DNA of 35,344 nucleotides, taken from contig JAISMC010000080.1 in NCBI GenBank assembly GCA_031276965.1, forward strand, positions 1 through 35,344. Reading direction: 5' to 3'. This stretch comes from Treponema sp. (GTDB taxonomy: Bacteria > Spirochaetota > Spirochaetia > Treponematales > Breznakiellaceae). Numbering within the stretch: position 1 is the first letter of the stretch; the number at the start of each line of letters is the position of its first letter. Position numbers and translations under genes: made by a program. Positions 1 through 35,344 of the stretch are shown here, piece after piece. The notes beneath the pieces are model-generated. The model saw only the letters and a list, made by a program, of their open reading frames with translations, did no database searches and had not been told where the DNA came from.

Positions 1-858
1 CAGCCGGTAAGTTCTCCTCCTTACCGGGTTGTTATCGGTGTATTACTGCTGTCGCTTTTGGTATCGTATCTTGCGGCCCCCGGAAATCCGGCGTTCCGCA
101 AGAAGCTGTACCACAAGGCGCAGTTTCTCTTTGCCTGCGGAACGGCTTTGACCCTGTGGGACCTCCTCACCTCGAAAAGCGCCCTCCTGCCCTTGCCCTA
201 TTTTCCCAGCATGGCGGAGATCGTCAATGTCATGTTTCAGGACCGTGTCCTTCTCCTGCGGAGTACCTTCTACTCCATGCGGCTCTTCTTTGCCGGGCTT
301 GTTACCGGCACGGTTCTGGGCCTTGCCACGGGGATACTTATCGGCTGGTACCGGCAGTGGGACTATTGGCTTTCGCCGGTGATCCGGGTAACCGGCATCA
401 TCCCCGCTGTGGCCTGGCTGCCCATAGCCCTCCTGGTTTTTCCCAACAGTTTTACCACCGGCATGTTTCTCATTTTCATTTCTTCCTGGTTTCCGGTTTC
501 CTCCATGATGGCCGCGGGGATCATCGCCACCCCGAAAAGCTATTTTGAAGCCGCCAGGACCCTGGGGGCGGACAACCGCTTTCTCCTCTTTCATGTGGCC
601 ATACCCAACGCTATGCCCAGCGTGTTTACCGGCGTTATGACCGCCTGCGCCTTTTCTTTTACCACCCTGATCGTTTCGGAGATGGTGGGAGCCAAGGCGG
701 GCCTGGGTTTTTACATCAACTGGGCCAAGGGCTGGGGCGCCTATTCAAAAGTATACGGCGCCATCATCATCATCGCCGTTGAGTTTGCCCTGATCCTCGC
801 GCTGATAAATGTGATACGCCGCTCGGCGCTGCGCTGGCAGAGGGGGATCATAAGATGA
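1..858 (+). CDS. ABC transporter permease, NitT/TauT/Ssu type (5' end outside window)
   Basis: This is an inner-membrane permease of the binding-protein-dependent family that imports nitrate-, taurine- or alkylsulfonate-like small molecules. The reading frame is open back to base 1, so the TTG at 58 used by the ORF track is not the real start and the gene begins upstream. The visible part has an N-terminal hydrophobic segment, then the usual run of membrane helices. The cytoplasmic EAA loop that contacts the ATPase is seen as EAARTLGADNRFLLFHVAIP. The stop overlaps the start of the ATPase gene (ATGA), so the two are translationally coupled. The solute-binding protein is probably upstream and not visible. 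The substrate cannot be read from the permease; the sulfur-metabolism neighbours favour an organosulfur compound, which is inference. Confidence 0.9.
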   Translation, partial: QPVSSPPYRVVIGVLLLSLLVSYLAAPGNPAFRKKLYHKAQFLFACGTALTLWDLLTSKSALLPLPYFPSMAEIVNVMFQDRVLLLRSTFYSMRLFFAGLVTGTVLGLATGILIGWYRQWDYWLSPVIRVTGIIPAVAWLPIALLVFPNSFTTGMFLIFISSWFPVSSMMAAGIIATPKSYFEAARTLGADNRFLLFHVAIPNAMPSVFTGVMTACAFSFTTLIVSEMVGAKAGLGFYINWAKGWGAYSKVYGAIIIIAVEFALILALINVIRRSALRWQRGIIR

Positions 859-1634
859 GTGTTTTAATAAACGTAAAGAATGTTACAAGGATATACCGGG
901 ATACCGGCGGCAATCCGGTCTATGCCCTGAAGGCGGTTAACCTTGACATAGAGGAAGGGGAATTTATTTCGATCATCGGTCCGTCGGGCTGCGGCAAAAC
1001 AACGCTGCTGCGCCTCATCGCCGGCCTTGACCGGCCCGAGGAGGGAACCCTCTCCATTGACGGCCAGGAGATACGGGGTCCAAGTTATGAGCGGGGCTAT
1101 ATTTTTCAGCAGGCCGCCCTGTTCCCCTGGGCCACGGTGTACGACAATGTGGCCCTGGGTCTGAGAGCCCGGAAGATCTTTTCAGAAAATAAAAACAGGG
1201 TGCAGGACTTCATCAACATGATCGGCCTTGACGGTTTTGAAAGGGCCTATCCCCATGAAATATCCGGGGGCATGGCCCAGCGGGTTGCCATCATCCGATC
1301 CCTCATTAACGAGCCCAAGGTACTGCTCCTGGACGAACCTCTGGGGGCCCTGGACGCCTTTAAACGGATAGAACTCCAGGCGCAGCTTATAGGGATGTGG
1401 AAAAAAACCGGGGCCACCATGGTCATGGTTACCCATGACGTGGACGAGGCGATAGCCCTGAGCGGCCGTATCGTGATTATGACCCCCCGGCCCGGCCGTA
1501 TCGTCCGTATTGTCAAGGTTCGTCTTAATTCCGCAGGGAACCGGAACAGCGATGACTTTATCGCCCTGCGCAGGACGATTCTTGAGGAATTGCATTTGGT
1601 TATTTCCAGGCCCCAGCCTGAATATAACATATAG
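855..1634 (+). CDS. ABC transporter ATPase, NitT/TauT/Ssu type
   Basis: This is the cytoplasmic ATPase that powers the permease just upstream. All nucleotide-binding signatures are present: Walker A GPSGCGKTT near residue 43, the Q-loop in YIFQQAALFPW, the signature ISGGMAQRVAI, Walker B VLLLDEPLGALD, and the switch histidine in MVTHDVDEA. At 259 residues it has the usual family length. The start ATG overlaps the permease stop by 4 bases. The order permease-ATPase-O-acetylhomoserine sulfhydrylase on one strand, only 60 bases from this stop to the next start, suggests that transport is tied to sulfur assimilation. The specificity (sulfonate, thioether or other) cannot be fixed from this subunit. 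Confidence 0.93.
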   Translation: MSVLINVKNVTRIYRDTGGNPVYALKAVNLDIEEGEFISIIGPSGCGKTTLLRLIAGLDRPEEGTLSIDGQEIRGPSYERGYIFQQAALFPWATVYDNVALGLRARKIFSENKNRVQDFINMIGLDGFERAYPHEISGGMAQRVAIIRSLINEPKVLLLDEPLGALDAFKRIELQAQLIGMWKKTGATMVMVTHDVDEAIALSGRIVIMTPRPGRIVRIVKVRLNSAGNRNSDDFIALRRTILEELHLVISRPQPEYNI

Positions 1635-1637
1635 AGC

Positions 1638-1668
1638 CTGTTCCAAAGCCCGATTGGTCTTGGAACAG
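1638..1668 (+). repeat. Intergenic hairpin, member of a dispersed family
   Basis: Arms CTGTTCCAA and TTGGAACAG pair perfectly, and the stem continues inward with one mismatch (AGCCC/GGTCT) around a GATT loop. It lies between the ATPase stop and the sulfhydrylase RBS and has no following T-run, so it is unlikely to be a simple terminator. It could be an mRNA stabiliser or processing site. The same core recurs at 20413, 20489 and, more diverged, 29095. Confidence 0.7.
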
Positions 1669-1694
1669 CTTCATGGCCTAAAAAGGAGGTTTTT

Positions 1695-2993
1695 ATGGCT
1701 TATCATTTTGACACATTGAAAATTCGGGCGGGTTACAATCCCGCGGAACACCGGCAGTCGGTACAGGTGCCCATCTATCAAACCACCGCCTACGAATTCC
1801 GGGACACCAAAAATGCGGACAGTCTCTTTGCCTTTACCGAGGCGGGCTTCCTCTACACCAGGGTGAACAACCCCACCGTGGACGTGCTGGAACAGCGGGT
1901 GGCGGCGCTGGACGGCGGGAAGGCGGCGCTGGGCCTGGGGTCGGGCATGGCGGCCATATCCTACACCCTGCTCAACCTTGCGGAAGGGGGCGGGCGCATT
2001 CTCACCACCCCGTACCTCTACGGCGGCAGCTTCGACAGTTTTGGCCGGCTGTACCCCAGTTTCAATATTCACCTTGACTTTTCTCCCAACTTTAACGATC
2101 CGGCAAAACTGGAGACAAATATTAAAGAAGACACCAGAGCGATCTTTGTGGAATCCGTCAGCAACCCCACCGGTGTCGTGGCGGACCTGGAGGTCCTGGC
2201 CGCCCTGGCGCACAAACACGGTATTCCCCTGGTGGTGGACAATACCTTTGGTACTCCCTATCTTCTCAATCCCATTAATTACGGGGCGGATCTGGTGCTG
2301 TATTCGGCCACCAAAGCCCTGAACGGCCACGGGAACCTTATCGCCGGGCTTGTGGTGGAGGCGGGGGATTTTCCCTGGGACAACGGCAAATTCCCCCAAC
2401 TAATACAGCCCGAATATGTACTCCGCGACAGGGAAACGGACCGTAAACGGGGTTTTCTGGAAACCTTTCCCGATGCGCCCTTCGTTACCCGCATCCGCCT
2501 GGTGTACCTCAACTACTTCGGCGCGGCCCTGGGGCCCTTCGACGCCTACCTTGCCCTCATCGGCCTTGAGACCCTTTCGGAGCGGGTGGCAAAACAAGTT
2601 GCCAACGCCCAAAAAATTGCGGAGTATCTGGAAAAACATCCCCGGGTGGAATGGGTAAAGTATCCGGGGCTAAGATCCGATCCCAACTATACCCTGGCGA
2701 AGAAGTATTTCCCCAAAGGTCCCGGTTCGGTGCTGTCCTTCGGTTTCAAGGGAACTCAGGAACAGGGGGACAAATTCCTCAATGCCATTGAACTGTTGAG
2801 TTACCATGTAAATGTGGGAGACGCCAGAACCCTTATCGTCAATTCCCCCCGGACCACTCACGGGGAGCTTACCCCGGAGGAACAGCAGTTTGCGGATATT
2901 CCCCAAAACCTTATCCGTATCTCCGCAGGGCTGGAGGACGCCGGGGACATCATCGCCGATCTTGATCAGGCCTTTGTGAAGGCCTTTAATTAA
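1695..2993 (+). CDS. metY: O-acetylhomoserine sulfhydrylase (methionine synthesis, PLP enzyme)
   Basis: This cytoplasmic PLP enzyme of the Cys/Met metabolism (gamma-family) transfers sulfide or methanethiol onto O-acetylhomoserine, giving homocysteine or methionine. The 432-residue length is typical. The N-terminus TLKIRAGYNP and the phosphate-binding LGSGMAAI are family hallmarks, and the PLP lysine lies in YSATKALNGHG. A strong AAGGAGG site sits 5 bases before the ATG. It follows the ABC ATPase on the same strand and ends at a perfect intrinsic terminator. The nitrogenase-like genes then start from their own promoter. With a methanethiol-releasing reductase next door, direct methylthiolation to methionine would be the natural job here; that link is inference. 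Cystathionine gamma-synthase-like activity is less likely on length and motif. Confidence 0.92.
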   Translation: MAYHFDTLKIRAGYNPAEHRQSVQVPIYQTTAYEFRDTKNADSLFAFTEAGFLYTRVNNPTVDVLEQRVAALDGGKAALGLGSGMAAISYTLLNLAEGGGRILTTPYLYGGSFDSFGRLYPSFNIHLDFSPNFNDPAKLETNIKEDTRAIFVESVSNPTGVVADLEVLAALAHKHGIPLVVDNTFGTPYLLNPINYGADLVLYSATKALNGHGNLIAGLVVEAGDFPWDNGKFPQLIQPEYVLRDRETDRKRGFLETFPDAPFVTRIRLVYLNYFGAALGPFDAYLALIGLETLSERVAKQVANAQKIAEYLEKHPRVEWVKYPGLRSDPNYTLAKKYFPKGPGSVLSFGFKGTQEQGDKFLNAIELLSYHVNVGDARTLIVNSPRTTHGELTPEEQQFADIPQNLIRISAGLEDAGDIIADLDQAFVKAFN

Positions 2994-2997
2994 TGGG

Positions 2998-3032
2998 AAC
3001 CTCTAAAAACTTCAGTTTTTAGAGGTTTTCTT
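2998..3032 (+). terminator. Rho-independent terminator after metY
   Basis: Perfect 13-bp arms AACCTCTAAAAAC and GTTTTTAGAGGTT enclose a TTCA loop and run into TTTTCTT. The terminator lies 5 bases after the metY stop. It separates the transport/metY transcript from the nitrogenase-like genes. Confidence 0.9.
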
Positions 3033-3052
3033 ACCCCTGGGAGAAAATCGTA

Positions 3053-3080
3053 TTACCATAATGTCTGTTCACATTATAAA
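3053..3080 (+). promoter_or_regulatory. Candidate promoter of the nitrogenase-like pair
   Basis: TTACCA, a 16-bp spacer and TATAAA form a moderate sigma70-like promoter just after the terminator. The expected start point falls near 3087, about 20 bases before the ATG. The -10 lies inside the palindrome listed next, so the two would compete for binding. Confidence 0.5.
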
Positions 3081-3086
3081 CAGACA
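3062..3086. promoter_or_regulatory. Palindromic operator-like site over the promoter -10
   Basis: TGTCTGTT and AACAGACA form perfect 8-bp arms around 9 bases (CACATTATA). The site covers the candidate -10 of the NifD-like gene, the layout expected for a repressor operator. The bound regulator is not identifiable; a sulfur- or thiol-responsive factor is a guess from context. Confidence 0.5.
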
Positions 3087-3105
3087 CTAATTAAACGGAG
3101 AAACC

Positions 3106-4596
3106 ATGAGTGAAATTAACCTGAGGGCCACGCAGGCTCCGGTACGGGAAACGCGGCTCGGGTCCATCACCGGCTATGTAGGAAGCGCCGGGGATCTGGT
3201 AAGCTGCGCCCGGCGGGGGACCCTGCGGGACAGGAGCCGCAGCTTCAGCCAGTGTATGGGCTGTTCCACCTCCAATGCGGCCTGTACCGTCGTTCTGATC
3301 CGTGATGCGGCGGTGATAAGCCACGGACCGGTGGGCTGCGCCGGATGCCTCCACGAATTCGCCTTTACCTATCAGGTAAATGGCATACACCGGAATGTGG
3401 ACAATCCGGAACAGCGCCGTATCTTTACCACTAATGTAAACGAAAGGGATACGGTCTACGGGGCGGGGCAGAAACTTGCCGGAACGATCCGTGATGTGTA
3501 CCGGCGGGTAAAACCGGCGGCCATATTTATTATCACCACCTGCGCCTCCGGCATCATCGGGGACGATGTAGAAGGTATTGCCGGGGAGGCGGAAGAAGAA
3601 ATCGGCATCCCCGTGGGGGCCATATTCTGCGAGGGCTTCCGCTCGAAGATATGGACCAGCGGCTTTGATTCGGGCTACCACGGCATTGCCCGGAAGCTGA
3701 TCAAAAAACCGGTAAAAAAACAGGAGGACCTGGTTAACATCGTCAACTTCTGGGGTACCGATGTATTCAGCCGCTGGTTCAAACGGCTGGGCCTCCGGGT
3801 CAATTACCTTACCCCCTACGCTACGGTGGCCCAAATCGCTTCGTCCTCCGAAGCGGCCCTTACCATCCAGATCTGCGCGACCCTGGGGTCCTACCTGGGG
3901 GCCGCCCTGGAACAGGAATTCGGCGTACCGGAAATAAAGGTGTCCGCCCCCTACGGCATCGCCCAGACCGAACGCTGGTTCCGGGAATTGGGCCGCCTGA
4001 CGGGCCGGGAAGAGGCGGCGGAGCTTTTTCTCCGTGAAGAGCGGGAACGGTGGCTCCCGGACATAGAAACACTGCGGGAAAAACTTTCCGGCAGGACCGC
4101 CTATGTTACCGCCGGGGCCTCCCACGGCCATTCCCTTTTGGGCCTGCTGCAGGAACTGGGGATGAAGCCCCTGGGGGCCGCCATCTTCCACCACGATCCG
4201 GTCTACGACAACGGCGCCGAATCCGCCGACACCCTGCAGAATGTGGTGAAGGATTACGCCGACGAGATCAGGGGCTACAATGTCTGCAACAAGCAGGAAT
4301 TTGAACTGGCCAACATCCTTAACAGGGTCCGGCCCGACATACTCCTGGCCCGGCATGGGGGCATGACCCTCTGGGGCGCCAAATACGGCATACCGTCGCT
4401 TTTAATCGGGGACGAACATTTCGGCATGGGCTACGAGGGAATCGCCGGTTACGGAAAACGTATCCTTGAAACAATCGAAAACGACGAATTTGTGAAGAAT
4501 CTTGCAAAGCACGCCATCAATCCTTATACCGAATGGTGGCTGGCGCAGGATCCCTTCGCTTTCCTGGAAGACGGCGCGCATGTCAGAGCATATTGA
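3106..4596 (+). CDS. Nitrogenase-like component 1 alpha (NifD-like), methylthio-alkane reductase-type candidate
   Basis: This is the D-type catalytic subunit of a nitrogenase-superfamily enzyme, 496 residues. Cysteines for a P-cluster-type centre are present: Cys50/Cys53 (SQCMGC), Cys78 (ISHGPVGC) and Cys146 (TTCASGIIGDD), matching NifD Cys62, Cys88 and Cys154. Cys257 (TIQICATLGSYLG) aligns with NifD cofactor ligand Cys275, and His438 (GDEHFGMGYEGIAGYG) is a candidate for His442. The CEGFR stretch aligns at Cys175, but NifD Gln191 and His195 read Trp183 and Phe187, so dinitrogen fixation is unlikely. These are alignments by eye. A GGAG site precedes the ATG, and the 3' end overlaps the K-like gene by 17 bases. 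Alternatives are another group IV nitrogenase-like enzyme or a NifE-like scaffold. MetY beside it favours a Mar-type C-S reductase. Confidence 0.8.
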   Translation: MSEINLRATQAPVRETRLGSITGYVGSAGDLVSCARRGTLRDRSRSFSQCMGCSTSNAACTVVLIRDAAVISHGPVGCAGCLHEFAFTYQVNGIHRNVDNPEQRRIFTTNVNERDTVYGAGQKLAGTIRDVYRRVKPAAIFIITTCASGIIGDDVEGIAGEAEEEIGIPVGAIFCEGFRSKIWTSGFDSGYHGIARKLIKKPVKKQEDLVNIVNFWGTDVFSRWFKRLGLRVNYLTPYATVAQIASSSEAALTIQICATLGSYLGAALEQEFGVPEIKVSAPYGIAQTERWFRELGRLTGREEAAELFLREERERWLPDIETLREKLSGRTAYVTAGASHGHSLLGLLQELGMKPLGAAIFHHDPVYDNGAESADTLQNVVKDYADEIRGYNVCNKQEFELANILNRVRPDILLARHGGMTLWGAKYGIPSLLIGDEHFGMGYEGIAGYGKRILETIENDEFVKNLAKHAINPYTEWWLAQDPFAFLEDGAHVRAY

Positions 4597-5914
4597 ACAG
4601 CAGCGCTACATGTGCGCCATCGGCGCCATGCAGACCGTGGTAGCCATTCCCCGGGCGATTCCCATACTCCACTCGGGGCCGGGCTGCGGCAGCATGACCG
4701 CCGGTTTTTTTGAACGTTCCCGGGGCTATTCCGGAGGCGGTACCGCGCCGTGTACCAACTTTACCGAATCCGATGTGGTGTTCGGCGGGGAAAACAAATT
4801 AGCCGGGCTGATTGCCAATTCCTACCGAATACTGAAAAGCGACCTTCAAGTGGTTTTGCCCGGCTGTACCTCCGCCATCGTGGGGGACGACATCGACAGT
4901 ATCGTGAAAAAATTCGCCGGCGAGGGGAAGCCCATCGTCTTTGCCGATACCCCCGGTTTCAAGTACAGCAACTATGAAGCCCACAGCGAGATCGTCAAGG
5001 CGATTTTGAAACAGTACGTTGCCCGCTTTGCCCCGGCGGAACAGGCGAAGGACGGGCGGCTGGTAAATCTCTTTGCGTCCATCCCCTATCAGGATCAATT
5101 CTGGAAGGGCAATCTGGAAGAGTTGAAGCGCCTTGTCGAAGGAATAGGCCTCAAGGTCAACATCCTCTTCGGCCCCCGTTCACGGGGCGTTGAAGAATGG
5201 AAGGAGATCCCCAAAGCGGCCTTCAACATATTGGTGTCCCCCTGGTTCGGCTTGCCCATCGTACAGTACCTGGAAGAGACCTACGGCCAGCCTTTTTTCC
5301 GGTTTCCCTACCTGCCCATAGGCGGCAATGAAACCACCCGGTTTCTCCGGGGACTTGCGGCTTATGCCGGGACACAGGGCGCGGAACTCGACGGCGGCCG
5401 CGCCGAGGCGTTTATCAAACAGGAGGAACAGGTCTTTTACGAGGAAATCGACAACCTCGCCACCTTCCTGCTGGAATTCCGTTATGGTCTTCCCTCCTGG
5501 ATGCACATCATCCACGACGCAAGTTATGTGCTGGGCATGACGGCATTCCTCCTTAACGAAGCGGGCCTCGTTCCCAAGGAGCTTTTTATTGCTGACAACA
5601 CCCCCGAGCCTTTCCGGGAGGAAATCCTGAAAACCGCTGCCGGATTTTCCGCAAAGCGGACCATCCCCGTTGAGTTCCAACATGACGCGGGCCTGGCCCA
5701 GGCGGCAATAGCGGCGGCGGACCACGAAGGCCGGGGGCTCATCATCGGCAGCGGCTGGGACAAGGACCTGGCCCGGAAGAAGGGCTGCGATTTCCTGTCC
5801 GCCGCCCTGCCTTCACCCTACCGGCTGGTTATGACCACAGGCTACGCCGGCTACAGCGGGGGCCTCCGGCTTATTGAGGATATCTACAACACCGCCCTTG
5901 CCGGCTACCGGTAG
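4580..5914 (+). CDS. Nitrogenase-like component 1 beta (NifK-like), methylthio-alkane reductase-type candidate
   Basis: This is the K-type partner expected to form an alpha2beta2 component with the preceding gene. I place the start at the ATG at 4580 rather than 4502. This gives MSEHIEQQRYMCAIG, matches where the family domain begins, removes a 26-residue low-likelihood extension, and leaves a GGAAG about 10 bases upstream. The protein is then 444 residues. P-cluster-type cysteines are Cys12, Cys36 (HSGPGC) and Cys96 (LPGCTSAIVGDD), and Cys58 lies in a position also seen in NifK. The ESDVVFGGENKL and IVGDD blocks are classic component-1 motifs. It is shorter than NifK because the NifK N-terminal extension is missing, as in other nitrogenase-like K subunits. 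The overlap with the D-like gene implies coupled translation. A reductase (NifH-like) partner is not in the window. Confidence 0.8.
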   Translation: MSEHIEQQRYMCAIGAMQTVVAIPRAIPILHSGPGCGSMTAGFFERSRGYSGGGTAPCTNFTESDVVFGGENKLAGLIANSYRILKSDLQVVLPGCTSAIVGDDIDSIVKKFAGEGKPIVFADTPGFKYSNYEAHSEIVKAILKQYVARFAPAEQAKDGRLVNLFASIPYQDQFWKGNLEELKRLVEGIGLKVNILFGPRSRGVEEWKEIPKAAFNILVSPWFGLPIVQYLEETYGQPFFRFPYLPIGGNETTRFLRGLAAYAGTQGAELDGGRAEAFIKQEEQVFYEEIDNLATFLLEFRYGLPSWMHIIHDASYVLGMTAFLLNEAGLVPKELFIADNTPEPFREEILKTAAGFSAKRTIPVEFQHDAGLAQAAIAAADHEGRGLIIGSGWDKDLARKKGCDFLSAALPSPYRLVMTTGYAGYSGGLRLIEDIYNTALAGYR

Positions 5915-6086
5915 GTAAGCGGATATTCGTTTCCCCATAGGGGGGAAATACGGGATACCGTTCAGGTTCCGCTTCGGCGGGAACGGTTCCCCGGCGGGTT
6001 CCGGCCCCGGGCTTCACCACCCGGGACGGCCGGGGGCCGGATCCGGCACAGCTTACCGGCAATGCCGCCGGATAATGCCGGGGCCG
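5915..6086. other. Convergent intergenic spacer with GC-rich inverted repeats
   Basis: This spacer lies between the NifK-like stop and the 3' end of the opposite-strand gene. It holds small GC-rich stem-loops, such as GTTCC..GGAAC around a CTTCGG-type loop near 5970 and CCCGGG..CCCGGG near 6006-6025. None has a T-run. They could end transcription from both sides weakly. I see no gene. Confidence 0.5.
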
Positions 6087-6634
6087 TCACCACTCCCGGG
6101 GCTTAAACCCTTCGGGGACGCTGATCTTTACCGTATCCCCCGATTGTTCCAGTACAAAGAAACCGCTTTTAACGGCAAAGTCCCTTACCTCTTCCGGGCT
6201 TATTGCCCCCGCCGCCGCTCCCAGCAGTTTCCGCTTATCCTGATGCTCATCGGCATAACGCCGCAATTTTTCCATCCGCTGCAGGTGATCCCGCAATCGT
6301 TATCCGTCAGGTTTGTCTTTACCTCCACCGCCAGAGCCGTATCCCCGTTTTCCAGCAGAATGTCGGCTTCGGTAATATACACACCCCGCGAATCCCTGTA
6401 ACGTACATTAGGGGCCGCCTTCCCGAAAACATAACCCAGCTTATTGAACTTTTCCAGAATATTGGGAACGATCAATTCTTCCACCAAATCGCCGATACGG
6501 CTGCCCAGCCTGCTGATCTTCCGGTCCGTTTCCTGCATTATCTCCTGCATTTTACGGTCCGTTTCCTGGAACATGGCCCAGACCTTCTCAAGGGTCAAGC
6601 CCATTTCCGGTTCGCGTACAGTTTCTTCAGTCAT
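6087..6634 (-). pseudogene. Frameshifted PD-(D/E)XK-like protein (DUF3782-type)
   Basis: Two adjacent minus-strand frames together make one protein of about 180 residues. The first (6200-6634) has a heptad-like ETDRK coiled coil, IGDLVEELIVPNI, then EADILLENGDTALAVEVKT, which carries the D..ExK core of a PD-(D/E)XK nuclease-like fold. After TNLTDND it goes out of frame. The second frame (6087-6296) continues as RDHLQRMEKLRRYADEH through SGDTVKISVPEGF, just as intact members do. A single missing base near 6295-6297 explains the break. The family is common in treponemes and cyanobacteria and its role is unknown. A sequencing error would give the same picture. The upstream promoter suggests leaderless translation. 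Confidence 0.75.
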
Positions 6635-6640
6635 AGGAAA

Positions 6641-6669
6641 AATTTACTTGTTTGATGTTTAGTTGTCAA
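6641..6669 (-). promoter_or_regulatory. Promoter of the PD-(D/E)XK-like gene, probably leaderless
   Basis: On the minus strand TTGACA, exactly 17 bases, TAAATT, then 6 bases to the ATG at 6634. The -35 is perfect consensus. There is no Shine-Dalgarno between the -10 and the ATG, so transcription should begin at or beside the start codon. Confidence 0.6.
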
Positions 6670-6757
6670 TATTTTGCATCATCCCCTGTCAACTCTACAA
6701 ACGGACGCATCATGCCGGCGGGGATATTTTCTTTCATTTTTCCTCTGTATACTGGAT

Positions 6758-6785
6758 TTATCCGGAAACTGCAATTTCCGGATAA
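6758..6785. promoter_or_regulatory. Perfect 11-bp-arm inverted repeat upstream of the sugar isomerase-like gene
   Basis: TTATCCGGAAA, six bases, TTTCCGGATAA. A TATACT hexamer at 6748-6753 would place the transcription start at the left edge of the repeat, so it could be an operator (LacI-like size) or a 5' UTR hairpin. The gene starts 15 bases later. It is not a convincing terminator because no gene on this strand precedes it and the T-run is 7 bases away. Confidence 0.55.
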
Positions 6786-6799
6786 CCACTGGTTTTTTT

Positions 6800-7960
6800 A
6801 TGGAGGGAAAGACGTATCCGCGCATCTACCTTGCTATAGACAATTGTTTTGCTTATAAACGATGGACCCGGCCGGAAGAATGGTGCAGCCTGATTGCCCA
6901 ATTGGGCGTAAACTATGCAGAGGCCAGTGCGGATACCGAGCTGGATCCGCTCTATATGGGCGCCGGGTATCTCTCGGACTGGATACCGGCGGTGGAGAAA
7001 GCGGCGGCCTCGGCGGGAATTTGCATCGCAAATCTTTATTCGGGCCACGGTACTTATACCACCCTGGGGCTTACCCATACGGATTTACGGGTCCGCAGGC
7101 GCATGATCGACGAATGGTTTAAGCCGATGATTACAGGCGCAGCGCGGCTTCACGCCGGGCTTGGTTTTTTTGCCCACGCCTTTCCCCATGAAACGCTTCA
7201 GAATGCGGACCGGTATGAGGAAATGGCCGGCCTGTTACGCCGGGGGCTTGTTGAGTTAAATCAATTTGCCTCTTCCTGCGGATGCGGCGTCCTGGGGATA
7301 GAACAGATGTATTCCCCACACCAGTATCCCTGGACCATGGCTCAGACCAAAACGCTCCTGCGCAGAGTTACCAAAGAAAGCGGCCGTCCCTTTTATTTTA
7401 CCGAAGATTTGGGGCATCATCACACTAAATTTCAAAGGCCCCCGGAAGACATGGTACGGAATATCAAAACCGTTTCTTCCGCCGGACAGAACCCGCTTCC
7501 CCGGGGCCTTTGGCTTGGAAGTGACCGGGCTTTTGCCCTGGCCGAAGCGGGCGCCGCCGGGGAGCTTGCCGCCGAACTGGATCGTATCCCCCATCTCTTT
7601 GCGGAGGAAAAAGACGGAAACTGTTATGCCTGGCTTTCGGAACTGGGATGTTACAGTCCTATTATTCATCTCCAGCAAACCGACGGCCATACTTCGTCGC
7701 ATCTGCCCTTTACAGGGGAACTGAATCAATGGGGCATTATCGACGGCGGCCGGGTGCTTGCAGCCCTGAAGGCGGCTTATGACCGGCCGGAGGAAGGGCA
7801 AATGCCCGGACGTTGTGACGCTGTCTACATGACCCTGGAACTCTTTACCGGCGCCGCGGCAATTCCACGGGATGTACTGGAGGATATAAGGGAATCCGTT
7901 GCCTATTGGCGGCGGTGGATACCCCGGGATGGCATGTATCTTAACGAACTGACGGGTTAG
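6800..7960 (+). CDS. Sugar isomerase/epimerase-like TIM-barrel protein
   Basis: The sequence resembles the xylose isomerase-like TIM-barrel superfamily (AP endonuclease family 2), whose members isomerise or epimerise sugars or related compounds in the cytoplasm with a divalent metal. From the ATG at 6800 it has 386 residues, beginning MEGKTYPRIYLAIDNCFA. The ORF-track start at 6674 adds an unlikely 42-residue leader. Candidate metal-site segments include the Glu in GIEQMYSPHQYPW, the DLGHHH stretch and HLQQTDGH. No good RBS precedes the ATG; a GGAGG lies just inside the coding region, so the exact start is uncertain. It stands alone behind an 11-bp-arm inverted repeat, as expected of a substrate-induced sugar gene. 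Substrate is unknown. Confidence 0.7.
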   Translation: MEGKTYPRIYLAIDNCFAYKRWTRPEEWCSLIAQLGVNYAEASADTELDPLYMGAGYLSDWIPAVEKAAASAGICIANLYSGHGTYTTLGLTHTDLRVRRRMIDEWFKPMITGAARLHAGLGFFAHAFPHETLQNADRYEEMAGLLRRGLVELNQFASSCGCGVLGIEQMYSPHQYPWTMAQTKTLLRRVTKESGRPFYFTEDLGHHHTKFQRPPEDMVRNIKTVSSAGQNPLPRGLWLGSDRAFALAEAGAAGELAAELDRIPHLFAEEKDGNCYAWLSELGCYSPIIHLQQTDGHTSSHLPFTGELNQWGIIDGGRVLAALKAAYDRPEEGQMPGRCDAVYMTLELFTGAAAIPRDVLEDIRESVAYWRRWIPRDGMYLNELTG

Positions 7961-7981
7961 CCTTCCGGCCCGGAATGTCTT

Positions 7982-8039
7982 ACTTCCCCGTCTGCGCCGT
8001 TCGCCGTTAAACCGGGAACGGCCGTCAAAACGGGGAAGT
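7982..8039 (+). terminator. Long inverted repeat, possible terminator
   Basis: ACTTCCCCGT and ACGGGGAAGT are perfect 10-bp arms around a GC-rich interior that can itself fold (GCCGTTC / GAACGGC). It follows the sugar isomerase-like gene by about 20 bases and precedes the promoter of the next gene. No T-run follows, so termination is only a possibility. Confidence 0.45.
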
Positions 8040-8042
8040 TCA

Positions 8043-8071
8043 TTGACCTCTCCCCGCTAAAATGGTATCCT
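8043..8071 (+). promoter_or_regulatory. Sigma70-type promoter of the PpiC-family gene
   Basis: TTGACC, exactly 17 bases, TATCCT. Transcription would begin near 8078, leaving a leader of about 68 bases that contains the hairpin at 8097. Confidence 0.65.
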
Positions 8072-8096
8072 GATCCGCGATGAATCTGCATCACAG

Positions 8097-8117
8097 CCGC
8101 CGGCTGCCGGCGGTTTT
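8097..8117 (+). terminator. Leader hairpin with T-run (attenuator-like)
   Basis: CCGCCGG, CTG, CCGGCGG, then TTTT. The hairpin sits inside the predicted leader, 29 bases before the ATG. A terminator-like stem between promoter and gene could attenuate transcription. No alternative antiterminator stem is obvious. Confidence 0.45.
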
Positions 8118-8145
8118 ACAGCGTCTGCCCGGAAAAGGATAGCCC

Positions 8146-9699
8146 ATGACTTCTAAGGAAAAAAAACAAAAGAAACATCCGGAAAGTTCCATAAAGGATG
8201 ATTTTATCCGCCGTTTCAAGGAAAGGCCGGTTATTTTTGCAGGAACCATTATCATCCTGGTGATTGTAGTTGTGGCCTTTGTGTTTGTTCCCGCCTTTGT
8301 GCCCGAAGCGGGGGGGGCGGAGGATCTTACCTTCGGAACCTACGAGAAAATCCCCATTACCTTTGTGCCGGGCAACTATTTTTCTAAAACCCGGGAAGAA
8401 ATAGCGTCCAGGTATACTGTTGACGACAGCAATTACTTTACCCTGGGTTACCAGATATGGCGCGAGGCCTTTGAACAAACCGTAGCCCACACGGCTATAC
8501 TGCTGGAAATGAAGCGGGCGGGCTATGCTCCGGCGGCGGCGAGGGTGGACAAGGCCGTAGCCCAGCTGCCCGAATTTCAGGAAAACGGCAAGTTTTCCCA
8601 GGCCAGATACAGCAGAATCTCCAATTCGGCCCGTTTAGCCCTTTGGAGGGAGGAACGGGATGCCATCATCGAAGACAGGTACCGGGAGGATATCAACAGT
8701 CTCAGGGTTTCTTCCAGGGAGACTGCCTTTATCGGCGTTATGGCCGGGCCGGAGCGGAGCTTTGATATGGCGGCCTTCCCCCTAAGCGCTTACCCGGATT
8801 CGGAGGTGATACTCTATGTACAGAATAATCCGGATCTGTTCAAGGTTGTCCATTTTTCGATGATCACCATTAAGTCCAGCGAGCGGGAGGCCCGGCAGAT
8901 TCTCGCTTCCATACAAAACGGAACCACCACCTTTGAAGACGCCGCCCGGACCCAGTCTCAGGACAATTATGCGGACAGCGGCGGCGATACCGGCGTTAAG
9001 CTGGCCTACGAGATGGTGAAGGAGATTCCCGACACCCAGGAGCGGGAGACGGTACTTTCCCTGCAAAGGGGCGGTTACAGCGGAATCGTCAAGGTTCCCG
9101 ACGGCTGGGGATTCTTTAGATGTGAGGAAACTCCCTATCCGGCGGATACCGGCGATACCAATACCCTGGAGAAGATCCGCAGTTACTATATGGAGCATGA
9201 ACGGGGCCGGGTGGAGGACTGGCTTATCAGCCGGGCGGAAGAGTTTGCCGCCGATGCGAAGGAAGCAGGTTTTGATACGGCGCTTGCAAACAGCGGCCTT
9301 GAAAAACGGAGCTTCGGCCCCCTTCCCATTAACTATGGGGGAAACACCTTCTTTTCCGGCGGCTATAACTATAACCTCTTTACCCCCCTGAATTCCTTTT
9401 CCGTGGAGGAATTGACCAACGCCGATACCAGCGAAATTTTCTGGCGGACCGCCTTTTCTACTCCCCTTAACACTCCCTCGACCCCGGTGGTGGTTAACAA
9501 CTATATAATGGTGTTCTATCCCAGGGAAGAAATTATCCCCGATTCGGATAAAACAAGTTCCGTCGAAAATTTTTATACCTACTGGCTGAGTTATTTTACC
9601 GGCATTCACCTGCGCAGTTTCTTTTCCAACACGGGCAAGCTGGATGATCAATTCATAAGCGTATTCTTCAGGCAGCTTTGGTCTCCGGGTAATGAATGA
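8146..9699 (+). CDS. Membrane-anchored PpiC/SurA-like peptidyl-prolyl isomerase
   Basis: This is a periplasmic folding factor tethered to the inner membrane, resembling PpiD/SurA-type proteins. A charged cytoplasmic N-terminus (KEKKQKKH) precedes one strong transmembrane helix at about residues 31-53 (VIFAGTIIILVIVVVAFVFV). A SurA-like alpha-helical domain follows, and a parvulin-type PpiC domain lies roughly at residues 230-330 (FKVVHFSMITIKSSEREARQ and GYSGIVKVPDGWGFF). At 517 residues it is close to this subfamily in treponemes. An AAGGA site precedes the ATG. The stop overlaps the next start by 8 bases, so the two genes are coupled. It probably assists outer-membrane or flagellar-sheath protein folding, which is inference. 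Confidence 0.8.
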   Translation: MTSKEKKQKKHPESSIKDDFIRRFKERPVIFAGTIIILVIVVVAFVFVPAFVPEAGGAEDLTFGTYEKIPITFVPGNYFSKTREEIASRYTVDDSNYFTLGYQIWREAFEQTVAHTAILLEMKRAGYAPAAARVDKAVAQLPEFQENGKFSQARYSRISNSARLALWREERDAIIEDRYREDINSLRVSSRETAFIGVMAGPERSFDMAAFPLSAYPDSEVILYVQNNPDLFKVVHFSMITIKSSEREARQILASIQNGTTTFEDAARTQSQDNYADSGGDTGVKLAYEMVKEIPDTQERETVLSLQRGGYSGIVKVPDGWGFFRCEETPYPADTGDTNTLEKIRSYYMEHERGRVEDWLISRAEEFAADAKEAGFDTALANSGLEKRSFGPLPINYGGNTFFSGGYNYNLFTPLNSFSVEELTNADTSEIFWRTAFSTPLNTPSTPVVVNNYIMVFYPREEIIPDSDKTSSVENFYTYWLSYFTGIHLRSFFSNTGKLDDQFISVFFRQLWSPGNE

Positions 9700-11413
9700 T
9701 GAAACGCCCCGGCGGCTTCCTGCCCGCCGGGGTTTTTCTGTCTCCTACCGGGGCAAGACCCTCCTTTCATTAATCGATCCTTCCGGCCAGGCCGACCGGG
9801 CTGCGGATGCGGCGCCTGTTTTGAACCGTACCCTTTATTTCTGTCCCTCTCCGCTCTACGGATACGGCCTGGCCCGGCTTCTGAAGCGGATCGGCGCCGG
9901 TTCGGCGGTGCTCTGCGTTGAGGCGGATGAACAGCTTATGGCTTTGGCCCTGGAGACTATGCCGGCGGAGCTGCGGAAAGACTGCCGGCTGCAGCTCGTC
10001 AGAACCAATGACGCCGCCGCCCTCTGCCGTTTTGTCAGGGACTCCTGGGGCAGCCGGCGTTTCCGCCGCCTTGAAATGCTGCGCCTCTCCGGGGGCTGGC
10101 AGTCTGCGCCGGAACTCTACGAAAACCTGGCGGCGGCGCTCCGCCGGGAAATGGCCGTGGAGTGGGGCAACGCCATGACCCTGGTTAAACTGGGGCGCCG
10201 CTATATACGGAACGCCCTGCGGAATCTTGCCCTCATGGGGGGCGGGGCGGCCAGTACGGAAAACCTGGACTACGGCAGCCGGCCGGTCCTGGTTCTGGGG
10301 GCGGGACCTTCCCTGGACGCCGTCCTTGAGGGCTGTGCCGCCCGTTTTGCGGAACGGCTTGACCCTTCCCGCCGGCCCTTTAAGATTATCTGTGTGGATA
10401 CCGCCCTTACCAGCCTCAAGGCCCGGAACATCGAACCGGATCTGGCGGTGGCCCTGGAAAGCCAGCACTGGAACCTCCGGGATTTTATCGGCCTTGGCGC
10501 CCGGAAGATTCCTTTGGCCATGGACCTCTCGGCCCTGCCGGCCGCCGCCGAATTTTCCGGCGGCGGCCTCTTTCTCTTTGTTACCCCCTGGACAGAGCTG
10601 CGCCTCTTTGACCGGCTTAAGGCCGCCGGCATGTTCCCGGAGCCGTTTTCCCCCCTGGGATCGGTGGGGCTTACCGCAGTGGAGCTGGCCCGGCGGCTTA
10701 CCCGGGGCAGCGTCATCCTGGCGGGGATCGATTTCTCCTTCACCCTGGATGCCTCCCACGCCCGGTCCAGTCCGGGACATCTGGCCCTGCTTGCCGCCCA
10801 AAACCGCTTCCGCAGTCTTATCAGCGGCGGCGCCTTTAGTCCCGGCTCCGCAGCGGCGGCGGCAAAATCCGGGGTTCCGGTGCGGAGCAATCCGGCGATG
10901 CGGAATTATCGCAGCCTCTTTGAACAGGAATTTGCGGCGGACCTCCGGCTCCGGGATATTACCGGACCGGGACTGCCCCTGGGCCTCAAAACATACTCCA
11001 TGGACGAGGCTCTGGATGCGCTGGACACGGCCCGCGCCGGTCCCGGACCGGATTCCATTCCGGCTGAATCCAAAGAATCCGTCTGCGCCGGGAGAGCCGC
11101 TTTTTCCGGGGGAAACCGGGGACACAATCCGGAGATGGCGGCCTTCGTGCAAAAGGAACGGAAGGCCCTTGTCTTCCTGCGGGACATTCTCAGCGGCGCC
11201 GCCGGACCGGAGGCCGTCTCCGGGGAGGAACTGGAGACCATGCTGGACGAGGCGGATTACCTTTGGGCCCACTTCCCCGAATGCGCCGGCGCCGGAGGCA
11301 GACGGCCCGCGGCGGCGGATCTTTCATTCTTGAAGCGGGTAAGGATAGAACTCGATCCTTTTATACAGCTCTGGGATCTGGTCCTGAAAGAACTGTCCCC
11401 CTCTGCTAATTAA
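9692..11413 (+). CDS. DUF115 / Maf-like motility-associated glycosyltransferase family protein
   Basis: This cytoplasmic protein has a DUF115 core. The hallmark is a nucleotide-binding loop VLVLGAGPSLDA at about residues 199-210, followed by FKIICVDTALTSLKARNIEPD and later GSVGLTAVELARRL and ILAGIDFSF. The family includes the Maf flagellin glycosyltransferases that add nonulosonic acids in Campylobacter and Aeromonas. Spirochaetes carry several DUF115 proteins whose acceptors are mostly unproven. Length 573 fits. The gene starts inside the end of the PpiC-type gene (8-base overlap), linking surface-protein folding and possible surface glycosylation. The middle is Ala/Gly-rich, which produces long spurious ORFs in other frames. 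Confidence 0.75.
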   Translation: MNDETPRRLPARRGFSVSYRGKTLLSLIDPSGQADRAADAAPVLNRTLYFCPSPLYGYGLARLLKRIGAGSAVLCVEADEQLMALALETMPAELRKDCRLQLVRTNDAAALCRFVRDSWGSRRFRRLEMLRLSGGWQSAPELYENLAAALRREMAVEWGNAMTLVKLGRRYIRNALRNLALMGGGAASTENLDYGSRPVLVLGAGPSLDAVLEGCAARFAERLDPSRRPFKIICVDTALTSLKARNIEPDLAVALESQHWNLRDFIGLGARKIPLAMDLSALPAAAEFSGGGLFLFVTPWTELRLFDRLKAAGMFPEPFSPLGSVGLTAVELARRLTRGSVILAGIDFSFTLDASHARSSPGHLALLAAQNRFRSLISGGAFSPGSAAAAAKSGVPVRSNPAMRNYRSLFEQEFAADLRLRDITGPGLPLGLKTYSMDEALDALDTARAGPGPDSIPAESKESVCAGRAAFSGGNRGHNPEMAAFVQKERKALVFLRDILSGAAGPEAVSGEELETMLDEADYLWAHFPECAGAGGRRPAAADLSFLKRVRIELDPFIQLWDLVLKELSPSAN

Positions 11414-11442
11414 CAAACCCGGCGAACCCCAAGATTCCGCCC

Positions 11443-11471
11443 TTGTATCCGGCTTTCAAAACCACTATAGT
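11443..11471 (+). promoter_or_regulatory. Promoter of nfnAB
   Basis: TTGTAT, exactly 17 bases, TATAGT. The predicted start near 11478 is just before the hairpin at 11482. The 5' leader to the GTG start would be about 50 bases. Confidence 0.55.
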
Positions 11472-11481
11472 ACTAAAGTAT

Positions 11482-11503
11482 TTTCAAAAACCGCTTTTTG
11501 AAA
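11482..11503 (+). repeat. Leader hairpin upstream of nfnA
   Basis: TTTCAAAAA, CCGC, TTTTTGAAA is a perfect 9-bp stem near the expected 5' end of the nfnAB mRNA. It resembles the GTTTCAAAACC arm of the dispersed hairpin at 20489. A 5' stem in this position can stabilise an mRNA. Confidence 0.55.
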
Positions 11504-11527
11504 CCCTTTTATTCTACGGAGGTATTG

Positions 11528-12391
11528 GTGCACAAAATTCTATCAAAAAAACAACTTTCCGCCGGCGTCTACGAGATGACCGTAGAGGCGCCTCTTATTG
11601 CAAGGGCCCGGAAGGCGGGGCAGTTTGTCATAGTGCAGATCGATACCGACTGGGGGGAACGGATACCCCTGACCATAGCGGACGCCGACGAAGGGGCGGG
11701 AACCATAACCATGGTGTTTCAGGCCGTGGGAGCCACTACTCACAAACTGGCGGTAAAAGAAACGGGAGATTCCGTGGAGAATATCCTGGGCCCCCTGGGG
11801 AATCCTACGCACATCGAAAAATTCGGCTCCGTTATCTGCGTGGGCGGCGGCATAGGGGTCGCCCCCCTCTTCCCCATTGTGCAGGCCATGAAGGGAGCGG
11901 GCAACAGGGTTACGGTGATAACCGGCGCCCGGAACAGGGAGCTGGTGATCTTCGAGGACCGGATGCGGCGCTATGCGGACGAGCTCGTGGTGGTTACCGA
12001 CGACGGCTCCTTCGGCAGAAAGGCCCTGGTTACGGAACCCCTTAGAGAATACTGCGCCGCAGATCCCAAGCCCGGCATGGCCGTAGCCATAGGTCCTCCT
12101 ATTATGATGAAGTTCTGTACCAAGACTGCCGCCGAATTCAACGTGCCCATCATGGTGTCCCTCAACACTATTATGATTGACGGAACGGGCATGTGCGGCG
12201 GCTGCCGGGTTAACGTCGGCGGAGTTACCAAATTTGTCTGTGTTGACGGCCCCGAGTTCGACGGCCACCTGGTCGATTTTGAAAATATGATGCTCCGTAT
12301 GCGGGCCTTTAAGGAACGGGAAGAAGCGGATCATCATAACTGCCATATCGGGCTTGGCCTCACGCCCCACGAAATTCCCGCAGGCCGGTAA
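11528..12391 (+). CDS. nfnA: NADH-dependent ferredoxin:NADP+ oxidoreductase subunit A (NfnA)
   Basis: This is the small subunit of the electron-bifurcating transhydrogenase NfnAB, a soluble flavoenzyme that couples NADPH with ferredoxin and NAD+. The FAD-binding stretch GERIPLTIADAD, the nucleotide-binding ICVGGGIGVAPLFPIV, and the C-terminal [2Fe-2S] cysteines in GTGMCGGCRVNVGG and KFVCVDGPEFDG are all visible. I prefer the GTG at 11528. It has ACGGAGG 5 bases upstream and yields HKILSKKQLS, the usual family N-terminus, giving 287 residues; the ATG at 11498 lacks an RBS. nfnB starts 27 bases downstream. The pair would balance NADPH, NADH and reduced ferredoxin in a fermentative or acetogenic anaerobe. 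Confidence 0.92.
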   Translation: MHKILSKKQLSAGVYEMTVEAPLIARARKAGQFVIVQIDTDWGERIPLTIADADEGAGTITMVFQAVGATTHKLAVKETGDSVENILGPLGNPTHIEKFGSVICVGGGIGVAPLFPIVQAMKGAGNRVTVITGARNRELVIFEDRMRRYADELVVVTDDGSFGRKALVTEPLREYCAADPKPGMAVAIGPPIMMKFCTKTAAEFNVPIMVSLNTIMIDGTGMCGGCRVNVGGVTKFVCVDGPEFDGHLVDFENMMLRMRAFKEREEADHHNCHIGLGLTPHEIPAGR

Positions 12392-12418
12392 CAGCCGGGC
12401 GGTTAATAAGGAAACGGT

Positions 12419-13924
12419 ATGAGCGGACAAATCAAAACCAAAGCGGCCTTAGACGCCGAAGCCGAAGCCGCCCTCAAGTCCCTGCTGGAACGGAAGGAGC
12501 GGGGGGAGAAGCTTTCTCCCAGGGACAGGTTAGCCATTCCCGCCCAGGAAATGCCCGCCCAGGACCCGCTGGTCCGGGGGAAAAACGTATCCGAAGTCGC
12601 CCTGGGCTACGGCGAAAACCAGGCCCGGCTTGAGGCGGAACGCTGCCTGGCCTGCAAAAACGAGCCCTGCGTTAAGGGCTGTCCCGTACAGGTTCCTATC
12701 CCCCGTTTCATTGCGGCGATCCAGGCGGGGGATTTTAAGGCCGCGGCGGACATCATCAAAGAAACCAATCTGCTCCCCGCCGTCTGCGGCAGGGTCTGTC
12801 CCCAGGAAAAGCAGTGCCAGCTTGAATGTACCCTGGGCAAAAGCCTTAAGGACGTGAACAAGGCCGTAGCCATAGGCAGGCTTGAACGCTTTGCCGCGGA
12901 CTGGGAACGGGAGAACCGCCGGGTTACCATTCCGGCGGTAAAGGCCGGTACCGGGAAAAAGGTGGCCGTCATCGGTTCCGGCCCCGCGGGGCTTACGGTG
13001 GCGGCGGACCTTGCCCGGGAGGGGCACCAGGTTTCCATCTTCGAGGCCTTCCACAAGCCCGGCGGGGTCATGGTTTACGGCATCCCCGAGTTCAGGCTTC
13101 CCAAGGCCATTGTTCAGGCGGAGGTGGACATCCTCAATAAGATGGGGGTGGAACTCAGCGTCAACTATTTGGTGGGCCGTACCAGAACGGTACGGGAACT
13201 GCTGGACAAGGACGGCTACGATGCGGCCTTTATCGGCGTGGGGGCGGGGCTGCCGAAATTCCTGGGCTGCCCCGGAGAAAACCTGGTGGGGGTCCTCAGC
13301 GCCAACGAGTATCTTACCCGGGCAAACCTGATGAAGGCCTACGACGCCGGGCGGGCCGCCACTCCCATGTACCGTTCCAGGATCGCCGCGGTTATCGGCG
13401 GGGGCAATGTCGCCATGGACGCCGCCCGCATGGCCCTGCGGCTGGGGGCGGAGCAGGTGCATCTTATCTACCGCCGGACCAGGGAAGAAATGCCCGCCAG
13501 GGCGGAAGAGGTGGAACACGCCGTGGAAGAGGGCGTCATCTTTAACTTTCTCAGGAATCCCGTGCAGTTCCTCGGGGATGCGGGGGGCCGGGTTACGGGG
13601 ATGGAGCTCCTCAAGTACGGGCTGGGGGAGCCGGACGAATCGGGCCGCCGCAGCCCCGTGCCCGTCAAGGGCTCCGAGTACGTGTTTCCCTGCGACACCG
13701 TCATCGTCGCCCTGGGGAACGAATCCAACCCCCTGCTGGCCAAAACGACGGAAAACCTTGACAAGGACAAGAGGGGCCGCATCATCGTCGATGAAAAACA
13801 GAAAACCTCCCTGGACCGGGTCTATGCCGGGGGGGACATCGTTCTGGGGGCCGCCACGGTGATCCTCGCCATGGGAGAGGGCCGGCGGGCCGCGGCGGCA
13901 ATCAACGAGCTTTTATCGGGCTGA
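12419..13924 (+). CDS. nfnB: NADH-dependent ferredoxin:NADP+ oxidoreductase subunit B (NfnB; GltD-like)
   Basis: This large NfnAB subunit is homologous to the small chain of glutamate synthase. The N-terminal region carries cysteines for two [4Fe-4S] clusters (CLACKNEPCVKGCPV and VCGRVCPQEKQC). An FAD-binding GSGPAGLTVAADL at about residues 183-195 and an NADP-binding GGGNVAMDAARMA near residue 330 follow. The closing AGGDIVLGAATVILAMGEGRRAA is the standard flavin-domain signature. Length 501 is a little over the family norm because of an N-terminal extension (about 30 residues, Ala/Glu-rich). It follows nfnA with a 27-base gap. No glutamate synthase large subunit is nearby, so NfnB is preferred over GltD. 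Confidence 0.92.
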   Translation: MSGQIKTKAALDAEAEAALKSLLERKERGEKLSPRDRLAIPAQEMPAQDPLVRGKNVSEVALGYGENQARLEAERCLACKNEPCVKGCPVQVPIPRFIAAIQAGDFKAAADIIKETNLLPAVCGRVCPQEKQCQLECTLGKSLKDVNKAVAIGRLERFAADWERENRRVTIPAVKAGTGKKVAVIGSGPAGLTVAADLAREGHQVSIFEAFHKPGGVMVYGIPEFRLPKAIVQAEVDILNKMGVELSVNYLVGRTRTVRELLDKDGYDAAFIGVGAGLPKFLGCPGENLVGVLSANEYLTRANLMKAYDAGRAATPMYRSRIAAVIGGGNVAMDAARMALRLGAEQVHLIYRRTREEMPARAEEVEHAVEEGVIFNFLRNPVQFLGDAGGRVTGMELLKYGLGEPDESGRRSPVPVKGSEYVFPCDTVIVALGNESNPLLAKTTENLDKDKRGRIIVDEKQKTSLDRVYAGGDIVLGAATVILAMGEGRRAAAAINELLSG

Positions 13925-13990
13925 GGGGACACGCCGGCGCCGGCAAAAAAACCGGTTGCTAAAAAAGCTTTTCCGGTACATAGTTACGGC

Positions 13991-14668
13991 ATGAACGCTT
14001 CCCGCTGTATTTTTTGCGCCCTCCTTTCCCTTTCCGCGTGGTCCCTCTCCGCCCAAACCGGCGAGGCCCTCCGGGCCGATGCCCTGCGGAATTACCGTAT
14101 TGGCCGGGACCTGGAAGCCCGGAACAAAATCGACGAAGCCAACGCGTACTACAACGAGGCGGTGCGAATCTGTACCGAAGAGCTGTCCCGGAACCCCGTC
14201 AACATGGATTCCTACACCGTGCTGACCTGGTCCCTCCAGCGCCAGGGTAAATACGGCGATGTAATCAGCTGGGGGGACCGGGGCCTGCGGATCAACCCCG
14301 GCGATTACCGGATCGTAGAAACCATGGGGGAAGCCTATTTCTACCTTGACAACTATTCCAGTTCCCTGCGTTTTTTCCAGCGTTACGTCAACGCCCTGCC
14401 CCAGGGCGAGCGGGCCCCCACGGCCTACTTTTTCATCGGCGAGATATACCGGCTCCAGCGGAAATTCCGGCACGCCGATATAGCCTATACCACCGCGGTC
14501 CGGCTGGAGCCCAACATAGCCCTCTGGTGGTTTCGCCTTGGATCGGTCCGGGAGGCCTCCGGCGAATTTACCCCCGCCATCGAAGCCTACGAGCGGGCGC
14601 TTAAACTCAGCCCCAATTACCGGGACGCCGCCGACGGCCTGTCCCGGTCAAGACGGGCCAGCGCATAA
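13991..14668 (+). CDS. Exported TPR protein
   Basis: This 225-residue protein has a signal peptide (MNASRCIFCALLSLSAWSLSAQ, cleavage after SAQ likely) followed by tetratricopeptide repeats. Recognisable units include RNKIDEANAYYNEAV, RQGKYGDVISWGDRGLRINP, LDNYSSSLRFFQRYVNALP, RQFRHADIAYTTAVRLEP-like and ASGEFTPAIEAYERALKLSP. TPR repeats are protein-binding scaffolds; treponemes export many of them to the periplasm. No clear RBS is seen. The gene follows nfnB by 66 bases that contain the palindrome GCCGGCGCCGGC and A-tracts. Its partner is unknown. After the stop comes the minisatellite region. Confidence 0.75.
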   Translation: MNASRCIFCALLSLSAWSLSAQTGEALRADALRNYRIGRDLEARNKIDEANAYYNEAVRICTEELSRNPVNMDSYTVLTWSLQRQGKYGDVISWGDRGLRINPGDYRIVETMGEAYFYLDNYSSSLRFFQRYVNALPQGERAPTAYFFIGEIYRLQRKFRHADIAYTTAVRLEPNIALWWFRLGSVREASGEFTPAIEAYERALKLSPNYRDAADGLSRSRRASA

Positions 14669-15179
14669 GCCGGGCTTTTGCATCCCCCGGCATAAGGCGC
14701 CGGCCCCGGAAGGGCCCGCCCTGAGGGCGGCATACCTTATCCGGTCCCCGGAACAGCCCGTCCGGTCCTCAGAATGACGTATCCGGTCTCCAGAATGAGC
14801 TATCCGGTCTCCAGAATGGTCCATCCGGTCCTCAGAATGACGTATCCGGTCTCCAGAATGAGTCATCCGGTCTCCAGAATGAGTCATCCGGTCTCCAGAA
14901 TGACGTATCCGGTCTCCAGAATGAGTCATCCGGTCTCCAGAATGAGTCATCCGGTCTCCAGAATGGTCCATCCGGTCTCCAGAATGAGTCATCCGGTCTC
15001 CAGAATGAGTCATCCGGCCCATGGAATGGCTTGTTCCCCTGAGCAAAGGCCCCGTTCAGGCGGAGCGGCGGGGACGCTTTAACTGTACCCTTCATGGCCG
15101 GGATTGGAGACGGCAAGGTTCGGGGGAGGCCCCGGCGGACATACCGTCCCGCCGGGGGGCCCCGCTTCGCTTACTCGTC
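14669..15179. other. 511-bp convergent intergenic region with hairpins and a minisatellite
   Basis: No gene is supported here. Just after the TPR gene are two stem-loops: GCCGGG..CCCGGC at 14669-14691 and CCGCCC-TGA-GGGCGG at 14716-14730. The 21-bp tandem array follows, then about 100 bases of GC-rich unique sequence. The last ~50 bases (from 15132) are a copy of the sequence that also lies between the two lipoprotein genes at 16386. Long ORFs on both strands exist only because 21 is divisible by three. Confidence 0.8.
14740..15033. repeat. 21-bp tandem repeat array (12 good units plus diverged ends)
   Basis: The unit reads TCCGGTCTCCAGAATGAGTCA and begins at 14761, 14782 and so on to 14992. 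Degraded units lie at 14740 and 15013. The last six bases come as three types: A (GACGTA), B (GAGTCA, once GAGCTA) and C (GGTCCA). Their order is A B C, A B B, A B B, C B B, so a 63-bp higher-order unit is visible. Units 1 and 4 preceding their A ends also share CCTCAG instead of CTCCAG. Such arrays change copy number easily. Confidence 0.95.
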
Positions 15180-16355
15180 CTAATCGGCTATGTTGCCGTG
15201 CAAGTCAATGTCATGCCGTGAAGTAGCGCCCTCGATATAGATACTGCCGTAGCCGTTGGGGGGGGTGTAATAATTCGGGGAGTTATTGGTGATGATTCCG
15301 CCGTTCCATTCCAGGAAATGATTGGCGTCATTCTTTAGCATAATGCTCCCGCCGTTACCCCCGCTATTACCCGTTATAAGCCCGCCATTTATGGTAAGGC
15401 TGGCGCCAACGCCGGCGCCAGGAGAAGCTATGTATACCGGAGCGGCATCGTTATTATTTGCCGAACAGTTTGTAATAGTCCCGCCGTTGATTACCGCGGT
15501 TCCCCTGATTTCCAGCGCCGGAGACTGGGACCACATATAGCTGCGATTGTTTCGCATGGTAACGCCCTCATTCATAGTAAAGTGACCGCCCTGGTTTACT
15601 CTAACAAAGGGCTCGCCGGAGTTGGATCGTCCCTCAAACACAATGCTGCCGGACCCAACCCCGCCCGGGGTACCCAGGGTCAGCTTTCCCCAAGTAGCAG
15701 GCGCAGGCCCTACCTCAAATATTCTGCCAGTACCATACTCAGTTGCCCTAAGGGTAAGCGTTCCGCCGGCCGGGGCAAGGATGGTGATCGCCTTGTTTTC
15801 TATATTAACGGAATCATAAGAATTCATACCAAAACTGCCGGCGAGAATCAGGACAGAGCCGGTCGCGGCGTCCTCTATCATGGCGCGCAAAGCGTCTCCA
15901 TCGCTGTTACTGCCGTCGCCGATGAGACTGGCTTGTTTTACCGTTACCGTATAGGGCCGGGACAAACCGTTAGCCGTTACCGTGTAGGTCCGGGGCCCGG
16001 AAAAATCAGTCCCCCCCGCCGTGGTAACCACAGCCCCGGCGGGGCCGGCGGCGGTTACGGGGGCGGGCAGGCTGGTAAAGGCTGCCGCAGGTACGATTAC
16101 CATAACGGTAAGGGCGGCTTTGTTTATCTTCCCCGTTCCGGCCAAGGCCCCGCTCCCTGTGCCGTAACGTTTTCCATCGATGTCAAAGTAAAAGGCCTCG
16201 AAGGCCGGAACCGGAACCGGCGCCGGTTCCGCGCCGGTCCCCTCGTCAAAAAGGGGGTCCACCACCTTCTCCATCCACGGATTCCCGCAGGAGCCGGCAG
16301 CCAAAACGGCGCAGCATACCGCCGTCAGCGCCCGGAACACAGCTTTTGTTTTCAT
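15180..16355 (-). CDS. Surface lipoprotein with beta-helix-like repeats, copy 1
   Basis: This 391-residue exported lipoprotein has the N-terminus MKTKAVFRALTAVCCAVL, lipobox LAAGSC with Cys at about 23, then a short Pro/Val linker. An Ig-like/DUF5018-like segment (GTDFSGPRTYTVTANGLSRP) is followed by a right-handed beta-helix-like region. That region has Asn/Gly-rich rungs: MNEGVTMRNNRSYMW, IRGTAVINGGTITNC, LTINGGLITGNSGGNGG and WNGGIITNNSPNY. It probably sits on the outer membrane, perhaps as an adhesin or carbohydrate-binding protein; no catalytic residues can be named. It is a tandem copy of the next gene, with its start exactly 1254 bases away and identical length. An adjacent fragment of the barrel-protein gene end marks the duplication junction. 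Confidence 0.75.
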   Translation of the reverse strand: MKTKAVFRALTAVCCAVLAAGSCGNPWMEKVVDPLFDEGTGAEPAPVPVPAFEAFYFDIDGKRYGTGSGALAGTGKINKAALTVMVIVPAAAFTSLPAPVTAAGPAGAVVTTAGGTDFSGPRTYTVTANGLSRPYTVTVKQASLIGDGSNSDGDALRAMIEDAATGSVLILAGSFGMNSYDSVNIENKAITILAPAGGTLTLRATEYGTGRIFEVGPAPATWGKLTLGTPGGVGSGSIVFEGRSNSGEPFVRVNQGGHFTMNEGVTMRNNRSYMWSQSPALEIRGTAVINGGTITNCSANNNDAAPVYIASPGAGVGASLTINGGLITGNSGGNGGSIMLKNDANHFLEWNGGIITNNSPNYYTPPNGYGSIYIEGATSRHDIDLHGNIAD

Positions 16356-16370
16356 GTTTCCCTCTTTCCT

Positions 16371-16396
16371 TTCTATAATCTGAAACCGGCGGACAT
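16371..16396 (-). pseudogene. Relic of the barrel-protein 3' end at the duplication junction
   Basis: Reading on the minus strand, this stretch encodes (G)MSAGFRL and a stop, matching the C-terminus GVSAGFRF-stop of the gene at 17624-18175. It sits upstream of lipoprotein copy 1 exactly where the intact barrel gene ends upstream of copy 2. It shows that the duplication began inside the barrel gene. Confidence 0.65.
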
Positions 16397-16433
16397 ACCG
16401 TCCCGCCGGGGGGCCCCGCTTCGCTTACCCGTC

Positions 16434-17609
16434 CTAATCGGCTGTATTGCCGTGCAAGTCAATGTCATGGGTATGATTAGGGATATCAAATGGAAACTCG
16501 TCCTGGATATAGATACTGCCGTAACCGTCGGGGGGGGTGTAATGATTCGGGATGTTATTGGTGATGGTTCCGCCGTTCCATTCCAGGAAATGATTGGCGT
16601 CATCCCTTAGCATAATACTCCCGCCCGAATTAACCCCGAAGTTACCCGTTATAAGCCCGCCATTTATGGTAAGGCTGGCGCCGGTAATGCCGCCATCAGA
16701 AGAACCTAAGTATATTGGCGCTGAATCACCACCTTTATTTGCCGAACAGTTTGTAATGGTCCCGCCGTTGATTACCGCGGTTCCCCTGATTTCCAGCGCC
16801 GCAGCCATGGCGCTATGAGTGGTGTTGTTTTGCATGGTAACGCCCTCATTCATAGTAAAGAAACCGTCCTTTAGTATTGAAACAAAGGGCTCGCTGTAGG
16901 AGGCTTGTCCCTCAAACACCATGCTGCCGGACCCAGCCCCGCCCAGAGTCAGCGATCCCCCGGCCCGTACCTCAAACACTTTGCCATAAAATAAAGAAAC
17001 AGACTCTTGCTTAAAGGTAAGCGTTCCGCCGGGCGGGGCAAGGATGGTGATCGCCTTGTCTATAAAAATGGAGTTAGGCCCAGAACGAACAGGGAAAGTC
17101 CCGGCGAGAATCAGGGTTTCGCCGGGACTGGCGCCGGCTATCCGGGCGCGCAGCTCGTCTTCAGCGGCGTAAGTGCCGTCGCCGATGAGACCAGCTTGTT
17201 TTACCGTTACCGTATAGGCCCGGGACAAACCGTTAGCCGTTACCGTGTAGGTCCGGGACCCGGAAAAATCAGTCCCCCCCGCCGGGCTAACCACGGCCCC
17301 GGCGGGGCCGGCGGCGGTTACGGGGGCGGGCAGGCTGTGTAAGGCCGCCGTACCCGGTACGATTACCGTAACGGTAAGGGTAACTTTGTTTATGTTCCCC
17401 GTTCCGGCTAAGGCCCCGTCCCCCGCGCCGTAATGTTTTCCACCGATGTCAAAGTAAAAGGCCTCGAAGGCCGGAACCGGAACCGGGCCGGTCCCATCGT
17501 CAAAAAGGGGGTCCACCACCTTCTCCATCCACGGATTCCCGCAGGAACCGGCAGCCAAAACGGCGCAGCATACCGCCGTCAGCGCCCGGAACACCGCTTT
17601 TGTTTTCAT
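16434..17609 (-). CDS. Surface lipoprotein with beta-helix-like repeats, copy 2
   Basis: Paralogue of the preceding entry, also 391 residues from the ATG at 17609. The ORF-track start at 17726 lies inside the upstream gene and is not used. It has the same signal peptide and lipobox (LAAGSC). The linker PVPVPAFEAFYFDIGGKHYG comes next, then TVTANGLSRAYTVTVKQ, then beta-helix-like rungs such as MNEGVTMQNNTTHS, INGGTITNCSANKGG and INGGLITGNFGVNSGG. The C-terminus HDIDLHGNTAD matches copy 1 (HDIDLHGNIAD). It differs mainly in the central third and by a small insertion before the C-terminus (QDEFPFDIPNHT). It follows the barrel-protein gene by 14 bases, so the three may be co-transcribed. Function unknown; cell-surface exposure is inferred. 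Confidence 0.75.
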   Translation of the reverse strand: MKTKAVFRALTAVCCAVLAAGSCGNPWMEKVVDPLFDDGTGPVPVPAFEAFYFDIGGKHYGAGDGALAGTGNINKVTLTVTVIVPGTAALHSLPAPVTAAGPAGAVVSPAGGTDFSGSRTYTVTANGLSRAYTVTVKQAGLIGDGTYAAEDELRARIAGASPGETLILAGTFPVRSGPNSIFIDKAITILAPPGGTLTFKQESVSLFYGKVFEVRAGGSLTLGGAGSGSMVFEGQASYSEPFVSILKDGFFTMNEGVTMQNNTTHSAMAAALEIRGTAVINGGTITNCSANKGGDSAPIYLGSSDGGITGASLTINGGLITGNFGVNSGGSIMLRDDANHFLEWNGGTITNNIPNHYTPPDGYGSIYIQDEFPFDIPNHTHDIDLHGNTAD

Positions 17610-17623
17610 GTTTCCTTCCCTTG

Positions 17624-18175
17624 CTAGAATCTGAAACCGGCGGATACACCCGCTCCGGCTATATACGGCCATCCCGTCCGGATAATGCTGTCCACATACC
17701 AATGCCGGCCCAAGAGAAAGCGCCATCCCGCCATAAGTCCCACCGACAAGGTCCCCGATTCCGCCGGAACGGAAACGCCCTCCAGATTAAACAGCGCCAG
17801 TCCCGCATTAAGCTGGGCGAAGAGGCCCTCCCGTTCCTTGCCGGGAAGTACATATACCCGGAGGAAGGTGGTCGCTTCCAGGGTGGTAATGTTTTCGCCG
17901 TCCACTAAACAGGCCACCATCAATCCCAGCGCCGTAGGGCCGCCGCCTCCCCCAAGGATAAATCCGCCCCCGTAGGCTGCGGTCTTCCGGCTGTAGAAGG
18001 AGGCTTCCGCCAGCGGTCCCGCGAAAAACTCGTTCTTCGCCTGGGCCGGCAGGGCGCCGGCGGTAAAAAGCATGAGGAACAGCAGAAGCTTTGCCCCCAA
18101 AAACCGGGTCCTTTTTGCCTGATACGCTCGTAAATTGACAAGAGGAAGGGACTTTTCACGCAAACAACCTTCCAT
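17624..18175 (-). CDS. Small outer-membrane beta-barrel-like protein
   Basis: This is a protein of up to 183 residues with a signal-peptide core KLLLFLMLFTAGALPAQA. The mature part has alternating hydrophobic strands (AASFYSRKTAAYGGG-like, TFLRVYVLP, LFAQLNAGLALFNL, TLSVGLMAGWRFLLG) and ends in GVSAGFRF. The C-terminal Phe is the usual signal for outer-membrane barrel assembly. The annotated ATG at 18175 gives a long N-region. A TTG start at about residue 26, after AAAAAGGAC, would give a normal signal peptide, so the start is uncertain. Small barrels of this kind recur in treponemes with no known role. The 3' end is copied at 16371-16396. Confidence 0.6.
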   Translation of the reverse strand: MEGCLREKSLPLVNLRAYQAKRTRFLGAKLLLFLMLFTAGALPAQAKNEFFAGPLAEASFYSRKTAAYGGGFILGGGGGPTALGLMVACLVDGENITTLEATTFLRVYVLPGKEREGLFAQLNAGLALFNLEGVSVPAESGTLSVGLMAGWRFLLGRHWYVDSIIRTGWPYIAGAGVSAGFRF

Positions 18176-18286
18176 TTTGAAGTCAGTATATCCTATTCCG
18201 GCGCTTTGTCAATCATATCCGCCGGGGCTGCGGGGCCTCCCCTCTTCCGCCGGGGCTGTTTCAAAACAAATGCCGCCCGTCGCCGC

Positions 18287-19606
18287 CTATGCGCGGAGAA
18301 AGGCCGCCGCGGTAAGCGCCGCGGTTATCAGTACCGCCGCGCCCAGCGCAAGCCTGCCGGGCAGAACCGGCGCGGGGCCGGAGGACGCTTTGTTTTCCGG
18401 GATGCCCGCGCCCGGCGGGTTCCCTCCGCGGGCCGCTTCCTGTTCCGCGCTTAGTTCCAGCATAAGCCTGTCAATGCCGGCAATTAACCCGGCCCTTTTT
18501 CCCCCGCCGCCGCTTCCCAGGGGGCCTATCCTTTCAAAAAGCTTGAAGGATTCGGCGACGAGGGTTCCCAGGGGGCCGGGGAAATGCAGATCCGGCCGTA
18601 TCGCCGCCCCGGACAGAAGGATAAGCCCCTCCAAAGTCAGGGCCTTGCGAAGCCCCGCAAGAAGGGCCCCCCCGGTAATGCGCAGGGCCCCCCATTCCGC
18701 CAGCACCCTGCCGTAGGGCGGAAAGAGGTTGAAGATTACAATGCCCAAAACCGCCGGCAGCGTTACCAGGGGGCGGATCTTTTTGCCGCTCAGGTATGCA
18801 AAAAGCCAGAAGAGCAAAAACTGCAGCGTCCGCAGAAGGGGGGAAGGGTTGCAGAGAAAGGCGGCGGCCATGAGCAGCGCGGCGGCGCAGAGGTCCCCCG
18901 GACGGAAGCGGCTCTGAAACGCCAGGCGCCGGCGGGCCGTTTCCCCGCGGGCCGCCGCGGGCGCGTCTTTGGGGGATGGTCCGGGGCCGGCCGCCGCCGG
19001 CGGAAGGGCTTCCCGCCCGGCCTTTGCCATACCGGGGAGAACCCCCGGCCCAAGCTCTTCCAACTGCCGCTTGAACCAGAGGGAACGGGCGGCGAAGACT
19101 TCGCAAAAAAGTCCCAGCATAGTACCGGTAACTATCCCCATAAACAAAAAGGGGGGGACTATCAGCCTTGCGCCGCTTCCAAAAATAAATAAACGGGCCA
19201 GCAGTATTTGAACCGCATTGGAGAGCAGGGCCCCGGCGGCGCTTATCCCGGTAAAGCCTGTCCGTTCCGGCCCCAGGGTTTTCCGCAGAAGATACATCGC
19301 CGCCCCGGAAACGGCGGTTCCCGCCAGAGAAAACAAAAACACATAGGAAAAGAGGGTCCCCGTGATAAGAGCCTGTCCCAGGATCTTGATCAGCGCCAAA
19401 AGGGCGAAGGCTCCGGGAGAGAGGAGGTCCAGCCCCAGAAGCAGGGGCAGATTGGCAAGGCCTATCCGCATAAACGGAAAAGGCTTGGGGATCATGTATT
19501 CGACGGTTGATAAAAAGAGACAGAAGGCTCCAAGGAAGGGGATGAGCCGCTCCGTCCGGCGTCTTTCCGGGGAACCGCTCCGGGCCCTACCAGGCCGCAG
19601 CGTCAA
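18287..19606 (-). CDS. Gx transporter family membrane protein with EcfT-like C-terminal half
   Basis: This integral membrane protein has 439 residues. The N-terminal half (about residues 20-190) matches the Gx transporter / heptaprenyl diphosphate synthase component I family. It shows an S-component-like pattern, with ANLPLLLGLDLLSPGAFALL, KILGQALITGTLF, and GALLSNAVQILLARLFIFG. A low-complexity Ala/Pro linker follows. The second half has several helices (AAALLMAAAFLCNPSP, FLLFWLFAYLSGK, LPAVLGIVIFNLFPPYG) and an amphipathic LLAGLRKALTLEGLILLSGA, which resembles EcfT/CbiQ transmembrane components. One further helix closes the protein. It overlaps the NusG-II gene by 20 bases, a pairing seen in many anaerobes. 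The cargo is unknown; an isoprenoid-quinone or flavin-related role is only suggested by such neighbourhoods. Confidence 0.7.
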   Translation of the reverse strand: MTLRPGRARSGSPERRRTERLIPFLGAFCLFLSTVEYMIPKPFPFMRIGLANLPLLLGLDLLSPGAFALLALIKILGQALITGTLFSYVFLFSLAGTAVSGAAMYLLRKTLGPERTGFTGISAAGALLSNAVQILLARLFIFGSGARLIVPPFLFMGIVTGTMLGLFCEVFAARSLWFKRQLEELGPGVLPGMAKAGREALPPAAAGPGPSPKDAPAAARGETARRRLAFQSRFRPGDLCAAALLMAAAFLCNPSPLLRTLQFLLFWLFAYLSGKKIRPLVTLPAVLGIVIFNLFPPYGRVLAEWGALRITGGALLAGLRKALTLEGLILLSGAAIRPDLHFPGPLGTLVAESFKLFERIGPLGSGGGGKRAGLIAGIDRLMLELSAEQEAARGGNPPGAGIPENKASSGPAPVLPGRLALGAAVLITAALTAAAFLRA

Positions 19607-19979
19607 GCGTATCCTCTGCGTCTTTGGAATCCGCGGCTTCTACGGTTACCAGCACCTGATTGGGCAGACAGGCAATCCACTGCCCCCGGGCGTGGATTGC
19701 CCCCGAGGCGGCGCAAAGCTGATTGGCGCAGGGCGACGAAAGAATCCGCGCCCTGCCGTCCCGCAGTTCCACCACCGTATCTCCCAAGGGACCGGCGACA
19801 CTGACTAATTCCGCCGTATTTTGATTCTGGGGATATACCCAGCTTTTACCGGGCCCCCTGAGGACAATCCTGCTTCCGCCGCCGGGATTCCGGTATATTA
19901 TCAAGGCGCTGAATCCGGTAAAAACCACTGCCAGGATAATTACTCCATAATCAAAAGGACGGAGCCTAAAGGGTGCCAC
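19587..19979 (-). CDS. NusG domain II-containing membrane-anchored protein
   Basis: This is a 130-residue protein starting at a GTG, with one N-terminal transmembrane helix (VIILAVVFTGFSALIIY, about residues 12-28). A NusG-II beta domain outside the membrane follows. The family signature is clear: ILSSPCANQLCAASGAIHARGQWIACLPNQVLVTV, with three conserved cysteines. Despite the name it is not a transcription factor. In Firmicutes and spirochaetes it usually neighbours a Gx transporter gene, as here, and often flavin-linked genes. A redox or cofactor-binding role is plausible but not shown. No clear Shine-Dalgarno is visible. Confidence 0.8.
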   Translation of the reverse strand: MAPFRLRPFDYGVIILAVVFTGFSALIIYRNPGGGSRIVLRGPGKSWVYPQNQNTAELVSVAGPLGDTVVELRDGRARILSSPCANQLCAASGAIHARGQWIACLPNQVLVTVEAADSKDAEDTLDAAAW

Positions 19980-20159
19980 GGATCTTTTGTATCACACTTG
20001 TAACTAAAATGGGAATAGTATTGTTTAACGGAAAACGGGGGTTTTTGAACGGCTCCGTTTTTAAGAACGCCCGAAACGGCGCGTGGTTCTGCCTTTTCCC
20101 GTTGAACCGTAACCGGTACTCCTCCCGGTTACGGTTTTTTAGACTCTCTGCGGTATGGC

Positions 20160-20384
20160 TTAGACTCCGACTACGGCGCTGACTTCGGGAATTTCTTTTT
20201 TAAGGAAATTTTCAATCCCCATTTTTAGGGTCATCTGAGCCATGGGGCATCCGCCGCAGGCGCCGGTCAGTTTAAGAGAAACGGTGCCATCGTTGTCTAC
20301 GGAAACAAATTCCACATCCCCGCCGTCGGCCTGGAGGGAGGGACGTACCGTTTCAAGGGCGGTTTTTATTTTTTCTTCAAGCAT
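20160..20384 (-). CDS. NifU-like C-terminal domain protein (Fe-S scaffold)
   Basis: This 74-residue protein consists only of the NFU domain: SLQADGGDVEFVSVDNDGTVSLKLTGACGGCPMAQMTLKMGIE. The CGGC pair binds a [4Fe-4S] cluster that is passed to target enzymes. I use the ATG at 20384, giving MLEEKIKTALETV, because AGGAG lies 8 bases upstream; the track start adds a 41-residue leader from the hairpin region. Stand-alone NFU proteins serve general Fe-S assembly in treponemes. The window contains several Fe-S enzymes that could use it (the nitrogenase-like pair, NfnAB), but nothing ties it to one of them. Confidence 0.88.
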   Translation of the reverse strand: MLEEKIKTALETVRPSLQADGGDVEFVSVDNDGTVSLKLTGACGGCPMAQMTLKMGIENFLKKEIPEVSAVVGV

Positions 20385-20412
20385 TATTATTCTCCTAATT
20401 TTACTAATAGAG

Positions 20413-20442
20413 GCTGTTCCAAAACTGAAGTTTTGGAACAGC
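20413..20442. repeat. Perfect hairpin of the GTTCCAAAAC family
   Basis: GCTGTTCCAAAAC, TGAA, GTTTTGGAACAGC: 13-bp perfect arms. It lies between the cobalamin adenosyltransferase stop and the NifU-like start. The core AAAACTGAAGTTTT is the inverse of the AAAACTTCAGTTTT core in the terminator at 2998. Confidence 0.8.
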
Positions 20443-20458
20443 AACCTTAGATTTAAGG

Positions 20459-20486
20459 GAAAAAGCGGGCATTTGACCGCTTTTTC
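20459..20486. terminator. Bidirectional terminator-like hairpin
   Basis: GAAAAAGCGG, eight bases, CCGCTTTTTC. The GC core flanked by A-run and T-run works on either strand. It probably ends the alanyl-tRNA-editing/adenosyltransferase transcript before the NifU-like gene. Confidence 0.7.
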
Positions 20487-20488
20487 AA

Positions 20489-20527
20489 GAGCTTGTTTCA
20501 AAACCAACCGGGTTTTGGAACAAGCTC
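20489..20527. repeat. Long hairpin of the GTTTTGGAAC family
   Basis: GAGCTTGTTTCAAAACC, AACCG, GGTTTTGGAACAAGCTC: 17-bp arms with one G-T wobble. It is the third stem in a 115-bp stretch and 44 bases from the adenosyltransferase stop. Confidence 0.8.
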
Positions 20528-20570
20528 AATATACATCACTATTCGGCTGATGACAAGCCGCGGAGTAACT

Positions 20571-21083
20571 TTATCCCTCTAAACAGGCAAGCAAAAAGAG
20601 CAGGTCCGAAAGACGGTTCATATAGGGGATGAACTTCGCCGCCGGCGGGAAACGGGCGGCATCCGCGGAGCCGCTTTCCGCCTCCAGCCGGGCCAGGGCA
20701 GCCAAGCGCCGCTCGGCCCGGCGGCAGACGGTCCGGGCTATGTGCAGCCTGGCCGACGGAGAGTTGGCGCCGGGAATAACGAAACCCCTATAGGGAACCC
20801 CCGCTTCAATTTCCCTGACCCAGACGTTCAGGCGCTCCGGGCCGGGCGGGGCGGAACCGGAACCCGCCAAGGCCCCTGCAATCACAAAGAGATCCCGCTG
20901 TACCGCCTCCAGGATATTTCCCGTCCGTCCCTCCGCCGCAGTACAGCGGGCGTCCCCGATAAAGGCGTTCAGTTCGTCCAGGACGCCGAGACATTCTATC
21001 CGGGGATGATCTTTGGAAAGCCGGGAGAAAGCGCCGGTAAGCCCCGTATTTCCGTCATCGCCGGCGCCGGTGGAAATGCTCAT
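20571..21083 (-). CDS. ATP:cob(I)alamin adenosyltransferase, PduO type
   Basis: This cytoplasmic enzyme makes adenosylcobalamin from ATP and cob(I)alamin. Family landmarks are TGAGDDGNTGLTG near the N-terminus (ATP site), LGVLDELNAFIGDARC at about residue 32, the ARLHIARTVCRRAERR helix with catalytic arginines, and the closing YMNRLSDLLFLLACLEG. The 170 residues are slightly shorter than many PduO proteins. The ATG overlaps the AlaX-type stop by 4 bases. A user enzyme for adenosylcobalamin is not visible here. Confidence in the family is high. Confidence 0.9.
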   Translation of the reverse strand: MSISTGAGDDGNTGLTGAFSRLSKDHPRIECLGVLDELNAFIGDARCTAAEGRTGNILEAVQRDLFVIAGALAGSGSAPPGPERLNVWVREIEAGVPYRGFVIPGANSPSARLHIARTVCRRAERRLAALARLEAESGSADAARFPPAAKFIPYMNRLSDLLFLLACLEG

Positions 21084-22321
21084 TCTTTGGCCGGGGCGAC
21101 GGGTACGTTCCGGGGCAGACTTTCAAAAAAAGCCCGCAGATCCCCGGCGGAACTAAAAGCCCCCTGGAAAAAACCGGGACCGCCGCCGCCCTTGCCGCCG
21201 CGGGCTTCCATAGCTTTCTGTACCAGAGGGCGGACATCGGCCTTTTTTGCCGAACAGAAGGCGGCGAATTTCATATCCCGTTCCGAAGCCAGCACCAGGA
21301 CGGCGCCGCTCATCTTCTGGGCCGCCCTGCCTATGCGGAGGACCTCGCCGATTCCCGCATCACCGAAGGATTCGGCGTATAATGTCCCGTCCTGTCTTTC
21401 GCCGTTTCCGGGATACAGGCCTGCCCTGCGGAGCATTTCTTCCGCTCCGGACCGGGCGGCGGCTTCTTCGAGATTTTTAAGATCCCGTTCAAGCTGACCG
21501 GTCTTTTCCATCAAAGCCTGCACTCCCCTGCCTATCTCCGCCGCCGGGACCTTTAAGATCCTGGAAGCAATGCCGGCATTTTCCCGGAGCATGCGGCTGT
21601 CCCGGAGGACCCGGCGGCCGGCGATAAAGCTGACCCGGCTCATCCCCTTGTGCTTTTCCATCCCCAGAATACGGAGCATGCCTATGGCGCCGGTGGAGGC
21701 AAGATGGGTCCCGCAGCAGGGAACAATATCGTAACCCTCAACTTCGACAACCCGGATTACCTCTTCGCCCTGGGGCGGGACTTTTCGCAGGGAAAAATCG
21801 CTCACCCTTTCGGGAGGACAAAGGTGGATAATGACAGGACGATTCTCCTCAATGGCATCGGCCACGGCTTCCTCTACAGTTATAAGAGTCTCTGCAGAAA
21901 GCATGGGGACATCCACGTCAATGGTACAGATTTCATCACCAAGACGCATGGACACCGTGGGAAAACCGGTCAGCCGGAACATGGTTCCCGAAAGAAGATG
22001 TTGAGCGGTATGGGCTGCGGTAAAATCCCGCCGGCGGCGGCTGTCCAGGCGCAGTTCCGCGGGACCCTTGGCAAGCGGAGCATCTCCCGCGGCAAGATGG
22101 AGGATCTCTCCATCCCTTTCCTGAACATCAAGCAGGGGAACGCCGTTGATCGTCCCCCGGTCGCCGGGCTGTCCGCCTCCCTCGGGATAAAAAATGGTTC
22201 TGTCCAGAAGCGCCGCCAGCTTATCCCCTTCCTTTCTAAGCTCCCGTATCCTTGCGGCGGCGGGTTCCGGGCCGGTATGATCGTAGTAGGCTCTTTCCGT
22301 AGTTTCCTGCCGGGTTTCCAT
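21080..22321 (-). CDS. AlaX-type alanyl-tRNA editing protein with DHHA1 domain
   Basis: This is a free-standing homologue of the alanyl-tRNA synthetase editing region, which hydrolyses Ser- or Gly-mischarged tRNA-Ala. The N-terminal barrel contains RTIFYPEGGGQPGDRG. The zinc/catalytic motifs are HTAQHLLSG at about residues 104-112 and CCGTHLASTG at about 203-212. A coiled linker and a C-terminal DHHA1 domain with the Gly-rich GGKGGGGPGFFQGAF follow, so this is the long (AlaX-L) form; 413 residues fits. The start has no Shine-Dalgarno. A TATACT lies 7 bases upstream on the minus strand, suggesting a leaderless message, and the divergent trmH gene starts only 29 bases away. Confidence 0.88.
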   Translation of the reverse strand: METRQETTERAYYDHTGPEPAAARIRELRKEGDKLAALLDRTIFYPEGGGQPGDRGTINGVPLLDVQERDGEILHLAAGDAPLAKGPAELRLDSRRRRDFTAAHTAQHLLSGTMFRLTGFPTVSMRLGDEICTIDVDVPMLSAETLITVEEAVADAIEENRPVIIHLCPPERVSDFSLRKVPPQGEEVIRVVEVEGYDIVPCCGTHLASTGAIGMLRILGMEKHKGMSRVSFIAGRRVLRDSRMLRENAGIASRILKVPAAEIGRGVQALMEKTGQLERDLKNLEEAAARSGAEEMLRRAGLYPGNGERQDGTLYAESFGDAGIGEVLRIGRAAQKMSGAVLVLASERDMKFAAFCSAKKADVRPLVQKAMEARGGKGGGGPGFFQGAFSSAGDLRAFFESLPRNVPVAPAKE

Positions 22322-22328
22322 GAAACTT

Positions 22329-22344
22329 AGTATACCGGTATAAT
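22329..22344. promoter_or_regulatory. Back-to-back -10 hexamers in a 29-bp divergent gap
   Basis: The gap between the AlaX-type and trmH starts contains TATACCGGTATA, a perfect palindrome at 22331-22342. It yields TATAAT (22339-22344) for trmH, 6 bases before its ATG. On the other strand it yields TATACT (22334-22329), 7 bases before the AlaX ATG. Either strand would make a leaderless transcript, and RNA polymerase cannot occupy both at once. The -35 boxes are weak. Confidence 0.6.
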
Positions 22345-22350
22345 AAGAAC

Positions 22351-23142
22351 ATGCGCAACAAACTTACAAAAGAACCGGCGGTCTGCGGCTTCAATACGGT
22401 AACTGCCCTGGGGGAGTATCACCCCGATACCATCAACAGGCTTTTTCTCCGGGAAGACCGTTTTTCTCTTTTTACCAAGGTATGCAAAAATCTGGCGGAA
22501 CGGAAGCGGCCCTATAAAATATGCGATGATGAAGAGCTGGAACGGATCTGCAAGAGCCCCCGGCATCAGGGGGTGGTGGCGATGATCGAAGAACCCCTGG
22601 TGGAGTCCATAAACCGGGATGACCTTGAGCTGTGGGCCCGGGAAGGCAGGACGGGACTGGTGCTTCATTCGGTGGGGAACGATCATAACCTGGGGGCCAT
22701 GGTCCGTTCCGCCGCATTTTTCGATGTTTCCTACGTGGTGATCTCCGACGCCGATACCGAAGCCCGGTTGACCACCGCCGCCTACCGGGTGGCCGAGGGC
22801 GGGATGGAACATGTTACCTTCCGCAAAGTCCGGGATACCGCCGCCTTTATTAAAAGCGCCTCAAAACAGCTGGTTACCATTGGGACCGATGTGCGGGCCA
22901 GGTGGCGGATCCGGGATCTGGGAACTATCGTCCAGGGCAAGGCCTCTTCCTTAAAGACAGGCTTTCCGTCAAGCGGAAGGCCGGGAATTGCCCTTGTGGT
23001 GGGGAACGAGGAAACCGGACTGCCCCAGGAGGTGCAGATCCACTGTTCCGCGCTGGTGCGTATCCCCGGAACGGGCCTCCTTGAAAGCCTCAACGTAGCC
23101 CAGGCTGCGGCAGTTTTTCTCCATGAAATTTTCGAGCTTTAG
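22351..23142 (+). CDS. TrmH/SpoU family RNA methyltransferase
   Basis: This SAM-dependent 2'-O-ribose methyltransferase of tRNA or rRNA has 263 residues. An N-terminal substrate-binding region (to about residue 100) precedes the SPOUT knot domain. Motif 1 is seen in LVLHSVGNDHNLGAMVRSAAFF, motif 2 in IALVVGNEETGLPQEV, and motif 3 in VRIPGTGLLESLNVAQAAAVFLHE. Whether it methylates tRNA G18 or 23S rRNA G2251 cannot be told. The ATG follows a consensus TATAAT by 6 bases with no RBS. The last 20 bases overlap the next gene, which is therefore likely co-translated. Confidence 0.88.
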   Translation: MRNKLTKEPAVCGFNTVTALGEYHPDTINRLFLREDRFSLFTKVCKNLAERKRPYKICDDEELERICKSPRHQGVVAMIEEPLVESINRDDLELWAREGRTGLVLHSVGNDHNLGAMVRSAAFFDVSYVVISDADTEARLTTAAYRVAEGGMEHVTFRKVRDTAAFIKSASKQLVTIGTDVRARWRIRDLGTIVQGKASSLKTGFPSSGRPGIALVVGNEETGLPQEVQIHCSALVRIPGTGLLESLNVAQAAAVFLHEIFEL

Positions 23143-24046
23143 GACCTTTTTTGCCTCCCTTAAAGAGAAGCCTCCTGATAAGCGGTCTACGGGCCGCTTT
23201 CTCCGGGATCTTTTTGAAATGGACCCGCCTCCTGATTTTATGCCGGTACTGAGGGATGCCGCAGCCCTCGCCGCCGGCGCATACCGCATAAGAACCGGCG
23301 CTGCCGGCGCCGTAGCCGCAAGGCTCAACCGGCGGTATCTGCGGCTCCGCTTTGTTCAGGAGGAATTGGGAAAGCTTGATTTTAAAAAAGCAAAAAACGG
23401 AACCGCCTTTGACGATTTTATTTTCGAGCAGACCGATTTTTCAACCTATAACAAAATTGATGAGGACATATTCCGGCAGTTCTATATTGATGGTTTTGAC
23501 GATTTTAGCAGCGCTTTTTTTGAAAAGGCCTTCGGCATAAGCCGGGAAGCCGCGTTGGCCGCCGTCAGGAAGGGATACCAAAGGACGGGGACATTGTACT
23601 TACAGCGGAAATCCGGTACGCCGGACGGATCTGGGGGCCTTCCCCGTTTTCTGCTTCTCTCTATTATGAGGACCCTCCAAACCAGCCTGGATTTTTTGCC
23701 CCTCATCGCGGCGGAGGAGATCCTGGCGGAGTGTAATGCCCTGATCCGTTTTTTGCAAAAGGAGACCCGGCCTTTACAGGAGACATTGATAGATGCGGAG
23801 AGTTTTTTTTATCTGGCCCGGAACTTCAATATATTCTTCGGCTGTCTGCTCTGCAGCCTGGACAAAGCCGTCTTTACCCATGACGACGGCATGGAGACGC
23901 TCTTAACAGCAGGCCCCGGCCAGGGCAAAGCCGCGGGGAACCTTGCCCTCTACGGCGTCTTTCATCCCGGCGGCAAGGCCTGTACCATCCCCCTGGTTTC
24001 AACCAAGCTCCGCTTCGATACGGTTCAAACGTCATTTTTCCAATGA
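23123..24046 (+). CDS. Unknown conserved-looking protein, coupled to TrmH
   Basis: I do not recognise this 307-residue protein. It has no signal peptide and no clear membrane segment, and it is rich in Phe and Leu. Visible features include KSTGRFLRDLFEMDPPPDFMP-like N-terminal text, a basic region ARLNRRYLRLRFVQEELGKLDF, an aromatic/acidic central part (FDDFIFEQTDFSTYNKIDED) and helices LLLSIMRTLQTSLDFLPLIAAEEI and FYLARNFNIFFGCLLCSLD. It begins within the last 20 bases of trmH, so expression is coupled to that RNA methyltransferase. A terminator-like stem follows at 24095. It is probably a cytoplasmic spirochaete-specific protein. Confidence 0.7.
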   Translation: MKFSSFRTFFASLKEKPPDKRSTGRFLRDLFEMDPPPDFMPVLRDAAALAAGAYRIRTGAAGAVAARLNRRYLRLRFVQEELGKLDFKKAKNGTAFDDFIFEQTDFSTYNKIDEDIFRQFYIDGFDDFSSAFFEKAFGISREAALAAVRKGYQRTGTLYLQRKSGTPDGSGGLPRFLLLSIMRTLQTSLDFLPLIAAEEILAECNALIRFLQKETRPLQETLIDAESFFYLARNFNIFFGCLLCSLDKAVFTHDDGMETLLTAGPGQGKAAGNLALYGVFHPGGKACTIPLVSTKLRFDTVQTSFFQ

Positions 24047-24094
24047 ACCCCGGCCCGGCGGAGAGCATCAGTATTACGCTATGTCAAACAAAAA

Positions 24095-24116
24095 GGGATC
24101 GGGTTTCCCCGATCCC
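24095..24116 (+). terminator. Stem-loop after the trmH-unknown pair
   Basis: GGGATCGGG, TTTC, CCCGATCCC, followed after some bases by ACTTTTTTAA. The stem is perfect, preceded by an A-run and followed by a delayed T-run, so it may stop transcription from both directions. Confidence 0.65.
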
Positions 24117-24189
24117 CCAATAACTTTTTTAAATAACGGCTGCTTTCCCCGGCATTTTTAAATACAAAACTTCCCAATGGCAGTTGTCC

Positions 24190-24252
24190 GCCGGAGAAAG
24201 AATCACCGGATTGTTTGAAAATCCGGCTGCTTCTCTTCTCTCCTTCTCCGGC
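24190..24252. terminator. Nested stem structure 3' of the small exported protein gene
   Basis: Outer arms GCCGGAGAA (24190-24198) and TTCTCCGGC (24244-24252) are perfect and enclose a second stem, CCGGATT and AATCCGG (24206-24226). It lies 36 bases past the stop of the minus-strand gene at 24288. A 3' terminator or processing structure is the simplest reading. Confidence 0.5.
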
Positions 24253-24287
24253 AAACTTAAATTATGGATGCATCCCCATGCCGGGTA

Positions 24288-24803
24288 CTAATTCCATTCC
24301 TGTCTGCCCCTGCCGGATCTTCTGTTCCACATCCACGATCCGGGCATATTCCGGAAATGCCGCTGGTTATAGTGGTGCATCATCATCCTGCGCTCCGGCC
24401 CGGGAAATCCGTAGCCGGAAAAGGGCCCGGCGTCTGCCATGACAGGGGCGGGCAGATCGTAATTTCTGCCGTCAAGGGTTACTTTTGTAACCCGGAGGAG
24501 ATGCCTTTCTTTCTCCACCCCGCCCCTGTCTCTGCGGTGAAGAGGCCTGACAAAACCTTCAAGGGTAACACCGGCCCCTTCTTTGAGCCCGTCAACAAAG
24601 CCGATAAGTCTTTCCAGGCCGGCGACATAGTAGGTTGCCGTATCGTTCTCCAGGGCGATTCTTCCATCAATAAGGGAGAGGGTTCCGCTTACCGTAACGG
24701 CGGGCGGCTGCCGCCATCCTTCCCGGTCCTGACGATCCCGGGATTGGGCAAAAGCCCCGGCGGCGATTACTATCAGAATGGCAAAAAAAACGCTTTTCTT
24801 CAT
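24288..24803 (-). CDS. Small exported protein, OB-fold-like region
   Basis: This 171-residue protein has a clear signal peptide (MKKSVFFAILIVIAAGAFAQ). The mature part opens with a basic linker, then a beta-rich segment, VTVSGTLSLIDGRIALENDTATYYVAGLERLIGFVD, followed by LKEGAGVTLEGFV and LLRVTKVTLDGRNYDL. This is reminiscent of small periplasmic OB-fold proteins. The C-terminus is rich in Met, His and Arg (RRMMMHHYNQRHFRN, then MWNRRSGRGR), which could bind metal; that is speculation. An AGGAG precedes the ATG. No neighbour suggests a role. Confidence 0.7.
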   Translation of the reverse strand: MKKSVFFAILIVIAAGAFAQSRDRQDREGWRQPPAVTVSGTLSLIDGRIALENDTATYYVAGLERLIGFVDGLKEGAGVTLEGFVRPLHRRDRGGVEKERHLLRVTKVTLDGRNYDLPAPVMADAGPFSGYGFPGPERRMMMHHYNQRHFRNMPGSWMWNRRSGRGRQEWN

Positions 24804-25158
24804 AGTTCATACTCCTGGTTTGGAAATACGGGCTGCCGATATGCCGCGCTCTGGTTCAGCATATCAAGCAGCCTGGGCAACCCCTGTGGAACCAACGGCC
24901 CATCAGTATATAAGCAAATATCATGCCAAGTCTTTATAAGATGATAATAGAGGCGCAGGCCGGGAATTTCCCCTCTAAAAAAGGGAAAATGCTCCTGTTT
25001 TTTGGAGTCCGGCGCTGTTCCCCTCCGGTCCGGTGAGAAGTGTTTTTACGCACCAGGTAATTTTTGCCCACTATGAATGACTCTCCCCGCCCTGAAGGAT
25101 GGAGCATGGACCCGGCCCCCAATCAAAAAAAGGATGGGCGGAGTGTCGTTTTTTCCGG
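24804..25158. other. 355-bp spacer between two minus-strand genes
   Basis: No gene is supported. The AGGAG and leader of the exported protein lie at the left end. The middle is less GC-rich and contains short A- and T-tracts (CCCTCTAAAAAAGGG at about 24975), which on either strand form only weak stems. The right end is the 3' flank of the LarA-like gene. No riboswitch-like structure is evident. Confidence 0.6.
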
Positions 25159-26544
25159 TCAAATGTTTGAATTGGGGACTTTTTCAAAACGTTTCCGCCC
25201 GGCCCAGAGACCCAGGGCGGGATTAGGTACAAAAAAGATACGTTCCCCGCCGGACAGGATGTTTGTCCCCAATTTGAGGGAACGGGGATTGTACCGGCTC
25301 AGGGTCTTTTCCAGATTCCCCCAGGCATAACCGGCCGCCTCAAGATCGGCGGCGCCGAGGCCCGGGCCGGGACAGTAACGCACGGTGAAACGCCCCTCGG
25401 GGGAGCCGTGGATTAGATGGGCGGCGGCGCTGAGGCTTTCCGCCAATTCCCGGTCCTCCGCGGCCCGCCGCCGGATAATTTCCCCGGAACGGTAGCCGTG
25501 GCGGCGGATAAGCCTGTCAAGACCGGGATCCTCTCCAAAGCCTTCAAGTCCCGGCGCCAGAATGAGGAGTTCCCCCCCGTCGGCAATGGCCATGCGGGTC
25601 CGGTAGATCGCCTTGTTTCCCAGCCAGGTGGTTCTGAATTCCTCCGGGTCCAGGTAAACCACCATCTTCGAGACCGGTTCGTCCAGCAAGCTTACATTTA
25701 CCCGGCGGGCCAGGGTGGAAGCCTCTTCAAAACAGGAACGGCCAAAACCTGCATAAAGCCCCCGGACGATGGGACGGCCCCCGGCTCCATCTACCACCGT
25801 AAGGACCCATAACACCGGAGGCAGCAGGGAACCGAAGCGCCGCATCCCTTCGTCAAAAAGGGCCCTTACGGGGGTGCTGGTTCTCCCCATAATCCGCTCC
25901 AGGCCGAAGACCGCCCCCAGGTAATGGCTTTTATCAATGGCCTCTTTGCCGCCGGTCCCTATAAAAACATTTTTGGCGTGGTTTGCCATACCCGCTATTT
26001 CGTGGGGAACCACCTGGCCTATGGAAATAATCAAGGTACAGCCGCCTGATGATGTACCGGCGCACAGCCGCCGGTTCACCTGTACCGGCCAGTCGTAACG
26101 GACTGCGCCTTCCGAAATTTGTTCAACCCAGTCCGCTTCCAGCCGGCCCAGATTGCTTACGCCCCCGCGCCAGTCGTGGGGGAGAAATTTTTCCGGCGGG
26201 GTATGGGGAAACATGCGGCGAATCTCAGCGGCCGTCATAGGCCGGTGGGTTCCCAGCGCGGGCATCACCGCCCCGAGATGGTAAGCCCCCGTTCCGGGCC
26301 GGGCGAGCTCCCGGACGGCAATATCCGTCAGGAGCCCGGCCTGGGAGTGAATGCGGGTCAAGTCCGGGGGGAGAATGATCACCGGGCCTCCCGGCCCCAA
26401 ATCGGCCAGAACCCGGCGGAGAGTTTCGGAAAACAGGCCGTCCAGATCGGCGGCGGAGAGTTCAAGATCCGTAGCGCCCCGGGCAATATAGGTTTTACCG
26501 CAGGCCGCCGCACAGGAGGAAGCGTCTATACTCAGGGGTTCCAT
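25159..26544 (-). CDS. LarA-family (nickel-pincer-type racemase/epimerase) protein
   Basis: The 461-residue protein belongs to the LarA/DUF2088 family, whose founder is nickel-dependent lactate racemase. Visible family features are LPPDLTRIHS (substrate/cofactor side), ALGTHRPMTAAEIRRMFP with the His equivalent to LarA His108, and IISIGQVVPHEIAGMANHAKNVFIGTGG. There the His and Lys correspond to LarA His174 and Lys184, the latter being the lysine that binds the pincer cofactor. These matches are by eye. No larB, larC or larE genes are in the window, so cofactor supply must come from elsewhere. The gene starts 31 bases after the phosphofructokinase stop and may be co-transcribed. Its substrate is unknown; many LarA homologues act on other 2-hydroxyacids or sugars. 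Confidence 0.75.
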   Translation of the reverse strand: MEPLSIDASSCAAACGKTYIARGATDLELSAADLDGLFSETLRRVLADLGPGGPVIILPPDLTRIHSQAGLLTDIAVRELARPGTGAYHLGAVMPALGTHRPMTAAEIRRMFPHTPPEKFLPHDWRGGVSNLGRLEADWVEQISEGAVRYDWPVQVNRRLCAGTSSGGCTLIISIGQVVPHEIAGMANHAKNVFIGTGGKEAIDKSHYLGAVFGLERIMGRTSTPVRALFDEGMRRFGSLLPPVLWVLTVVDGAGGRPIVRGLYAGFGRSCFEEASTLARRVNVSLLDEPVSKMVVYLDPEEFRTTWLGNKAIYRTRMAIADGGELLILAPGLEGFGEDPGLDRLIRRHGYRSGEIIRRRAAEDRELAESLSAAAHLIHGSPEGRFTVRYCPGPGLGAADLEAAGYAWGNLEKTLSRYNPRSLKLGTNILSGGERIFFVPNPALGLWAGRKRFEKVPNSNI

Positions 26545-26575
26545 ACCAGCGGAGGATCACGCCAGGCGCGGATCA

Positions 26576-27934
26576 TCAATCTTCTTCTTTGCCGTATTGG
26601 GCCGCTCCGGGAGAGTTGATCATCAGCGTAGGCTGGTGGGTAGCATCCAGGGTATCCCGCCAGAGGCTGCCTTCGGGATCCACATGGTTACGGCGGGAAA
26701 CCGCCACCTTCATCGGCAGATGAACAAAGGAATTGTTCACCAGACCGATGAGTACCTTGGTTTTCCCTGCCATGGCGGCGTGGGCCGCGGCGTTCCCCAG
26801 CCGTTCACAGTAGATGGAATCGTTGGGTTCCGCCGGGGCGGAACGGATCATATAGCTGGGATCGATATACTTCAGATTAATCTCCATGTCTTCCTTATCG
26901 TTAAAGTGGGCGATGATCCGGTCCCGGAGATATATGCCCACGTCAACCAGCCTGAGGTTTCCCGATGCGTCGGTTTTTATCTCCTGCACCAGAGAATCTT
27001 GAAGGGCGCCCTCGGCAATGATGATCACCGCATGATTCCGCTTCCGCAGCCGGCTTTCCAGATGCTGTAAAAAGCCGTTGGGGCCGTCCAAATCGAAGGG
27101 CACCTCCGGAATAAGGCAGAAGTTAACCTCGTGGCTTGCCAGGGCGGTATGCACCGCGATGAACCCCGACTCCCGGCCCATAACTTTGACCAGGCCGATG
27201 CCATTGATCTGGGAGTGAGCTTCCATATGAGCGGCGGTTACCACCTCCGCCGCCTTGGACACTGCCGTATCAAAACCAAAGGACCTCTGTATAAAGGAAA
27301 AATCATTATCCACCGTTTTAGGAATCCCCACCATGGCGATCTTGAGCTTCCGGCGGCTAATCTCACCGGCTATGTCCAGAGCGCCCTTCTGGGTCCCGTC
27401 CCCGCCTATGGTAAAGAGCATGTTCAGGTTGAGCTGTTCCATGGAGTCCACGATTTTGGATACTTCCTTGCCGCCGCCCCGGGCGCTTCCCAGCACAGTA
27501 CCTCCTATCTTGTGAATATCGTCCACCACTTCGGGAGTCAGTTCTTTGGTGCTAAATTGATATTCCGGGAGAAAGCCCTTGTAACCGTAGCGTATCCCCG
27601 TGATCCGGCGCACTCCGTACCGGTACCAGAGACATCGTACAATGGCCCGGATCACATCGTTGAGGCCGGGGCAGAGACCCCCGCAGCTTACAATCCCCGC
27701 ATGGACATGCTGGGGCATAAAGTAGAGCATCTCCCGGGGTCCCGCCCGCTCAAATACCTGATTCCGTTTAAGCTCGGGCTGAGGGCCCAGAGTTACCGCT
27801 GTATCCAGCCGGATATATTCCTCATCAGTTACATAGTTGGCAATAAAATCACCCCATATTTTAGACATAATAATGGGCGACTTAATATTTCTCTTTCCCA
27901 GCTCTTCAATGGTAAAATCAAATTCTTCACTCAT
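26576..27934 (-). CDS. 6-phosphofructokinase, TP0108-like
   Basis: This glycolytic enzyme phosphorylates fructose 6-phosphate. I start at the ATG 27934 ([16 protein letters not shown]) because AAAAGGGGA lies upstream at proper spacing, giving 452 residues. Motifs: [20 protein letters not shown] (nucleotide/phosphate loop), [40 protein letters not shown] (catalytic Asp) and [16 protein letters not shown]. The combination GGDGT with PKTVDND is that of the long ATP-type enzymes of plants, trypanosomes and treponemes. TP0108 of T. pallidum, which this resembles, is ATP-dependent, so ATP is preferred over pyrophosphate as donor. This is family knowledge, not shown here. The LarA-like gene follows in the same direction. 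Confidence 0.88.
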
Positions 27935-27988
27935 GGACCGTCCCCTTTTATTAATACTAAACTTTTCGGGAACATCTTTCAATACGGA

Positions 27989-29035
27989 TTATTGATACAT
28001 GATGATGTAAGGCCGGGGGTCCAGTTCCATAACTTCCTTGGGGGTAAGGAGGGGATCGTCGTATCCCGCGCCGGGGATGTTAAAATTATAAAAAAGTTTG
28101 AAGGCCTTGATGGGTATATTCCTGGCCAAGGCATTGTAGGCATAGGAACGCCGTTTCAAATCCGGGGGGCCAAAGCCGTCGGCGCAGTGGACCAGCCGGA
28201 CCAGGCTGGAGCCGCTTCGTACATTTTCCCGCTGGCCGATCATGCGCCAGTTGAACTGGTGGATTACCAGCATTCTTTCGCCCAACTGATGTTCCCGGAT
28301 ATAGTCTTCCATAACCTGCTGGGCCTGGTTAATTTCGGCGGCGCTGACGGCGCCTATATCCTGCATGGGTTTGGTGGTCCGCCATTCCGGGTCCAGGGCT
28401 AAATGAACATTGGGGTACTGCAGATAGGGAAGCATCGTCTTGAGGCTTTCCACCGGATCGTAACGGCCGATTTGATGATCGATAAAGACCAGAATATTCC
28501 GTTCCAGGGCGAAACGGATATAGTCCTCCAGGATGGATTGTTTCAAAATACCGATTTCCCCTTCGGGCCAGACGGTTCCGTAGATAATATAAAAAGCTTT
28601 GATAAGCCCCCGGCCGCCGTTTACCGCTTTATATTCTTCCGCCAGGGAATCAAGCAAAGCGGATAATTCTTCCTTTGTGTAGCGGCCCAAAATTCCCATG
28701 TTCCGGGAAAGGGGACTGCCGTAAAAAGCAAGAATGTCATTGTTAAGGAGGAAGGATGCATTCCTGAGGGGGGACTTGCCCCTGGCCGCTTCGGAGGCTG
28801 CGCCGTAGGGCTTGGCAGCCTCCCCGGTCCGGTAGGCGCTGAAGTAATCGGTAAAGTAAAGGGCGGGAAACACGGGGGGTAATTCTCTGCCGGATCGTTC
28901 CGCAGTGGTTTGGGCAGAGCTTTCTCCGGGAACAACGGCGATACTTTGAGCCTCTCCCCGGATCGGAACGCCGATCAGGGCTGTTATAATCAGCAGATAA
29001 AATACCGGACGGATGTATGAGAAGAGGCTGTACAT
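27989..29035 (-). CDS. Exported protein of unknown function, TIM-barrel-like
   Basis: From the ATG at 29035 this is a 348-residue protein with a signal peptide (YIRPVFYLLIITALIGVPIRGEA, cleavage near EAQ). The start given by the track (29149) lies beyond the hairpin at 29095 and gives no signal peptide, so it is rejected. The mature part begins with a Ser/Thr linker. A conserved-looking block follows: FLLNNDILAFYGSPLSRNMG, then LIKAFYIIYGTVWPEGEIG, NILVFIDHQIGRYDPVESL and NVHLALDPEWRTTKPMQ. Alternating strands and helices with acidic ends suggest a TIM barrel, perhaps glycosidase-like. I do not recognise the family. It stands in the same direction as the phosphofructokinase gene, 54 bases upstream of that gene's start. 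Confidence 0.65.
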   Translation of the reverse strand: MYSLFSYIRPVFYLLIITALIGVPIRGEAQSIAVVPGESSAQTTAERSGRELPPVFPALYFTDYFSAYRTGEAAKPYGAASEAARGKSPLRNASFLLNNDILAFYGSPLSRNMGILGRYTKEELSALLDSLAEEYKAVNGGRGLIKAFYIIYGTVWPEGEIGILKQSILEDYIRFALERNILVFIDHQIGRYDPVESLKTMLPYLQYPNVHLALDPEWRTTKPMQDIGAVSAAEINQAQQVMEDYIREHQLGERMLVIHQFNWRMIGQRENVRSGSSLVRLVHCADGFGPPDLKRRSYAYNALARNIPIKAFKLFYNFNIPGAGYDDPLLTPKEVMELDPRPYIIMYQ

Positions 29036-29094
29036 TGTTTTTATAGTATCGGCAGGGAAACGGCAAATCATAAGCTTCCGGTTTTCAATCAGCG

Positions 29095-29125
29095 TTGTTC
29101 GAGAACCAGCCGGATTTTCGAACAA
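29095..29125. repeat. Divergent-intergenic hairpin, diverged family member
   Basis: TTGTTCGA and TCGAACAA are perfect 8-bp outer arms, with inner AACC/GGaTT pairing around AGCC. It sits in the gap between the divergent genes starting at 29035 and 29179. The outline matches the CTTGTTTCAAAACC hairpin at 20489 with CG in place of CA. Confidence 0.6.
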
Positions 29126-29178
29126 GTCCATTGAACAAAATACTAGCAAAAACCTGCCGGGAGGCTTACACTCCTTAC

Positions 29179-29961
29179 ATGAACCAGGACCAGGTTAAGG
29201 AACTTCTCCTCTCCATCGAAGACGCTCCCATGGAATTTACGGTGATCTTTTCGGGCAAGAAGAGCCGTAAGGTTAACGGTCTCTACAAACCGGACAGCCG
29301 GGAAATAATCCTGCATAACCGGAACTTTACCGATGACAACCTCCTCCTTTATACCGCTATCCACGAGTACGCCCATCACCTCCACGCCTGTTCCCGGGGA
29401 GGTTCCCTGTCCGTCCGGGCCCATACCGCTGAGTTTTGGGCTGTTTTTCACGGCCTTCTGGAAAAGGCCGAAGCGGGAAATATCTACAGGAATGTCTTTG
29501 ACGGTTCAGCGGAACTGAAGAAGCTGACGGAGACCATCAGGGAGAGGTATCTTCGCCAGAACGGAAATCTGGTCAAGGAACTGGGAAAGGCCCTCCTCCG
29601 GGCGGAGGAACTCTGCGCAGCCATAGGAGGACGTTTTGAAGACTATATTGACCGGGTTCTCCGTATCCCCCGGACGGCGGCCAGGATGATGGTAAAGATG
29701 CATCAGTACGGCCTTGACCCCGCGGTGGGTTCCGACAATATGCGTTTCCTGGCGGGAATTAGGGACGATGAAGACCGGGCCGCCGCAGAGAACGCCCTGC
29801 TTGCGGGGAAGAGCCCCGATTCGGTAAAAATTCAGACAAGAAAACCCGCTGAAGAAGATCCCCGGACAGGGCTGGAAAAAGAGCGGCTCCGGCTGGAACG
29901 GACCATAGCGTCCCTCTCCCGGCGTCTTGAAGAGGTGGAACGGAAACTGGAGGACCTGTAG
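29179..29961 (+). CDS. HExxH-containing protein with C-terminal coiled coil
   Basis: From the ATG at 29179 the protein has 260 residues. A zincin-like motif IHEYAHHLHACSR at about residues 62-74 fits HExxH, the zinc site of metallopeptidases. It is preceded by a beta-rich EFTVIFSGKKSRKVNGLYKP and followed by AHTAEFWAVFHGLLEKA. The rest is helical and ends in a Glu/Arg-rich coiled coil (LEKERLRLERTIASLSRR). No signal peptide is present, so it would act in the cytoplasm, where it might be a SprT/M78-like protease or a non-catalytic relative. RBS support is weak (GGGAGG is 15 bases upstream). The track start at 29095 lies in the hairpin and is less likely. Confidence 0.6.
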   Translation: MNQDQVKELLLSIEDAPMEFTVIFSGKKSRKVNGLYKPDSREIILHNRNFTDDNLLLYTAIHEYAHHLHACSRGGSLSVRAHTAEFWAVFHGLLEKAEAGNIYRNVFDGSAELKKLTETIRERYLRQNGNLVKELGKALLRAEELCAAIGGRFEDYIDRVLRIPRTAARMMVKMHQYGLDPAVGSDNMRFLAGIRDDEDRAAAENALLAGKSPDSVKIQTRKPAEEDPRTGLEKERLRLERTIASLSRRLEEVERKLEDL

Positions 29962-29976
29962 TCCGGCTGAATCCGG

Positions 29977-30732
29977 TTACCCCAGCGCCCCGCTTTTTTC
30001 CAGGGCCAGTACCACGGCGGCGGTACAGGCGGTCTCTGTCCGCAGGGCCCGGCTTCCCATGGAAAGCCTGATAAATCCCGCTTCCTCCAGCAGATCCCGT
30101 TCCCTGTCGGACCAGCCCCGCTCGGGACCCACCGCCAGGGTAACGGGCCGGCTCAGGGCGGGGAAACGGGCAAAGGAACCTTCGGGCCGTACATTGTCCA
30201 GGGCCACCAGAAAAGGGCCCTGCCTGATCCGTATCTGCCGGTCCTTTTCTTCCCAGGGCCGTCCGGCAAGCCATGCTTCCAGGCCGGAATAGACGGTCAG
30301 CTCCGGTATAGAAGTATCCCGGGCCTGTACCGCTCCTTCGATAAGGGCGGCCCTGGCCCCGCCGCCGCTGATCAGCCTGGTGTCCCGGTAGCTCTTTTCC
30401 CCCAGTTCGGTTCCCATCAGATCGACGGCCTCAATGCCCAGGCTGGAAAGATCCCGCAGCAGCCGCCTGAGCTGTATGGGCCGGGGAAAACCAACGGCGG
30501 CTCTGATAGGCGCCCTGGGCGGCGGACTATCCTTCAGATCCAGAGAAAAAATTACGGCCCCGTCCAGGCGTATGCTCTCTATACAGCCGTATCCCAGGCC
30601 GCCCCCCAGGAGCCCCGCCTCAAACGTATCCCCCGGTTTTTTATGGAGTACCTTGAGGAGATGAATGGTCCGTTCATCCCGGCGGGGAAGGGGATGGTCC
30701 AGTTCGTGGCTTTCAAAGAGGATGATATTCAC
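29977..30732 (-). CDS. rsmE: 16S rRNA m3U1498 methyltransferase (RsmE)
   Basis: This SPOUT-class enzyme methylates N3 of U1498 in 16S rRNA using SAM. An N-terminal PUA-like domain (FESHELDHPLPRRDERTIHLLKVLHKKPGD) precedes the knot domain. Signatures are VGFPRPIQLRRLLRDLSSLGIEAV, TLAVGPERGWSDRERDLLEEAGF and LSMGSRALRTETACTAAVVL. At 251 residues the length is normal. The start is a GTG. There is no Shine-Dalgarno and a TATACT ends 7 bases before it, inside an 18-bp palindrome, so it is probably leaderless. It converges with the HExxH gene, with 15 bases between the stops. Confidence 0.93.
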   Translation of the reverse strand: MNIILFESHELDHPLPRRDERTIHLLKVLHKKPGDTFEAGLLGGGLGYGCIESIRLDGAVIFSLDLKDSPPPRAPIRAAVGFPRPIQLRRLLRDLSSLGIEAVDLMGTELGEKSYRDTRLISGGGARAALIEGAVQARDTSIPELTVYSGLEAWLAGRPWEEKDRQIRIRQGPFLVALDNVRPEGSFARFPALSRPVTLAVGPERGWSDRERDLLEEAGFIRLSMGSRALRTETACTAAVVLALEKSGALG

Positions 30733-30734
30733 GG

Positions 30735-30752
30735 AAAACAGTATACTGTTTT
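30735..30752. promoter_or_regulatory. 18-bp perfect palindrome over the rsmE -10
   Basis: AAAACAGTATACTGTTTT is perfectly self-complementary. On the minus strand its TATACT ends 7 bases before the GTG start of rsmE. It could be a promoter with an overlapping operator; LexA-like or phage-like repressor sites have similar size, but no regulator is nominated. No good -35 is seen. Confidence 0.5.
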
Positions 30753-30844
30753 TCCGCTTATGTTTTGTAGTATGCGGAAGAAATCCCGCGCCGCATGCAT
30801 TAATGCCGGGTATTATTCAGGAGGCAGACCGGTTTGGACCGGCG

Positions 30845-33580
30845 CTAAATCAGCTTGTGCTCTTTGGCGGCGGAGCCCATCATACTGTTCCAATAGTTCA
30901 GGGAGAGGAAAACCCGTCTGGTTTCAATGTCATCAATGCGGCTGGCCCGGCTTTGGAGCTGCTTAAAGGCCAGGCTGATGGCGGTGTTCATATCAACCTC
31001 GGTGGCGCCATATTCCAGGAGGATACGGTAATAGGCATAGAAGTAAAAGGCATCGTTGGGATCGGTACTGGGCATGCGTTCGTCCCGCATGATCCGTTCC
31101 ATAACATGCATCGCCTGCTCCCGGCCGGAGCCGGAACCGAGGCGGCTTAAGGCCAGGGCCTGATAGGTGGAGACCAGACGTTCCCAGAAGGCCTGGTAGG
31201 GAAAGAGGAGCAGCTCGCACTGGGAAAAACCGCTGTGCCAGTCGGGCTGTTCAATAAATAGAAAACCCTGGCCGGGCAGATCCGCCTGCATCTGCTCCGC
31301 AAGCTCCACGGTCTTCCGGTAATCGCCGGCTAAATAGGATGCCTCAATCTCGAAAAGCCGGGCGTCGGTATTCCGTTCCGGTAAAGGGCGGACATCGTTC
31401 CGCAGATATACATTAGCCCTGAAAATCCAGGCGGACAACACCTTGTCCGCATCGGCGGAGACCGGAATTGAAGGATTCTCCCGCAGGGCGGAGAATATTC
31501 CCAAAGCCTCTTTGTAACGCCCGCTTTCAAAACGAAAACGGCCCTGGAGAAAACGGGAACGATCCGTCCATTCGGGCCTGCCCGAAAGAGAAGCGGCTTC
31601 TTCGGCCTGTCTGGCATAACGCTCCGCCCGGGAGAGATTCCCAAAGAGAAAGAGGGTCCCCGCCATGTAGTAGGCGCTCACCGCCAGTTCGTTAAAGTCT
31701 TCCGCCTTTTCGGCATTCTCCATGGCAAAGGTAAAGTAGTCTATGGCGTCGTCTGGTCTTTGTCTGGCCAGATTGACCAGGGAAAATAAACGGTAGGCGT
31801 GGGCAAGGCCGCGGCCCTGTACGTTCTGGTTCAGCAGTATCGATTCTTTAATCACCTCGGAGGCGCCGGCAATGTCATGCTTCCCCAGATTGAAACTGGC
31901 AAGATTGGTCATTATCTGAGCCTTATAACCGGGAAAACTGATCTGTTCGGGGTAGGGCTCCTGAAAGGCCTCCCGTATCGCCGCCTCATCGCCATGGATA
32001 AGGGCCTTGAGGGTTTTGAAAATAGAGAGCAGCGCCGGAACCCTGGGCTCCCCCACAATGGCGCCGAAAATTCCCTTATCTATCGCCGCTTCAATGCTTT
32101 TGCAGGTATTATTGCTCAGATCCCCGTAGATGCTGTCCAGGATAAGCCCGTCGCTTCCTCCGCCGCCCAGATCCGAAAGGGCCCTGAGAAGGTTAAAACA
32201 GGGGTCCAGTTTCCCCGCCGCGACCCATGCCAAAAGGCGGTTCCGTACCATAGCGCGGAGCCGCTCCGCCTTGTCCTTTAGAACCTTTTCCGCCTTCCGG
32301 GTAAACTTATGGAGCCGGGGCCGGGGGTCCGAGGGGGTGTCTATAAGCCCCGCATAGATAAGCATGTCAAAGGCCCGGGAGATCATCCGGGGGTTTTTCC
32401 CCTCTTCGGCAATAAGCTGGGGGAAAAGGGAGCCGGGGAAATAGGGCCAGAGTAATTCGCAGAGACAGGCAATCTCCCAGAGGTCCCCGGGTGTGGTCTC
32501 CGGCTGGAAAACGGCATAATCCGTACCGGGAAACTGTATGACATGGGAAAAGACCCCTTCCCAGTTCCTAAGACAACCTTCTTCGGCGCAGGTCCCGTAA
32601 ACATCGAGGGAAAAAGCATTGGGGCCGCTTCCGGATTCGTTTGGTCCCTTATAGGAAAGAGCCGCATAGGTATCCTGGAAAATCTCCCGGACCGTTCCGT
32701 CCGCCCGGTGAATGTTTTCTAATATGATCATGGGGGATGTTCTGCGCCGTTCAGCGGCGGAAACGTAGGATTTAAGCAGGATATGAAAAAAGCGCCTCCC
32801 CTTCTGAATCAGATAGGGTGAAAACGTATCCCGCAGCCGTTCCCGGAAAATATGGGCCGCCAATATATCCAGCGTCTCCAGGGCCTCCGCATCCCCCAGG
32901 ACAGCGCGGATATTCTGATTGTAGGCGTCGGAAAGGCAGCTAAGGCCCCGGCCTCCGGCGCCGAAACGGATGATCAGCGGCGGGAAGCCTTTCAAACGTT
33001 CCGCGGAGAACCGGTACAAGCTTGCCCGTTTCCCCAAAAATTCCGCCCCCAGAAGCACCGTGTTCCGCCGGTCCCCGTTGCGGAGGATCTGCAGGATCTT
33101 TTCGCCGGAGGAATTTAAGCCCGCCGCCGGGGACCAGGGTTTGATCCCCTTAATCCGGGCATAGTTTGATACCGGCGGGCCGCCTTTGGCCCAATCCTGG
33201 GGAGCGTCGAAGATCACATAGGGAGCCAGGGCTTTCTGTATCGAAGCGGCGCACCATATTCCGGCCGTCCCGAAACCGGCGGGAAGCATCTGCATAGTCT
33301 TTTCGGAAATATTTTGGGCAATTACGCAGTCATAGCCGTAAAGGTCCGGGGCGGCCTCCTCCAAAACCCGGATAAGGTTCTCTACAATGCAGAGCAGATC
33401 CAGCCAGAAGGCAACGGCGCTTTCGTCAAGGGAAGCGGAGATACACTTTTGTTCCAGCCGGACACTGCCCCCGGAGGCCTTAACGGAGGCGGCGATGGAC
33501 TCCTCCAGGGAGGAAACCAGCCCGGGCCGGGTCCGGTGGAGCTGGGCCTTGTAGCGGAGCGAAAAAAGCATCTGTATCAT
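30845..33580 (-). CDS. Large TPR-rich protein with degenerate P-loop-like segment
   Basis: This is a 911-residue cytoplasmic-looking protein. The N-terminal 400 residues resemble the ATPase part of STAND-type regulators but without proper motifs. The likely P-loop stretch reads LLGAEFLGKRASLYRFSAERL, where GxxxxGK is followed by Arg instead of Ser or Thr. A Walker B-like PMIILENIHRADG lies near residue 290. The C-terminal half has TPR-like helices, for example RQRPDDAIDYFTFAMENAEKA, LFGNLSRAERYARQAEEAA, SGRYKEALGIFSALRENP and AGDYRKTVELAEQMQ. It may have lost ATPase function, or the motif is permissive. It is probably a regulatory or scaffold protein; role unknown. Its -10 TATACT (33626-33621) shares the short divergent region with argF. 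Confidence 0.7.
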   Translation of the reverse strand: MIQMLFSLRYKAQLHRTRPGLVSSLEESIAASVKASGGSVRLEQKCISASLDESAVAFWLDLLCIVENLIRVLEEAAPDLYGYDCVIAQNISEKTMQMLPAGFGTAGIWCAASIQKALAPYVIFDAPQDWAKGGPPVSNYARIKGIKPWSPAAGLNSSGEKILQILRNGDRRNTVLLGAEFLGKRASLYRFSAERLKGFPPLIIRFGAGGRGLSCLSDAYNQNIRAVLGDAEALETLDILAAHIFRERLRDTFSPYLIQKGRRFFHILLKSYVSAAERRRTSPMIILENIHRADGTVREIFQDTYAALSYKGPNESGSGPNAFSLDVYGTCAEEGCLRNWEGVFSHVIQFPGTDYAVFQPETTPGDLWEIACLCELLWPYFPGSLFPQLIAEEGKNPRMISRAFDMLIYAGLIDTPSDPRPRLHKFTRKAEKVLKDKAERLRAMVRNRLLAWVAAGKLDPCFNLLRALSDLGGGGSDGLILDSIYGDLSNNTCKSIEAAIDKGIFGAIVGEPRVPALLSIFKTLKALIHGDEAAIREAFQEPYPEQISFPGYKAQIMTNLASFNLGKHDIAGASEVIKESILLNQNVQGRGLAHAYRLFSLVNLARQRPDDAIDYFTFAMENAEKAEDFNELAVSAYYMAGTLFLFGNLSRAERYARQAEEAASLSGRPEWTDRSRFLQGRFRFESGRYKEALGIFSALRENPSIPVSADADKVLSAWIFRANVYLRNDVRPLPERNTDARLFEIEASYLAGDYRKTVELAEQMQADLPGQGFLFIEQPDWHSGFSQCELLLFPYQAFWERLVSTYQALALSRLGSGSGREQAMHVMERIMRDERMPSTDPNDAFYFYAYYRILLEYGATEVDMNTAISLAFKQLQSRASRIDDIETRRVFLSLNYWNSMMGSAAKEHKLI

Positions 33581-33685
33581 AGCAATTTTTTGCCTTTAGG
33601 CGTAAACTTCATTCCCGGATAGTATACACTAAAAACGAAATACTCAAAGTGATTTCTACACGGAGTTGTTCGGATAGGAGAGACT

Positions 33686-34630
33686 ATGACGTTACAAACC
33701 TTAAAAGGCCGGTCCCTGCTTACCTGGCTGGATTATACGGCGGAAGAGATCCGAAGCCTCCTGGATTTTTCCAAACGCCTCAAGGCCGAAAAAGACCGGG
33801 CGCATCAGCGTCTTACCGGGAAGACCATTGCCCTTTTATTTGAAAAGCGTTCCACCCGGACCCGGTGCGCCTTTGAAACCGCCTTTGGAGAGGAGGGAGG
33901 CCACCCGGTGTTTTTATCCACGGCGGATATACAGTTGGGGGCCAAGGAATCTATCGAAGATACCGCCCGGGTCCTGGGCCGCATGTTCAACGCCATCCAG
34001 TTCCGGGGTTTCAAGCAGTCCACCGTGGAAACCCTGGCCGGGTACTCCGGGGTGCCGGTATACAACGGCCTTACCGACAGCTTTCATCCCACCCAGGTCC
34101 TGGCGGACATTATGACGATAGAGGAAAATTTCGGCCCCGCCGGAGGGAAAAAACTCTGCTTTACAGGAGACGGCCGGAACAATGTGGCCCGGTCCTTAAT
34201 GGTAATCTGCGCCAAGCTGGGGCTTCACTTTACGGTGATAAGCCCCCCGGAGCTTAATCCCGGCGCCGCCCTGACCGGACAGTGCAGGGCCCTGGCGGCG
34301 TCTTCCGGGGCGGAGATTACCATTACGGCGGACCCGGCGGCGGTGGAAGGGGCCGAAGCGGTCTACACCGACGTATGGGTTTCCATGGGAGAGGAGGCAA
34401 AGCGGGAGGAAAGGCTGGCCCTGCTGAGACCCTACCAGGTTAACCAGGCCCTGATGGACAAAACAGGCCGGAGGGACAGCATCTTCCTCCACTGCCTCCC
34501 GGCGGTAAAGGGCGAAGAAGTTACCCCCGAAGTAATCGACGGCCCCCAAAGCCGGGCCTGGGACGAGGCGGAAAACCGGAAACATACCATTAAAGCCATC
34601 ATCCTGGCCACATTGGGCTGTAACGAATGA
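33686..34630 (+). CDS. argF: Ornithine carbamoyltransferase
   Basis: This enzyme joins ornithine and carbamoyl phosphate to citrulline, in arginine synthesis, or runs in reverse in the arginine deiminase route. Motifs are complete: carbamoyl phosphate loop STRTR at residues 56-60, the His-Pro-x-Gln site in GLTDSFHPTQVLAD, and the ornithine-side HCLPAVKGEEVTPEV. SMGEE is also typical. 314 residues is the normal length. An AGGAG site precedes the ATG. No other arginine genes are in the window, so the direction of the pathway cannot be told; argF is used as the general symbol. The upstream 105 bases are shared with the divergent 911-residue gene. Confidence 0.95.
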   Translation: MTLQTLKGRSLLTWLDYTAEEIRSLLDFSKRLKAEKDRAHQRLTGKTIALLFEKRSTRTRCAFETAFGEEGGHPVFLSTADIQLGAKESIEDTARVLGRMFNAIQFRGFKQSTVETLAGYSGVPVYNGLTDSFHPTQVLADIMTIEENFGPAGGKKLCFTGDGRNNVARSLMVICAKLGLHFTVISPPELNPGAALTGQCRALAASSGAEITITADPAAVEGAEAVYTDVWVSMGEEAKREERLALLRPYQVNQALMDKTGRRDSIFLHCLPAVKGEEVTPEVIDGPQSRAWDEAENRKHTIKAIILATLGCNE

Positions 34631-34746
34631 CCTGCGCCGGATAAAGCGCGGGCTACGTCCTGCGGACGTAGCCTGAAGGCTGCGTTACGGCGGCGCGGAA
34701 TTGTACCCCGCCGCAAACTATGTTTGCGCGCTTACTCCGCGGAGGC
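34631..34746. other. Cluster of GC-rich hairpins between argF and the lipoprotein gene
   Basis: In this convergent spacer GGCTACGTCC-TGC-GGACGTAGCC (34651-34673) is perfect, CGCAAAC-TAT-GTTTGCG (34712-34728) is perfect, and GCGGCG/CGCCGC arms lie between them. No T-run follows. It may be a compact repeat element or a two-way terminator region. Confidence 0.6.
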
Positions 34747-35085
34747 TCATTTGTCGCGAAAGGTAAAACTGCCTCCCGATTGTGATACGGAGACAAGATC
34801 CACCGGTGAATAATCGACATTGTAAATGGAGGCGCTCCGGTTAAACCTGCACGACACACTATCCCCCGGGGAAACCGTGTAACTTCCCGTGTCGTCGGAA
34901 AGGGTTACCGGATGAGAGGAATGGTTGTAGAATGTATACACCTGGCCCTGTTCAGTTGAAACGCTTGTATAGTTGTATGTCCCGGTATACAGGGTTTCAC
35001 CGGCGGATTCACACCCCGCCAAAGTAAACCCGGTCAACGCAGCGATGGCGATAAACCCCAAAAGTTTGAAAATCTTCCGTTTCAT
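34747..35085 (-). CDS. Small lipoprotein
   Basis: This is a 112-residue protein with a lipoprotein signal peptide (KIFKLLGFIAIAALTGFTLAGC). The lipidated Cys is at about 25 and is followed by ESAGE, a short soluble linker. The mature part is a beta-rich domain of about 85 residues (YTGTYNYTSVSTEQGQVYTF, NHSSHPVTLSDDTGSYTV) without a recognised family. An AAGGGGCG lies about 8 bases before the ATG. It is probably anchored in the membrane facing the periplasm or the cell surface. No neighbour indicates a function. A 3' hairpin-rich spacer separates it from argF. Confidence 0.7.
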   Translation of the reverse strand: MKRKIFKLLGFIAIAALTGFTLAGCESAGETLYTGTYNYTSVSTEQGQVYTFYNHSSHPVTLSDDTGSYTVSPGDSVSCRFNRSASIYNVDYSPVDLVSVSQSGGSFTFRDK

Positions 35086-35344
35086 GGAACGCCCCTTTGT
35101 ATATGATTTTCCCCGCTATGGTCCCCGTCATAGCCGGGGACTATAGCCACAATACGCCGCTGTAATCACGGCTTTGACTTAAACAAAAAGCCGCTGGCAG
35201 ACCATCGTGAAGGCCGCCCGCAGATAATGAAGAACCCAGGAGCAAGCTCCTGGGTATCTTCGTTCTGCAAGGTATGGATTGTATGCGGGGTTCATACCAA
35301 TATCTACCTCGCTCATTATAATTCCATCACTCCGCTTACATTAT
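35086..35344. other. Right-end non-coding stretch with two hairpins
   Basis: I see no ORF of note. Hairpins are GTCCCCG-TCATAGC-CGGGGAC at 35121-35141 and ACCCAGGAG-CAAG-CTCCTGGGT at 35234-35255. The second is extended by AAGA/TCTT with one bulge and followed by TATCTTCGTT, giving it a terminator-like look for an unseen gene or element. The window ends before any gene appears. Confidence 0.55.

Follow-up and report, generated by a model that had tools for sequence, protein, structure and literature searches.

Short stems of similar sequence recur between the genes of a 35,344-nucleotide contig of Treponema sp. (JAISMC010000080.1, assembly GCA_031276965.1; the whole stretch is referred to here as the window), raising the question of what kind of unit they represent. 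The original prediction regarded them as a dispersed family of hairpins whose structure seems selected, with close stems at 1638, 20413 and 20489 and looser relatives at 2998, 11482 and 29095. GTTCCAAAAC is indeed found, with at most one mismatch, at 10 sites of the window where 2.6 would be expected, and none of 100 shuffles reaches 10. The window stems are, nonetheless, whole, solo or sister versions of the ends of a larger unit, and we consider it very likely that the hairpins are ends and remnants of a gene-less mobile element (MITE) moved in trans by the DDE transposase of a separate insertion sequence (IS).

The full element occupies positions 20410–20527 of the plus strand (118 bp, 5' GAGGCTGTTCC ... 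GGAACAAGCTC 3') and is bracketed by the tetranucleotide AATA at 20406–20409 and 20528–20531, recognised as a target-site duplication from the sequence and, for the left copy, also from the duplication statistics given below. Its components follow one another, all on the plus strand, as hairpin A (20413–20442, with a 13 bp stem and a 4-nt loop), the conserved linker CCTTAGATTTAAGG containing the CCTTAGATTTA motif (20445–20458), a middle hairpin GAAAAAGCGG ... CCGCTTTTTC (20459–20486) and hairpin B (20489–20527). The left terminal repeat consists of the outer arm of hairpin A plus positions 20410–20412, and the right one, GAGCTTGTTCCAAAAC read inward, is the outer arm of hairpin B, the arms of the element being GAGGCTGTTCCAAAAC and GAGGCTTTCCCAAAAC. 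Each terminal repeat is thus followed by its own complement, so that each end forms a perfect hairpin, and the fold of 20410–20527 (-65 kcal/mol, z -10.5) comprises hairpin A, a small CCTTA/TAAGG stem, the middle hairpin and hairpin B. The single hairpin as the unit of the original prediction gives way here to a transposable element that comprises three hairpins and is flanked by target duplications. The element scores 134 bits (E 2e-29) with covariance model R1, and a copy on contig C90 of the same genome is 98% identical, including both stems and the material between them. In general, units are 117–120 bp long, typically ~119 bp, show no coding capacity and carry terminal inverted repeats of the form GAG[GC]..(GTTCC or TTCCC)AAAAC, the GAG..CCAAAAC repeats being present at both ends as in a MITE. 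In the window, the element lies between two minus-strand genes, encoding a NifU-like domain protein (20160–20384, PF01106), whose start is 25 bp from the element, and a cobalamin adenosyltransferase (20571–21083, PF01923).

The three close stems do pair as predicted, at 1634–1672, 20413–20442 and 20489–20527, although the latter two are the two ends of one element. The stem at 1634–1672, on the minus strand, is a solo, decayed B-type end (GAGCCTGTTCCAAAGCCCGATTGGTCTTGGAACAGCTTC; covariance model E 6e-4) whose start coincides with the final base of the stop codon upstream. Among the proposed looser relatives, that at 2998 belongs to a sister element, truncated here to its first hairpin, GGGAACCTCTAAAAACTTCAGTTTTTAGAGGTT, and part of the middle (2995–3055, plus strand); its arms differ from those of the full element and equal the IS5 terminal repeat GGGAACCTCTAAAAAC, and a complete copy of this sister type elsewhere (L030) has TTAA on both sides. 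At window positions 1695–4596, the genes for a Cys/Met-metabolism PLP enzyme and a nitrogenase component 1 type oxidoreductase are neighbours, and upstream of them lies one for an ABC transporter ATPase. The hairpin at 29095–29127 (plus strand, GTTGTTCGAGAACCAGCCGGATTTTCGAACAAGTCC) is of another repeated type, with matches in the same genome at L011:11609, L019:2116 and L008:14000 and a weak covariance-model match (E 0.13), while the relationship claimed for 11482 found no support, this being a 9-bp AT hairpin of -4.7 kcal/mol.

The genome to which the window belongs (2.70 Mb, 189 contigs, 86% complete) was covered through 20 stretches, searches and covariance-model matches. BLAST returned ~30 copies, and the covariance model, built from 55 copies, located 30 places above 115 bits, near full length, and ~60 distinct related places at E <=1.4e-6, some of them matched on both strands owing to the near symmetry of the element. 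The genome-wide recurrence anticipated for the stems is therefore borne out. Matches were also present in 20 of 59 genomes searched, all in the window's own family. The exact right-arm pattern occurs in at least 109 stretches of public contigs, almost all from termite-gut Treponema or Spirochaetaceae assemblies; a single Flavobacteriaceae match has no hairpin and looks like chance, and the end pattern was absent from the viral contigs searched. In the relatives G016, G088 and G165, some contigs begin within a few to ~20 bases of an element (e.g. L059), and the repeat may be what breaks these assemblies.

Conservation of the paired structure is pronounced. Across the 55 copies, 96% of cells are paired, 15 pairs show changes on both sides and double-changed cells number 158 against 44 in shuffles, whereas sliding the partners out of register lowers pairing to 36–62%; in the middle hairpin, five of the nine pairs modelled in the alignment have changed on both sides. 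Hairpins A and B both show the change from GTTCC to TTCCC in their arms, with arm types agreeing at the two ends in 52 of 64 copies and being opposite in five. Such covariation, together with the very stable folds and the mostly intergenic placement (a simple ORF test places 34 of 43 copies between ORFs; the other nine overlap them, mostly at ORF ends, so that the predicted location of all stems between genes holds only in the main), might suggest selected cis-acting RNA hairpins, acting as terminators or as processing or stability elements. This reading is improbable considering that (i) at least 5 T in the 8 bases past the end occur in 3 of 57 copies for B and 8 of 57 for A, not above the background of 7% measured downstream of end B, (ii) copies are found in both gene orders and all orientations, (iii) they show target duplications and, in one case, insertion inside a gene start, (iv) covariation is equally expected if the arms track changing transposase ends, and (v) a scan of the window against Rfam 15 gave no match over the gathering score. 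The scarcity of T-runs and the failure of termination to explain the stems had been correctly foreseen. As for the claim that conserved arms reflect selected structure, compensatory change is real, but the conservation is at least partly that of transposase-binding ends and not necessarily of an RNA function.

Mobility of the unit is reflected by its flanks. An exact 4-bp target duplication surrounds 34 of 58 testable full copies, and a parallel count gave 35 of 59 copies identical at 4 bp against 1.5 expected from shuffled partners, with no excess of flank identity at 2, 3 or 5–8 bp among the same 59; counting only copies from the genome of the window, 13 of 20 carry the duplication. One 134-bp copy (L058) lies between ATTA repeats within the first, signal-peptide codons of a gene for a transporter solute-binding protein, in the context ATGAAAAAAAACATTA, element, ATTATTCTTTTTGGG. 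In a different species of this genus (L317), the orthologous gene is uninterrupted at that place, this single case of an unoccupied site being a comparison of diverged species, at ~77% identity, and not of isogenic strains.

Opposed palindromes separated by a spacer, intergenic, non-autonomous and present in many copies also define REPINs (PMC3116915), in which a REP-associated tyrosine transposase (RAYT) mobilises, in single-stranded form, REP palindromes paired in inverted order, and one Y1_Tnp protein is encoded in the window's own genome. It is very improbable, however, that the elements studied here are REPINs, since their target duplications have a fixed length of 4 bp, their ends are those of DDE insertion sequences, the 2.4-kb locus of the Y1_Tnp gene contains no element end, and the GTAG or CGTC tag is absent at the hairpin foot in the alignment of 55 copies.

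The DDE-type ends were traced through a DDE_Tnp_1 search within the family, which led to the complete genome G029 and two insertion sequences repeated in it. The first, of 1246 bp, is an IS5 member according to NCBIfam NF033581, has ends GGGAACCTCTAAAAAC and is flanked by the 4-bp duplications TAAA, ATAT and ATAT; the second, of 1217 bp, has ends GAGCCGATTTCAAAATC and the duplications TCTA and TTAA, and its DUF772 + DDE_Tnp_1 protein stays below the IS1182 and IS5 cut-offs of NCBIfam. Querying 200 genomes with the protein of the 1217-bp IS yielded insertion sequences with ends GAGCCTTTCCCAAAAC / GAGGCTTTCCCAAAAC (L269), ..CTGTTCCAAAAC (L267) and GAGCCTGTTGCAAAAC (L268), and copies cut by contig ends displayed GAGCCTGTTCCAAAAC (six genomes) or GAGCCTTTCCCAAAAC (four further genomes). 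Both arm types of the element are, thus, found in relatives as ends of ~1.2-kb DDE insertion sequences. An intact matching transposase was not found in the window's own genome, where the partner may have been lost or left unassembled given the fragmentation and completeness stated above. Other candidate partners were rejected: PF13751 transposases are absent from this genome and their loci in relatives have no matching ends, and the two PF01609 remnants it contains have ends that do not match.

With arms identical to the terminal repeats that 1.2-kb DDE insertion sequences carry in relatives, the element is most likely mobilised in trans by their transposase, and this is the best mechanism. 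The transposase would be encoded elsewhere, by a 1.2-kb IS of the IS5/IS1182 group whose terminal repeats match those of the element exactly, would bind the outer arms of the element, excise or copy it, and join it to staggered 4-bp targets. Solo ends such as that at 1634 would be decay products, and effects on neighbouring transcripts, if any, would be secondary. A two-ended element of this kind does not predict the duplication observed right after CCTTAGATTTA or C in three of ~12 solo A units. In these three (L087, L111 and L134), solo hairpin A and CCTTAGATTT(A/C) are followed by a copy of the preceding four bases (TTAT, CATT and AACT), which is suggestive of hairpin A moving alone, as it may do as an independent 47-bp unit. 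Some A ends directly precede a gene, for which reason attC-like recombination sites of mobile gene cassettes were also considered. Solo A ends adjoining genes would fit, as would a 1036-bp unit of Treponema sp. Pcl387_bin26 (L105:1783-2818), in which ends B and A, with TTAT on both outer sides, enclose a gene for a beta-lactamase-superfamily (metallo-)hydrolase. Duplications of 4 bp are not, however, a product of integrase recombination, copies occur one at a time at scattered sites, and this is the only gene-carrying case among the 109 listed loci and the own-genome stretches, leaving cassettes with hardly any probability; the L105 unit is possibly a gene-carrying version of the element.

Taken as a MITE, the element shares with RUP, Correia/NEMIS and ERIC a size of ~100–200 bp, the lack of genes, terminal inverted repeats, target duplications, AT-rich intergenic sites and stable folds and, with RUP in particular, ends in common with an insertion sequence (PMC2229807, PMC10969869). 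In most known MITEs, on the contrary, the paired ends give one long stem, while here there is a hairpin per end and a third between them. The CIR elements of Caulobacter come near in that a linker joins two long arms, but they carry a GANTC motif and have no IS partner identified in PMC2229807; the present element has a middle hairpin, the CCTTAGATTTA motif and a matching DDE insertion sequence. IS5/IS1182-group insertion sequences have identical terminal repeats and, in G029, duplications of 4 bp, differing in their ~1.2 kb length and in encoding a transposase. Their ends do not themselves form hairpins, and the doubled arms of the element consequently need an explanation of their own. The kind is therefore ordinary, that of a MITE, while the design is unusual, in that each hairpin end combines a repeat with its complement and one core occurs with the ends of several IS groups. 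Treponema is not mentioned in either MITE review (PMC2229807, PMC10969869), and no description of this repeat was found in the papers searched, a set that excludes subscription papers and ISfinder.

The covariance model further matches units of 139–145 bp in another family of the order, f3 (complete genomes G359, G325, G494, G037 and G385). Family f5 (G042) also yields matches, as do two members of the window's family, G028 and the complete genome G062. All these units have the same layout as the window element, with the A loop and the B loop AACC conserved and CCTTAGATTTA or CCTTGATTTT kept in most of those from f1 and f3; in the two f5 units inspected, the loops are shared less clearly than in f3. 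The arms of these wider-pattern units are those of other insertion sequences. Units with ends GGGAACCTCTAAAAAC / GGGCATCTCTAAAAAC show the 4-bp duplications AAAG, TATA, TGAA and AGCC, whereas those with ends GGGGCTGTCCAAAAAC / GGGGCTGTCTCAAAAG show none, several lying between A-rich and T-rich flanks, as at L347, L348, L352 and L366 (G359, G494, G325). In G385 and G494, IS5-type remnants adjoin GGGTACCTCTAAAAAC and GGGCACCTCTAAAAAC.

These features lead us to lean, if only slightly, towards the view that an old core, consisting of the hairpin A loop, CCTTAGATTTA, the middle hairpin and the hairpin B loop AACC, has been re-armed with the repeats of at least three IS groups (GAGGC..CCAAAAC, GGGAACCTCTAAAAAC and GGGGCTGTCTCAAAAG) across two or more families of Treponematales, and that target duplications are present or absent according to the end type. 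In hairpin form, an altered arm could be copied onto the opposite one, which would allow the parasite to follow its transposase or switch to another. MITEs usually count as dead ends, produced by deletion from one insertion sequence; if the re-arming holds, a core would outlast its transposase partner by changing ends and would persist between bacterial families. With many genomes, matched ends and clean duplications available, end exchange is directly testable. In practical terms, the element accounts for a common intergenic repeat of termite-gut Treponema genomes. For the GGGGCTGTCTCAAAAG-ended elements of the other family, and not for the window's type, the missing duplications and the A-runs or T-runs at several edges resemble the stem-loop-replacing transposition of IS1272 (PMC5678879), as if terminator stems had been replaced.

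Other repeated hairpins populate the window's own genome, one (GGTTTTTATGGCTTTTTCAACGAAAAAGCCATAAAAACC) at L016:1642, L020:7113, L023:2119 and L007:17927 and another (GGATTTTTTGCGGCATCAAGCGCAAAAAATCC and variants) at L006:11859, L009:10536, L023:4764 and L020:9416, and GAAGCTATAGCTTTTAACCCG-like units form a tandem array at L011:1694-2003.

Follow-up and report, generated by a model that had tools for sequence, protein, structure and literature searches.

Two neighbouring lipoprotein genes, P0001 and P0002, in a 35,344-nucleotide stretch of spirochete DNA (the window) are a tandem duplication, with the crossover inside TCCGCCGG. As a whole, the locus is probably explained by duplication and then loop divergence of display lipoproteins, which perhaps work with the probable outer-membrane barrel encoded upstream (P0003). 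The window is read here as a recent expansion of a cassette of small outer-membrane protein (OMP) and display lipoprotein. The duplication itself is ordinary biology; it is a clean, readable case of a display lipoprotein copied and diversified with its breakpoint preserved, and what merits further work is the conserved gene pair in which it sits.

The tandem duplication and its breakpoint

The host is a Treponema-like, termite-gut-type spirochete (genome of 2.70 Mb, 85.6% complete). On the minus strand the cassette runs from P0003 through P0002 to P0001, with the following features:

17624..18175, minus strand: P0003, first gene of the cassette; small protein of outer-membrane beta-barrel type, 183 aa, ending VSAGFRF and stop
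16434..17609, minus strand: P0002, upper copy; lipobox AAGS/CGNPWMEK, linker and Ig-like-type region, solenoid rich in beta-strands starting near residue 148
16373..16399, minus strand: junction relic GGTATGTCCGCCGGTTTCAGATTATAG, reading GMSAGFRL and stop; captured P0003 3' end joined to the upper copy's 3' flank
16386..16393, minus strand: crossover microhomology TCCGCCGG, also present at the OMP gene end (17637-17644) and in the distal flank (15132-15139)
16386..16416, no strand assigned: G+C-rich hairpin (CCGGCGG/CCGCCGG) 3' of the upper copy, with no run of T after it
15180..16355, minus strand: P0001, lower copy; signal, lipobox and anchor as in P0002, solenoid diverged
15132..15162, no strand assigned: hairpin 3' of the lower copy, as behind the upper copy

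Both open reading frames encode exactly 391 aa, as first annotated, and the proteins are 73% identical. The 1254-base offset that the first-pass annotation had given for start, stop and downstream flank was recovered for all three, but it is 1251 for the 5' leader, which includes the captured tail of the OMP gene, and internal offsets range from 1254 to 1281. The 3' flanks of the two copies are 96% identical. Of 51 junction bases, 50 are identical to those of the lower copy's distal flank, up to TCCGCCGG/GGTATGTCCGCCGG, where the match stops. From GGTATGTCCGCCGG onward, the flank of the upper copy corresponds to the P0003 3' end and the upper-copy leader (GGTGTATCCGCCGGTTTCAGATTCTAG versus GGTATGTCCGCCGGTTTCAGATTATAG). 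In translation, the relic G-M-S-A-G-F-R-L-stop aligns with G-V-S-A-G-F-R-F-stop of the neighbouring P0003. The exact stretch common to both sites is the 8 bp of TCCGCCGG, which P0003 carries in its final codons and the hairpin in its 3' arm. The two-sided homology of the junction bears out the earlier proposal of a tandem duplication with a captured neighbour fragment, in which MSAGFRL had been taken as the trace of the mechanism.

Tandem duplication is therefore concluded from the hybrid junction with its neighbour's tail and from the 96% identical 3' flanks. The same two observations stand against two older paralogues having ended up side by side; an identity of just 73% would suit such an origin, but it is already contradicted by the junction and is extremely improbable.

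The ancestral unit would have consisted of two genes, the small OMP and the lipoprotein, followed by the 3' hairpin. Either an unequal exchange or slippage of the template would have taken place between two sites, TCCGCCGG at the end of the OMP coding sequence and TCCGCCGG in an arm of the hairpin. It copied a 1.25-kb segment with ribosome-binding leader, lipoprotein gene and hairpin, as the junction sequence shows. Both copies remained in frame and retained the anchor, as their sequences show. A single event of this kind is the simplest history. In a search of the whole genome, the hairpin was found in two copies only, 15132..15162 and 16386..16416. With no run of T behind it, the one 3' of the upper copy is not a canonical terminator.

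Divergence of the lipoprotein copies

Both copies start with MKTKAVFRALTAVCCAVLAAGS/CGNPWMEK, a signal of the signal peptidase II type with a basic start, a hydrophobic stretch and a lipobox ending in Cys, and both were classed as bacterial lipoproteins by sequence test. Neither copy contains a domain of Pfam or NCBIfam, and a scan of the genome collection with the lipoprotein returned two loci only, matching just the N-terminal anchor. The predicted structure is strand-rich (pLDDT about 58-89 per ten-residue block, residues 151-350). Among its top-ranked fold matches are the parallel beta-helix enzymes PL6 lyase (prob 0.96, E 5e-3), chondroitinase B (prob 0.97) and iota-carrageenases; the matches are weak, none reaching E<=0.001 and their TM values not exceeding about 0.35. 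The initial description as a beta-helix lipoprotein thus held for the lipoprotein, by its lipobox, and the beta-helix is probable, on fold matches without significant E-values. A right-handed beta-helix is likely from the model, and the predicted short repeated strands and NGGxIxxN-type coils are like those of the named enzymes. The lipoproteins of the window differ from these enzymes in being lipid anchored and in having no significant sequence family or identified catalytic residues. Both proteins are inferred to lie in the outer membrane, probably exposed at the surface, and to serve for display or binding. They may cooperate with the barrel encoded upstream, and the duplication would broaden the cell's repertoire for binding or display.

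Ten indels separate the copies, all multiples of three. The missing codons (4+4+3+1 in one copy, 1+2+1+1+1+6 in the other) cancel exactly, as had been stated in the first annotation. Since all ten are whole codons, both copies look functional. Over the whole gene, dN was 0.189 and dS 0.145 (dN/dS 1.31, P 0.05-0.06), in a comparison limited to two sequences, which allows no polarisation of rate or direction. Codons 1-60, with signal, lipobox and anchor, had a dN of 0.016. In residues 148-285, a block first noticed in the same data as tested, six alignment treatments gave dN values of 0.27-0.42 and dS values of 0.12-0.18; dN/dS was 2.3-2.5 in five of the six and 1.5 (P=0.057) in the gap-rich sixth. 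Outside this block it was 0.68-0.76. When the densest window was picked by total differences, blind to substitution type, nonsynonymous changes were in excess at P 0.004-0.005 (100-140 codons) and P 0.03 (60 codons).

Nonsynonymous differences were clustered (p<2e-4; 0 of 5000 permutations reached the maximum). The divergence is thus not uniform, the variable block is real, and the conserved ends and differing middle noted at first reading were recovered, with the clustering at residues ~148-285. By predicted structure, the copies differed at 57 of 111 aligned residues in loops versus 23 of 107 in strands (p 2.3e-6, gaps counted). Synonymous differences showed no significant clustering (permutation P 0.39 when tested for excess and 0.23 when tested for deficit); they were slightly denser inside the block than outside (odds 2.1, P 0.07). 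No third or donor copy was found in the genome (85.6% complete), where the next match has 36% identity.

These results were applied to the earlier suggestion of gene conversion, for which a search for recombination tracts and for further silent copies had been proposed. Conversion or cassette exchange would mean that one copy received its middle from elsewhere, or that the ends were homogenised between copies. Conserved ends with a variable middle and the slightly raised synonymous density in the block are in keeping with such a history; the silent differences are not significantly clustered and the 85.6% complete genome offers no donor, and for these two reasons gene conversion was rejected as very unlikely. 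Selection on the loops is favoured over it on the same grounds, and the pattern fits loop diversification on a kept scaffold, not tract replacement.

The closer competitor is relaxed constraint only, in which loops drifted neutrally while helix core and anchor were constrained, without positive selection. Overall dN is near dS (P 0.06), solenoid loops tolerate change, and the ratio in the block falls to 1.5 (P 0.057) with the gap-rich alignment. Neutral drift alone, however, should not raise dN well over dS, as it is in the block (about 2.4 in most alignments), nor does it agree with the P values of 0.004-0.03 in the densest window. Relaxed constraint alone is accordingly rated as rather unlikely, although appreciable. 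The copies show divergence mainly by amino-acid-changing substitutions and in-frame indels in loops of the first half of the predicted beta-helix; in the preferred reading, selection would have acted on these loops.

In antigenic-variation loci of spirochetes of the vlsE and tprK type, a surface protein has conserved ends and a variable interior. The lipoprotein pair is alike in both respects and differs in having neither silent cassettes nor a donor copy, and in its unclustered synonymous sites. Recombinational antigenic variation was not assigned to the locus, with two copies only in the 85.6% complete genome (next match 36%) and synonymous P values of 0.39 and 0.23.

The putative outer-membrane protein and its adjacent lipoproteins in relatives

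P0003 has 183 aa and a C-terminal F, and stays below the Pfam cut-offs (DUF3575, E 0.02). One member of its family matches PF13505 (OMP_b-brl) at 8e-6, and some relatives (L028, L034) have an apparent OmpA-like C-terminal domain. The structure model of P0003, made without alignment, has a pLDDT of 39, too low to be of use. Small barrels of the OMP_b-brl/OmpA-like type (PF13505) resemble P0003 in size and in the C-terminal aromatic ending, but P0003 itself reaches no Pfam cut-off. A profile search detected P0003 relatives in 129 of 200 genomes from the host's bacterial family, with up to 11 members per genome, and a second treponeme family has them as well; the relatives searched contained no other genome of the host's genus.

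A lipoprotein gene lies directly behind the OMP gene for 47 of 77 distinct family members with readable downstream DNA. Of these, 42 were collected in a first pass that searched for Asn at mature position +3, so that the motif count is partly by construction, and five were added by eye (L090, L097, L109, L150, L153). In the second pass just one adjacent lipoprotein was without Asn at +3 (L090, reading C-N-P). Among the 42, Pro follows at +4 in 36, and hydrophobic or aromatic residues occupy +5 and +6. The mature N-terminus C-x-N-P-hydrophobic-hydrophobic behind the OMP occurs in two treponeme families (for example L024, L029, L081, L105, L145, L149). For control, substrate-binding lipoproteins of the same bacterial family were inspected, which read C-x-K in 9 of 12 and carry Asn at +3 in 1 of 12. 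In five cases the lipoprotein gene starts at -4 and so overlaps the stop codon of the OMP gene, an arrangement that suggests coupled translation.

The bodies of the paired lipoproteins are unrelated, while the mature start is nearly always C-x-N-P-hydrophobic; body types, named by eye, include a beta-helix (L024), repeated InlB-like modules (L029) and an Ig-like body (L032). Tandem lipoprotein paralogues behind the OMP were seen at L080, L085, L089, L090, L097, L102 and L105. Because such paralogues recur in relatives, the duplication in the window is regarded as one recent instance of a recurrent event. At L089 (G033:C131), in a genome with 11 OMP-profile matches, the entire cassette of OMP and lipoprotein is repeated in tandem. 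L105 (G207:C16) has three consecutive lipoproteins with bodies of 658, 555 and 284 aa and the common anchor C[E/N]NPLMEKIL, which seems to have been reused with different domains.

The motif also occurs apart from the OMP. L011 has three tandem C-x-NPWM lipoproteins with no P0003-type OMP in front, and in five OMP-profile-negative genomes C-x-N-P-F lipoproteins, C-E-N-P-F among them, were found at 3 of 30 sites examined; the degenerate pattern search is noisy and gave no reliable genome-wide motif count. These C-x-N-P-F lipoproteins weaken the idea that the motif strictly depends on the OMP. Since the motif is also present in genomes lacking the OMP, a dedicated export pair of barrel and lipoprotein is put forward as a hypothesis only. 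A still wider proposal, that small barrel and C-x-N-P-anchored lipoproteins form a system targeting, flipping or docking interchangeable display domains on the spirochete surface, is speculative and unlikely; no Slam-like translocon is known for that surface.

A known pairing of this kind is that of Slam, with a surface lipoprotein gene adjacent in 185 of 353 Slam loci (PMC5449769). Slam consists of an N-terminal domain and a DUF560 domain and was described in Proteobacteria (PMC5449769); according to a review, no Slam was found in spirochetes (PMC7857515). Both Slam loci and the P0003 pair have an outer-membrane barrel gene beside a lipoprotein gene in many genomes. P0003 differs in that neither the Slam N-terminal domain nor DUF560 was found in it. 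With 183 aa and no DUF560 or other Pfam match over cut-off, it was ruled out as a Slam. The barrel-lipoprotein pairing is worth testing because surface-lipoprotein pairs such as Slam were identified through gene adjacency (PMC5449769) and no Slam is known from spirochetes (PMC7857515). No description of the OMP-lipoprotein pair was found in open-licence papers; the pair is widespread and apparently undescribed. With the same barrel family ahead of lipoproteins in two treponeme families, and a common anchor motif on unrelated bodies, gene pair and motif are offered as test material for the surface placement of spirochete lipoproteins.

Other loci of the window

Positions 14761-15017 hold about twelve 21-bp units, each of TCCGGTCTCCAGAATG plus 5 bases from a small set (AGTCA, GTCCA, ACGTA, AGCTA, GTTCA, AGCCA). 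Arrays of 9-12 copies of this unit occur at six places in the genome, namely in the window and on contigs C1, C34, C87, C143 and C171. Within positions 1-5914, a NifD/NifK-like pair (3106-4596, 4502-5914), far under every NCBIfam cut-off, adjoins an O-acetylhomoserine sulfhydrylase-type gene and a taurine/nitrate-type ABC transporter. The pair seems to form a nitrogenase-like reductase of organic sulfur and not an enzyme of N2 fixation. The gene at 25159-26544 matches the NCBIfam model of a nickel-dependent putative hexonate epimerase with 514.5 bits (cut-off 500).
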